DNA from: an uncultured Luminiphilus sp.
GTDB taxonomy: Bacteria; Pseudomonadota; Gammaproteobacteria; Pseudomonadales; Halieaceae
Reading direction: 5' to 3'
Length of the DNA: 40,287 nucleotides
Assembly (NCBI GenBank): GCA_938085095.1
Contig: CALKEI010000044.1
Span: 1-40,287, forward strand
Both the position numbers and the translations under genes were made by a program. Of this stretch, positions 1 through 40,287 are shown one piece after another; positions within the stretch are counted from its first letter, which is position 1, and each line of letters begins with the position of its first letter. The notes under the pieces were generated by a model. It searched no databases. It was given only the letters and a program-made list of their open reading frames with translations, and had not been told where the DNA came from.

Positions 1-2447
1 TTAATGGGCGCCGAAGCGTCGACGGCGGTGATTATCAAACGATTCCCACCGCGATGGTCGAGCGAATCGAAATTCTGAAAGACGGTGGTGCAGCTGCCTA
101 TGGTGCCGATGCGGTGGCAGGTGTTGTGAACATCATCACCCGAGATGACTTTGAAGGTGTAGAGGTAGAGTTCCTCACCGCCGACTGGATGGATACGGAC
201 AGCGGCTCTCAGTCAGGCATTAGTGCAATATTCGGCAAAGCGTTTGACAGAGGCCACTTTGTTGCTGGCGTGGAATATGTTGACCAGGAAGAAGCGTATC
301 AAAGTGACGCGCCTTGGGACTTTTTCCAAGATTCTTACTACATTTATCCCACTGGATGTGAAGCGCAGGTCACGGCTCCTTTCGATGGGACATCGTCGGG
401 TGGCTGTTATCCAATCGGCTCCTCGAGAATTCCCGAAGGCCGGCTAGCCACAATATCGCAGGGAACGTTTATGAACCCCGACGGCTCCGGATTGGTGCCG
501 TATGACGGGCGTACCTACAATTACGCTCCCGTCAACTACATCCAAACGCCATATAAGAAGACCAACATCTTCCTCGACGGGCGCATGGATATCACGGATA
601 CGATTGAGTTCAGCGCAATGCTGCGAAGTAATAACCGCAAATCTGCACAAGAGCTCGCACCTCAGCCCTACAACAGCCCCACAGACCCCGCCTATAACGG
701 TGTTTGGCAAAATGCTGCGGGTGAGGAAGTGGCCTATAGCGGTATCTCACCAGACAATTACTACTTGGTGCAGGCTTTCAACGCCGCTGGGCTGACTCCA
801 GAACCGATCCGAGACGCCCGCCGCAGAATGGTAGAGACGAATCGGCGCTTTGACCAAACCATTGAGCAAACTCAGGTCAACCTGCAGCTTGATGGTAGTG
901 CGTTATTCGGTACGGATATCAGTTGGACTGCTTACTACAACTATGGACGCCGAACGCGAGAAGACATAGATAGTGGACAGTTTTTCGGCCCCAACCTCTC
1001 CAATGCAATGGGACCCTCAGCTGACCTCAACGGAGACGGGCAGCCCGAGTGCTATCAGGATATCAATGATCCGAACAGCGTCATCACGGGTTGTGTGCCA
1101 TTCAATTTCTTCGGCGGGCCAGGCACGGTTACCCAAGACATGCTGGACTACGTAGGTGTCAGCCTGGTTGATACTTACCGTTCTGAGCTTGACTCATATG
1201 GCATCGACTTCACGGGCAGCATATTCAACCTTCCCGGAGGACAAATTGGTTGGGCAGCGGGCTATCAGAAGCGAGAAGAAATCTACCGATACAGCCCTGA
1301 CTCGGCCAAGCAGAAAGATGAGGTAACCGGTAATACCGGTGCCGGCACCAGCGGTGATTACGAGGTCGACAGTTTCTATGTTGAAGCGTTACTCCCCGTT
1401 CTAGACAATGTAGAGCTGAGCGTGGGCTGGCGTTACGAAGACTTCAGCACCTATGGGTCTGAGGACGTCTGGAAAGTGGGCGGACGATGGGACATCACCG
1501 ATAATCTCGCGCTTCGCGGCACATGGGGCGAAGTCTTCCGCTCTCCCAGCATTTCTGACCTTTTCGGCGGACTAGTGGACTCGTTCCCCACCTATGTCGA
1601 TCCATGCGCATCTAACGGCGTGGCCGCTGACGGGAGTCTCGCACCGGGCTGTGCTCAACAATCCGTGCAGCTTGATTCGCAGGTGCTAGCCCGTGAAGGT
1701 GGAAACCCTAATCTGACAGCTGAGACTGGCGAAACGCTGACCTTCGGTGTTGTATGGACGCCCACAGTGGGTCCCGTTGGCTTAGAGCTGGCTCTGGATT
1801 ACTGGGAAGTCGAACTCGAGGACGGAATCACCGAGTTAGGTGTTAACTATATCCTCAACGATTGTTACGCCAACCAGAACCAGGGTTCTTGTGCCCTGAT
1901 CACGCGTCGTGCCGATTACAGCATTGCGCAGATTTTGGATGCACCGATCAACGCTGCCGAGCTGTACAGTGAAGGTATCGACGCTCAAATCGATGCCACT
2001 TGGGATCTGGGCGGTTCACAGCTCAGCGCCAGCCTGTTGTGGAGCCATTTCCTCGACAACTATCGAAAGTCATTCCCCGACGATGACGAGTTTGATCTGG
2101 TGGGAAGATATAGCGGCTCGGCATTTGCTGAAGACAAGGCTAATTTCACTCTGGCATGGAGTTGGGATTCACTCAGAGTGAGCTGGCTCGGCGAATACAT
2201 CGGCAAGCTCAAGTCGCCTTCAGTCATATTCGGTGACTACGATCAGAATATCGACTCGCAGCTCTATCATGACTTAGTCGTTGACTATAACTTCGACAGG
2301 ACAGGCACCACGATATCGGCGGGTATCACCAACGTGACAGACGAGGAACCGCCTTACATGGATCTTGGTTTCAACGCTAAAACTGATCCGTCGACCTATC
2401 GTATGTTTGGACAGGGCTACTACATTCGAATCAAGCAGACTTTCTAA
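1..2447 (+). CDS. TonB-dependent outer-membrane receptor, 5'-truncated by the window edge
   Basis: This is the C-terminal part of a TonB-dependent receptor, which takes up a large or scarce substrate across the outer membrane using energy passed from TonB/ExbBD. The frame is already open at base 3 (reading NGRRSVDGGDY before the first ATG at 54), so the ATG listed in the ORF track is internal and the real start lies outside the window. The first visible residues are the end of the plug domain (VERIEILKDGGAAAYGADAVAGVVNI). About 750 residues of beta-barrel follow, and the protein ends in aromatic Phe (IRIKQTF), as expected for BAM recognition. Several predicted loops carry cysteine pairs, and one has a calcium-binding-like DLNGDG stretch. 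The substrate cannot be told from sequence, and no neighbouring transport gene in the window helps. A strong terminator follows the stop codon. Confidence in the family is very high. Confidence 0.95.
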   Translation, partial: NGRRSVDGGDYQTIPTAMVERIEILKDGGAAAYGADAVAGVVNIITRDDFEGVEVEFLTADWMDTDSGSQSGISAIFGKAFDRGHFVAGVEYVDQEEAYQSDAPWDFFQDSYYIYPTGCEAQVTAPFDGTSSGGCYPIGSSRIPEGRLATISQGTFMNPDGSGLVPYDGRTYNYAPVNYIQTPYKKTNIFLDGRMDITDTIEFSAMLRSNNRKSAQELAPQPYNSPTDPAYNGVWQNAAGEEVAYSGISPDNYYLVQAFNAAGLTPEPIRDARRRMVETNRRFDQTIEQTQVNLQLDGSALFGTDISWTAYYNYGRRTREDIDSGQFFGPNLSNAMGPSADLNGDGQPECYQDINDPNSVITGCVPFNFFGGPGTVTQDMLDYVGVSLVDTYRSELDSYGIDFTGSIFNLPGGQIGWAAGYQKREEIYRYSPDSAKQKDEVTGNTGAGTSGDYEVDSFYVEALLPVLDNVELSVGWRYEDFSTYGSEDVWKVGGRWDITDNLALRGTWGEVFRSPSISDLFGGLVDSFPTYVDPCASNGVAADGSLAPGCAQQSVQLDSQVLAREGGNPNLTAETGETLTFGVVWTPTVGPVGLELALDYWEVELEDGITELGVNYILNDCYANQNQGSCALITRRADYSIAQILDAPINAAELYSEGIDAQIDATWDLGGSQLSASLLWSHFLDNYRKSFPDDDEFDLVGRYSGSAFAEDKANFTLAWSWDSLRVSWLGEYIGKLKSPSVIFGDYDQNIDSQLYHDLVVDYNFDRTGTTISAGITNVTDEEPPYMDLGFNAKTDPSTYRMFGQGYYIRIKQTF

Positions 2448-2474
2448 GATATTCAGACAGTCTCTAAAACCTCT

Positions 2475-2503
2475 AAAACCCGGCTTCTGCCGGGTTTTTT
2501 TTT
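2475..2503 (+). terminator. Rho-independent terminator after the TonB-dependent receptor
   Basis: A 10-bp perfect stem AAAACCCGGC / GCCGGGTTTT with a TTCT loop is followed by an uninterrupted T run (nine T from 2495 to 2503). It lies 27 bases after the receptor stop codon and before the convergent rpiA gene. It is a textbook intrinsic terminator for the plus strand. Confidence 0.93.
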
Positions 2504-2569
2504 AACGAGGCGTAGGTTGCATGGTATTTCAGTAACCGCTCCGCAGGCGCTAGTTGGCGATGAGCACCT

Positions 2570-3253
2570 TCAAGATCGAATCTCTCTTGTCATTCGCTGC
2601 ACACCAGCCGATCCCGCCAAAAAAGCATCATCCGCCGGGCGATGGGCAAAAATCCCGTTCGTCACGACGCCCACCATTTGATTGATTAAAGCCTCAACAG
2701 GTCCTGGTTCATTCAGCCGCAACCCGTGAACGTCCAAAACAACATTACCGTTGTCCGTGATAACGCCCTCACGCCAGACCGGCGTGCCACCCAAATCCGC
2801 TAACAGGCGGGCGACATGGCTCCGGGCGATTGGAATGACCTCAACGGGGAGCGGAAATGCGCCCAGCTCCGATACCCGCTTAGACTGGTCTGCTATGCAG
2901 ATAAAGTGCTCTGATGCACCCGCAATGATCTTCTCCCGGGTGAGTGCCGCACCGCCGCCTTTAATCATTTCCAGTGCACCGTTAATTTCGTCAGCACCGT
3001 CCACATAGACATCCAGTGGCCCGCTGGCATTCAGATCAGAAACGGGGATATCCAGCTCCGCCAGTAGGGCGGCGGATCGCTCGGAACTGGCGACCGTCAC
3101 CTCTATGCGATCTTTTATTTCCGGCAGCATCTTGATGAAGCACTCGGCAGTGGAGCCTGTTCCGATCCCTAGGGCAATCTCCTTGTCGTAACGATCTTTT
3201 ATCGCGTCAACAGCCGCTCTGGCCGCCAACTCTTTAAGTGCCGATTGATCCAT
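2570..3253 (-). CDS. rpiA: Ribose-5-phosphate isomerase A
   Basis: RpiA interconverts ribose 5-phosphate and ribulose 5-phosphate in the cytosolic non-oxidative pentose phosphate pathway. The 227-residue product shows the family signatures in order: GIGTGSTA (about 30-37, phosphate loop), SSERS, VDGADEI (about 84-90, with the catalytic-site aspartates) and KGGGAALTREK (about 96-106, with the conserved lysine). The ORF track starts two codons earlier (MVM). An AGGA Shine-Dalgarno abuts that first ATG but sits six bases before the second ATG at 3253, so I choose 3253. E. coli RpiA is 219 residues, so the length fits. It is convergent with the receptor and divergent from the sahR operon. A TATACT hexamer upstream (near 3285) could be its -10 box, but I see no good -35. 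Confidence 0.96.
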   Translation of the reverse strand: MDQSALKELAARAAVDAIKDRYDKEIALGIGTGSTAECFIKMLPEIKDRIEVTVASSERSAALLAELDIPVSDLNASGPLDVYVDGADEINGALEMIKGGGAALTREKIIAGASEHFICIADQSKRVSELGAFPLPVEVIPIARSHVARLLADLGGTPVWREGVITDNGNVVLDVHGLRLNEPGPVEALINQMVGVVTNGIFAHRPADDAFLAGSAGVQRMTREIRS

Positions 3254-3442
3254 CACCATTCCTAGTCTGACTGAGTCACCGCCAGAGTATAACGGTGGTG
3301 CGAGGAAAACCGGCCGCTAAATCAGGGTTGGCGCTGACCCGGGCCATGCCACTGAGCCCCGACATCAGCAGGCGGTGATCGCACTATCCTTCTTAACCTG
3401 AAGGTACCGCGCTTTTTTTGGAAAAAACCGCGAAGAAGCAAC

Positions 3443-3460
3443 CATCAAAATATTTTGATG
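3443..3460. promoter_or_regulatory. Perfect 18-bp palindrome, candidate SahR/ArsR-type operator
   Basis: CATCAAAATATTTTGATG is identical to its own reverse complement over 18 bases. It lies 33 bp before the start of the ArsR-type regulator gene that opens the metK-ahcY operon. Its right end (TTGATG) doubles as the best -35 candidate, so a bound dimer would block RNA polymerase. ArsR-family proteins bind such inverted repeats and often repress their own operon. That this is the SahR site is inference from position and symmetry. Confidence 0.75.
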
Positions 3461-3483
3461 CATAACCAGACCGCTGGTAAGAT
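3455..3483 (+). promoter_or_regulatory. Candidate sigma-70 promoter of the sahR-metK-ahcY operon
   Basis: TTGATG (3455-3460; 4/6 match to TTGACA) and TAAGAT (3478-3483; 4/6 match to TATAAT) are separated by exactly 17 bases. Transcription would begin around 3490, only a few bases before the ATG at 3493, giving an almost leaderless mRNA. No Shine-Dalgarno is obvious for that ATG, which agrees with such a start. An in-frame TAA at 3478 rules out a longer protein. Confidence 0.5.
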
Positions 3484-3492
3484 TCGCGCCCT

Positions 3493-4470
3493 ATGGCTAT
3501 ACCGAATACTGTTATTCCGCTTAACCGACCCTGTGATGAGGCAGCGCTTTCGATCGTCTTCAAAGCGGCCGGGGACGAGCTTAGACTGCAAATTCTGCGA
3601 GTGATGACCCAGGACTCATACGGCGTATCAGAGCTTTGCGACATCTTCGGCATCAAACAGAGCGCCTTGAGCCATCATCTACGAATCCTGTTAGAAGCGA
3701 ATCTGTTAAGCCGCAGGAAAGAAGGTACCAATACATTCTATCGGCGGGCTCTACCCAATGGTCGCATTGCTTCGCTCCACCAGCAGCTTCTAGATCAAAT
3801 CGATATGGACCCCATACCAGCCCCCATCGCACGAGGGGTGGAGCGGATCCAACATCAGCGAGAAAACAATTCCGTCGCTTTTTTCCGGGGCAACGCGGGT
3901 CGATTTAGAGAGCACCAGGAACTCATGGCGCCCTGGGCTGACTACAGTGAGACCACGGTGCAACTGCTTGACCGACTCGACAAAAAACCCCTCAACACAA
4001 TCGTCGAAATTGGCGTGGGCGAGGGATGGTTGCTTCCCGCGCTGCGTCAGCGAGCATCTTCGGTAATCGCACTAGACCTGTCTGGCAAAATGCTTGATTT
4101 GGCCCGGGACCACACCGCACATCTGACGGATATTCAATTCGTGCACGGTAGCACCGACACGCTGCTACAGAGCAATTTGCGCGCAGACGCGGTCATCGCC
4201 AATATGGTGCTTCACCACACCCCGGATCCCCAGCGCGTCTTGAGCGAGGCCGCCGCGCTGCTCGCTCCGGGTGGCTCGTTCATCATCAGTGAGCTCTGCG
4301 CTCACGATCAGGCTTGGGCGAGAGAGCATTGCGGTGATCTCTGGCTGGGCTTCACATCAGAGCAGCTTCAAGACTGGGCAAGTCATGCCGATCTCGAGCC
4401 CAGCGCCAGTGTCTTTTTAGCACAACGCAATGGCTTCCAAATTCAAATACAGCACTTCAAACGCTACTAA
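3493..4470 (+). CDS. sahR: ArsR-family regulator fused to a SAM-dependent methyltransferase domain (SahR-like)
   Basis: The 325-residue protein has an N-terminal ArsR winged helix (about 15-85; recognition region [27 protein letters not shown]). A class I methyltransferase fold follows (about 160-280), with [13 protein letters not shown] as the SAM/SAH-binding motif I and ALDLSGKML as motif II. This architecture directly upstream of metK and ahcY matches SahR, the S-adenosylhomocysteine-responsive repressor known from Proteobacteria. I recognise it from architecture and context, not from a search. The expected role is to repress SAM-cycle genes and release them when SAH accumulates. The gene lacks the metal-binding cysteine pattern of arsenic or zinc sensors. 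It is first in the operon, 22 bases before metK, and follows a perfect palindromic operator candidate, so it is probably autoregulated. A residual catalytic methyltransferase activity is possible but not evident. Confidence 0.85.
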
Positions 4471-4492
4471 GTTAACTATCAGGAAACCCAGT

Positions 4493-5665
4493 ATGAGCGA
4501 CTACTCTCTTTTCACTTCGGAATCGGTATCGGAAGGTCACCCCGACAAGATGTCGGATCAGATCTCCGATGCCATTCTCGATACTTATCTGGCCAAGGAC
4601 CCCGACGCCCGCGTAGCGGTTGAGACACTGGTCAAGACCGGTATGGTCGTGGTGGCGGGGGAAGTCACTACCTCTGCCGCGGTCACCACGGGCGAACTGG
4701 AAGAGGTCATCCGACAGACGGTGCTTGATATCGGCTTTGACTCTTCCGATGTTTGTTTTGATGGCAACACCTGCGCCGTTATTAACGCCATAGGGCAACA
4801 ATCAGCAGACATTGCTTTGGGTACACACGAGGCAGATGAAGCGAACCAAGGCGCAGGCGATCAGGGGCTGATGTTTGGTTTCGCTTCAGACGAAACCGAC
4901 GTCCTCATGCCGGCGCCGATACACTATTCCCACCGGCTGGTGGAGAAACAGGCCGAACTCCGCAAGTCGGGCGCCCTTCCCTGGTTACGGCCCGATGCAA
5001 AGAGCCAGATTACGCTGCGCTACGCCGCAGACGGCAAGCCCGAACGCGTCGAGGCGGTGGTGCTCTCCACTCAGCACGCGCCCGATATTTCGCAGGATGA
5101 CTTGCGCGAAGCGGTGCGAAAAGAAATTGTTGAAGCGACGCTGCCGGCAGAATGGCTCCATGCTGACACGTTATTCCACATCAACCCCACGGGTAATTTT
5201 GTAATCGGCGGCCCACAAGGCGACTGTGGCCTGACAGGACGAAAGATTATTGTTGATACCTATGGTGGTATGGCGCGCCATGGAGGTGGGGCTTTCTCAG
5301 GCAAAGACCCCTCCAAGGTCGATCGCTCCGCGGCCTATGCAGGTCGATACGTCGCTAAAAATATTGTCGCGGCGGGTCTGGCCCGCCGCTGTGAGGTTCA
5401 GGTGTCCTACGCTATTGGCGTCGCGGAACCCACCTCAATTTCAGTCAACACCTTCGGCACAGCAGCACTTGCCGACGATGCGATCGTTGCGCTGATTCGC
5501 GAGCACTTTGATCTGCGCCCAAAAGGTCTTATCAATATGCTCGATCTGAAACGACCGATTTACCGTACTACCGCCGCGTACGGCCACTTTGGTCGTTCGG
5601 GTGACAGCTTTACCTGGGAGCGCACCGACAGGGCCGAAACCCTCCGCGCGGCCGCCGGGCTTTAA
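4493..5665 (+). CDS. metK: S-adenosylmethionine synthetase
   Basis: MetK makes SAM from methionine and ATP in the cytosol, releasing phosphate and diphosphate. The 390-residue protein (E. coli 384) carries the N-terminal signature [18 protein letters not shown], the ATP-binding [13 protein letters not shown], and the C-terminal [14 protein letters not shown] and [19 protein letters not shown] loops that bind phosphate. The ORF track begins at 4430 inside sahR. The start at 4493 gives the canonical [12 protein letters not shown]-terminus and has an AGGA Shine-Dalgarno eight bases upstream. It is the second gene of the sahR-metK-ahcY-rsmE run. The 22-base and 27-base gaps on either side leave no room for a SAM or SAH riboswitch, so control is likely at the sahR promoter. 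Confidence 0.98.
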
Positions 5666-5692
5666 CCCTCAAACTCCAAGAGAGACCACATT

Positions 5693-7084
5693 ATGAACAC
5701 TGCTGTTGAACAAAGCGTTTTTGCCGACTACAAAGTCGCGGACATTCATCTGGCCGATTGGGGCCGACGGGAACTAGAGATCGCAGAGAGCGAGATGCCT
5801 GCGCTGATAGCGCTGCGAGAGCAATACCGAGAGGCGCAGCCGCTAGCGGGTGCAAAAATTCTTGGTTGCATCCATATGACAATCCAGACCGGTGTGCTGA
5901 TCGAAACCCTGGTAGCGCTGGGCGCGGAGGTGCGCTGGTCTTCATGCAATATTTTCTCGACTCAGGATCACGCCGCAGCGGCCATCGCCGCAGCAGGCAT
6001 CCCCGTCTTTGCCTGGAAAGGCGAGACAGAAGAAGAGTATGAGTGGTGTATTGAGCAGACCATTCTCGAGGACGGTAAGCCTTGGGACGCCAATATGGTG
6101 CTCGATGATGGTGGCGACCTGACCGCAATGCTACACGAGCAGTATCCCGAGATGCTCGAACGCATACACGGCATTACGGAAGAAACCACTACAGGCGTGC
6201 ATCGCCTCTACGACATGCTCGCCAACGGCGAATTAAAAGTGCCTGCAATTAACGTCAACGACGCGGTGACTAAATCCAAAAACGACAACAAATACGGCTG
6301 TCGACACAGTTTGAACGACGCTATCAAGCGGGGGCTCGACCATCTGTTGGCAGGAAAGCGGGCGCTGGTGATTGGCTATGGCGATGTCGGAAAGGGGTCC
6401 GCTCAGTCTCTGCGACAAGAAGGCATGATCGTGCGTGTCACCGAATGCGATCCAATCTGTGCCATGCAGGCCTGTATGGATGGCTTCGAAGTCGTCTCGC
6501 CATTTATCGACGGTGTGGACGACGGCTCTGACAACTGCATCAATGCAGATCTGTTGGGCACCACCGATATGCTGGTCACCGCCACGGGTAATTTCAATGT
6601 TTGCTCAGCACCCATGCTGCGGGCGCTGAAGTGCAGCGCCGTGGTATGCAATATCGGACACTTCGATAACGAGATTGATACCGCTTACATGCGCGCCGAG
6701 TGGCAGTGGGAAGAGATCAAACCCCAAGTCCACAAAGTGGTCCGGGATGCCGCTACCAACGATCACTTACTGCTACTCTCGGAAGGTCGTCTGGTGAACC
6801 TGGGCAATGCGACCGGGCATCCCTCGCGCATCATGGATGGCTCGTTCGCCAATCAGGTATTGGCGCAGATCCACCTGTATGAGAAACGATTTGCCGACCT
6901 GTCCGGCGACGCCCGCCAGGACGCGATCACGGTCGAGGTACTTCCCAAGCAACTCGACGAGCAGGTCGCCGCGTTCATGGTGGAGGGTTTTGGTGGTGTG
7001 ATGACCAAGCTGACGCCCAAGCAGGCGGACTATATTGGAGTGGGTGCCGACGGCCCCTTCAAAACCGACAGCTATAAGTATTGA
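5693..7084 (+). CDS. ahcY: Adenosylhomocysteinase (SAH hydrolase)
   Basis: AhcY hydrolyses S-adenosylhomocysteine to adenosine and homocysteine, relieving product inhibition of methyltransferases. The 463-residue enzyme shows [16 protein letters not shown] near the N-terminus, the substrate and catalytic block [18 protein letters not shown] (about 188-205), the NAD-binding loop [11 protein letters not shown] (about 226-236), and the terminal KTDSYKY in which lysine and tyrosine reach into the partner subunit's NAD site. Its length matches the bacterial form with an insert of roughly 40 residues relative to the animal enzyme. It follows metK by 27 bases, with a purine-rich AAGAGAG before the ATG. 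Joint transcription with metK closes the SAM to SAH to homocysteine cycle, which metX/metW elsewhere in the window feed. Confidence 0.98.
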
Positions 7085-7099
7085 GGCTTTTGCAGACGG

Positions 7100-7831
7100 T
7101 TGCGTATCACTCGACTTTACACTGACCAACCCCTCGCGTCGGGCGCCCGGGTACTGCTGGAAGGTAGCGCTGCAAAGCACCTTGGGCGTGTGCTTCGGGC
7201 CCGGGTCGGCGATACCGTCAGGTTGTTCAATGGCGACGGTCACGAGTTCACAGCGGCGGTCGCCGACATCGACAAACAGGCTGTATCACTGCAAGTAGGA
7301 ACGGCCTCCACGCCCGATACAGAGTCACGGGTCTATACCATGCTGGGCCTTTGTCTGAGCAAAGGTGATCGATTTGACTGGGCCATACAAAAAGCCACCG
7401 AGCTGGGTATTGGTGCTATCGCGCCCCTCTATAGTGAACGCGTCGACTTCACTATCCCTGCAGATCGGATGGAAAAGCGCGTCGCGCACTGGCAGCAAGT
7501 GGTCATCAGCGCCTGTGAGCAATGCGGGCGAGTCAAGGTGCCCTCTGTTGCAACGCCGCAGGCACTGGAAACATGGATCGGAGCGGCGGCGGCGGACCAA
7601 AAATGGGTGTTGCATTGTGCCGATGCTGACACGCGTGTACCCCAGGCAGTTCCTGCGCGAGTGGCGCTTCTGATTGGCCCCGAGGGGGGTCTAGCCGATG
7701 AGGAAATAACCGCCGCTCGGGGGCATGGTTTTGACTTGTTGCCGCTGGGTCCACGAGTGCTGCGCACCGAAACCGCGCCGGTGGTGGCGCTGTCAGCGCT
7801 GGGCGCACACTGGGGGGAAATCCCGCTTTAG
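7100..7831 (+). CDS. rsmE: 16S rRNA (uracil-1498-N3)-methyltransferase
   Basis: RsmE methylates U1498 of 16S rRNA with SAM in the assembled small subunit. The 243-residue length equals the E. coli protein. The N-terminal MRITRLYTDQPL block is the PUA-like RNA-binding region. The C-terminal SPOUT domain carries the knot motifs LIGPEGGLADEEI (about 190) and LGPRVLRTETAPVVALS (about 215). The start codon is TTG at 7100, since no ATG or GTG would give the conserved N-terminus. A GAGG lies 13 bases upstream and overlaps the ahcY stop region. It begins 15 bases after ahcY, so it is very likely the last gene of the methyl-cycle operon, being itself a SAM consumer. Confidence 0.95.
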   Translation: MRITRLYTDQPLASGARVLLEGSAAKHLGRVLRARVGDTVRLFNGDGHEFTAAVADIDKQAVSLQVGTASTPDTESRVYTMLGLCLSKGDRFDWAIQKATELGIGAIAPLYSERVDFTIPADRMEKRVAHWQQVVISACEQCGRVKVPSVATPQALETWIGAAAADQKWVLHCADADTRVPQAVPARVALLIGPEGGLADEEITAARGHGFDLLPLGPRVLRTETAPVVALSALGAHWGEIPL

Positions 7832-7863
7832 CAGAGGCTGTTGACGGACTTCAGACGCAACAA

Positions 7864-9126
7864 TCAGCGATCGGACTGCTTATCATGTTGCGCTCGGACC
7901 CACTCGAGCCAAGTCGCGGCGGCGTTGAGGTAGTGACTGGTGCGCGGAGAGTGAAACATTTCAAAAGCATGCTGAGCGCGCGGCAACTCTGCATACACTA
8001 CCGGAGCGGTCGCGAGGGGACTGAATTCTGCGACGAAACGCCGCACCTCCTCGACCCAGACCAGAGAATCATGAGTGCCTTGCACAATGCAGAAAGGGGG
8101 AGCGCCCTGTGCAACGCCAGTACGATGAATCCAGGAAATGGGCGATCCGTCTTCAAAGACCTCCGGGGCCGCCTCGCGAGTCTTTTGAATAATGCGGCGA
8201 GTAATGAAGCCATCCATGCGGTCCTGCTGGCGAATGCCATGGCGGTTAGTGAAGTCCACCACCGGATACAACGCCAATACACCCTGAACCGCTGTATCGC
8301 CGCCCTCAAAGCCCTCTTGCCAGTCTGGATGACCGGGAGAGAGTCCCGCGAGCAGCGACAGGTGCCCCCCGGCTGAGCCGCCAGTGATCACCACAAAATC
8401 CGGATCACCGCCATACTCTTTGATATTTGCTTTGACCCAGGAGATGGCTTTTTTGACATCAATGATCTGAGCCGGATACGCGTTTTTGGGTGCGAGACGA
8501 TAATTGATAGACACTGCAACCCATCCCATTTCAACCATTCGATGCAATAACGGCTGCGCCTGCTCGGACTTATGTCCCATCATCCAAGCGCCACCGTGGA
8601 CCTGAAGCAAAACAGGCCGCCGTTCGCTTTTCGTTGCCGGAAGATACACGTCCAGCAGTCCCCGTTTACCGGTCGTGGAGTAACTCAGATTCCGCACATA
8701 GCGAACGCCTGGACGTCGAAAGCGAAATGGCCATAACCACTCACGACTGAGGATCTGGTGCTCAAGCCTGACACGTCGTGCCTCAGGAATTTGAGTCAAA
8801 AAATTCGGGCCCAGCGCGACCCGCAGCGATCGGCTGAACGCCACCCCGGCATCGAATCCATCCCTAAGCGCCCCTGCCAAAAGCGCCCAGGTAGCCAAAA
8901 AGGCTGACAGCCCCCATGCGAACCCCGGGGTGTCTGTGCCGATGAATACCACCCACAGCGCAACAAAGGCCGCCTGAATACCAACACACCAAATCGCCAA
9001 CTCGCCAGTTATCCAGCCGCAGAGAAACCAGAGCCAGACTGCCCAGCCGATGCGCCGAACCTGCAGTACCGCCGAGACCGCAGAGAACAAACTCAGGCAG
9101 GCGACGACAACAAAAAGGTGCTCCAT
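7864..9126 (-). CDS. Membrane-anchored alpha/beta-hydrolase (HSL/BD-FAE-like esterase)
   Basis: The 420-residue protein begins with three to four hydrophobic segments (LFVVVACLSLFSAV; AVWLWFLCGWITGELAIWCVGI; AAFVALWVVFIG; LSAFLATWALLAGAL) in its first 120 residues, followed by an alpha/beta-hydrolase domain. The catalytic parts are visible: the oxyanion-hole HGGAW (about 176), the nucleophile elbow GGSAGG (about 247), the acid in GTHDSLV (about 350) and the base in AQHAFEMF (about 384). These belong to the hormone-sensitive-lipase/carboxylesterase group. The ORF track starts at 9282, inside gshB territory. I chose 9126 because GGAA sits six bases upstream and the longer N-terminus is polar and unlike the family. 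It is convergent with rsmE and divergent from gshB. The substrate is unknown, but a lipid or polyester-like ester near the inner membrane is plausible. Confidence 0.85.
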   Translation of the reverse strand: MEHLFVVVACLSLFSAVSAVLQVRRIGWAVWLWFLCGWITGELAIWCVGIQAAFVALWVVFIGTDTPGFAWGLSAFLATWALLAGALRDGFDAGVAFSRSLRVALGPNFLTQIPEARRVRLEHQILSREWLWPFRFRRPGVRYVRNLSYSTTGKRGLLDVYLPATKSERRPVLLQVHGGAWMMGHKSEQAQPLLHRMVEMGWVAVSINYRLAPKNAYPAQIIDVKKAISWVKANIKEYGGDPDFVVITGGSAGGHLSLLAGLSPGHPDWQEGFEGGDTAVQGVLALYPVVDFTNRHGIRQQDRMDGFITRRIIQKTREAAPEVFEDGSPISWIHRTGVAQGAPPFCIVQGTHDSLVWVEEVRRFVAEFSPLATAPVVYAELPRAQHAFEMFHSPRTSHYLNAAATWLEWVRAQHDKQSDR

Positions 9127-9234
9127 AGCGTGTTCCAAAAAGTCCCAAAATACCCTGCTTTTCGGGCGGGAGAAGGTTGCGAGGATTCGCTGTGGATCGC
9201 AAGATATCAGGCCCTTCCCCGAAAGGACCACGAC

Positions 9235-10188
9235 ATGAGCCTCAAGCTCGGTGTAGTGATGGACCCCATTGGATCGATCCACTACAAAAAAGATACCACG
9301 CTAGCGCTGCTCTGGGCGGCGCAGGACCGCGGTTGGTCATTATTTTACATCGAGCCCGATGGGCTGTATCTCGATGGCAAGAGCCCCATGGCAACAGGCC
9401 AAGGACTCACTGTCCATCGGGATCCGGAGCACTGGTACGACCTCGCAGAGACGGCCGCAATACCGCTCGCTGAGTGTGATGTGCTGTTGATGCGAAAAGA
9501 CCCGCCCTTCGATATGGAGTACATCTACGCCACCTACCTACTGGAGCGTGCCGAACAGCAGGGTGCGCTAGTCGTTAACCGATGCCAGAGTCTCAGAGAT
9601 TGCAATGAGAAACTGTTTGCCACTGAGTTCCCTGATTGCTGCCCGCCACTTCTGGTCAGCCGGAACATGACCAACCTGAGGTCATTTCATGCGCAATACG
9701 GGGACGTCATATTCAAACCTCTGGATGGGATGGGCGGCAGTGCGATTTTTCGCGCACGGCAAGACGATCCCAATGTCAGTGTGATTTTGGAAACACTGAC
9801 CCAGTCTGGTAACCAGACCATCATGGCACAGCAGTACCTGCCAGCAATCAGCGACGGGGACAAACGCATTCTGATGATCAATGGCGAAGCCGTGCCCTGG
9901 TGTCTGGCCCGAGTGCCGCTGGCGGGAGAGAGTCGCGGCAACCTTGCGGCCGGAGGGTCAGGGCGGGTGCAGCCCCTGTCCGAGCGAGATCAATGGATTG
10001 CGGCGCAAATCGGGCCCACACTCAAAGCGAGAGGTCTGTATTTTGTGGGTCTCGACATCATCGGCGACTACCTCACGGAAATTAACGTAACCAGCCCTAC
10101 CTGCCTCCGGGAGATCGAAGCAGAATCGGGGCTCGACATTGCTGGGCAGCTGCTCGACAGCCTCCCTGTGGGAGGTTCGGCATCCTGA
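9235..10188 (+). CDS. gshB: Glutathione synthetase
   Basis: GshB joins glycine to gamma-glutamylcysteine using ATP, the second step of glutathione synthesis in the cytosol. The 317-residue protein (E. coli 316) starts MSLKLGVVMDPIGSI. It has the ATP-grasp elements FKPLDGMGGSAIF (about 160-173) and DKRILMINGE, and ends with INVTSPTCLREIE, which holds the magnesium and glutathione contacts. The ORF track extends to 9118, but GAAAGGA seven to nine bases before the ATG at 9235 fixes the start. It leads the operon gshB-tonB-yqgE-ruvX, the same order as in Pseudomonas aeruginosa (known gene order, recalled). gshA is not in the window. Confidence 0.97.
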   Translation: MSLKLGVVMDPIGSIHYKKDTTLALLWAAQDRGWSLFYIEPDGLYLDGKSPMATGQGLTVHRDPEHWYDLAETAAIPLAECDVLLMRKDPPFDMEYIYATYLLERAEQQGALVVNRCQSLRDCNEKLFATEFPDCCPPLLVSRNMTNLRSFHAQYGDVIFKPLDGMGGSAIFRARQDDPNVSVILETLTQSGNQTIMAQQYLPAISDGDKRILMINGEAVPWCLARVPLAGESRGNLAAGGSGRVQPLSERDQWIAAQIGPTLKARGLYFVGLDIIGDYLTEINVTSPTCLREIEAESGLDIAGQLLDSLPVGGSAS

Positions 10189-10202
10189 GCCGCTCTCCAC
10201 CT

Positions 10203-10862
10203 ATGGCCCAGATAGGCACCCCCACAGGCTTACCACCGGCATTCGTCTTGTCGCTTGGCCTGCATTTAGTGGTGATCTTTGGATTTCTCATCTCGCCTGC
10301 TGGAGACTCTGCGGTGCAGGTGGCTAATCGCGCTGTCACCGTGTTGCTTGCACCGGCGCAGCAGGCACCGAGGCGGGCGTTGGCCGATGCCGCAGCGAAT
10401 CAGCTGGGCTACGACCCAGGACGTCTGCCAGACAGGCCACCGAATCGGCCCTCCGAGCTGCCAACGCTGACCACTGCCTCTGCATCCGTCAGCACACGGC
10501 AGACCGGACTGATTATGACCTCGCAGGCCGCTCGTCCTGTCAGCCCAACAGTAGCCGCGCAGGCGGCACTGGACGCGGAGTACCTGCGGCAGTGGCAAAG
10601 CGGTATAGAGCGCTTTGGCAACGCCTACTATCGCGGTCTCGCGCTGCGACACGGCGGTGGTGATGTGCGGCTTCGCGTCACGGTCCGCGCCGATGGCAGA
10701 CTACTCAGGATTGATCTGCTGAGTAGCTCTGGTACCGATGCCCTCGATCGCGCCGCCATTGATACGGTAGAAAAGCTGGCGCCTTTCGCCCCCTTCCCAG
10801 CCGCATTGGCGAGCGCGAAACAAGAGCTCGCCATTGTCCGCACCTGGCAGTTCCGGCGCTGA
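10203..10862 (+). CDS. TonB-family energy-transducing protein (TonB3-like)
   Basis: The 219-residue protein has one N-terminal membrane helix (about 13-31, FVLSLGLHLVVIFGFLI) with a histidine in the helix as in TonB. A linker follows, then a C-terminal TonB fold (about 140-219): DVRLRVTVRADGRLLRIDLLSSSGTDALDRAAIDTV and a final WQFRR strand. Its place directly after gshB matches the tonB3 position in Pseudomonas aeruginosa, where that gene is linked to twitching motility. pilT about 1 kb downstream is in keeping with this. The central region is short and only weakly proline-rich (PDRPPNRPSELP), without the long EP/KP repeats of iron-uptake TonB, so it may not span the periplasm in the usual way. 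No ExbB/ExbD gene is nearby. The ATG is 14 bases after gshB with no clear Shine-Dalgarno, suggesting translational coupling. Confidence 0.82.
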   Translation: MAQIGTPTGLPPAFVLSLGLHLVVIFGFLISPAGDSAVQVANRAVTVLLAPAQQAPRRALADAAANQLGYDPGRLPDRPPNRPSELPTLTTASASVSTRQTGLIMTSQAARPVSPTVAAQAALDAEYLRQWQSGIERFGNAYYRGLALRHGGGDVRLRVTVRADGRLLRIDLLSSSGTDALDRAAIDTVEKLAPFAPFPAALASAKQELAIVRTWQFRR

Positions 10863-10875
10863 CCGGCCACAAAAA

Positions 10876-11460
10876 ATGCCCACCGAAATCAGCAACCGTT
10901 CCGACAGCCCGCCCTCGCTCCGCGGCCACTTCTTGATTGCCACACCTGTCATCGGCAGCGGTTTTTTTAATCGCTCACTCACCTACCTGTGTGATCACAA
11001 CACAGAAGGGGCGATGGGTATTGTCGTCAATCAAAGTCTTAAGATCGGCCTATCGGATATGCTGGCCCATCTCGATATTGAGGCCATCCCAGAATGCCCC
11101 GACACGCCCATCCTTGCTGGCGGGCCCGTAGCGACGGACCACGGCTTCGTTTTGCACCGTGGCGATCCCGGCTGGGAAGGCAGTCAAGCTGTGACCGAAG
11201 CAGTCAGTCTCACCGGGTCCCGAGATATACTCTGTGCCATCGCAGCGGGTGACGGCCCAACAGATTATTTAGTGGCGCTGGGCTATGCGGGTTGGGCTGC
11301 AGGCCAGCTGGAAGCGGAGATGGCGGAAAATAGTTGGCTCACTGTCCCGGCACACCTCGACGTTCTATTCGCCAGCGCTATTGAAGATCGGCTAGCCGCG
11401 GCAGGGCGGCAGCTGGGTATCGATGTCGACCTTTTGAGCGCTGAGGCAGGTCACGCCTGA
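10876..11460 (+). CDS. yqgE: YqgE/AlgH family protein (DUF179)
   Basis: The 194-residue product matches the YqgE/AlgH family: LRGHFLIATPVIGSGFFNRSLTYLCDHNTEGAMGIVVNQ at the N-terminus and GGPVATDHGFVLHR mid-protein are its hallmark blocks. The molecular function of the family is not established. In pseudomonads it was named for an effect on alginate regulation. The ORF track begins at 10834 inside the preceding gene. The ATG at 10876 gives a length close to E. coli YqgE (187), although no good Shine-Dalgarno precedes either start. It lies between the TonB-like gene (13-base gap) and ruvX (2-base gap), a conserved pairing across gammaproteobacteria. Confidence 0.92.
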   Translation: MPTEISNRSDSPPSLRGHFLIATPVIGSGFFNRSLTYLCDHNTEGAMGIVVNQSLKIGLSDMLAHLDIEAIPECPDTPILAGGPVATDHGFVLHRGDPGWEGSQAVTEAVSLTGSRDILCAIAAGDGPTDYLVALGYAGWAAGQLEAEMAENSWLTVPAHLDVLFASAIEDRLAAAGRQLGIDVDLLSAEAGHA

Positions 11461-11462
11461 TT

Positions 11463-11882
11463 ATGACCAACCACGAAACGGTTATCGCAATAGATTACGG
11501 CCTTCGCAACATGGGCGTAGCAGTGGGCAACACCCTTTCCTCCACGGCACAGCCCCTGGCGGTGGTCGGCGCTCGAGACGGGGTGCCGGAATGGGAAGCG
11601 CTAGCCGCCCTGATAGCTGAATGGAAGCCAGCTCGGGTGATCGTGGGTCACCCGATCAATATGGATGGCTCCGAAAGTGAGCTCAGCCAACGAGCGGCCA
11701 AATTTGCCCGTCAGGTAGGCGGCCGATTCAACCTGCCGGTGACGCTGGTGGATGAGCGACTATCGAGTCGAGAAGCAAAGTCCAATGCGCTGGCTGCGGG
11801 GCACCGGGGCGATTTTGCGGCAGACCCTATCGACGATCAGGCTGCGGCCATCATTCTCGCAACCTGGCTCAACGACCGGTAG
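11463..11882 (+). CDS. ruvX: Putative Holliday junction resolvase / pre-16S rRNA nuclease
   Basis: This 139-residue RNase H-fold protein is RuvX/YqgF, an essential factor that finishes the 5' end of 16S rRNA in E. coli and has also been proposed to resolve Holliday junctions. Visible catalytic acids are in AIDYGLRNMGVAVG (first aspartate), VDERLSS (glutamate) and PIDDQAAAIIL (third acid). The length matches E. coli (138). The ATG is two bases beyond the yqgE stop codon (TGATTATG), so translation is coupled. It is the last gene of the gshB operon and ends three bases before the convergent pilT stop codon. Confidence 0.95.
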   Translation: MTNHETVIAIDYGLRNMGVAVGNTLSSTAQPLAVVGARDGVPEWEALAALIAEWKPARVIVGHPINMDGSESELSQRAAKFARQVGGRFNLPVTLVDERLSSREAKSNALAAGHRGDFAADPIDDQAAAIILATWLNDR

Positions 11883-11885
11883 CCC

Positions 11886-12926
11886 TCAAGCAGTAATGCT
11901 GTCTGGCTGCCGCGCTTTCTCGCGCGCTTCCTCTGTTGTGATAACGCGCTTCTCGACCAAAGTCTGCAGACACTGGTCCATCGTTTGCATGCCAATGGCC
12001 TGGCCCGTCTGGATGGCCGAGTACATTTGTGCCACCTTGTCCTCGCGAATAAGATTTCGGATCGCCGACGTCCCGCGCATGATCTCGTGAGCAGCAACCC
12101 GACCCCCGCTCTTTTTCTTCAGAAGCGTCTGTGAGATGACGGCCTGCAGTGACTCGGATAGCATCGAGCGCACCATGGCTTTCTCTGCCGCCGGGAACAC
12201 ATCGATCACCCGGTCGATCGTCTTGGCCGCAGAGGTGGTGTGAAGCGTGCCAAAAACAAGATGCCCCGTCTCTGCAGCGGTCAAGGCAAGACGGATGGTC
12301 TCGAGATCCCGCATCTCGCCCACCAGAATAATGTCGGGATCCTCGCGCAAAGCGGAGCGCAATGCTTCAGAGAAGCCCAGCGTATCGCGGTGGACCTCCC
12401 GCTGACTCACGAGGCACCGCTTACTCTCGTGGACAAACTCAATGGGGTCCTCAATCGTGAGGATATGGTCGTACCGGTTGTCGTTGACGAAGTCGATCAT
12501 CGCCGCGAGGGTCGTCGATTTACCCGAGCCAGTCGGTCCGGTCACCAAAACCAGACCCCGGGGTAACATGGAGATATCTCGGAATACCTGTCCCATGCCG
12601 AGCTGATCCATCGACAGCACCTCAGAAGGAATCGTTCGGAATACCGCTGCCGCGCCCCGATTCTGATTAAAGGCGTTGACTCGGAAGCGCGCCACACCGG
12701 GCACTTCGAATGAAAAATCAGTCTCGAGAAACTCCTCGAAGTCCTTGCGCTGCCGGTCATTCATGATGTCATAGACCAACGCCTGCACTTCGGCATGATC
12801 CTGAGCCGGGACGTTGACCCGTCGCACGTCGCCATCTACCCGTATCATGGGCGGCAGGCCTGCAGAGAGGTGGAGGTCGGAAGCGCCCTGCTGGACGCTG
12901 AAAGCGAGTAGTTCAGTGATATCCAT
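11886..12926 (-). CDS. pilT: Type IV pilus retraction ATPase PilT
   Basis: PilT is the cytoplasmic hexameric ATPase that depolymerises type IV pili, powering twitching and DNA uptake. The 346-residue protein has the N-terminal PAS-like domain (SDLHLSAGLPPMIRVDG), Walker A GPTGSGKST (about 131-139), the Asp box around TIEDPIEFVH, Walker B IILVGEMRD (about 197), the His box GTLHTTSA (about 227) and the C-terminal AIRNLIRE retraction motif (about 290). A GGAG lies eight bases before the ATG. It is divergent from yggS, as in many gammaproteobacteria. The companion gene pilU, which often follows pilT, is absent here, since ruvX abuts the 3' end. The pilus genes themselves are outside the window. 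Confidence 0.98.
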   Translation of the reverse strand: MDITELLAFSVQQGASDLHLSAGLPPMIRVDGDVRRVNVPAQDHAEVQALVYDIMNDRQRKDFEEFLETDFSFEVPGVARFRVNAFNQNRGAAAVFRTIPSEVLSMDQLGMGQVFRDISMLPRGLVLVTGPTGSGKSTTLAAMIDFVNDNRYDHILTIEDPIEFVHESKRCLVSQREVHRDTLGFSEALRSALREDPDIILVGEMRDLETIRLALTAAETGHLVFGTLHTTSAAKTIDRVIDVFPAAEKAMVRSMLSESLQAVISQTLLKKKSGGRVAAHEIMRGTSAIRNLIREDKVAQMYSAIQTGQAIGMQTMDQCLQTLVEKRVITTEEAREKARQPDSITA

Positions 12927-12987
12927 GTCACAGTCTCCGCGGTTGTCGGGCTAGCACATAGTGGATCAACTTCCTTATGATGCCACC

Positions 12988-13692
12988 ATGATGCCGACAG
13001 AACTTGAACGTAATATATCAGAAGTCGATCACCGAATTCGGGCGGCTGAGCGCGCTGCGGGGCGATCGTCGGAGTCGGTTGCCTTGCTCGCGGTGAGCAA
13101 AACCAAGCCTTCGGAAGTCATTCGGCAAGCCCATCGGCTGGGTCTCACGGCATTTGGTGAAAATTACGCACAGGAAATGGCGGAAAAGGCCGCCGCACTC
13201 GCTGACCTTCCCCTTTGCTGGCACTTCATTGGCCCAATACAAAGCAACAAAACCGCGCTGATTGCCGAAGTCAGTGACTGGGTCCACAGCCTTGACCGAC
13301 TCAAAGTAGCGCGACGGCTTAGCGAGCAACGACCGACCGAGAAAGGACTCTTGAATGTGCTGATACAGGTAAAAACATCGGACGAAGACAGCAAATCGGG
13401 CGTACTACCGGAGGCAGTGCCCGACCTCGTCGCGGCCATCACCGAACTCCCTGGCCTGGCTCTGCGCGGACTGATGACCATCCCCGCACCGGCTAACAAC
13501 CCCACCCTGCAGCGCGGGCCCTTTCGGCAACTCCGCGAACTGATGGATCAGATGTCAGTCTCCCTGCCTCAGCTGGACACCCTATCAATGGGCATGTCAG
13601 CGGATCTGGAAGCGGCGGTCGCCGAAGGCGCGCATATGGTACGAGTTGGCACAGATATTTTTGGCGCGCGGTATAATCAGGTTCGTTCGTGA
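12988..13692 (+). CDS. yggS: YggS family pyridoxal-phosphate homeostasis protein
   Basis: This is a single-domain alanine-racemase-fold PLP-binding protein (PLPBP/YggS). It holds PLP and affects vitamin B6 and amino-acid homeostasis, and no enzymatic reaction is established. The PLP lysine is in LLAVSKTKP (about residue 38). FGENYAQE, HFIGPIQSNK and SMGMSADLEAA are the other family blocks. The track start is a GTG at 12961. I prefer the ATG at 12988, which gives 234 residues, equal to E. coli YggS, though 12991 is also possible and no start has a clear Shine-Dalgarno. It begins the plus-strand run yggS-proC-yggT-metX-metW and overlaps proC if that gene uses its upstream GTG. Confidence 0.93.
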   Translation: MMPTELERNISEVDHRIRAAERAAGRSSESVALLAVSKTKPSEVIRQAHRLGLTAFGENYAQEMAEKAAALADLPLCWHFIGPIQSNKTALIAEVSDWVHSLDRLKVARRLSEQRPTEKGLLNVLIQVKTSDEDSKSGVLPEAVPDLVAAITELPGLALRGLMTIPAPANNPTLQRGPFRQLRELMDQMSVSLPQLDTLSMGMSADLEAAVAEGAHMVRVGTDIFGARYNQVRS

Positions 13693-13709
13693 CGGACAAG
13701 CGCCATTCC

Positions 13710-14537
13710 ATGTCAGCAAAATTGGCACCTCAAATCGCCTTTCTGGGTGCGGGCAATATGGCCAGCGCCATGATCAGCGGTCTCATCACCGAAGGCTTCT
13801 CGCCCAGCCAGCTGCGCGCCAGCGACCCCAGCGAGGCCGCTTTGGCGCGTCTGCAGGAGTGCGGCCTCACCCGCTTGGGCACCGCCCCTGATGAGATATT
13901 CGAAGGCGCTGATCTGGTGGTGGCGGCCGTCAAACCACAAATCATTCCCGGCGCGTTAGCGTCGATAAAAGGGCAGCTGGGTCCCGATTCCGCGCTGCTC
14001 TCAATTGCCGCCGGTATTCCTATTGCTTCACTACAGTCCCATGTGGGCCCAGACGTATCAGTGATTCGCTGCATGCCCAATACTCCCGCCATGATCGGTT
14101 TAGGTGCCAGCGCATTATTTGCGGCAGACACCGTCAGCGCGCCCCAGCGGGCATTGGCAGAGCAGGTCACGAATGCAGCGGGCACAACAGTCTGGGTGGC
14201 TAGCGAGGCGCTCCTTGACACCGTCACCGCCGTATCCGGAAGTGGCCCCGCGTACTTTTTTGCGCTCATTGAGGCCATCGCCCGAGCCGGGACTGAGCTG
14301 GGTTTGGACGAGGATGTATCCATGGCGCTGACTATTCAGACAGCCCTGGGTGCTGCGGCGCTTGCCCAACAATCTAGCGAGGGTGTCGCCACGCTTCGAG
14401 AGAACGTCACGAGCCCCGGCGGCACCACGGAACAGGCACTGCAGTCGCTCCAAAACAGTCAATTTGATGCCGTTGTCGCGGAAGCGGTTCGCCAATGTGC
14501 GGCTCGCGCCCGGACACTGGGGGAGGAATTCGGTTAA
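13710..14537 (+). CDS. proC: Pyrroline-5-carboxylate reductase
   Basis: ProC reduces pyrroline-5-carboxylate to proline with NAD(P)H, the last step of proline synthesis. The 275-residue product has the Rossmann motif FLGAGNMASAMISGL (about 10-24), MPNTPAMIGLGASAL (about 122), GSGPAYFFALIEA (about 176) and the C-terminal signature REN-VTSPGGTTEQAL (about 230), all typical. The track's GTG at 13689 overlaps the yggS stop codon. The ATG at 13710 gives the expected short N-terminus, but I cannot exclude the GTG. It shares one base with yggT (TAATG), so the two are translationally coupled. Confidence 0.96.
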   Translation: MSAKLAPQIAFLGAGNMASAMISGLITEGFSPSQLRASDPSEAALARLQECGLTRLGTAPDEIFEGADLVVAAVKPQIIPGALASIKGQLGPDSALLSIAAGIPIASLQSHVGPDVSVIRCMPNTPAMIGLGASALFAADTVSAPQRALAEQVTNAAGTTVWVASEALLDTVTAVSGSGPAYFFALIEAIARAGTELGLDEDVSMALTIQTALGAAALAQQSSEGVATLRENVTSPGGTTEQALQSLQNSQFDAVVAEAVRQCAARARTLGEEFG

Positions 14538-15130
14538 TGGATGCCAGCACCGAAATATCGTTATATCTCATCAGAAATCTCGGTGCCCTGCTGTTGCTGG
14601 TGATTGTTATGCGAGGCATCCTCCACGCTTCGCGGGTAAATTTCTATAACCCTTTTTCGCAAATGATTGTGCGCCTCACCAACCCATTGCTGACGCCATT
14701 ACGCAGTATTTTGCCGGCCAAGGGCCGAATAGATTGGGCGGTCATTGTGCTTGCTGTCTTGCTGCAATCACTGATTTTGGTCGGCATCGCCTTGGTGGCG
14801 GGTGAGCGTTGGGCGCTGCCTGGCATCGCAACGCTGGTGGCATGGGGTGCTATTGGTGTTGTCGCGCTATTGGTCAATCTCTACTTTTTCATTTTGATCG
14901 CCATGATCGTTGTCAGCTGGGTAGCACCGGGAAGCCGTCACCCCGCCATCGAGCTGGTCTGGCAGATTGCCGAACCGATCATGGCGCCGTGTCGCGCGCT
15001 ACTCCCCAATATGGGAGGCATCGATTTTTCTCCGATACTGGTGTTTATCGGCATCAATGTAGTGCAGATCGGCTTGCGGCATGTGGCGCTCACCCTTGGC
15101 CTCCCCCCGGGCCTGGTGTTCGGACTCTAA
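14537..15130 (+). CDS. yggT: YggT family inner-membrane protein
   Basis: The 197-residue hydrophobic protein contains two YggT repeats with about four membrane segments (LGALLLLVIVMRGIL; VIVLAVLLQSLILVGIALV; TLVAWGAIGVVALLVNLYFFILIAMIVVSWV; SPILVFIGINVVQIGL). Each repeat carries the conserved pattern of an NP-LTP-LR/P-C-RALLPNMGGIDFSPI motif after a helix. The family is linked to osmotic and potassium stress tolerance in E. coli and to membrane organisation elsewhere, but its activity is not defined. The ATG shares a base with the proC stop codon, and a strong GGAGGA lies about nine bases upstream, which fixes this start over the track start at 14495. Confidence 0.93.
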   Translation: MDASTEISLYLIRNLGALLLLVIVMRGILHASRVNFYNPFSQMIVRLTNPLLTPLRSILPAKGRIDWAVIVLAVLLQSLILVGIALVAGERWALPGIATLVAWGAIGVVALLVNLYFFILIAMIVVSWVAPGSRHPAIELVWQIAEPIMAPCRALLPNMGGIDFSPILVFIGINVVQIGLRHVALTLGLPPGLVFGL

Positions 15131-15133
15131 GTA

Positions 15134-16279
15134 ATGGCCGAGACCTTTCCCGCGGACAGTGTTGGCCTGGTCACGCCACAGGTCGCGCACTTTGACGACC
15201 CATTTACCTTCGCCAACGGTGCTGTACTCCAGAGCCATCAGCTGGTCTACGAGACCTATGGCGAATTAAACAGCGCGGGTGATAACGCCGTGCTTATTTG
15301 CCATGCATTGTCTGGATCACATCATGCGGCGGGTTTTCACTCTGCCGATGAGCGGCGTCCAGGATGGTGGGATTTGGCGATCGGCCCTGGAAAACCTATC
15401 GATACCAACCGTTTATTCGTCGTCTGCTCAAACAACCTCGGTTGTTGCGACGGTTCCTCGGGACCCAATACAACCAACCCTGGCACGGGAGAGCCCTGGG
15501 GTGGACAGTTTCCCCAACCTCAGGTTCAGGATTGGGTACGCAGTCAAAAGTTGCTCGCCGAACACCTCGGCCTATCAAAATGGGCGGCCGTTATTGGCGG
15601 CAGTCTGGGTGGTATGCAGGCTTTGCAATGGACCATCGACTTTCCCGATTGGGTCGGACATTGCGTCGCACTAGCCGCGGCACCGGGCCTTACCGCTCAG
15701 AACATCGCCTTCAATGAGATTGCCCGCCATGCGATTCTGTCCGACCCGGACTGGTGCGAGGGCGCTTATCTGTCAGAGGGCACCTTGCCTGCCCGCGGCG
15801 TAGCGCTCGCGAGGATGGTGGGGCACCTGACCTACATGTCAGCCGACGGAATGAGTGACCGTTTTGGCAGGGAGCTGCGCGAAGGCGGGTTCTCGCCAGA
15901 AGAGAATGCAGAGTGGGTGTTTCAGGTAGAGAGCTATTTGCGACACCAAGGAAGCCGTTTTTCCACGCAGTTTGATGCCAACACCTACGTGCTGATGACC
16001 CGCGCGCTAGATCTCTTTGACCTGACCGGCAGCCAAGACGGCGGTCTGGCAGCAGTGCTCTCGCGTGCACAAGCAGAGTTTCTGGTGGCCTCGTTCAGTT
16101 CCGACTGGCGGTTCCCACCGCAGCGGTCCATCGAGATCCGTGACGCACTGATGGCAGCGGGCAAACCGGTGACCTACGCCAACATCGAGACCGATAATGG
16201 ACATGATGGTTTCCTGCTGCCCAACCCCCACTATGAGCAACTGCTGAAGGAATGGATGCGCAGGGTGGGCCCCTTATGA
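15134..16279 (+). CDS. metX: Homoserine O-acyltransferase (acetyl or succinyl)
   Basis: MetX acylates homoserine, the committed step to methionine. The 381-residue alpha/beta-hydrolase-fold enzyme has the nucleophile elbow GGSLGGMQALQW (Ser about 156), the acid in SSDWRFPP (about 323) and the base in NGHDGFLL (about 355), plus the typical CHALSGSHHAAG and NNLGCCDGSSGPN blocks. Whether it uses acetyl-CoA or succinyl-CoA cannot be read reliably. Many proteobacterial MetX proteins have proved to be succinyltransferases despite their annotation. The ATG comes three bases after yggT. The 3' end overlaps metW by four bases (ATGA), a conserved metX-metW pair. Confidence 0.95.
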   Translation: MAETFPADSVGLVTPQVAHFDDPFTFANGAVLQSHQLVYETYGELNSAGDNAVLICHALSGSHHAAGFHSADERRPGWWDLAIGPGKPIDTNRLFVVCSNNLGCCDGSSGPNTTNPGTGEPWGGQFPQPQVQDWVRSQKLLAEHLGLSKWAAVIGGSLGGMQALQWTIDFPDWVGHCVALAAAPGLTAQNIAFNEIARHAILSDPDWCEGAYLSEGTLPARGVALARMVGHLTYMSADGMSDRFGRELREGGFSPEENAEWVFQVESYLRHQGSRFSTQFDANTYVLMTRALDLFDLTGSQDGGLAAVLSRAQAEFLVASFSSDWRFPPQRSIEIRDALMAAGKPVTYANIETDNGHDGFLLPNPHYEQLLKEWMRRVGPL

Positions 16280-16875
16280 ATCGTCTCGATCTCAAGACCG
16301 TACTCGGTTGGGTGCCCAAAGACAGCCGCGTGCTGGACCTCGGCTGCGGCGATGGCGCCTTTCTCGCTCGCCTACGCGATGAGCGAAATGTGATCGGTGT
16401 CGGGGTCGATATCGACCCCGTAAATCTCATTGCCGCAGTGAGTAAAGGTCTCGATGTGATTCAAGAAGACATCAATGACGGCCTGTATTGCTTCACGACC
16501 AACCGGTTTGATGTCGTCGTGCTGGCACACGCTCTGCAGGAGCTGACGCATCCGCATATAGCGCTGGAACGTATGGTCGACATTGGTGATGAAGCCATTG
16601 TGTCGTTTCCTAATTTTGGGCACTGGTTATGTCGCGCTCACCTGGGCTTCAAAGGCCGTATGCCCATGTCACGAGCGATGCCGCGTCACTGGTACAACAC
16701 CCCCAACATTCACTTTTGTACGGTCAAGGATTTTGAGTCGCTGTGTTCAGATTTAAAAATCGACATCATCGAGCGGGCGACAATTGCTGGCGCCGCCCAA
16801 GGTCTTCTGGGGAGGTGGTTCCCCAACCTGTTTGCCACCAGCGCGATCTACCGTATTCGCCGCGCTGGCGGCTGA
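16276..16875 (+). CDS. metW: Methionine biosynthesis protein MetW
   Basis: MetW is a small class I methyltransferase-fold protein that partners MetX in methionine synthesis and is needed for full acyltransferase activity in several proteobacteria. The 199-residue protein shows motif I VLDLGCGDGAFLARL (about 18-32), an acidic strand GVDIDPVNL, and the family block SFPNFGHWLCRAHLGFKGRMPMS near the middle. The ATG at 16276 overlaps the metX stop codon (ATGA). The track's upstream start at 16252 would extend into metX without a Shine-Dalgarno. The 3' end probably overlaps the start region of the following DUF4426 gene. Confidence 0.95.
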   Translation: MNRLDLKTVLGWVPKDSRVLDLGCGDGAFLARLRDERNVIGVGVDIDPVNLIAAVSKGLDVIQEDINDGLYCFTTNRFDVVVLAHALQELTHPHIALERMVDIGDEAIVSFPNFGHWLCRAHLGFKGRMPMSRAMPRHWYNTPNIHFCTVKDFESLCSDLKIDIIERATIAGAAQGLLGRWFPNLFATSAIYRIRRAGG

Positions 16876-17294
16876 TTGTCGCGCTGCTGGTCGGGTGCAT
16901 AGCGTTCCCTGTCGTCGCCCAGCAGTCAACGCGCTACGACCAGTTCGAGCTGCACCACAGTATCGTTTACACCACGTTCTTGTCGCCCGAGGTGGCCGCT
17001 GAGTACGGCATCGCTCGAGGTGCCGACAAAGCGATTCTCACTTTGTCAGTGCGAGACGCGGATTCCGGGGACATTGCAGGGCGCCCTATGTCGATCGAGG
17101 GGCGGACCTGGGACCTGATCACAGGGGGGGCGATGCGGGTTAAAGAAATTCGGGAGGGTCGCGCCACGTATTACATCGTGCCCTTTGAGTTTTTGGATCG
17201 CGAATACCGTTTTTTTGAATTCACTTTTCAACCCGAGGGTGCGGAGAAGCCGTTTGAACACAAAATGAAAGTGCAACTCTGGCGCCAAGGCTAA
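16815..17294 (+). CDS. Secreted/periplasmic DUF4426 protein
   Basis: This protein of about 160 residues has a basic n-region (SPRWR), a hydrophobic core (LIVALLVGCIAFPVV) and a likely signal-peptidase site before QQ. A DUF4426 domain follows (YDQFELHHSIVYTTFLSPEVAAEYGI, WDLITGGAMRVKEIREGRATYYIV). Family function is unknown. The same gene sits between metW and rdgB in Pseudomonas (recalled gene order). The start codon is unclear: no ATG lies near the signal peptide, and the closest in-frame standard candidate I found is GTG at 16815, which would overlap metW by 61 bases. An ATT or CTG near 16872-16875, at the metW stop, is an alternative. The coding frame and stop are firm. The gene ends three bases before rdgB. 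Confidence 0.8.
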   Translation: MVPQPVCHQRDLPYSPRWRLIVALLVGCIAFPVVAQQSTRYDQFELHHSIVYTTFLSPEVAAEYGIARGADKAILTLSVRDADSGDIAGRPMSIEGRTWDLITGGAMRVKEIREGRATYYIVPFEFLDREYRFFEFTFQPEGAEKPFEHKMKVQLWRQG

Positions 17295-17297
17295 CCT

Positions 17298-17894
17298 ATG
17301 GCTGAAACCAGTCTCCCCCCGTTGGTCCTTGCCAGTCATAACAAGGGGAAAATTCGGGAATTTCGAGCCGTTCTGGGCCACCAATGGCGCATTTGCCCAC
17401 AGGAGGAGTGGGGGATCGCCGAGGTGCCTGAGACGGGCAGTACCTTTGTGGAAAACGCACTCATTAAGGCTCGCCATGCAAGTGCACAAGCCGGTTGTGC
17501 GGCACTTGCAGACGATTCGGGATTGGTCGTACCCGCCCTAGGCGGCGAGCCGGGGCTGCGCTCGGCGCGGTACTCGGGAGGGGATGATAAGGCCAATAAC
17601 GCATTGCTGCTTGAAAATATGGCAGCGCTAGAGGGCGCCGACCGGCGGGCATTTTATATCGCCGTTGTGGTGTTCCTGCAACACGACAGTGACCCGACTC
17701 CGCTTATCGCCGAGGGTCGATGGCACGGACATATTGCCCATTCACCGCGTGGCGCGGATGGTTTTGGCTACGACCCTCTTTTCATACCGGAGGGTGGTAG
17801 CCAGCACGCAGCCGAGCTTCGACCTGAGGACAAAAACCGGATCAGCCACCGCGCCATTGCTGTCACGCTTTTGCTGGATCAGTTACGGGAATGA
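17298..17894 (+). CDS. rdgB: XTP/dITP pyrophosphatase (non-canonical purine NTPase)
   Basis: RdgB hydrolyses dITP, ITP and XTP to monophosphates, keeping deaminated purines out of DNA and RNA. The 198-residue protein (E. coli 197) has the N-terminal substrate loop LASHNKGKIREF, the catalytic ADDSGLVV (aspartates about 72-73), GEPGLRSARYSGG, GFGYDPLFIPEG (about 155) and the C-terminal SHRA (about 184). The ATG comes three bases after the DUF4426 stop codon. The 3' end overlaps hemW by four bases (ATGA), so the pair is coupled. Confidence 0.97.
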   Translation: MAETSLPPLVLASHNKGKIREFRAVLGHQWRICPQEEWGIAEVPETGSTFVENALIKARHASAQAGCAALADDSGLVVPALGGEPGLRSARYSGGDDKANNALLLENMAALEGADRRAFYIAVVVFLQHDSDPTPLIAEGRWHGHIAHSPRGADGFGYDPLFIPEGGSQHAAELRPEDKNRISHRAIAVTLLLDQLRE

Positions 17895-19045
17895 TCGACC
17901 CCGGGATCGTCCCCTTATCGCTTTACGTTCACCTACCTTGGTGTACCCGCAAATGCCCCTACTGCGACTTCAATAGCCATGAAGGCTTCTCGCCAACCTT
18001 GCAACAACCTTATATCGAGGCACTGCTCAGCGACCTCGACAGCCAGCGAGACTGGCTGGCTGGCCGCGCCGTTGACTCAATTTTCATTGGGGGCGGCACG
18101 CCCAGCCTGTTCGAAAGCCGATGGATAGCAGACCTGCTCGAGGGGATCGCCAAGCGAGTATCCCTGCCAAATGAGGTCGAGATCACCCTGGAGAGTAATC
18201 CGGGGAGTGCGGAGAGTTCGCGCTTCCAAGACTATCGACTGGCGGGGGTCAATCGGCTCAGCATCGGCGTGCAAAGCTTCGATGACACGGCGCTGACAGC
18301 ACTGGGGCGAATTCACTCTGGTGACGAGGCGCGTCGTGCCTTGGATCTGGCAGCCGCTGTTGGCTTCAGTCGCTGGAATATCGACTTAATGCACGGGCTC
18401 CCGGGACAGAATGCGGCGCTTGCCGAAGCCGACCTCGCTGAAGCGATTGACCGCAGTGCCGGACATATTTCTTGGTATCAGCTCACTATCGAGCGCAATA
18501 CCCGCTTCTGGTCCATGCCGCCCATGCTCCCCGACGAGAGCACACTCGAGGCGATTCAGCTCCAGGGAGAAACGTGCCTCAGTGGGGCCGATCTATCGCA
18601 GTATGAAGTGTCTGCTTTCAGCCGGCTGGGTGAGGAGAGCCGACACAACCTGAACTATTGGGGGTTCGGTGATTACCTCGGGGTAGGCGCAGGCGCTCAC
18701 GGTAAAGTCTCGCTCCATGATGGCGCCATTATTCGCAGCCAGCGGACTCGGGCCCCATTGGATTATCTGAAGGAAGCCGACTCGCCTTCCATGCCACCGC
18801 CACAGCATGTCGCGCTGGCACCAGAGGAAAAGACGGTGGAATTTGCGATGAATGCACTGCGCTTAAAATCAGGAGTGCCGATGCATCGCTTCGCCGAGCA
18901 TACAGGCCTGCCGGTTGAGCAACTGGCCGCAGCGGCTACCACCGCTATCTCGCGCGGATGGATTGAGGACCCCAGCAGCGGGCAGTTCAGGACAACACCG
19001 CTGGGCTACCAGTTTTTAGACAGCGTGATCGAAACGTTTCTCTGA
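17891..19045 (+). CDS. hemW: Heme chaperone HemW (radical SAM)
   Basis: HemW is a radical-SAM protein once annotated as oxygen-independent coproporphyrinogen oxidase and now regarded as a heme chaperone for membrane respiratory enzymes. The 384-residue product has the cluster motif CTRKCPYC (Cys18, Cys22, Cys25), GGGTPSLF, the NPG-type block ESNPGSAE, GVQSFDD, and the HemW signature HNLNYWGFGDYLGVGAGAHG. It lacks the extra N-terminal region of the true HemN oxidase, which supports HemW. It is the last gene of the plus-strand run and faces the convergent trmB. Confidence 0.95.
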   Translation: MIDPGIVPLSLYVHLPWCTRKCPYCDFNSHEGFSPTLQQPYIEALLSDLDSQRDWLAGRAVDSIFIGGGTPSLFESRWIADLLEGIAKRVSLPNEVEITLESNPGSAESSRFQDYRLAGVNRLSIGVQSFDDTALTALGRIHSGDEARRALDLAAAVGFSRWNIDLMHGLPGQNAALAEADLAEAIDRSAGHISWYQLTIERNTRFWSMPPMLPDESTLEAIQLQGETCLSGADLSQYEVSAFSRLGEESRHNLNYWGFGDYLGVGAGAHGKVSLHDGAIIRSQRTRAPLDYLKEADSPSMPPPQHVALAPEEKTVEFAMNALRLKSGVPMHRFAEHTGLPVEQLAAAATTAISRGWIEDPSSGQFRTTPLGYQFLDSVIETFL

Positions 19046-19055
19046 GCCCAACGAC

Positions 19056-19101
19056 GCGGCACACAATGCCGCACGCTGAACTCAACGGTGACTGAGGTCA
19101 C
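19056..19101. other. Two short hairpins in the hemW/trmB convergent gap
   Basis: GCGGCA-N5-TGCCGC (19056-19072) and GTGAC-TGAG-GTCAC (19088-19101) are perfect small stems in the 95-base gap between convergent stop codons. Neither is followed by a T run on either strand, so they are not standard intrinsic terminators. They may still protect or punctuate 3' ends of the two messages. Low confidence of function. Confidence 0.35.
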
Positions 19102-19140
19102 TGCCAATGGGAGAACTCAATAAAACAGGGTCCGGCGACA

Positions 19141-19839
19141 TCAATTGCTGCGGCGATAAACCAAATCCTGAACCACATGTCCCAGCCTCTCGCCTCGGGC
19201 TTCAAATTTTGTGAGTGGTCGGTAATCCGGGCGTGGCACTCCTGCACCAGGTCTACCCCCCGCGTTGGTCAAGAGCGGCTCAGCGTCGAGCACGTCGAAC
19301 ATATGCTCGGCATAAGGCGCCCAGTCGGTGGCAAGATGCAGATATCCATCCGCTTTCAGCAGCGCCGCCAGTTCATGGACCAGTTCTGGCTGAATCAATC
19401 GGCGCTTGTGATGCCGCTTTTTATGCCATGGATCGGGGAAAAAGATATGAATGGCATCGAGGGAGTCAGGCGCGAGGCAGTGTTCCATCACCTCGACGGC
19501 GTCCTCGGCATAAACACGGAGATTGTCGATGCCGGCCCCCAGCAACTGGGACAACAATCGCCCGACACCAGGGCGATGAACTTCAATGCCCACAAACTGC
19601 GCAGTGGGGTCTGCATCGGCCATCTGCAACAAACTGTCACCCATACCAAAGCCCACTTCGACGATGCGGCGCCCGGCGAAACCAAAGGTCGCATCCCAAT
19701 CCAGTGGGCCACTCTGCAGGTTGAGGCCGAACCGCGGAAAACCCTCCTGCCAGCCGCGTGCTTGTGCCGGCGTCATTCGTCCGGCACGCATCACGAAGCT
19801 GCGTATTCGATTTGTGAGCGGGCGCTCAGAGGATCCCAC
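19141..19839 (-). CDS. trmB: tRNA (guanine-N7-)-methyltransferase
   Basis: TrmB makes m7G46 in the variable loop of tRNAs using SAM. The 232-residue protein carries the SAM motif IVEVGFGMGDSLLQMA (about 58-73), GIEVHRPGVG, and the hallmark IHIFFPDPWHKKRHHKRRL (about 131-149), with the tRNA-binding basic run. The C-terminal TKFEARGERLGH block with Thr/Lys/Phe/Glu is also conserved. The start is a GTG at 19839 with only a weak Shine-Dalgarno. The next ATG would remove about 16 residues and is possible. It lies 40 bases downstream of rpoH on the same strand and is probably cotranscribed with it. Confidence 0.95.
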   Translation of the reverse strand: MGSSERPLTNRIRSFVMRAGRMTPAQARGWQEGFPRFGLNLQSGPLDWDATFGFAGRRIVEVGFGMGDSLLQMADADPTAQFVGIEVHRPGVGRLLSQLLGAGIDNLRVYAEDAVEVMEHCLAPDSLDAIHIFFPDPWHKKRHHKRRLIQPELVHELAALLKADGYLHLATDWAPYAEHMFDVLDAEPLLTNAGGRPGAGVPRPDYRPLTKFEARGERLGHVVQDLVYRRSN

Positions 19840-19879
19840 GGGAAAAGTCTAAGAGAACTGGTGGCGCTTTAAACGATGC

Positions 19880-20755
19880 TTACGCCACCATGGCGGTACG
19901 TAACTTTTTCAACGCATTGGCTTCTAGCTGCCGGATGCGCTCCGCCGATACCTGGTACTCGGCCGCCAACTCGTGGAGCGTGGATTTATCGTCAACCAGC
20001 CAACGACGCTCGAGAATGTCTCGGCTGCGATCATCAAGGTCCGTGAGTGCCAGCCGTAGTTTAGCTGCACTGTCCTCTGCAAAGTCCTCGGCCTCAACGA
20101 GCTGACTTGGATCCGCCTGCCCCTCGGTCAAAAAGTACTGGGGTGCTTGCCAGCCATCTTCATCATCGCTGTCGGCCGGCGCGTCGAAGGCGACATCACG
20201 GCTGGCCAGACGGCCCTCCATTCTGGTGACCTCGGCCTCATCAACGCCCAAATCAGCCGCAATGGCTCGAGTCTCTTCTGCCGACAACCACCCAAGGGAT
20301 TTTTTTTGGCTCCGCAGATTAAAAAACAGCTTTCGCTGCGCCTTGGTGGTGGCGACTTTGACGATCCGCCAGTTGCGAAGAATGTACTCATGCATCTCCG
20401 CTTTAATCCAGTGCACAGCAAAAGACACCAGTCGGACACCCTTATTGGGATCGAACCGCTTTACCGCTTTCATCAAGCCGACGTTGCCTTCTTGAATCAA
20501 ATCAGCCTCTGCTAATCCGTAACCCGAATAGCTACGAGCAATGTGCACAACAAATCGAAGGTGTGCCAGCACTAGCTCTCGAGCCGAGTCGACGCATTCC
20601 TCATAGAATAAGCGCTCTGCAAGTTCACTCTCACGCTCGGCGGATAACAGGGCAATACTGCTCACGGCCTGAATATAGGCGGGCAAATTAGCGCCGGGCG
20701 CCATATTCAGCACTGCGCTGTTGGGCAGGGCGAGTGCGCGCTGTGTCTCTGTCAT
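19880..20755 (-). CDS. rpoH: Heat-shock sigma factor sigma-32 (RpoH)
   Basis: RpoH directs RNA polymerase to heat-shock promoters (chaperones, proteases). The 291-residue protein shows region 2 (LVLAHLRFVVHIARSYSGYGL, DLIQEGNVGLMKAVKRFDP, SFAVHWIKAEMHEYI), the RpoH box QRKLFFNLR that distinguishes sigma-32 from other sigma-70 members, and region 4 (LHELAAEYQVSAERIRQLEANALKKLR). The ORF track starts at 20779. A strong GGAGG sits eight bases before the ATG at 20755 and nothing comparable precedes the upstream ATG, so I chose 20755. It follows ftsX in the classic ftsY-ftsE-ftsX-rpoH order. A perfect CIRCE element 35 bases upstream points to additional repression by HrcA, layered on the usual post-translational control of sigma-32. 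Confidence 0.97.
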   Translation of the reverse strand: MTETQRALALPNSAVLNMAPGANLPAYIQAVSSIALLSAERESELAERLFYEECVDSARELVLAHLRFVVHIARSYSGYGLAEADLIQEGNVGLMKAVKRFDPNKGVRLVSFAVHWIKAEMHEYILRNWRIVKVATTKAQRKLFFNLRSQKKSLGWLSAEETRAIAADLGVDEAEVTRMEGRLASRDVAFDAPADSDDEDGWQAPQYFLTEGQADPSQLVEAEDFAEDSAAKLRLALTDLDDRSRDILERRWLVDDKSTLHELAAEYQVSAERIRQLEANALKKLRTAMVA

Positions 20756-20790
20756 GTCAATCGCCTCCACAAGGCTCATACCCGCTTATT

Positions 20791-20817
20791 TTAGCACTCT
20801 CCTCCCTAGAGTGCTAA
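20791..20817. promoter_or_regulatory. CIRCE element (HrcA operator) in the rpoH leader
   Basis: TTAGCACTC-N9-GAGTGCTAA matches the CIRCE consensus at all 18 arm positions and at the exact nine-base spacing. It lies in the 90-base gap between the ftsX stop codon and the rpoH ATG at 20755, 35 bases before that ATG. On the minus strand a TAAAAT hexamer overlaps its rpoH-proximal arm and could be a -10 box. HrcA is the known repressor at CIRCE and is inactivated on heat shock when GroEL is titrated. hrcA is not in this window. Confidence 0.92.
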
Positions 20818-20845
20818 ACCTTGAAAAATACCGTTTTTCAGTGGG

Positions 20846-21799
20846 TTAGCGAGTTTCGAGCTGCCTGAAATAGCGCTCTGCTGCCGCCCAGGAGGCTAGC
20901 CAGCCGATAATGGCACCAGACAAAATGAGCGCCGATGGGTATTTGAAGCCCGGACTCTGTAGCTGTCCGGGACTGTCATACAGCAGGAACAGGGCATTGA
21001 CCGGCCCTGTAAGCCAGACGCTCAGAGCCCACAGCATGAAGGCTGCCAGCACCCCACCCCCAGCGCCAAAATACAGTCCGGTATACAAAAAAGGTCGGCG
21101 CACAAAGGCAGGGGAGCCACCGATCACACGCACCACAAGGATTTCTTCCCTGCGGGCATCGATCGCCAGATGGAGCGTGTTGGCCAGCGCCAGAATGGCA
21201 CCCAATATCATGGCTCCGCCCAGAGCGAGCACCCAGCGTTCACCCGCCACCAGCGTCTCACCAAGGCGCGCTACCCAGCGGGTGTCTGCCACCACTCGAT
21301 TGACGTTAGGCAATGACTCAAGCTCGCCGATCAAGCGATTCAACGCTGAGTCGCTTACCGGCAACGCAGGCAGCACTCGCAGGGTGTGGGGAAGGGGATT
21401 TCGATCGAGCGACGCCAACAGTGTCGCCAGGCCTGTCTGCTCACCAAACTCCAAGAGCGCTTGTTCGCGACCCACCAGCCGCACCGTATCGACCCTCGCC
21501 CAACTCTCAATCTGACGCTGCACCGCCTCCGCACTCGTACGATTCACTTCTCTGTCCAGCATGACCGACAGCTGAGCTGAACCCGCCACATCCGGAACGA
21601 TCGGCCGAAGGTTTTCGAGGGTCAGCAATAACGCGCTGGGGACTGCCAGTGAGATCGCAACCATTAGCCAAACCAGCCCCGTCGCAACGGGCCGTTGCAA
21701 CAGCTTTCGCCAACTGTCATGAGCAGCAATCCGGTGTTGTGCTCGCCACACGGCAGCCCGGTTCCAGCGCTCTCCCGGTTGGCCTGTTGGTGAATTCAT
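20846..21799 (-). CDS. ftsX: Cell division ABC transporter permease FtsX
   Basis: FtsX is the membrane partner of FtsE at the division septum, where it activates periplasmic cell-wall hydrolases through EnvC-type proteins. The 317-residue protein has a cytoplasmic N-terminus, a first membrane helix (ATGLVWLMVAISLAVPSALLL, about 38-60) and an extracytoplasmic domain of about 110 residues. Three helices follow near the C-terminus (LALGGAMILGAILALANTLHL; LYFGAGGGVLAAFMLWALSVWL; SALILSGAIIGWLASWAAA). The ATG overlaps the ftsE stop codon by four bases, so the two are translationally coupled. It is followed by the rpoH leader containing CIRCE. Confidence 0.95.
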   Translation of the reverse strand: MNSPTGQPGERWNRAAVWRAQHRIAAHDSWRKLLQRPVATGLVWLMVAISLAVPSALLLTLENLRPIVPDVAGSAQLSVMLDREVNRTSAEAVQRQIESWARVDTVRLVGREQALLEFGEQTGLATLLASLDRNPLPHTLRVLPALPVSDSALNRLIGELESLPNVNRVVADTRWVARLGETLVAGERWVLALGGAMILGAILALANTLHLAIDARREEILVVRVIGGSPAFVRRPFLYTGLYFGAGGGVLAAFMLWALSVWLTGPVNALFLLYDSPGQLQSPGFKYPSALILSGAIIGWLASWAAAERYFRQLETR

Positions 21800-22458
21800 G
21801 GCGTCTCAGCGCCCGCAAGACGCCCCGAACTGAGCGTAATAATCCGGTGTCTAAGTTGCGATATCAGCGACAGGTCATGGGTGGCCACGAGCACCGTGAC
21901 GCCCACCTGATTGAAAGCCTCAAACAAGGCCATAATTTCTGAAGACAGCTGAGGGTCGAGATTGCCGGTAGGCTCGTCGGCAATCAGAAACTCGGGTCTT
22001 GCGACCACAGCCCTCGCAATACCAACACGCTGCTGTTCGCCCCCCGATAAAGTAGCCGGGTTAGCGTACTCTTGAGCCAACAGCCCCACTTTATCGAGCG
22101 CCGCCCGAACCCGCCGAGCGCTATCTCTCGGCGAGAATCCCGCGATCACCAGGGGCAATGCGACATTGTCATGGACACTGCGATCAAACAGTAATCGGTG
22201 ATCCTGAAAGACCACGCCGAAACGACGCCTGTAGCGAGGCACCCTGTGCGAACGAATCGCTCTCGTCAGCTCACCCTTGACGCGGATTTCGCCGCTGCTC
22301 GGTCGATCGAGCAGTAGCAAGAGTCGCAATAAAGTGCTCTTGCCCGCGCCAGAGTGGCCGGTAATAAAAGCCATCTCACCCTGATCAATAGTCAGATTGA
22401 GATGACGCAGTGCATCCAGGTCTCCGAATCGGCGGCTGACCCGCTCAAATTCAATCAC
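21796..22458 (-). CDS. ftsE: Cell division ATP-binding protein FtsE
   Basis: FtsE is the cytoplasmic ATPase of the FtsEX divisome complex. The 220-residue ABC domain has Walker [10 protein letters not shown] (about 35-43), the Q-loop VVFQDHRLL, the signature [14 protein letters not shown] (about 136) and Walker [13 protein letters not shown] (about 157), followed by the H-loop ATHDLSL. The start is GTG at 22458, with AGGG about nine bases upstream. The gene begins 12 bases after ftsY ends and overlaps ftsX. Confidence 0.97.
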
Positions 22459-22470
22459 TGTTGAGACCCT

Positions 22471-23565
22471 TTAACGCTCGTCCAGCAGTGCATTCACAAA
22501 GTCCCGCGCGGAGAAATCCCGGAGGTCTTCGGGTTGCTCGCCCACACCGATAAAGCGAATCGGCCGCTTCAACTTGTGGGCAATGGCAAACAAAACACCG
22601 CCCCTAGCGGTACCATCCAGCTTGGTCACCGCAACCCCCGAAACGCCGACCGCCTGATCAAACTCCACAGCTTGCGACACCGCGTTCTGGCCCGTTCCCG
22701 CATCCAATACCAATAACGTTTCATGGGGCACTGTGTCGTCTTGTTTGCGCATGACACGAACCACTTTGCTGAGCTCATCCATGAGGTGAGACTTATTCTG
22801 CAGCCGCCCTGCCGTATCCGCGATCAAGACATCCACACCCCTCGCCTTCGCCGCTTCTAATGCATCAAACAGCACCGATGCGCTATCTGCGCCCGAATGC
22901 TGTGCAATCACAGGCACGTCATGACGATCGCCCCACGCCTGCAGTTGCTCCACGGCAGCCGCACGGAACGTGTCGCCGGCTGCCAACATCACACTGCGGC
23001 CCTCGCGCTTGAACCGATGTGCCAACTTGCCAATGGTGGTGGTTTTGCCGGCACCGTTTACACCCACAACCAGTATCACAAAAGGCTTATGCTGATTCAG
23101 GTTGAGCGCGTGCTCCTGATCTTCTAAGAGCTCAACCAATGTCTCCTTGAGCGACGACAGCACGGACTCCTCTGCCGATAACTCCTTCCGATCAAGGCGT
23201 TGGCGCAGCGATTCAAGCACCCGCTCGGTAGCCTCAAGCCCCAGGTCAGCCATGATCAGCTGCTCCTCGAGCGCCTCCAACAACTCGGGGTCCAGCTGCT
23301 TTTTGCCCAAGACGAGGCTGGCCAACCCCTCCGTAAACTGCCCCCGGCTGCGGCTGAGTCCGCTGCGCAACCGCCCGAAGAGGGTCGCTGAGCTCTCTGG
23401 CGGTGCTGCTTTCCCCGCAGGCGCCTGCAAACCCTCATCCGCACCCGCGGTCTCGCCTTCCGCAACCACCGATGCCTGCGCACTGTCAGGCGCCTCATTG
23501 GGATGCATGCCTTTGACACCTTCAGGTTGACTGTCGGGCTTGGCGCGGCGTTTGAATAGCTTCAT
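22471..23565 (-). CDS. ftsY: Signal recognition particle receptor FtsY
   Basis: FtsY is the membrane-associated GTPase that receives SRP-ribosome complexes and passes them to the Sec translocon. The 364-residue protein has a short acidic, low-complexity A domain (about 1-65, shorter than the E. coli form of nearly 200 residues). The four-helix N domain follows, then the G domain: GVNGAGKTTTIGKLA (about 167), AAGDTFRAAAVEQL, DTAGRLQNK (about 249) and TKLDGTARGGVLF (about 311). It heads the ftsY-ftsE-ftsX operon and is divergent from rsmD over an 87-base gap. No convincing promoter is visible. Confidence 0.97.
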   Translation of the reverse strand: MKLFKRRAKPDSQPEGVKGMHPNEAPDSAQASVVAEGETAGADEGLQAPAGKAAPPESSATLFGRLRSGLSRSRGQFTEGLASLVLGKKQLDPELLEALEEQLIMADLGLEATERVLESLRQRLDRKELSAEESVLSSLKETLVELLEDQEHALNLNQHKPFVILVVGVNGAGKTTTIGKLAHRFKREGRSVMLAAGDTFRAAAVEQLQAWGDRHDVPVIAQHSGADSASVLFDALEAAKARGVDVLIADTAGRLQNKSHLMDELSKVVRVMRKQDDTVPHETLLVLDAGTGQNAVSQAVEFDQAVGVSGVAVTKLDGTARGGVLFAIAHKLKRPIRFIGVGEQPEDLRDFSARDFVNALLDER

Positions 23566-23652
23566 GATCTGCTTGACTCGGTGTGGCGCATCAGGATGCG
23601 GGCGCGCCGTTAACTGACGGGCAGTCTAGCACCCCGGAAAGCAGGAACCAGT

Positions 23653-24234
23653 ATGAGACGCGCTCCCAAAAAGGTGGCCTCGCAACTCCGAATCATTGGC
23701 GGGATATGGCGTGGCCGCAAGCTCCGATTTCCCGATCGGCCCGGACTGAGGCCTACAGGTGACCGGGTGCGCGAAACCCTTTTCAACTGGCTCGAACCGA
23801 ACCTCGCAGGCGCGCATTGTCTGGACCTTTTCGCAGGATCAGGCGCACTGGGAATAGAGGCGCTGTCCCGTGGCGCAGCACGCTGTGACTTTGTCGATGC
23901 TGACCGTGAAGCACTTGCCGCTGTGGAACAGCACCTCAATACGCTAGATGCCAGCGACCGCAGCACCCTGCGATTCGGCACCGCAGCAGACTACCTCAGC
24001 GCAGCTCAAGGTGGCTGGGATATTGTTTTTGTGGACCCCCCCTTTGAGGCTCAACTCGGCGAGTCAGCGCTGCGGCAAATCGCCACCGGCGGTTATCTCA
24101 GTGAGAATAACCGTGTCTATTATGAAACCAGCTTGTCCCATCCCGAGCCCATCCCGGACAAGTTCTATGAGGTCGTGAGGGAAAAAACGGCTGGAGACGT
24201 CCGGTATCAACTCCTGACGCTGCGGCGCGCCTGA
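23653..24234 (+). CDS. rsmD: 16S rRNA (guanine-966-N2)-methyltransferase
   Basis: RsmD methylates G966 of 16S rRNA in the small subunit. The 193-residue protein has RIIGGIWRGRKL at the N-terminus, PTGDRVRETLFNWL, SAM motif I CLDLFAGSGALGIEALSRGA (about 55-74) and the catalytic DPPF (FVDPPFEAQL, about 126). An AGGA lies six bases before the ATG. It is divergent from ftsY, a very common arrangement in gammaproteobacteria, and followed by coaD after 68 bases. Confidence 0.96.
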   Translation: MRRAPKKVASQLRIIGGIWRGRKLRFPDRPGLRPTGDRVRETLFNWLEPNLAGAHCLDLFAGSGALGIEALSRGAARCDFVDADREALAAVEQHLNTLDASDRSTLRFGTAADYLSAAQGGWDIVFVDPPFEAQLGESALRQIATGGYLSENNRVYYETSLSHPEPIPDKFYEVVREKTAGDVRYQLLTLRRA

Positions 24235-24272
24235 TGGCTGAGTGGTTTGTTCGCTCCCCCAGACTTGTGTAG

Positions 24273-24785
<513 letters not shown>

Positions 24786-24825
24786 GGGCGGCTCGGTGGA
24801 CGCGGGGTGAGCATCTTATTGAAGA

Positions 24826-25635
24826 TTATCGCTGACACCGCGGACACAGAATCGTGCTGCGTCCACCCTGTCGAATTTCTTTGAGTACGGCGCAGCACTC
24901 CCTGCAGGGCTGACCCTCGCGACCGTATACCCGAAGCTGCTGGGCAAAATAACCCGGCGATCCATCTCCCCCCACAAAATCTCTGAGCGTGGTGCCACCC
25001 TGCTCAATCGCATCACCGAGTACCTGCTTGATGGTGCCGGCCAATATTTCGTACCGCGCTTTGGCGATGCGGCCTGCTGCACGGGCAGGGTGAATGCCGG
25101 CCATAAACAGCGCCTCATTGGCGTAGATATTGCCCACTCCTACGACGACTTTACCGTCCATGATGAATTGCTTGACGGGAATGCGACGACGACGCGACCG
25201 CTCGTACAAATACGCCCCGGTAAAACTGCCGGAAAGCGGTTCCGGACCGAGATGGTCAAGAAGCGGATGCCGTGGCGACTGCAACCAGTGAAAGCTGCCA
25301 AACCGTCGAGGATCGTGATACCGAAGGCAGAGCGCGTTATCGAGCACGATATCGATGTGATCGTGAAAGAGCGGTGGCGTGTCGGCAGGCATAATTCGTA
25401 AACTTCCAGACATGCCAAGATGCACCATCAGCGTGCCGCGATCGGTTTCAAGAAGCAGATATTTCGCGCGGCGCCCCACTGATAAAAAACGCGCCCCGGA
25501 GAGCAGGTGATTTAATGTGCGGGGGACGGGCCAACGCAGCCGTGACTCTCTGACAATAACCTCGCGAACAGAGCGCTGCATGATGTGCGGGGCGATACCG
25601 CGACACGTGGTTTCGACTTCAGGCAGTTCTGGCAT
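24826..25635 (-). CDS. mutM: Formamidopyrimidine-DNA glycosylase (Fpg/MutM)
   Basis: MutM removes 8-oxoguanine and formamidopyrimidines from DNA and nicks the abasic site. The start must be the ATG at 25635, because the catalytic nucleophile is the N-terminal proline exposed after Met removal ([14 protein letters not shown]). The longer track ORF would bury it. In the 269-residue product (E. coli 269) one sees the conserved lysine in [33 protein letters not shown] (helix-two-turns-helix), and a C-terminal zinc finger with four cysteines (CRECC and CPRC). It is separated from the upstream rpmBG operon by a terminator and convergent with coaD. Confidence 0.97.
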
Positions 25636-25732
25636 ACAGGTCAGCGCGCAGTCGCGGCAGGGATTCACATCGCCAGTATCGGACCATAAAGTGAGCCGAG
25701 AGGCCAGCCGATCCGGGGATCATCGACAGAAA

Positions 25733-25761
25733 TAAAAACCCCGGCAACAGGCCGGGGTTTT
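25733..25761 (-). terminator. Rho-independent terminator after rpmB-rpmG
   Basis: Read on the minus strand, an 11-bp stem AAAACCCCGGC / GCCGGGGTTTT with a five-base loop is followed by TTTTTATTT. It lies about 20 bases after the rpmG stop codon and before mutM. On the plus strand the stem is followed by only four T, so it serves mainly the minus strand. Confidence 0.92.
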
Positions 25762-25779
25762 GGGAGCATCTGACCAAGC

Positions 25780-25935
25780 TTACTTAATCTTGGCCTCTTT
25801 ATAGATAACATGCTTGCGGGCCACCGGATCGTACTTTTTCATCTCAAGCTTGTCGGGCATCGTGCGCTTATTTTTATCCGTGGTGTAAAAATGGCCTGTG
25901 CCAGCTGTTGAATTCATTCTGATCTTTTCACGCAT
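25780..25935 (-). CDS. rpmG: 50S ribosomal protein L33 (too short for the ORF track)
   Basis: Translation of this stretch gives a 51-residue protein beginning [19 protein letters not shown] and ending VIYKEAKIK, an unmistakable L33. It has no CXXC pairs, so it is the zinc-independent type. L33 sits near the E site of the large subunit and is non-essential in E. coli. A GAGGA Shine-Dalgarno overlapping the rpmB stop codon is about eight bases before the ATG, and the gene is ten bases downstream of rpmB. The pair forms the classic rpmB-rpmG operon ended by a strong terminator. Confidence 0.97.
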
Positions 25936-25945
25936 CGTTCAATCC

Positions 25946-26182
25946 TCAGACTTTCTCGCCGCGGGCGCGGAGCTCTTCAAGTACCGTCTCGATACCCCGC
26001 TTGTCGATAATTCGCATGCCCTTGGACGAAACCCGCAATGACACAAAGCGCTTCTCCGATTCAACCCAGAAACGATGATTATGCAAATTGGGCAAGAACC
26101 GGCGCTTGGTGCGGTTCTTGGCGTGCGAGACATTATTTCCTGTCGCGGGTCGCTTACCCGTAACCTGACAGACACGTGACAT
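25946..26182 (-). CDS. rpmB: 50S ribosomal protein L28
   Basis: This 78-residue protein starts [12 protein letters not shown] and continues [20 protein letters not shown], close to E. coli L28 with identical length. The track ORF begins four codons earlier (MGIP), but the position matching the E. coli protein is the ATG at 26182. L28 is needed for large-subunit assembly. A near-consensus promoter with an extended -10 lies just upstream. rpmG follows after ten bases. Confidence 0.97.
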
Positions 26183-26215
26183 GGGAATCCCCATCGACAG
26201 CTACAAAGGGCGCGT

Positions 26216-26244
26216 TTTATACCAGAGGGGCCGTGGCCGCGCAA
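26216..26244 (-). promoter_or_regulatory. Extended -10 promoter of rpmB-rpmG
   Basis: On the minus strand TTGCGC (26239-26244) is followed after exactly 17 bases by TATAAA (26216-26221), preceded by TGG, which makes an extended -10 (TGNTATAAA). Transcription would start near 26209 and leave a leader of about 27 bases before the rpmB ATG. The -35 is poor (3/6), as is common with extended -10 promoters. Confidence 0.7.
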
Positions 26245-26331
26245 GCGAGGCGGGGCTACGATAGTGCCAAGTGTGCAAAAACCCCTGCAAATGCTACGGT
26301 GCGGTCGAATTGCTATCGGGTATGAGGAGCT

Positions 26332-27534
26332 ATGAGCCAGTTAAACCAGCGTCACATTCTGGTGGCGATCTCTGGCGGCATTGCAGCCTATAAGGGCGCA
26401 GAGCTGGTGCGACTGCTTAAAAAGCAGGGCGCAGTGGTGCGCGTGGTGCTCTCGAGAGGCGCCACAGAGTTTATTACTCCTCTCACCTTACAGGCACTTT
26501 CTGGCGAGCCAACGCACACAGAACTCCTAGATGAGGCTGCAGAGGCAGGCATGGGGCACATCGAGCTGGCCCGCTGGGCTGACCTCATGATCATTGCGCC
26601 AGCCACGGCAGATGTATTGGCCCGGCTGGCTCAGGGTAGAGCGGACGACCTGTTGACTACGGTTGCCCTCGCGACGCCCGCTCCCGTTGCGGTCGCGCCT
26701 GCCATGAACCAGCAAATGTGGGCTCATGCCGCCACACAGGAAAATGTGCAGCGGCTCACCTCCCGAAATATTCAGATCATTGGCCCCGACGCAGGGGAGC
26801 AGGCCTGCGGCGACGTTGGCCCAGGACGGCTTCTGGAGCCTGACGCGATCGTAGCAGCCCTGAACCAACGTTTTGAAAACCGCCAATTAGAGGGCAAGCG
26901 CGTCATCATTACGGCCGGTCCGACACAGGAAGCGATTGATCCCGTGAGGTACCTGAGCAATCACAGTTCAGGAAAAATGGGGTACGCACTGGCCGGCGCC
27001 TGTGCCGCAGCCGGTGCGCAAGTCGCGCTGATTTCGGGACCGGTGCAGTTGGAGCCACCCGACCGGGTCTCGCTGCACCCAGTAACCTCGGCCGAGGAAA
27101 TGTGTGCAGCGGCGCTGAGCCTTGCTGAGGGTGCAGATCTATTCATCGGCGCAGCTGCCGTCGCGGATTACCGTCCTGAATCTCCTGCGTCGACCAAGCT
27201 GAAGAAACAAAGCGGGAATCCGCTCACCCTCACACTGGTAGAGAACCCCGACATCATTGCCCAGGTGGCACAACTATCCAACCGGCCTGCCCTTGTCGCC
27301 GGGTTCGCCGCCGAGACGACGTCGGTGCTCGTTCACGCCCGTGAGAAAAGAGTGCGCAAAGGTCTCGATATGATCATCGCCAATGACGTAGCAGACCCAC
27401 ATACCACGTTTGGATCGGAGCAGAATGCCGTGCACCTCATCACCGATGCGGGGGAGCGCAGTCTGCCGCTAGCCAGCAAGCGTGTTATCGCAGAGCAGAT
27501 TATCAACGCGTTGGCAGCACAGTTACCGCGCTAA
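26332..27534 (+). CDS. coaBC: Bifunctional phosphopantothenoylcysteine decarboxylase / phosphopantothenate-cysteine ligase
   Basis: CoaBC (Dfp) carries out two consecutive steps of coenzyme A synthesis: CTP-dependent ligation of cysteine to phosphopantothenate, then FMN-dependent decarboxylation. The 400-residue protein has the CoaC half (1 to about 185: AISGGIAAYKGAELVRLL, GMGHIELARWADLMIIAPATA with the active histidine, PAMNQQMW, GEQACGDVGPGRL with the reactive cysteine). The CoaB half follows (about 186-400: ITAGPTQEAIDPVRYLSNHSSGKMG, and KLKKQSG with the ligase lysine). A GAGGAG precedes the ATG by only about two bases, unusually close. It is divergent from rpmB. In pseudomonads dut and algC usually follow it, but here argB follows after 125 bases. 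Confidence 0.97.
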   Translation: MSQLNQRHILVAISGGIAAYKGAELVRLLKKQGAVVRVVLSRGATEFITPLTLQALSGEPTHTELLDEAAEAGMGHIELARWADLMIIAPATADVLARLAQGRADDLLTTVALATPAPVAVAPAMNQQMWAHAATQENVQRLTSRNIQIIGPDAGEQACGDVGPGRLLEPDAIVAALNQRFENRQLEGKRVIITAGPTQEAIDPVRYLSNHSSGKMGYALAGACAAAGAQVALISGPVQLEPPDRVSLHPVTSAEEMCAAALSLAEGADLFIGAAAVADYRPESPASTKLKKQSGNPLTLTLVENPDIIAQVAQLSNRPALVAGFAAETTSVLVHAREKRVRKGLDMIIANDVADPHTTFGSEQNAVHLITDAGERSLPLASKRVIAEQIINALAAQLPR

Positions 27535-27638
27535 CCCCGATCCATATCGTAGTGTGAATGTCAGCCTGATACCCGCTGTGCGCTGTGCGGCATCTTCACA
27601 TTGCCTTTGCGCGTCTGCCGGCTCATGCTTTCGTCTGA

Positions 27639-28544
<906 letters not shown>

Positions 28545-28609
28545 GCGCTGTTTGCGCCACGCTGCATGTCTGATTAGCATCAGCGGATATTCGGGAAAAT
28601 AGGAAGCCC

Positions 28610-29230
28610 ATGCCCGACAGAGCCGTCGCGACAACCCAGCACCGCAAACAGCAGATTCTTGAGGCGCTGGCGAGGATGCTTGAGGAAGCACCCGACACCC
28701 GCATCACCACGGCGAAGTTGGCCGCTTCGGTCGGTGTTTCTGAGGCCGCACTGTATCGACACTTCCCCTCCAAGAGCAAAATGTTCGAAGCGCTCCTGAG
28801 TTTCGCGGAGGAGACGCTATTTGCGCGGATCGGGCGCCTTTCCGGCGAGCAGGTGGGAGCCCTAAGTCAGTGTCAGGGACTAGTGCGACTGTATCTCGAG
28901 TTTTGTGAACGTAATCCCGGCATCACACGTTTGCTGACTGGCAGAGCCCTCACCGGAGAGTCACATCGACTCCACCAACAGGTCGCACAACTCTACGAAC
29001 GGCTTGAAACTCAGCTAAAGCAGTACTTGCGAGAAGCAGAATTGCGGGAGGGTCTGCGGACACGGTTACCGGTGGCCACCACCGCCAACCTGATCATGGC
29101 ATCAGCAGAAGGCAGGGTGACCCAATTTTGCCGCAGCGATTTCCGGCGACGCCCCACAGAGGGCTGGGCCGATCAATGGGGCGTGTTGGCAGAAGGTCTG
29201 ATGCAGCCCGTCTTGAGCGCCTCATCCTAG
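28610..29230 (+). CDS. slmA: Nucleoid occlusion factor SlmA (TetR family)
   Basis: SlmA binds specific chromosomal sites and FtsZ, preventing Z-ring assembly over the nucleoid. The 206-residue protein (E. coli 198) has a TetR-type helix-turn-helix (about 12-60: QQILEALARMLEE, TTAKLAASVGVSEAALYRHFPSKSKMFEAL). The SlmA-specific C-terminal domain includes FCERNPGITRLLTGRALTGE and RVTQFCRSDFRRRPTEGWADQW, and the latter matches the conserved end of SlmA well. An AGGAAG precedes the ATG. It lies after argB, as in many gammaproteobacteria. Its TAG stop shares two bases with the stop of the convergent DUF4124 gene. I saw no copy of the SlmA binding sequence nearby. Confidence 0.93.
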   Translation: MPDRAVATTQHRKQQILEALARMLEEAPDTRITTAKLAASVGVSEAALYRHFPSKSKMFEALLSFAEETLFARIGRLSGEQVGALSQCQGLVRLYLEFCERNPGITRLLTGRALTGESHRLHQQVAQLYERLETQLKQYLREAELREGLRTRLPVATTANLIMASAEGRVTQFCRSDFRRRPTEGWADQWGVLAEGLMQPVLSASS

Positions 29231-29889
29231 GGCGCGTCGGGTGCGGCACTCATCTGGCGCCGCAATAACACGATTTCTTCTAGCTGACTAAAGCGGGCAA
29301 TGTCGCGACGGTAAGCCTCTGCCAATGCAGCAGCCTGCTGCTGCCTGCCTTGTGTGGCGTCATCGAGGCTCTGAATTTCAGCCTTTAGGGCAGCCACCGT
29401 ATCGTGTCCGTACTGAGTGGCTTCTTCGTCAAGCTGTCCGCGCGCTGCCAGCGCGTCCTCATGGTGGGCAAGCTGTTGGGACAGCGTAGCCCGCTGGCTG
29501 TTAAGAATGGCAATACGAATGTCCAGCTCGCGCAGCGACCGATCACGAGCGGCCTCGATGTCCTGGGCTGAACTGTAGCGCCGCAGAAGAAAGGTATCTC
29601 GCTCCAGCTGCGCAGCTTCGGCCGCCGTTTCAGCCGCACGAGATCGCGCCGCTGCCGCGTCTTGCTCCAGCTCGATTGCGGTCTTAGCGGGGGGAACCAC
29701 GCTGACAACCTGGCCGGACTCATTCAATATTTCGTATCCACTGCTCACATAAGCCGCCGGCATTGCCCAATCGACAACGGTCACACCCGCCTCGTTTTGG
29801 TAGCGATACAGCTGGGCAGATAACGCGTGAGACACCCACAACAGAAGCGCCAGCAGCGCTGCGACGCCGCATGGCCTAAACCACGCCAT
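29227..29889 (-). CDS. DUF4124-domain periplasmic coiled-coil protein
   Basis: The 220-residue protein has a signal peptide ([25 protein letters not shown]). It then has a DUF4124 domain (about 25-65: [34 protein letters not shown]) and a long alanine- and glutamine-rich helical stretch that looks like coiled coil ([25 protein letters not shown] to the end). DUF4124 is a small beta domain common in gammaproteobacterial periplasmic proteins, with no established function. The ATG at 29889 lies within the last codons of pyrE (14-base overlap), so it is translationally coupled to pyrE. The track's start at 29982 lacks a signal peptide and runs inside pyrE. A structural or envelope role is possible but unproven. 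Confidence 0.82.
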
Positions 29890-30532
29890 ATTGTTCTCGG
29901 TATCGTTCCAGCGCCTCTCGGTAAGGTGCCATCTCGGGGTTGCTTTCAACCCACGCGATAATGTCATGGAGTGACACCACACTCACCACCTCAAGCCCCC
30001 AGTCTCGCTCGACCTGCTGCACAGCGGAGCGCTCGCCATCACCTCGCTCACACCGGTCGAGGCCAATCAGGACACCACTCCCCCGAGCACCTGCTTCATT
30101 GAGAATGGCCATCGATTCACGGATGGCCGTGCCCGCGGTCATCACATCGTCGACGACCACTACATCACCGGCGAGCGGCGCACCCACAATACTGCCTCCC
30201 TCGCCGTGCGTTTTGGCTTCCTTGCGATTGAAGGCAAAAGGCAGATCGATGCCGTATTCATCTGACATCGCCATGGCCGTAGTGGCCACCAGAGGAATGC
30301 CCTTGTAAGCGGGGCCAAAAAGCAAATCTATGGGCAGGCCCGACTCCCGCAGTGCGGCCGCGTAACAACGACCCAGCCGCGCGAGGGCCGCGCCGGTAGA
30401 GAATTTCCCCGCATTAAAAAAGTAGGGGCTGATCCGCCCTGACTTGAGTTCAAATTCTCCGAATTGCAGCACGTTGCATTCCAGTGCCAATTCGATGAAC
30501 TCCTGACGGTAACCCCTTTCGCTGGTCTTCAC
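29876..30532 (-). CDS. pyrE: Orotate phosphoribosyltransferase
   Basis: PyrE joins orotate to PRPP giving OMP in pyrimidine synthesis. The 218-residue enzyme (E. coli 213) contains [46 protein letters not shown] (the flexible catalytic loop with lysines and histidine) and the PRPP-binding [13 protein letters not shown] (about 124-136). The start is GTG at 30532, with GGGAG six bases upstream. It is divergent from the crc homologue, as in Pseudomonas. The DUF4124 gene overlaps its 3' end. Confidence 0.97.
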
Positions 30533-30576
30533 ACCTCACTCCCTGGCGTTTTTACGACATCCCTGCGACCAAAAGT

Positions 30577-30588
30577 CCTGAATTCAGG
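30577..30588. repeat. 12-bp perfect palindrome between pyrE and crc
   Basis: CCTGAATTCAGG is a perfect palindrome in the middle of the 121-base divergent gap. It could be an operator acting on either gene. It contains an EcoRI-type core, so chance is a real possibility. No known regulator motif is recognised. Confidence 0.35.
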
Positions 30589-30653
30589 TCAGAGCAGAGT
30601 CTGGCCGCCTCGTTTACCCGTATCATATGGGAACCGAGCAACTAGGACTAGCA

Positions 30654-31415
30654 ATGAGGGTCATCAGCCTCGTCGTTGAGGGGTTAGAGCGGGCAGCCAA
30701 AACAGAGTGCCTGACCTGGCTGTTTGCGCAGGACGCAGACATCATTTGCCTGCAGGATACCCGTTGCGCAGAGCACAGCCTCAAGGGGCAAAGCTTTTTT
30801 CCTGACCATTACCACCCCTACTTTCTGGACCATTACGATAATCCTACTAAGAACGGTGTGGCGATCTACTGTAAACGTCTTCCCAAAGCCATTATCTGGG
30901 GACTGGGGTTCGACGATTTCGACGCTCAGGGACTTTACATCCAAGCCGATTTCGAAGAAATCAGCGTGGGGTCGGTACTGGTGCCTTCCGGTGTTGAGGG
31001 GCCAAAGGCAATGGAAAACAAGCTGGATTTTCTCTCGAGGCTCAGCGGCCATCTTGAAAAAGTGCGTCACAAACGACGCGGCTACATCCTCTGCGGAGGC
31101 TGGGAGCTGATGGCGCATCACGCTGATGCCGAAGAAGCCGGTAACAGCAGTGCGCTCCCGGGACTGTCAGCAGCCGAGCGCGGCTGGATGCTGGACCTCT
31201 TCGATAGTGGCTATGCCGACGCCTACGCTCTGGCTGAAAACGAGCCGGGCACCTACACTTGGTGGCCAGACGGCGATGATGCCGGAGGCGTCCGCACTGA
31301 CACACAAATCATTTCAGAGCTGCTGGTTAACTCTGTTGAGCGCGGTTACGTCTACGACGAGCAGGCCTTTTCTCATCATGCCCCTGTCGTCATTGACTAT
31401 GATCTGAGTCTCTAA
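30654..31415 (+). CDS. crc: Crc homologue (catabolite repression control protein, ExoIII-like fold)
   Basis: The 253-residue protein resembles exonuclease III/AP endonucleases but most closely Pseudomonas Crc. It starts [16 protein letters not shown], then [20 protein letters not shown], and ends [15 protein letters not shown]. The nuclease's metal-binding glutamate (LQE) is replaced by Asp in LQDTR, and the GDLN catalytic motif is GGWE here, so DNA cleavage is unlikely. In Pseudomonas, Crc acts with Hfq in translational repression of catabolic genes and sits divergent from pyrE, as here. The track ORF starts at 30627. I use the ATG at 30654, with AGGA six bases upstream and an N-terminus matching Crc. 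It overlaps the convergent rph stop by four bases. Whether it performs Hfq-linked control in this organism is inference. Confidence 0.85.
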
Positions 31416-32146
31416 CCAACGCTCAATGCCGCCCGCTGTGCTGCCGTAATGGCCGCGCTGGCAGATGACGCCAGCGTGAGTAACCCGGTCAGCTCGTCCT
31501 GAGTGAACGTGGCGCCTTCCGCAGTGCCCTGCACCTCGATCAACCCGCCGTCCTCGGTCATGACAACATTCATGTCGCTATCGGCTCTCGAGTCCTCGGC
31601 ATAATCAAGATCCACTACGGGTAACCCTTTCCATACTCCAACCGACACCGCAGAAATCAGATGCCGGAGCGGGTCTGATTCCAAGTCGCCAGACCGCTGC
31701 AAACCATTGAGTGCATCGACCACCGCTACGCAGGCACCTGAAATGGCCGCCGTGCGGGTTCCACCGTCCGCCTGAATCACATCGCAGTCTACGATCAGCG
31801 TGCGCTCCCCCAGCAACTTTAAGTCCAGCGCCGCGCGCAACGACCGGCCAATCAACCGCTGGATTTCAACGGTCCTGCCGCTCTGCTTGCCGCGCGCCGC
31901 CTCACGATCCATGCGCGACCCGGTCGAGCGCGGCAACATTCCGTATTCGGCTGTCAGCCAACCCTCCCCTTTACCGCGCAAAAATCCGGGCACTCCGGCA
32001 TTGATGCTCGCGGTGCAAATGACCTTAGTTTGTCCGAACGAAACCAGCACCGAACCCTCAGCATGGCAGGTATAACTTCGTTCAAAGTGAATGGGCCGCA
32101 TTGCCTCAGGGGCGCGACCGCTAGGCCGTTCGGGTGTTGTCTCCAT
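31412..32146 (-). CDS. rph: Ribonuclease PH
   Basis: RNase PH is a phosphate-dependent 3' exonuclease that trims tRNA 3' ends and helps degrade structured RNA. The 244-residue protein (E. coli family about 238) contains [68 protein letters not shown] and [17 protein letters not shown], all canonical; the last block holds the catalytic aspartates. An AGGAG seven bases before the ATG supports this start. It is divergent from yicC and convergent with crc, the same rph/yicC pairing as in E. coli. Confidence 0.97.
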
Positions 32147-32193
32147 TACGGATCTCCTACTGTGGAAGGACAGTCAGCCCGGGTCACTGCTGT

Positions 32194-32199
32194 TACAAT
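32194..32199 (+). promoter_or_regulatory. Extended -10 element of the yicC promoter
   Basis: TGTTACAAT (32191-32199 region) gives TACAAT with a TGN extension, a 5/6 match to the -10 consensus. The -35 region (CAGTCA at 17 bases) is weak. Transcription would begin near 32206, about 22 bases before the yicC GTG. Confidence 0.5.
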
Positions 32200-32227
32200 T
32201 AACGTCGTTTTTCGCGGGGGAATCACG

Positions 32228-33091
32228 GTGACTCAGAGCATGACGGGCTTTGCCCGCGGCAGTGTAACAACGGGGGCCCTGACGGTCACGGTGGAGTGCC
32301 GCTCCGTCAATAACCGCTATCTGGATCTTCAGTGTCGCATGCCCGATGCCTTGAGGAGCATCGAGAGCGCGCTGCGTGAACAAGCGGGTAAACACTTTTC
32401 GCGCGGTAAGCTTGAAATGCTGATTCGGCTGTCTCACAGCGGTTCGAATACCCCTGCCACCCTGAATCACGAGCGCCTCAGTGCACTGAAGTCATCGCTG
32501 GCCGAGGTAGAAACTGCGTTCCCCGACGCGCCAACGCCAGATTCTTTGGCGTTATTACTATCCCCAGGAGTGCTGGCCGAGGAAGAAACAGACCACGAGA
32601 CACTCCACGCTGCGACCCTTGATGCCACCAAGGCGTGTTTTGAAGAACTTCACCAGCAGCGCCTGCAGGAAGGAGACAAGCTGGCGGCCATGATTCGACA
32701 ACGCTCAGACAGTATGAACAGTCACCTCAAGGGCCTTCGTGAGCAACTTCCAGCACTGCAAACCGCTTATCGGCAGCGGTTACTTGACCGATTGAAGGAG
32801 CTCGATATCGAAGCTGACCCGATTCGGCTGGAAGAAGAAATCGTCTATATATTGCAGCGTGCAGATGTGGAGGAGGAAATGGATCGCCTGGACGCCCATC
32901 TCGGTGCGATCGAAACCGCTCTTGCCGGCCAAGCGCCCTGCGGAAGGCGGTTGGATTTTTTAATGCAGGAACTCAACCGCGAGGCCAATACGCTTGGCTC
33001 GAAATCCACAGCACTGAGCACAACCAATACCTCGGTGGACTTCAAGGTGTTGATCGAACAGATGCGCGAACAGATTCAAAATATTGAGTAG
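32228..33091 (+). CDS. yicC: YicC family endoribonuclease
   Basis: YicC-family proteins have been described as endoribonucleases, with E. coli YicC influencing small-RNA turnover. The 287-residue length equals E. coli YicC. The N-terminus TQSMTGFARG and VECRSVNNRYLDLQCRMPD, and the C-terminal DUF1732 block GRRLDFLMQELNREANTLGSKS, are diagnostic. The start is GTG at 32228, with GGGGGAA about six bases upstream. The track's ATG at 32030 would run through the rph start and is unlikely. It is divergent from rph and nine bases before gmk. Confidence 0.94.
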   Translation: MTQSMTGFARGSVTTGALTVTVECRSVNNRYLDLQCRMPDALRSIESALREQAGKHFSRGKLEMLIRLSHSGSNTPATLNHERLSALKSSLAEVETAFPDAPTPDSLALLLSPGVLAEEETDHETLHAATLDATKACFEELHQQRLQEGDKLAAMIRQRSDSMNSHLKGLREQLPALQTAYRQRLLDRLKELDIEADPIRLEEEIVYILQRADVEEEMDRLDAHLGAIETALAGQAPCGRRLDFLMQELNREANTLGSKSTALSTTNTSVDFKVLIEQMREQIQNIE

Positions 33092-33100
33092 GTATCGAGT

Positions 33101-33721
33101 GTGAATCCAATAAGAGGACAACTGCTGATTATTTCTGCACCCAGTGGCGCGGGGAAAACGTCTCTCATCAAAGCGCTGGTGGAGCAGGACAGTCGGGTTG
33201 AGGTGTCCGTCTCTCATACCACCCGGCCGAAGCGGCCCGGCGAAGCCGAAGGCATCAATTATTTTTTTGTCTCGCCCGAGACCTTTAACGAAATGCGGGA
33301 CGCCGGGGCCTTTTTCGAGTCGGCTCAGGTATTCGGCCACTTTTATGGCACCAGCTTGGCCCAGCTCGAGTCGCGCCTGGCTGAAGGCGCAGATGTGATT
33401 TTGGAAATTGATTGGCAAGGAGCGCAGCAGGTGCAATCGCTTCTACCAGATAGCGCCTGGTTATTCATTTTGCCGCCTTCCATCGATGCGCTCAAAGCGC
33501 GGCTTCAGGCGAGAGGACAGGACGCAGATGACACCATCGATATCAGAATGAATGCCGCCCGAGAAGAAATGTCGCATTGGGAAGAGGCCAATTACCTGAT
33601 TATCAATGACGATTTCGGCACCGCGCTTGGGGAATTACAAGCACTGGTTCGTACCCTGCGGCTGCGCACAGGGCAACAGCAGTCGACGCTCCACGACCTT
33701 ATAGAAGGTCTGCTCGCCTGA
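33101..33721 (+). CDS. gmk: Guanylate kinase
   Basis: Gmk phosphorylates GMP to GDP with ATP. The 206-residue protein (E. coli 207) has the P-loop IISAPSGAGKTSLI (about 10-23), the GMP-binding VSHTTRPKRPGEAEGINYFFV, and the LID region RLQARGQDADDTIDIRM. The start is GTG at 33101, nine bases after yicC. It precedes rpoZ-spoT, the conserved order that puts GTP supply beside ppGpp metabolism. Confidence 0.97.
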   Translation: MNPIRGQLLIISAPSGAGKTSLIKALVEQDSRVEVSVSHTTRPKRPGEAEGINYFFVSPETFNEMRDAGAFFESAQVFGHFYGTSLAQLESRLAEGADVILEIDWQGAQQVQSLLPDSAWLFILPPSIDALKARLQARGQDADDTIDIRMNAAREEMSHWEEANYLIINDDFGTALGELQALVRTLRLRTGQQQSTLHDLIEGLLA

Positions 33722-33737
33722 GCGCCCCGTATAGGGC

Positions 33738-33766
33738 TTACAGTTCACGTCAAATTTACACTGTAA
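33738..33766. repeat. Inverted repeats upstream of rpoZ
   Basis: TTACAGT (33738-33744) and ACTGTAA (33760-33766) are perfect inverted arms 15 bases apart. The second arm also belongs to a compact palindrome TTACA-C-TGTAA (33756-33766). They lie between gmk and rpoZ, upstream of a TATACT candidate -10 (33793-33798). They could be an operator or an RNA hairpin. No T run follows, so this is not an intrinsic terminator. Confidence 0.4.
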
Positions 33767-33846
33767 GGGCAGTGCAGAGCGCTTTCGTACGTTATACTGC
33801 GCGGCCGCAAAACGATGCGGTGAGGAATTAAGGAGACCACGCTGTC

Positions 33847-34104
33847 ATGGCGAGAATTACTGTTGAAGACTGTCTGGACAATGTCGATAACCGCTTTGAG
33901 CTGGTCATGCTGGCGTCCAAGCGCGCGCGGCAGATGGCGACCGGCGGGCGCGACCCACTCGTTAACGACGAATCGGACAAGGCCACCGTCATCGCGCTGC
34001 GAGAAATTGCAGAGGGCTTAATCACCCCCGAAGTGCTCGCCCGCGAGAGCGAAATCGAAGCGGAAGAGGAATTGGCGGCCAGCTTCGAGACACCCATCCT
34101 CTAG
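33847..34104 (+). CDS. rpoZ: RNA polymerase omega subunit
   Basis: Omega assists folding and assembly of the beta' subunit and forms part of one ppGpp-binding site on RNA polymerase. The 85-residue protein (E. coli 91) starts [29 protein letters not shown], the canonical N-terminus, with an acidic C-terminal helix. AAGGAG lies 11 bases upstream, a slightly long spacing. A candidate -10 (TATACT at 33793) precedes it, so rpoZ-spoT may have its own promoter after gmk. spoT follows after 18 bases. Confidence 0.97.
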
Positions 34105-34122
34105 TTCTGGAAACCGCTGGCG

Positions 34123-36342
34123 GTGGTAACAACAACACTCCAAGCGCTCAGCGGATCCTTTCCCGGCATTAGCTCACGGCTGGGATCACGTCCCACCGCC
34201 CATTCATTACCCCTTGAAGGGCAGTTTGCTAACAGCTCGCTCGCCGCTTTTGAACAACTCATCGCCGACTACCTGCCGCTGGACCAGGCGCAGCAGGTCA
34301 GGCGTGCTTACTATTACTCCGAACAAGCCCACTACGGGCAGACCCGACGCAGCGGAGAGCCTTACGTCACTCACCCGCTCGCAGTGGCGAGTATTCTTGC
34401 GCGCATGCACATGGATGCGCAAAGCCTCATGGCGGCTCTTCTGCATGATGTCATTGAAGACACTGGCGTCAACAAAGAAGACATTGGCGCCCAGTTTGGT
34501 GACGAGGTTGCTGAGCTGGTTGACGGTGTCAGTAAGCTGACGCACGTCGAATTTGATTCGGTCGAGCTCAGGCAGGCAGAAAACTTCCAAAAAATGACGC
34601 TGGCGATGGCCAAGGATATCCGGGTCATACTCGTTAAGCTGGCAGACCGTTTGCACAACATGCGGACGCTGGGAGTGCTGAACCGGGAAAAAATAAAACG
34701 GATCGCCGGTGAAACGCTCGATATTTACGCCCCTATTGCGATGCGCCTTGGCATGAATGAAGTGCGGATGGAATTCGAGGATCTCGGACTCAAGGCCCTC
34801 TACCCCATGCGCGCCAGGCGTTTGGAGGCGGCGCGGCGTTCCGCCAGCGGAAACCGCAAACAGCTGGTAGACCAAATTCGCGATCAGCTGGGTCAGACGC
34901 TCAGCCGGGAGGGATTGGGCGCGACCGTCGCCGGCAGAGAAAAGCACCTCTACAGTATCTATAACAAGATGAAAGCGAAGCGAAAATCCTTCTCGGAGGT
35001 CATGGATATTTTTGCGTTTCGCCTGATCGTCGACTCGGTTGACGACTGCTATCGGGCGCTGGGCATGGTGCACAGCCTCTATAAGCCGGTGCCGGGAGAA
35101 TTCAAGGATTACATTGCCATCCCCAAGGCAAACGGCTATCAATCGCTGCATACCGTGCTGAAAGGGATGCACGGAGTGCCCATCGAAATTCAGATTCGCA
35201 CCCATGAAATGGAGGATATGGCGAACAACGGCATTGCCGCCCACTGGCTTTATAAAACCGAGGAAACTGGCGCCAGCATGTCGCACACCCGGGCGCGGGA
35301 GTGGGTGCAGGGGCTGCTGGAGATGCAACAGCGCGCAGGGGATTCATTGGAGTTTATTGAAAACGTCAAAATCGACCTCTTCCCTGACGAGGTTTACGTC
35401 TTTACGCCCCGGGGCGATATTCTCGAGCTGCCTAAAGGGTCCTGCGCCATCGATTTTGCCTACGCCGTCCACAGCGACATCGGTAATCATTGTGTCGCAG
35501 CGCGGGTTTCCAACCAGCTGGTGCCCCTGTCGGAACCGCTGGAGAGTGGCGCAACCGTCGAGATCGTCACGTCCCCGACTGGTCGGCCCAGCCCCTCGTG
35601 GTTGAACTGGGTGGTGACGGCAAGAGCGCGAACGCACATACGACACTTTTTGAAAGACCAGCGTCGCGAAGATTCTCTCGCGTTGGGACGAAACCTCCTC
35701 GATCGAGCGCTGATGGCGCACGATACGCGGCTCAATGCCATCAATGAAGAAACGCTTGCGGCAGCCCTCAGCGCGCTGGGAAAGGCCGATATAGAAACAC
35801 TGATGGTGGATGTGGCGCTGGGCAATACGCTGCCTAACATCGCCGTGGCGCATCTGACCAGTGCCAGTAACAACTCAGCGGTCAGCGGCGAGGCCGCGAC
35901 CCTTGGCATCCGCGGTACCGAAGGTGTCGGCGTAACGTATGCGAAATGTTGCTGTCCCCTCCCTGGCGATCCGATCCAAGGGTACCTTGGTCAGGAAAAA
36001 GGATTAATGGTGCATCGTGACAACTGTCGGAACTTAATGGAAATGCGTGAGCAGCCTGACCGGCTAATTTCGCTGCACTGGGATGAAATGGTCGAGCGCA
36101 GCTATCCGGTGGGGCTCAGGGTGCAGGTCGAAAATCGGCGCGGCATGATTGCCGTCCTCGCAACGCGGCTCAGCGCGATCGGCCTCAATATTGAGCGCAT
36201 TGCCACTCAGAACAAAGATGTTCAGTTCACCTTTGTCGATCTCGAGCTGCAGGTTAGTAGCAGAACCCATCTGGCGCGGGTCATGAAGCGATTGCGCAGC
36301 GTCGAGGGTGTACTCAAGGTGGTGCGCAGCGCAAGGCGGTGA
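34123..36342 (+). CDS. spoT: Bifunctional (p)ppGpp synthetase/hydrolase SpoT
   Basis: SpoT degrades, and in most species also makes, the stringent-response alarmone ppGpp. Domains in order in the 739-residue protein are as follows. The HD hydrolase (about 75-225) has the metal/catalytic LLHDVIEDT near 106. The synthetase domain (about 265-395) has FAFRLIV and KPVPGEFKDYIAIPKANGYQSLHT. TGS (about 425-485) has VYVFTPRGDILELPKG. A conserved zinc-finger-like region has YAKCCCPLPGDPI. The C-terminal ACT domain (about 665-739) has RRGMIAVLATRLSAIGLNIE. The start is GTG at 34123, giving a polar N-terminal extension of about 37 residues relative to E. coli SpoT. No ATG, GTG or TTG exists inside that extension, so it is forced. 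ridA follows, overlapping the stop codon if its long form is used. Confidence 0.96.
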   Translation: MVTTTLQALSGSFPGISSRLGSRPTAHSLPLEGQFANSSLAAFEQLIADYLPLDQAQQVRRAYYYSEQAHYGQTRRSGEPYVTHPLAVASILARMHMDAQSLMAALLHDVIEDTGVNKEDIGAQFGDEVAELVDGVSKLTHVEFDSVELRQAENFQKMTLAMAKDIRVILVKLADRLHNMRTLGVLNREKIKRIAGETLDIYAPIAMRLGMNEVRMEFEDLGLKALYPMRARRLEAARRSASGNRKQLVDQIRDQLGQTLSREGLGATVAGREKHLYSIYNKMKAKRKSFSEVMDIFAFRLIVDSVDDCYRALGMVHSLYKPVPGEFKDYIAIPKANGYQSLHTVLKGMHGVPIEIQIRTHEMEDMANNGIAAHWLYKTEETGASMSHTRAREWVQGLLEMQQRAGDSLEFIENVKIDLFPDEVYVFTPRGDILELPKGSCAIDFAYAVHSDIGNHCVAARVSNQLVPLSEPLESGATVEIVTSPTGRPSPSWLNWVVTARARTHIRHFLKDQRREDSLALGRNLLDRALMAHDTRLNAINEETLAAALSALGKADIETLMVDVALGNTLPNIAVAHLTSASNNSAVSGEAATLGIRGTEGVGVTYAKCCCPLPGDPIQGYLGQEKGLMVHRDNCRNLMEMREQPDRLISLHWDEMVERSYPVGLRVQVENRRGMIAVLATRLSAIGLNIERIATQNKDVQFTFVDLELQVSSRTHLARVMKRLRSVEGVLKVVRSARR

Positions 36343-36839
36343 TGCGGTCTATCGCGCGCAGTATTATCGGTCGCCGTCGCTTTCTGCTAGGCCTTGCAGC
36401 CTTACTCAGTCCGTTATTCAATAAAGTGCCCTCTGCACACTCACGGGAGTTTGTTGTGTCCAACAGAGCCATTATCGCCACTCAATCAGCACCGCAAGCC
36501 ATCGGGCCTTACTCGCAGGGCGTCAAGGTGGGAAACACTGTCTGGATATCGGGGCAAATACCGCTTGATCCGGTCTCTATGGAGATGGTGACGGCGGACA
36601 TTACTGCCGAAGCAGAGCAAGTATTCAATAACCTCAGTGCGGTTGCAGAGGCGGCGGGCGGAACGTTGGATGACGCCGTCAAAATTAATATCTCATTGAC
36701 GGACCTTGGAGACTTCGATGCCATCAATGCCGTGATGGCGGGCCATTTTAATGAACCCTATCCCGCAAGAGCCTGCGTTGAGGTCGCCGCTTTGCCCAAA
36801 GGTGCGCGCATCGAAGTCGAGGCGATTCTCGTCCTGTAA
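36342..36839 (+). CDS. ridA: RidA family enamine/imine deaminase, with optional Tat-like N-terminal leader
   Basis: RidA hydrolyses reactive 2-aminoacrylate and related enamines and protects PLP enzymes in the cytosol. The conserved core is 127 residues from the GTG at 36456 (SNRAIIATQSAPQAIGPYSQGVKVG, WISGQIPLDP, PARACVEVAALPKGARIEVEAI). That GTG has GGGAG six bases upstream and gives the usual length. The frame is also open upstream to an ATG at 36342 that overlaps the spoT TGA by one base. The extra 38 residues read MRSIARSIIGRRRFLLGLA-, then a hydrophobic run and AHS, which resembles a twin-arginine signal peptide. I annotate the long form but consider the 36456 start at least as likely. 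RidA after spoT is a conserved pairing. Confidence 0.85.
   Translation: MRSIARSIIGRRRFLLGLAALLSPLFNKVPSAHSREFVVSNRAIIATQSAPQAIGPYSQGVKVGNTVWISGQIPLDPVSMEMVTADITAEAEQVFNNLSAVAEAAGGTLDDAVKINISLTDLGDFDAINAVMAGHFNEPYPARACVEVAALPKGARIEVEAILVL
36456..36839 (+). other. ridA: Alternative (probably main) ridA reading unit from GTG 36456
   Basis: The Shine-Dalgarno GGGAG (36445-36449) six bases before GTG 36456 defines the cytosolic 127-residue RidA without the Tat-like leader. It is listed separately because the two starts imply different cell locations. Family knowledge favours this short form. Confidence 0.75.
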
Positions 36840-36851
36840 GCCGGAGCTGAT

Positions 36852-37703
36852 CTACGCCTGTCCCGATACCGCCCGAGTATTCAGCGTGGCGGCATAGCCT
36901 TCACGCCACGAGGGGTAGGACAGCGTAAACCCGATCGACTCGAGGAGGGTACTTCGGCAGCGCCGGTTAGCGCGCGTCCGGGCGCTGCTCGTCTGCCTGA
37001 CAATCGCCACGTCTAATTGCGTAGCCAGCCAATCTTCAACCTCATGAGTCGGGGTCGTATCGTGATCTGCTCCGATCAACGTCGGTGGCACCGATTGACC
37101 TCTTTGGTCACGAAGCAGGCAATGGACGATCAACCGTGACAGGTCGTCGCGATGAATGCGATTACCGTAATGGGCATCTGTTGCACCGCCCTCTCCTGAC
37201 CGCACCCGCCGGATCAGCATTCCCTCAGGATCTCCGTAAACCCCGGCCGGCCGGATAATCGTTGCAGTGGCAGCACGGCGAATCGTCGCTTCTGCGGCCA
37301 CCATGGCATGCGCTTGCGGCTCATCGAGATTCAATGGCGAATGCTCATCTACCCAGCCGCCATCCGACTCCTGATAAACACGGGTCGAGGAGATCCAGAT
37401 CAACCGGCGGCAATGGCGCAACCAGCTCTGGGCAGCCAGTGACTGCGCGACGCGGGCAAAACCGGCATGATAGCCAGCAAGGTCGTAAGACTGCGGGGTG
37501 GGCGTGACCACGACGTAGTCAGGTTGGATGGGTGCCATCGCAGCAAAACTGTCGGGATCCGTTAGATCTAGCGCATAACATTCAAAGGTCTTCGGCAGGT
37601 GATTCGGATTTCGGCGCACGGCCGCAACGCACCAGTCCCTGTCGATCAGAGAGGCCCCAACGCGCACACCAATATCACCACAGCCGAGGATCAGCACCCG
37701 CAT
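36852..37703 (-). CDS. NAD(P)-binding SDR/epimerase-like protein (YeeZ-like)
   Basis: The 283-residue protein has an N-terminal Rossmann motif (MRVLILGCGDIGVRVGASL), an acidic patch DLTDPDSF, and a region near 105 (LIWISSTRVYQESDGGWVDE) like extended SDR proteins with Ser and Tyr in the active area. IIRPAGVYG is typical of epimerase-like members. It most resembles the YeeZ family in E. coli, for which no substrate is established. It is convergent with ridA (12-base gap) and divergent from recG. No operon partner hints at its substrate. Oxidoreductase or NAD-dependent epimerase is the safest call. Confidence 0.8.
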   Translation of the reverse strand: MRVLILGCGDIGVRVGASLIDRDWCVAAVRRNPNHLPKTFECYALDLTDPDSFAAMAPIQPDYVVVTPTPQSYDLAGYHAGFARVAQSLAAQSWLRHCRRLIWISSTRVYQESDGGWVDEHSPLNLDEPQAHAMVAAEATIRRAATATIIRPAGVYGDPEGMLIRRVRSGEGGATDAHYGNRIHRDDLSRLIVHCLLRDQRGQSVPPTLIGADHDTTPTHEVEDWLATQLDVAIVRQTSSARTRANRRCRSTLLESIGFTLSYPSWREGYAATLNTRAVSGQA

Positions 37704-37774
37704 GGCTTCACGTCCTCATCAAAGAGTGGCTAAGATACCACCCTAGCACGAGACCTTTTCGCAACGGGATACGC

Positions 37775-39838
37775 TTGAGTCAAACCATTCTCCAGAAGCC
37801 CGTAACAATCCTCCGTGGAGTGGGCGACAAAATGGCCGCCCGGCTATCCGATATCGGCATCCGGTCGCTCGAGGATTTACTATTCCATTTTCCTCTGCGT
37901 TACCAAGACAGAACGCAGGTTACCCCCATCGGCGGACTACACGATCAAGTGGATGGATTGATCGAGGGCGAAATTCGCGCGGCCGCCGTTACGCTGGGCA
38001 GGCGACGCACCTTAGTAGTGAAGGTAGAAGACGGCAGCGGCCTACTTACCGTTCGCTTTTTTCATTTTCGACAGGCGCAGGTCTCGCAGTTCAAACAGGG
38101 CTCTCCGGTGCAGCTTTTTGGTACCCCTCGCCGCCTCGGTGGACAGCTTGAGATGATTCACCCGGAGTACCGGCTGGGCGAGGGCGGTAGTCTCTTGGAA
38201 ACGGCGCTGACGCCCGTGTACCCCACTGTTAGTGGCCTCGGCCAGAGCACCTGGCGCAAGCTCTGCGGTCAGGCGTTAACCCTGCTCGGCAACAACCCGC
38301 CCGAGGATTTGCTAGCCAATCTGACGGAAGACCAGATCACTCTCCCCGAGGCCATTGGCTTTCTCCATAACCCGCCGCCCGCCGCGGCATTGAGTGAGAT
38401 CCAGCAGGGTCATCACCCCGCCCAGATCCGGCTGGCCCGTGAGGAATTGATCGCCCACCAGCTGACCGTGCAGGGCGTGCGTGACACGGAGCGACAACAT
38501 CGTGCTCCGTCTATCGCCGCCTCATCAGCTATCACGACAGCCTTTCTTGCCAGCCTTCCCTTCACGCCAACGGCAGCGCAAGAACGCGTTGCCCAGGAGC
38601 TGGCAGACGATATGTCCGCACAGCAACCCATGCTGCGGCTCGTCCAGGGCGATGTGGGCTCAGGAAAAACCCTTGTCGCCGCTCGGGCAGCGCTCGATAC
38701 CGTGTCGGCCGGCTATCAGGTTGCCTTTATGGCGCCAACGGAGCTCCTAGCCGAGCAGCATTTTTCGAATTTACAGACTTGGTTCGCTCCGTTAGGACTC
38801 ACTGTGACCTGGTTGAGTGGTCGCACCAAAGGCAAAGCTCGTCAAGCCGTTCTCGACCAGCTGGTAACGGGTGACGCTCGAATCGTGGTCGGCACACACG
38901 CCCTTTTTCAGCAGGATGTGCGGTTTGATCAACTGGGTCTCATCATTGTCGACGAGCAACACCGTTTTGGTGTTCATCAGCGTCTGGCGCTCGCCGACAA
39001 AGGAGTCCAAGATCAACGCCCTCATCAGCTTGCCCTGACCGCCACGCCCATTCCCCGTTCTTTGGCTATGGTCGCTTATGGCGATCTCGACTGCTCGATC
39101 ATTGACGAACTGCCCCCCGGTCGGCAGCCGGTGACTACCACTTTGATCGATCACGCTCGCCGCGAAGCGGTGATTCGAAGAGTGGGTGTGGCCTGCAGTG
39201 AGGGCCGGCAGGCCTATTGGGTCTGCACTGCCATTGAGGAGAGTGACACGCTCGATATCGAGGCCGCCGAAGCAACGCGGGACGCGCTGAGCCATGCATT
39301 GACTGATATCTCTATTGGATTGGTGCACGGCAAGCTGAAGCCCACGGAGAAGGCAGCGGTCATGGAGGAGTTCAAGCGCGGCGACATACAGCTGCTGGTC
39401 GCGACCACAGTCATTGAAGTGGGTGTGGACGTGCCTAACGCCAGCCTGATGATTATCGACAATGCCGAGCGGCTGGGCCTCGCACAGCTGCATCAACTGA
39501 GAGGACGAGTCGGACGAGGGACCGTCGATAGCCACTGCTTGCTTCTGTTCCGCCAGCCTCTGTCCACCACCGCTCAACAACGGCTGAAAGTCATGCAAGA
39601 TTCTCACGATGGCTTTGTCATCGCCGAGGCTGATCTGGAGATCCGGGGACCCGGAGAGCTGCTGGGAACGAGACAGACCGGCCTCGCTGAGTTCCGAGTG
39701 GCGCGGTTACCCGAACATGAGTCGCTGTTGATCGAAGCACAGACCCTAGCGGCTCGAATGTATCAAAGCGACCCAGAGAGAGCGCGCGGTCTGATGCAGC
39801 GCTGGTCTGGGGCCCGGGCTGATTTTGCCCGGGTTTGA
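37775..39838 (+). CDS. recG: ATP-dependent DNA helicase RecG
   Basis: RecG remodels stalled replication forks, Holliday junctions and R-loops. The 687-residue protein (E. coli 693) has an N-terminal helix-hairpin and OB wedge domain (ILRGVGDKMAARLSDIGI; YQDRTQVTPIGGL; VRFFHFRQAQ), Walker A VQGDVGSGKTLVAARAA (about 290), the DEQH box IIVDEQHRFGVHQR (about 391), TATPIPRSLAM, and motif VI HQLRGRVGRG. The track ORF starts at 37532 inside the divergent gene. I chose TTG at 37775, with GGGA seven bases upstream, because it gives the canonical SQTILQKPVTILRGVG N-terminus. The stop overlaps a possible ubiA ATG, and a terminator-like hairpin lies in its last codons. Confidence 0.96.
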   Translation: MSQTILQKPVTILRGVGDKMAARLSDIGIRSLEDLLFHFPLRYQDRTQVTPIGGLHDQVDGLIEGEIRAAAVTLGRRRTLVVKVEDGSGLLTVRFFHFRQAQVSQFKQGSPVQLFGTPRRLGGQLEMIHPEYRLGEGGSLLETALTPVYPTVSGLGQSTWRKLCGQALTLLGNNPPEDLLANLTEDQITLPEAIGFLHNPPPAAALSEIQQGHHPAQIRLAREELIAHQLTVQGVRDTERQHRAPSIAASSAITTAFLASLPFTPTAAQERVAQELADDMSAQQPMLRLVQGDVGSGKTLVAARAALDTVSAGYQVAFMAPTELLAEQHFSNLQTWFAPLGLTVTWLSGRTKGKARQAVLDQLVTGDARIVVGTHALFQQDVRFDQLGLIIVDEQHRFGVHQRLALADKGVQDQRPHQLALTATPIPRSLAMVAYGDLDCSIIDELPPGRQPVTTTLIDHARREAVIRRVGVACSEGRQAYWVCTAIEESDTLDIEAAEATRDALSHALTDISIGLVHGKLKPTEKAAVMEEFKRGDIQLLVATTVIEVGVDVPNASLMIIDNAERLGLAQLHQLRGRVGRGTVDSHCLLLFRQPLSTTAQQRLKVMQDSHDGFVIAEADLEIRGPGELLGTRQTGLAEFRVARLPEHESLLIEAQTLAARMYQSDPERARGLMQRWSGARADFARV
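39813..39836 (+). other. Terminator-like hairpin in the last codons of recG
   Basis: CCCGGGC (39813-39819) and GCCCGGG (39827-39833) form a perfect 7-bp GC stem with a seven-base loop, followed by only TTT. It overlaps the end of recG and sits between recG and ubiA. The T run is too short for a strong intrinsic terminator, but it may weaken readthrough or protect the 3' end. Confidence 0.4.
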
Positions 39839-39906
39839 TGAACAGGTGTCGCATCCCCCCACACAGGCCGCTAGACTGTCAGCCCGCGTCACAAGAATCA
39901 CACCCG

Positions 39907-40287
39907 TTGACTGAGTCACCCTCCTCGCTCAATACCGCAAACGCTCCTGCTTCCGGCAGGTGGCGCGCAGTCATCGAAATCACTCGTTTTGACAAGCCCA
40001 TTGGTACGTTCTTGCTGCTCGCTCCCACCCTCTGGGGCATCGTGCTCGCCAATGGAGGCTATCCACCCCTGCACCTAGTGGGGATCTTCTTGGCTGGTGC
40101 GGTCGTGATGCGCGCCGCAGGGTGCATCGCCAATGATCTCGCTGATCGCAACCTCGATGGTTACGTCGAGCGCACTCGCTTACGGCCACTGGTAACGGGC
40201 GCACTGAGCGTGAAAGAAGCGGTTGTATTATTACTGGCCCTGTTGGCCATCGCCCTGATATTGGTGGCGCTGACCAACACGCTGACG
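39907..40287 (+). CDS. ubiA: 4-hydroxybenzoate polyprenyltransferase, 3'-truncated by the window edge
   Basis: UbiA attaches the polyprenyl tail to 4-hydroxybenzoate in the inner membrane, the second step of ubiquinone synthesis. The frame is open to the window end and missing from the ORF track. The visible 127 codons read RFDKPIGTFLLLAPTLWGI (first helix), MRAAGCIANDLADRNLDGYVERT with the NDxxDRxxD diphosphate-binding motif, RPLVTGALSVKEA, then the next membrane segment. These align well with E. coli UbiA. The start is uncertain: TTG at 39907 places DKPIG about 28 residues in, close to E. coli (about 20), while an ATG at 39838 overlapping the recG stop would add 23 residues without family support. 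ubiC, often next to ubiA, is not between recG and ubiA here. Confidence 0.9.
   Translation, partial: MTESPSSLNTANAPASGRWRAVIEITRFDKPIGTFLLLAPTLWGIVLANGGYPPLHLVGIFLAGAVVMRAAGCIANDLADRNLDGYVERTRLRPLVTGALSVKEAVVLLLALLAIALILVALTNTLT

Follow-up and report, generated by a model that had tools for sequence, protein, structure and literature searches.

The gene of the heat-shock sigma factor sigma-32 (rpoH) in an uncultured Luminiphilus sp. is preceded by a perfect CIRCE element which, judged from its sequence and setting, is very probably a working operator of the repressor HrcA and at the same time part of the rpoH core promoter. A CIRCE before rpoH is the rule in the sampled hrcA-bearing Gammaproteobacteria and nearly absent from those without hrcA. 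The usual description treats HrcA, the negative regulator, and sigma-32, the positive one, as running in parallel, with groESL as their single meeting point. In hrcA-bearing Gammaproteobacteria these two heat-shock control systems appear to be wired in series. In the following, the window denotes the whole analyzed stretch of 40,287 nucleotides.

The element TTAGCACTC-TCCTCCCTA-GAGTGCTAA occupies positions 20,791–20,817 of the window, between the stop codon of ftsX and rpoH, both of which are encoded on the minus strand; since CIRCE is palindromic, its assignment to the minus strand follows the gene served. Both arms of nine bases match the consensus without exception (0 of 18 positions deviate) and enclose a spacer of exactly nine nucleotides, so that the perfect CIRCE described in front of rpoH by the first-pass annotation stands. 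It is the single match with at most three mismatches in the window, and 100 dinucleotide shuffles of the window yielded none at this threshold. The search for further copies that had been proposed was extended to the whole draft genome (1.99 Mb in 213 contigs, 80% complete), where it is again the sole CIRCE with up to three mismatches.

The downstream gene encodes a sigma-32 of 291 amino acids (positions 19,880–20,755, minus strand; TIGR02392 with 383.7 bits against a cut-off of 323.1). Among named genomes this RpoH is closest to those of Luminiphilus and other Halieaceae, which most likely places the DNA with marine gammaproteobacteria of the OM60/NOR5 type within the Pseudomonadales. In the list of open reading frames rpoH starts at the ATG at 20,779, only 11 nt from the CIRCE, but this longest-frame start is probably wrong: the ATG at 20,755 has a ribosome binding site (GGAGG, minus strand, 20,764–20,768) 8 nt upstream and fits the relatives, in which rpoH homology begins around this codon. 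Counted from it, the distance of 35 bases between CIRCE and start codon given earlier is correct. One in-frame stop each was seen in the rpoH matches of two genomes (L009/G004 and L032/G031); sequencing error, a match that ran past the true start or a real defect may account for them.

On the other side of the element lies ftsX (20,846–21,799, minus strand), followed further upstream of rpoH by ftsE (21,796–22,458) and ftsY (22,471–23,565). The place of the CIRCE directly after ftsX would also suit an element that belongs to the ftsYEX genes upstream, as their transcription terminator or a spacer, but it has no T run, the terminator scan returned no such site, and the same element precedes groESL in relatives; we give this reading next to no credence.

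Conservation within the genus is strict and limited to the arms. All 23 rpoH upstream regions compared carry 18 of 18 arm bases, and the arm columns have a mean identity of 1.00, against 0.59 in the spacer, 0.53 in the upstream flank and 0.58 in the downstream flank. Among close relatives the arms are thus fixed and the sequence between and around them varies, the pattern for which an alignment had been proposed as a check. Whole-genome searches of 31 genomes of the genus, in which a few scattered weak matches with three mismatches were set aside, found at most two CIRCE copies in each, which precede rpoH and groESL respectively, and hrcA was detected in 29 of these 31. The genome of the window itself likewise contains the regulator gene for which a search had been advised: hrcA is present in full length and followed by grpE (TIGR00331 with 313.5 bits, cut-off 197.2), and its product matches the solved homologue 1stz with an E value of 1.2e-20. 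Also rpoE was found there. The groEL gene is missing from this 80% complete draft, and we infer the groESL CIRCE of this particular genome from its relatives. As a separate observation, the subclade of the window has an inverted repeat, CTGAAAAA-CGGTA-TTTTTCAG, upstream of the CIRCE (about 20,823–20,843 in the window), which is perfect in two subclade loci (L005 and L006) and imperfect in the window.

Beyond the genus, CIRCE elements precede rpoH for instance in Halioglobus, Haliea, Parahaliea (with one mismatch), Ketobacter, Alcanivorax, Woeseiaceae and the K189A clade. Among 106 genomes surveyed from the Pseudomonadales, of which only the window's own is less than 90% complete, a site with at most three mismatches was present in 32 of 33 genomes with hrcA (19 of them perfect) versus 3 of 73 without hrcA (Fisher p = 1.6e-22, for genomes that are related and not mutually independent). 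Shuffled rpoH upstream regions never came as close as three mismatches to CIRCE. A sample of the other Gammaproteobacteria with one genome per family gave the same picture, with 48 of 53 hrcA-bearing genomes (29 perfect) versus 3 of 20 others (p = 1.3e-9). Co-loss with hrcA is also visible within two families (f23 and f30), whose hrcA-bearing members keep the site and whose members without hrcA have lost it. Six hrcA-bearing genomes, five from the class sample and one from the order sample, lack a CIRCE in the 400 nt next to rpoH; a site farther upstream was considered for them and none was found within 1.5 kb. Conversely, six genomes without detected hrcA retain a site at up to three mismatches, for which draft gaps or recent loss of hrcA would account; throughout, the assignment of genomes as lacking hrcA depends on drafts. 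In one genome with undetected hrcA (G086, locus L238) a CIRCE-like sequence with a spacer of ten nucleotides, TTAGCACTC-N10-GAGTGCTAA, was seen before rpoH.

The position of the element relative to the putative promoter is equally regular. A scan of the minus strand found TTAGCA-18-TAAAAT with an extended TG, which agrees with the sigma-70-type extended -10 pattern TGnTAnnnT. The -35-like hexamer TTAGCA (20,812–20,817, minus strand; elsewhere TTGGCA is the commonest variant) is supplied by the left arm of the CIRCE, and the extended -10 TGC-TAAAAT (20,788–20,796, minus strand) by its right arm together with the next three bases AAT. The general form of this -10 at the rpoH sites is TGC-TAANNT. 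Its last T, the third base after the CIRCE, occurs in 82 of 86 rpoH sites and in 0 of 19 groESL sites, where the base is always A. From this arrangement the start of rpoH transcription is predicted near position 20,781.

A second promoter signature overlaps the first one. The GAAC core of a sigma-E -35 box is found 14, 15 or 16 nt before the CIRCE in 65 of 86 rpoH sites (the background from neighbouring DNA is about 0.05 expected per sequence), and the corresponding -10 (TCTNA) straddles left arm and spacer, with TNA at the left spacer triplet in 48 of 86 sites versus 8 of 86 at the mirrored right triplet. The reference within the genus is rpoE, most of whose readable promoters have the form GGAACTT-N16-TC. 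In most of the 86 related rpoH sites GGAACTT is followed after about 16 nt by a -10 of the TC type, whereas the window has GGTATTT at this place (20,826–20,832, minus strand). Because the -35 before rpoH became GGTATTT or GGTAATT in the subclade of the window, the sigma-E half of the promoter may be weak or lost there, with the sigma-70-type half intact. Loss of sigma-E itself was considered as the cause of this degeneration and rejected, as the subclade possesses rpoE with GGAACTT in its own promoter. On these motifs the CIRCE is embedded in a predicted sigma-70-type promoter and, in most relatives, in a predicted sigma-E promoter as well.

An inverted repeat with arms of 9 bp that are able to pair might act in the RNA instead, as a leader hairpin or thermometer that governs stability or translation of the rpoH mRNA, and rpoH of E. 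coli is indeed controlled by mRNA structure. However, the predicted transcription start lies downstream of the CIRCE, so the leader would exclude the element; the fold of a 131-nt RNA is no better than that of shuffled sequences (z 0.07); the letters of the arms are fixed and not merely their pairing; and the site tracks the presence of hrcA. We consider such an RNA element very unlikely.

Parts of the promoter outlast hrcA. Where the gene is absent, the extended -10 TGCTANNNT, scored as present if at least five of six key bases agree, occurs with the proper spacing to the sigma-E -35 in 18 genomes, compared with 2.0 expected and a maximum of 8 in 50 shuffled sets. Some Pseudomonas still have GGAACTT...CAGTGCTAGACT before rpoH. 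The symmetry of the operator decays without hrcA and the promoter parts remain, which is what a symmetry maintained for HrcA would lead one to expect. The presence of promoter elements within the arms and their survival when hrcA is lost could also mean that -35 and -10 are palindromic by chance and that HrcA has no part in it. This is highly improbable in our opinion, since a promoter has no need of a palindrome with 18 invariant positions, the arms recur at groESL without the T of the -10, and the intact operator is nearly confined to genomes with hrcA. An HrcA operator built into the promoter continues to be the preferred explanation.

The groESL loci of the genus differ from rpoH in what follows the CIRCE. 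In all 19 loci a sigma-32 promoter of the form CTTGAA-N-CCCCA succeeds it within a few bases, and this motif is found downstream of 0 of 86 rpoH sites. A CIRCE before hrcA-grpE was looked for as well, and none with up to four mismatches was present in any hrcA locus of the genus that was read. Instead, 27 of 28 loci scanned have a conserved sigma-32-like site upstream of grpE, close to where hrcA ends.

The proposed mechanism starts from what the sequences show, namely the sites with their geometry and conservation, the presence of hrcA and rpoE, and the co-loss with hrcA; from these we infer that HrcA binds and represses, that GroEL feeds back on it and that the promoters are used. HrcA dimers on the CIRCE would cover both the -35 and the extended -10 of the sigma-70-type promoter, as well as the -10 of the overlapping sigma-E promoter in the majority of relatives, and RNA polymerase would thereby be kept off rpoH. 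The HrcA of Bacillus is known to lose its activity once unfolded protein occupies GroEL; in the same way HrcA would become inactive here and rpoH transcription would be released. HrcA would thus hold rpoH and groESL repressed, sigma-32 would drive groESL and grpE, and GroEL would re-arm HrcA and close the circuit. A coherent feed-forward loop can be suggested because HrcA sites lie at rpoH and groESL and a sigma-32 promoter at groESL; its GroEL step is adopted from established work on HrcA in other bacteria.

The significance of this arrangement lies in its breadth, as most of the hrcA-bearing genomes sampled from an entire class have a repressor site on the sigma factor gene. It predicts that in the carriers the rate of sigma-32 synthesis is set through transcription by the occupancy of GroEL and that the scheme known from E. 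coli is a derived state after loss of hrcA. On balance, and with some reserve, we favour the view that in the ancestral gammaproteobacterial wiring HrcA and GroEL controlled the synthesis of sigma-32, by way of an operator merged with a sigma-E and a sigma-70 promoter that overlap. Lineages such as Enterobacterales and Pseudomonas would then be derived, with repeated loss of hrcA, promoter remnants in some of them and rpoH control moved elsewhere (RNA structure, sigma-E).

In the literature covered, mainly titles and abstracts, a CIRCE before rpoH was found only for Geobacter sulfurreducens, and the class-wide pattern is unreported there; part of the prediction may already be contained in Permina and Gelfand (2003), who surveyed beta-, gamma- and epsilon-proteobacteria. 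For Geobacter sulfurreducens Rodionov et al. 2004 (PMC545781, Table 8) used comparative genomics to predict a perfect CIRCE, which lies at -51 relative to the start of rpoH. This is one deltaproteobacterium, in which CIRCE is also given before hrcA-grpE-dnaKJ, and the passages of PMC545781 considered contain neither a promoter overlap nor a class-wide pattern. The same study (Rodionov et al. 2004, PMC545781) named groESL as the one target of HrcA that is constant.

With the HrcA/CIRCE regulon of Bacillus subtilis and others the system shares the operator TTAGCACTC-N9-GAGTGCTAA, the position of hrcA beside grpE and the target groESL. It differs in that rpoH is also a predicted target, with an operator that overlaps the putative core promoter, and in that hrcA-grpE of the genus is without CIRCE. 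The rpoH promoters of E. coli comprise the sigma-E-dependent P3 and nearby sigma-70 promoters. In the sequence compared, E. coli resembles the present loci by TGAACTT-N16-TCTGA upstream of rpoH and after ftsX, but hrcA was not found in it and the rpoH upstream region compared contains no CIRCE. The dual control of groESL by CIRCE and sigma-32 known from Proteobacteria is likewise seen in all 19 groESL loci of the genus, whereas here the sigma factor gene itself is predicted to be an HrcA target as well.
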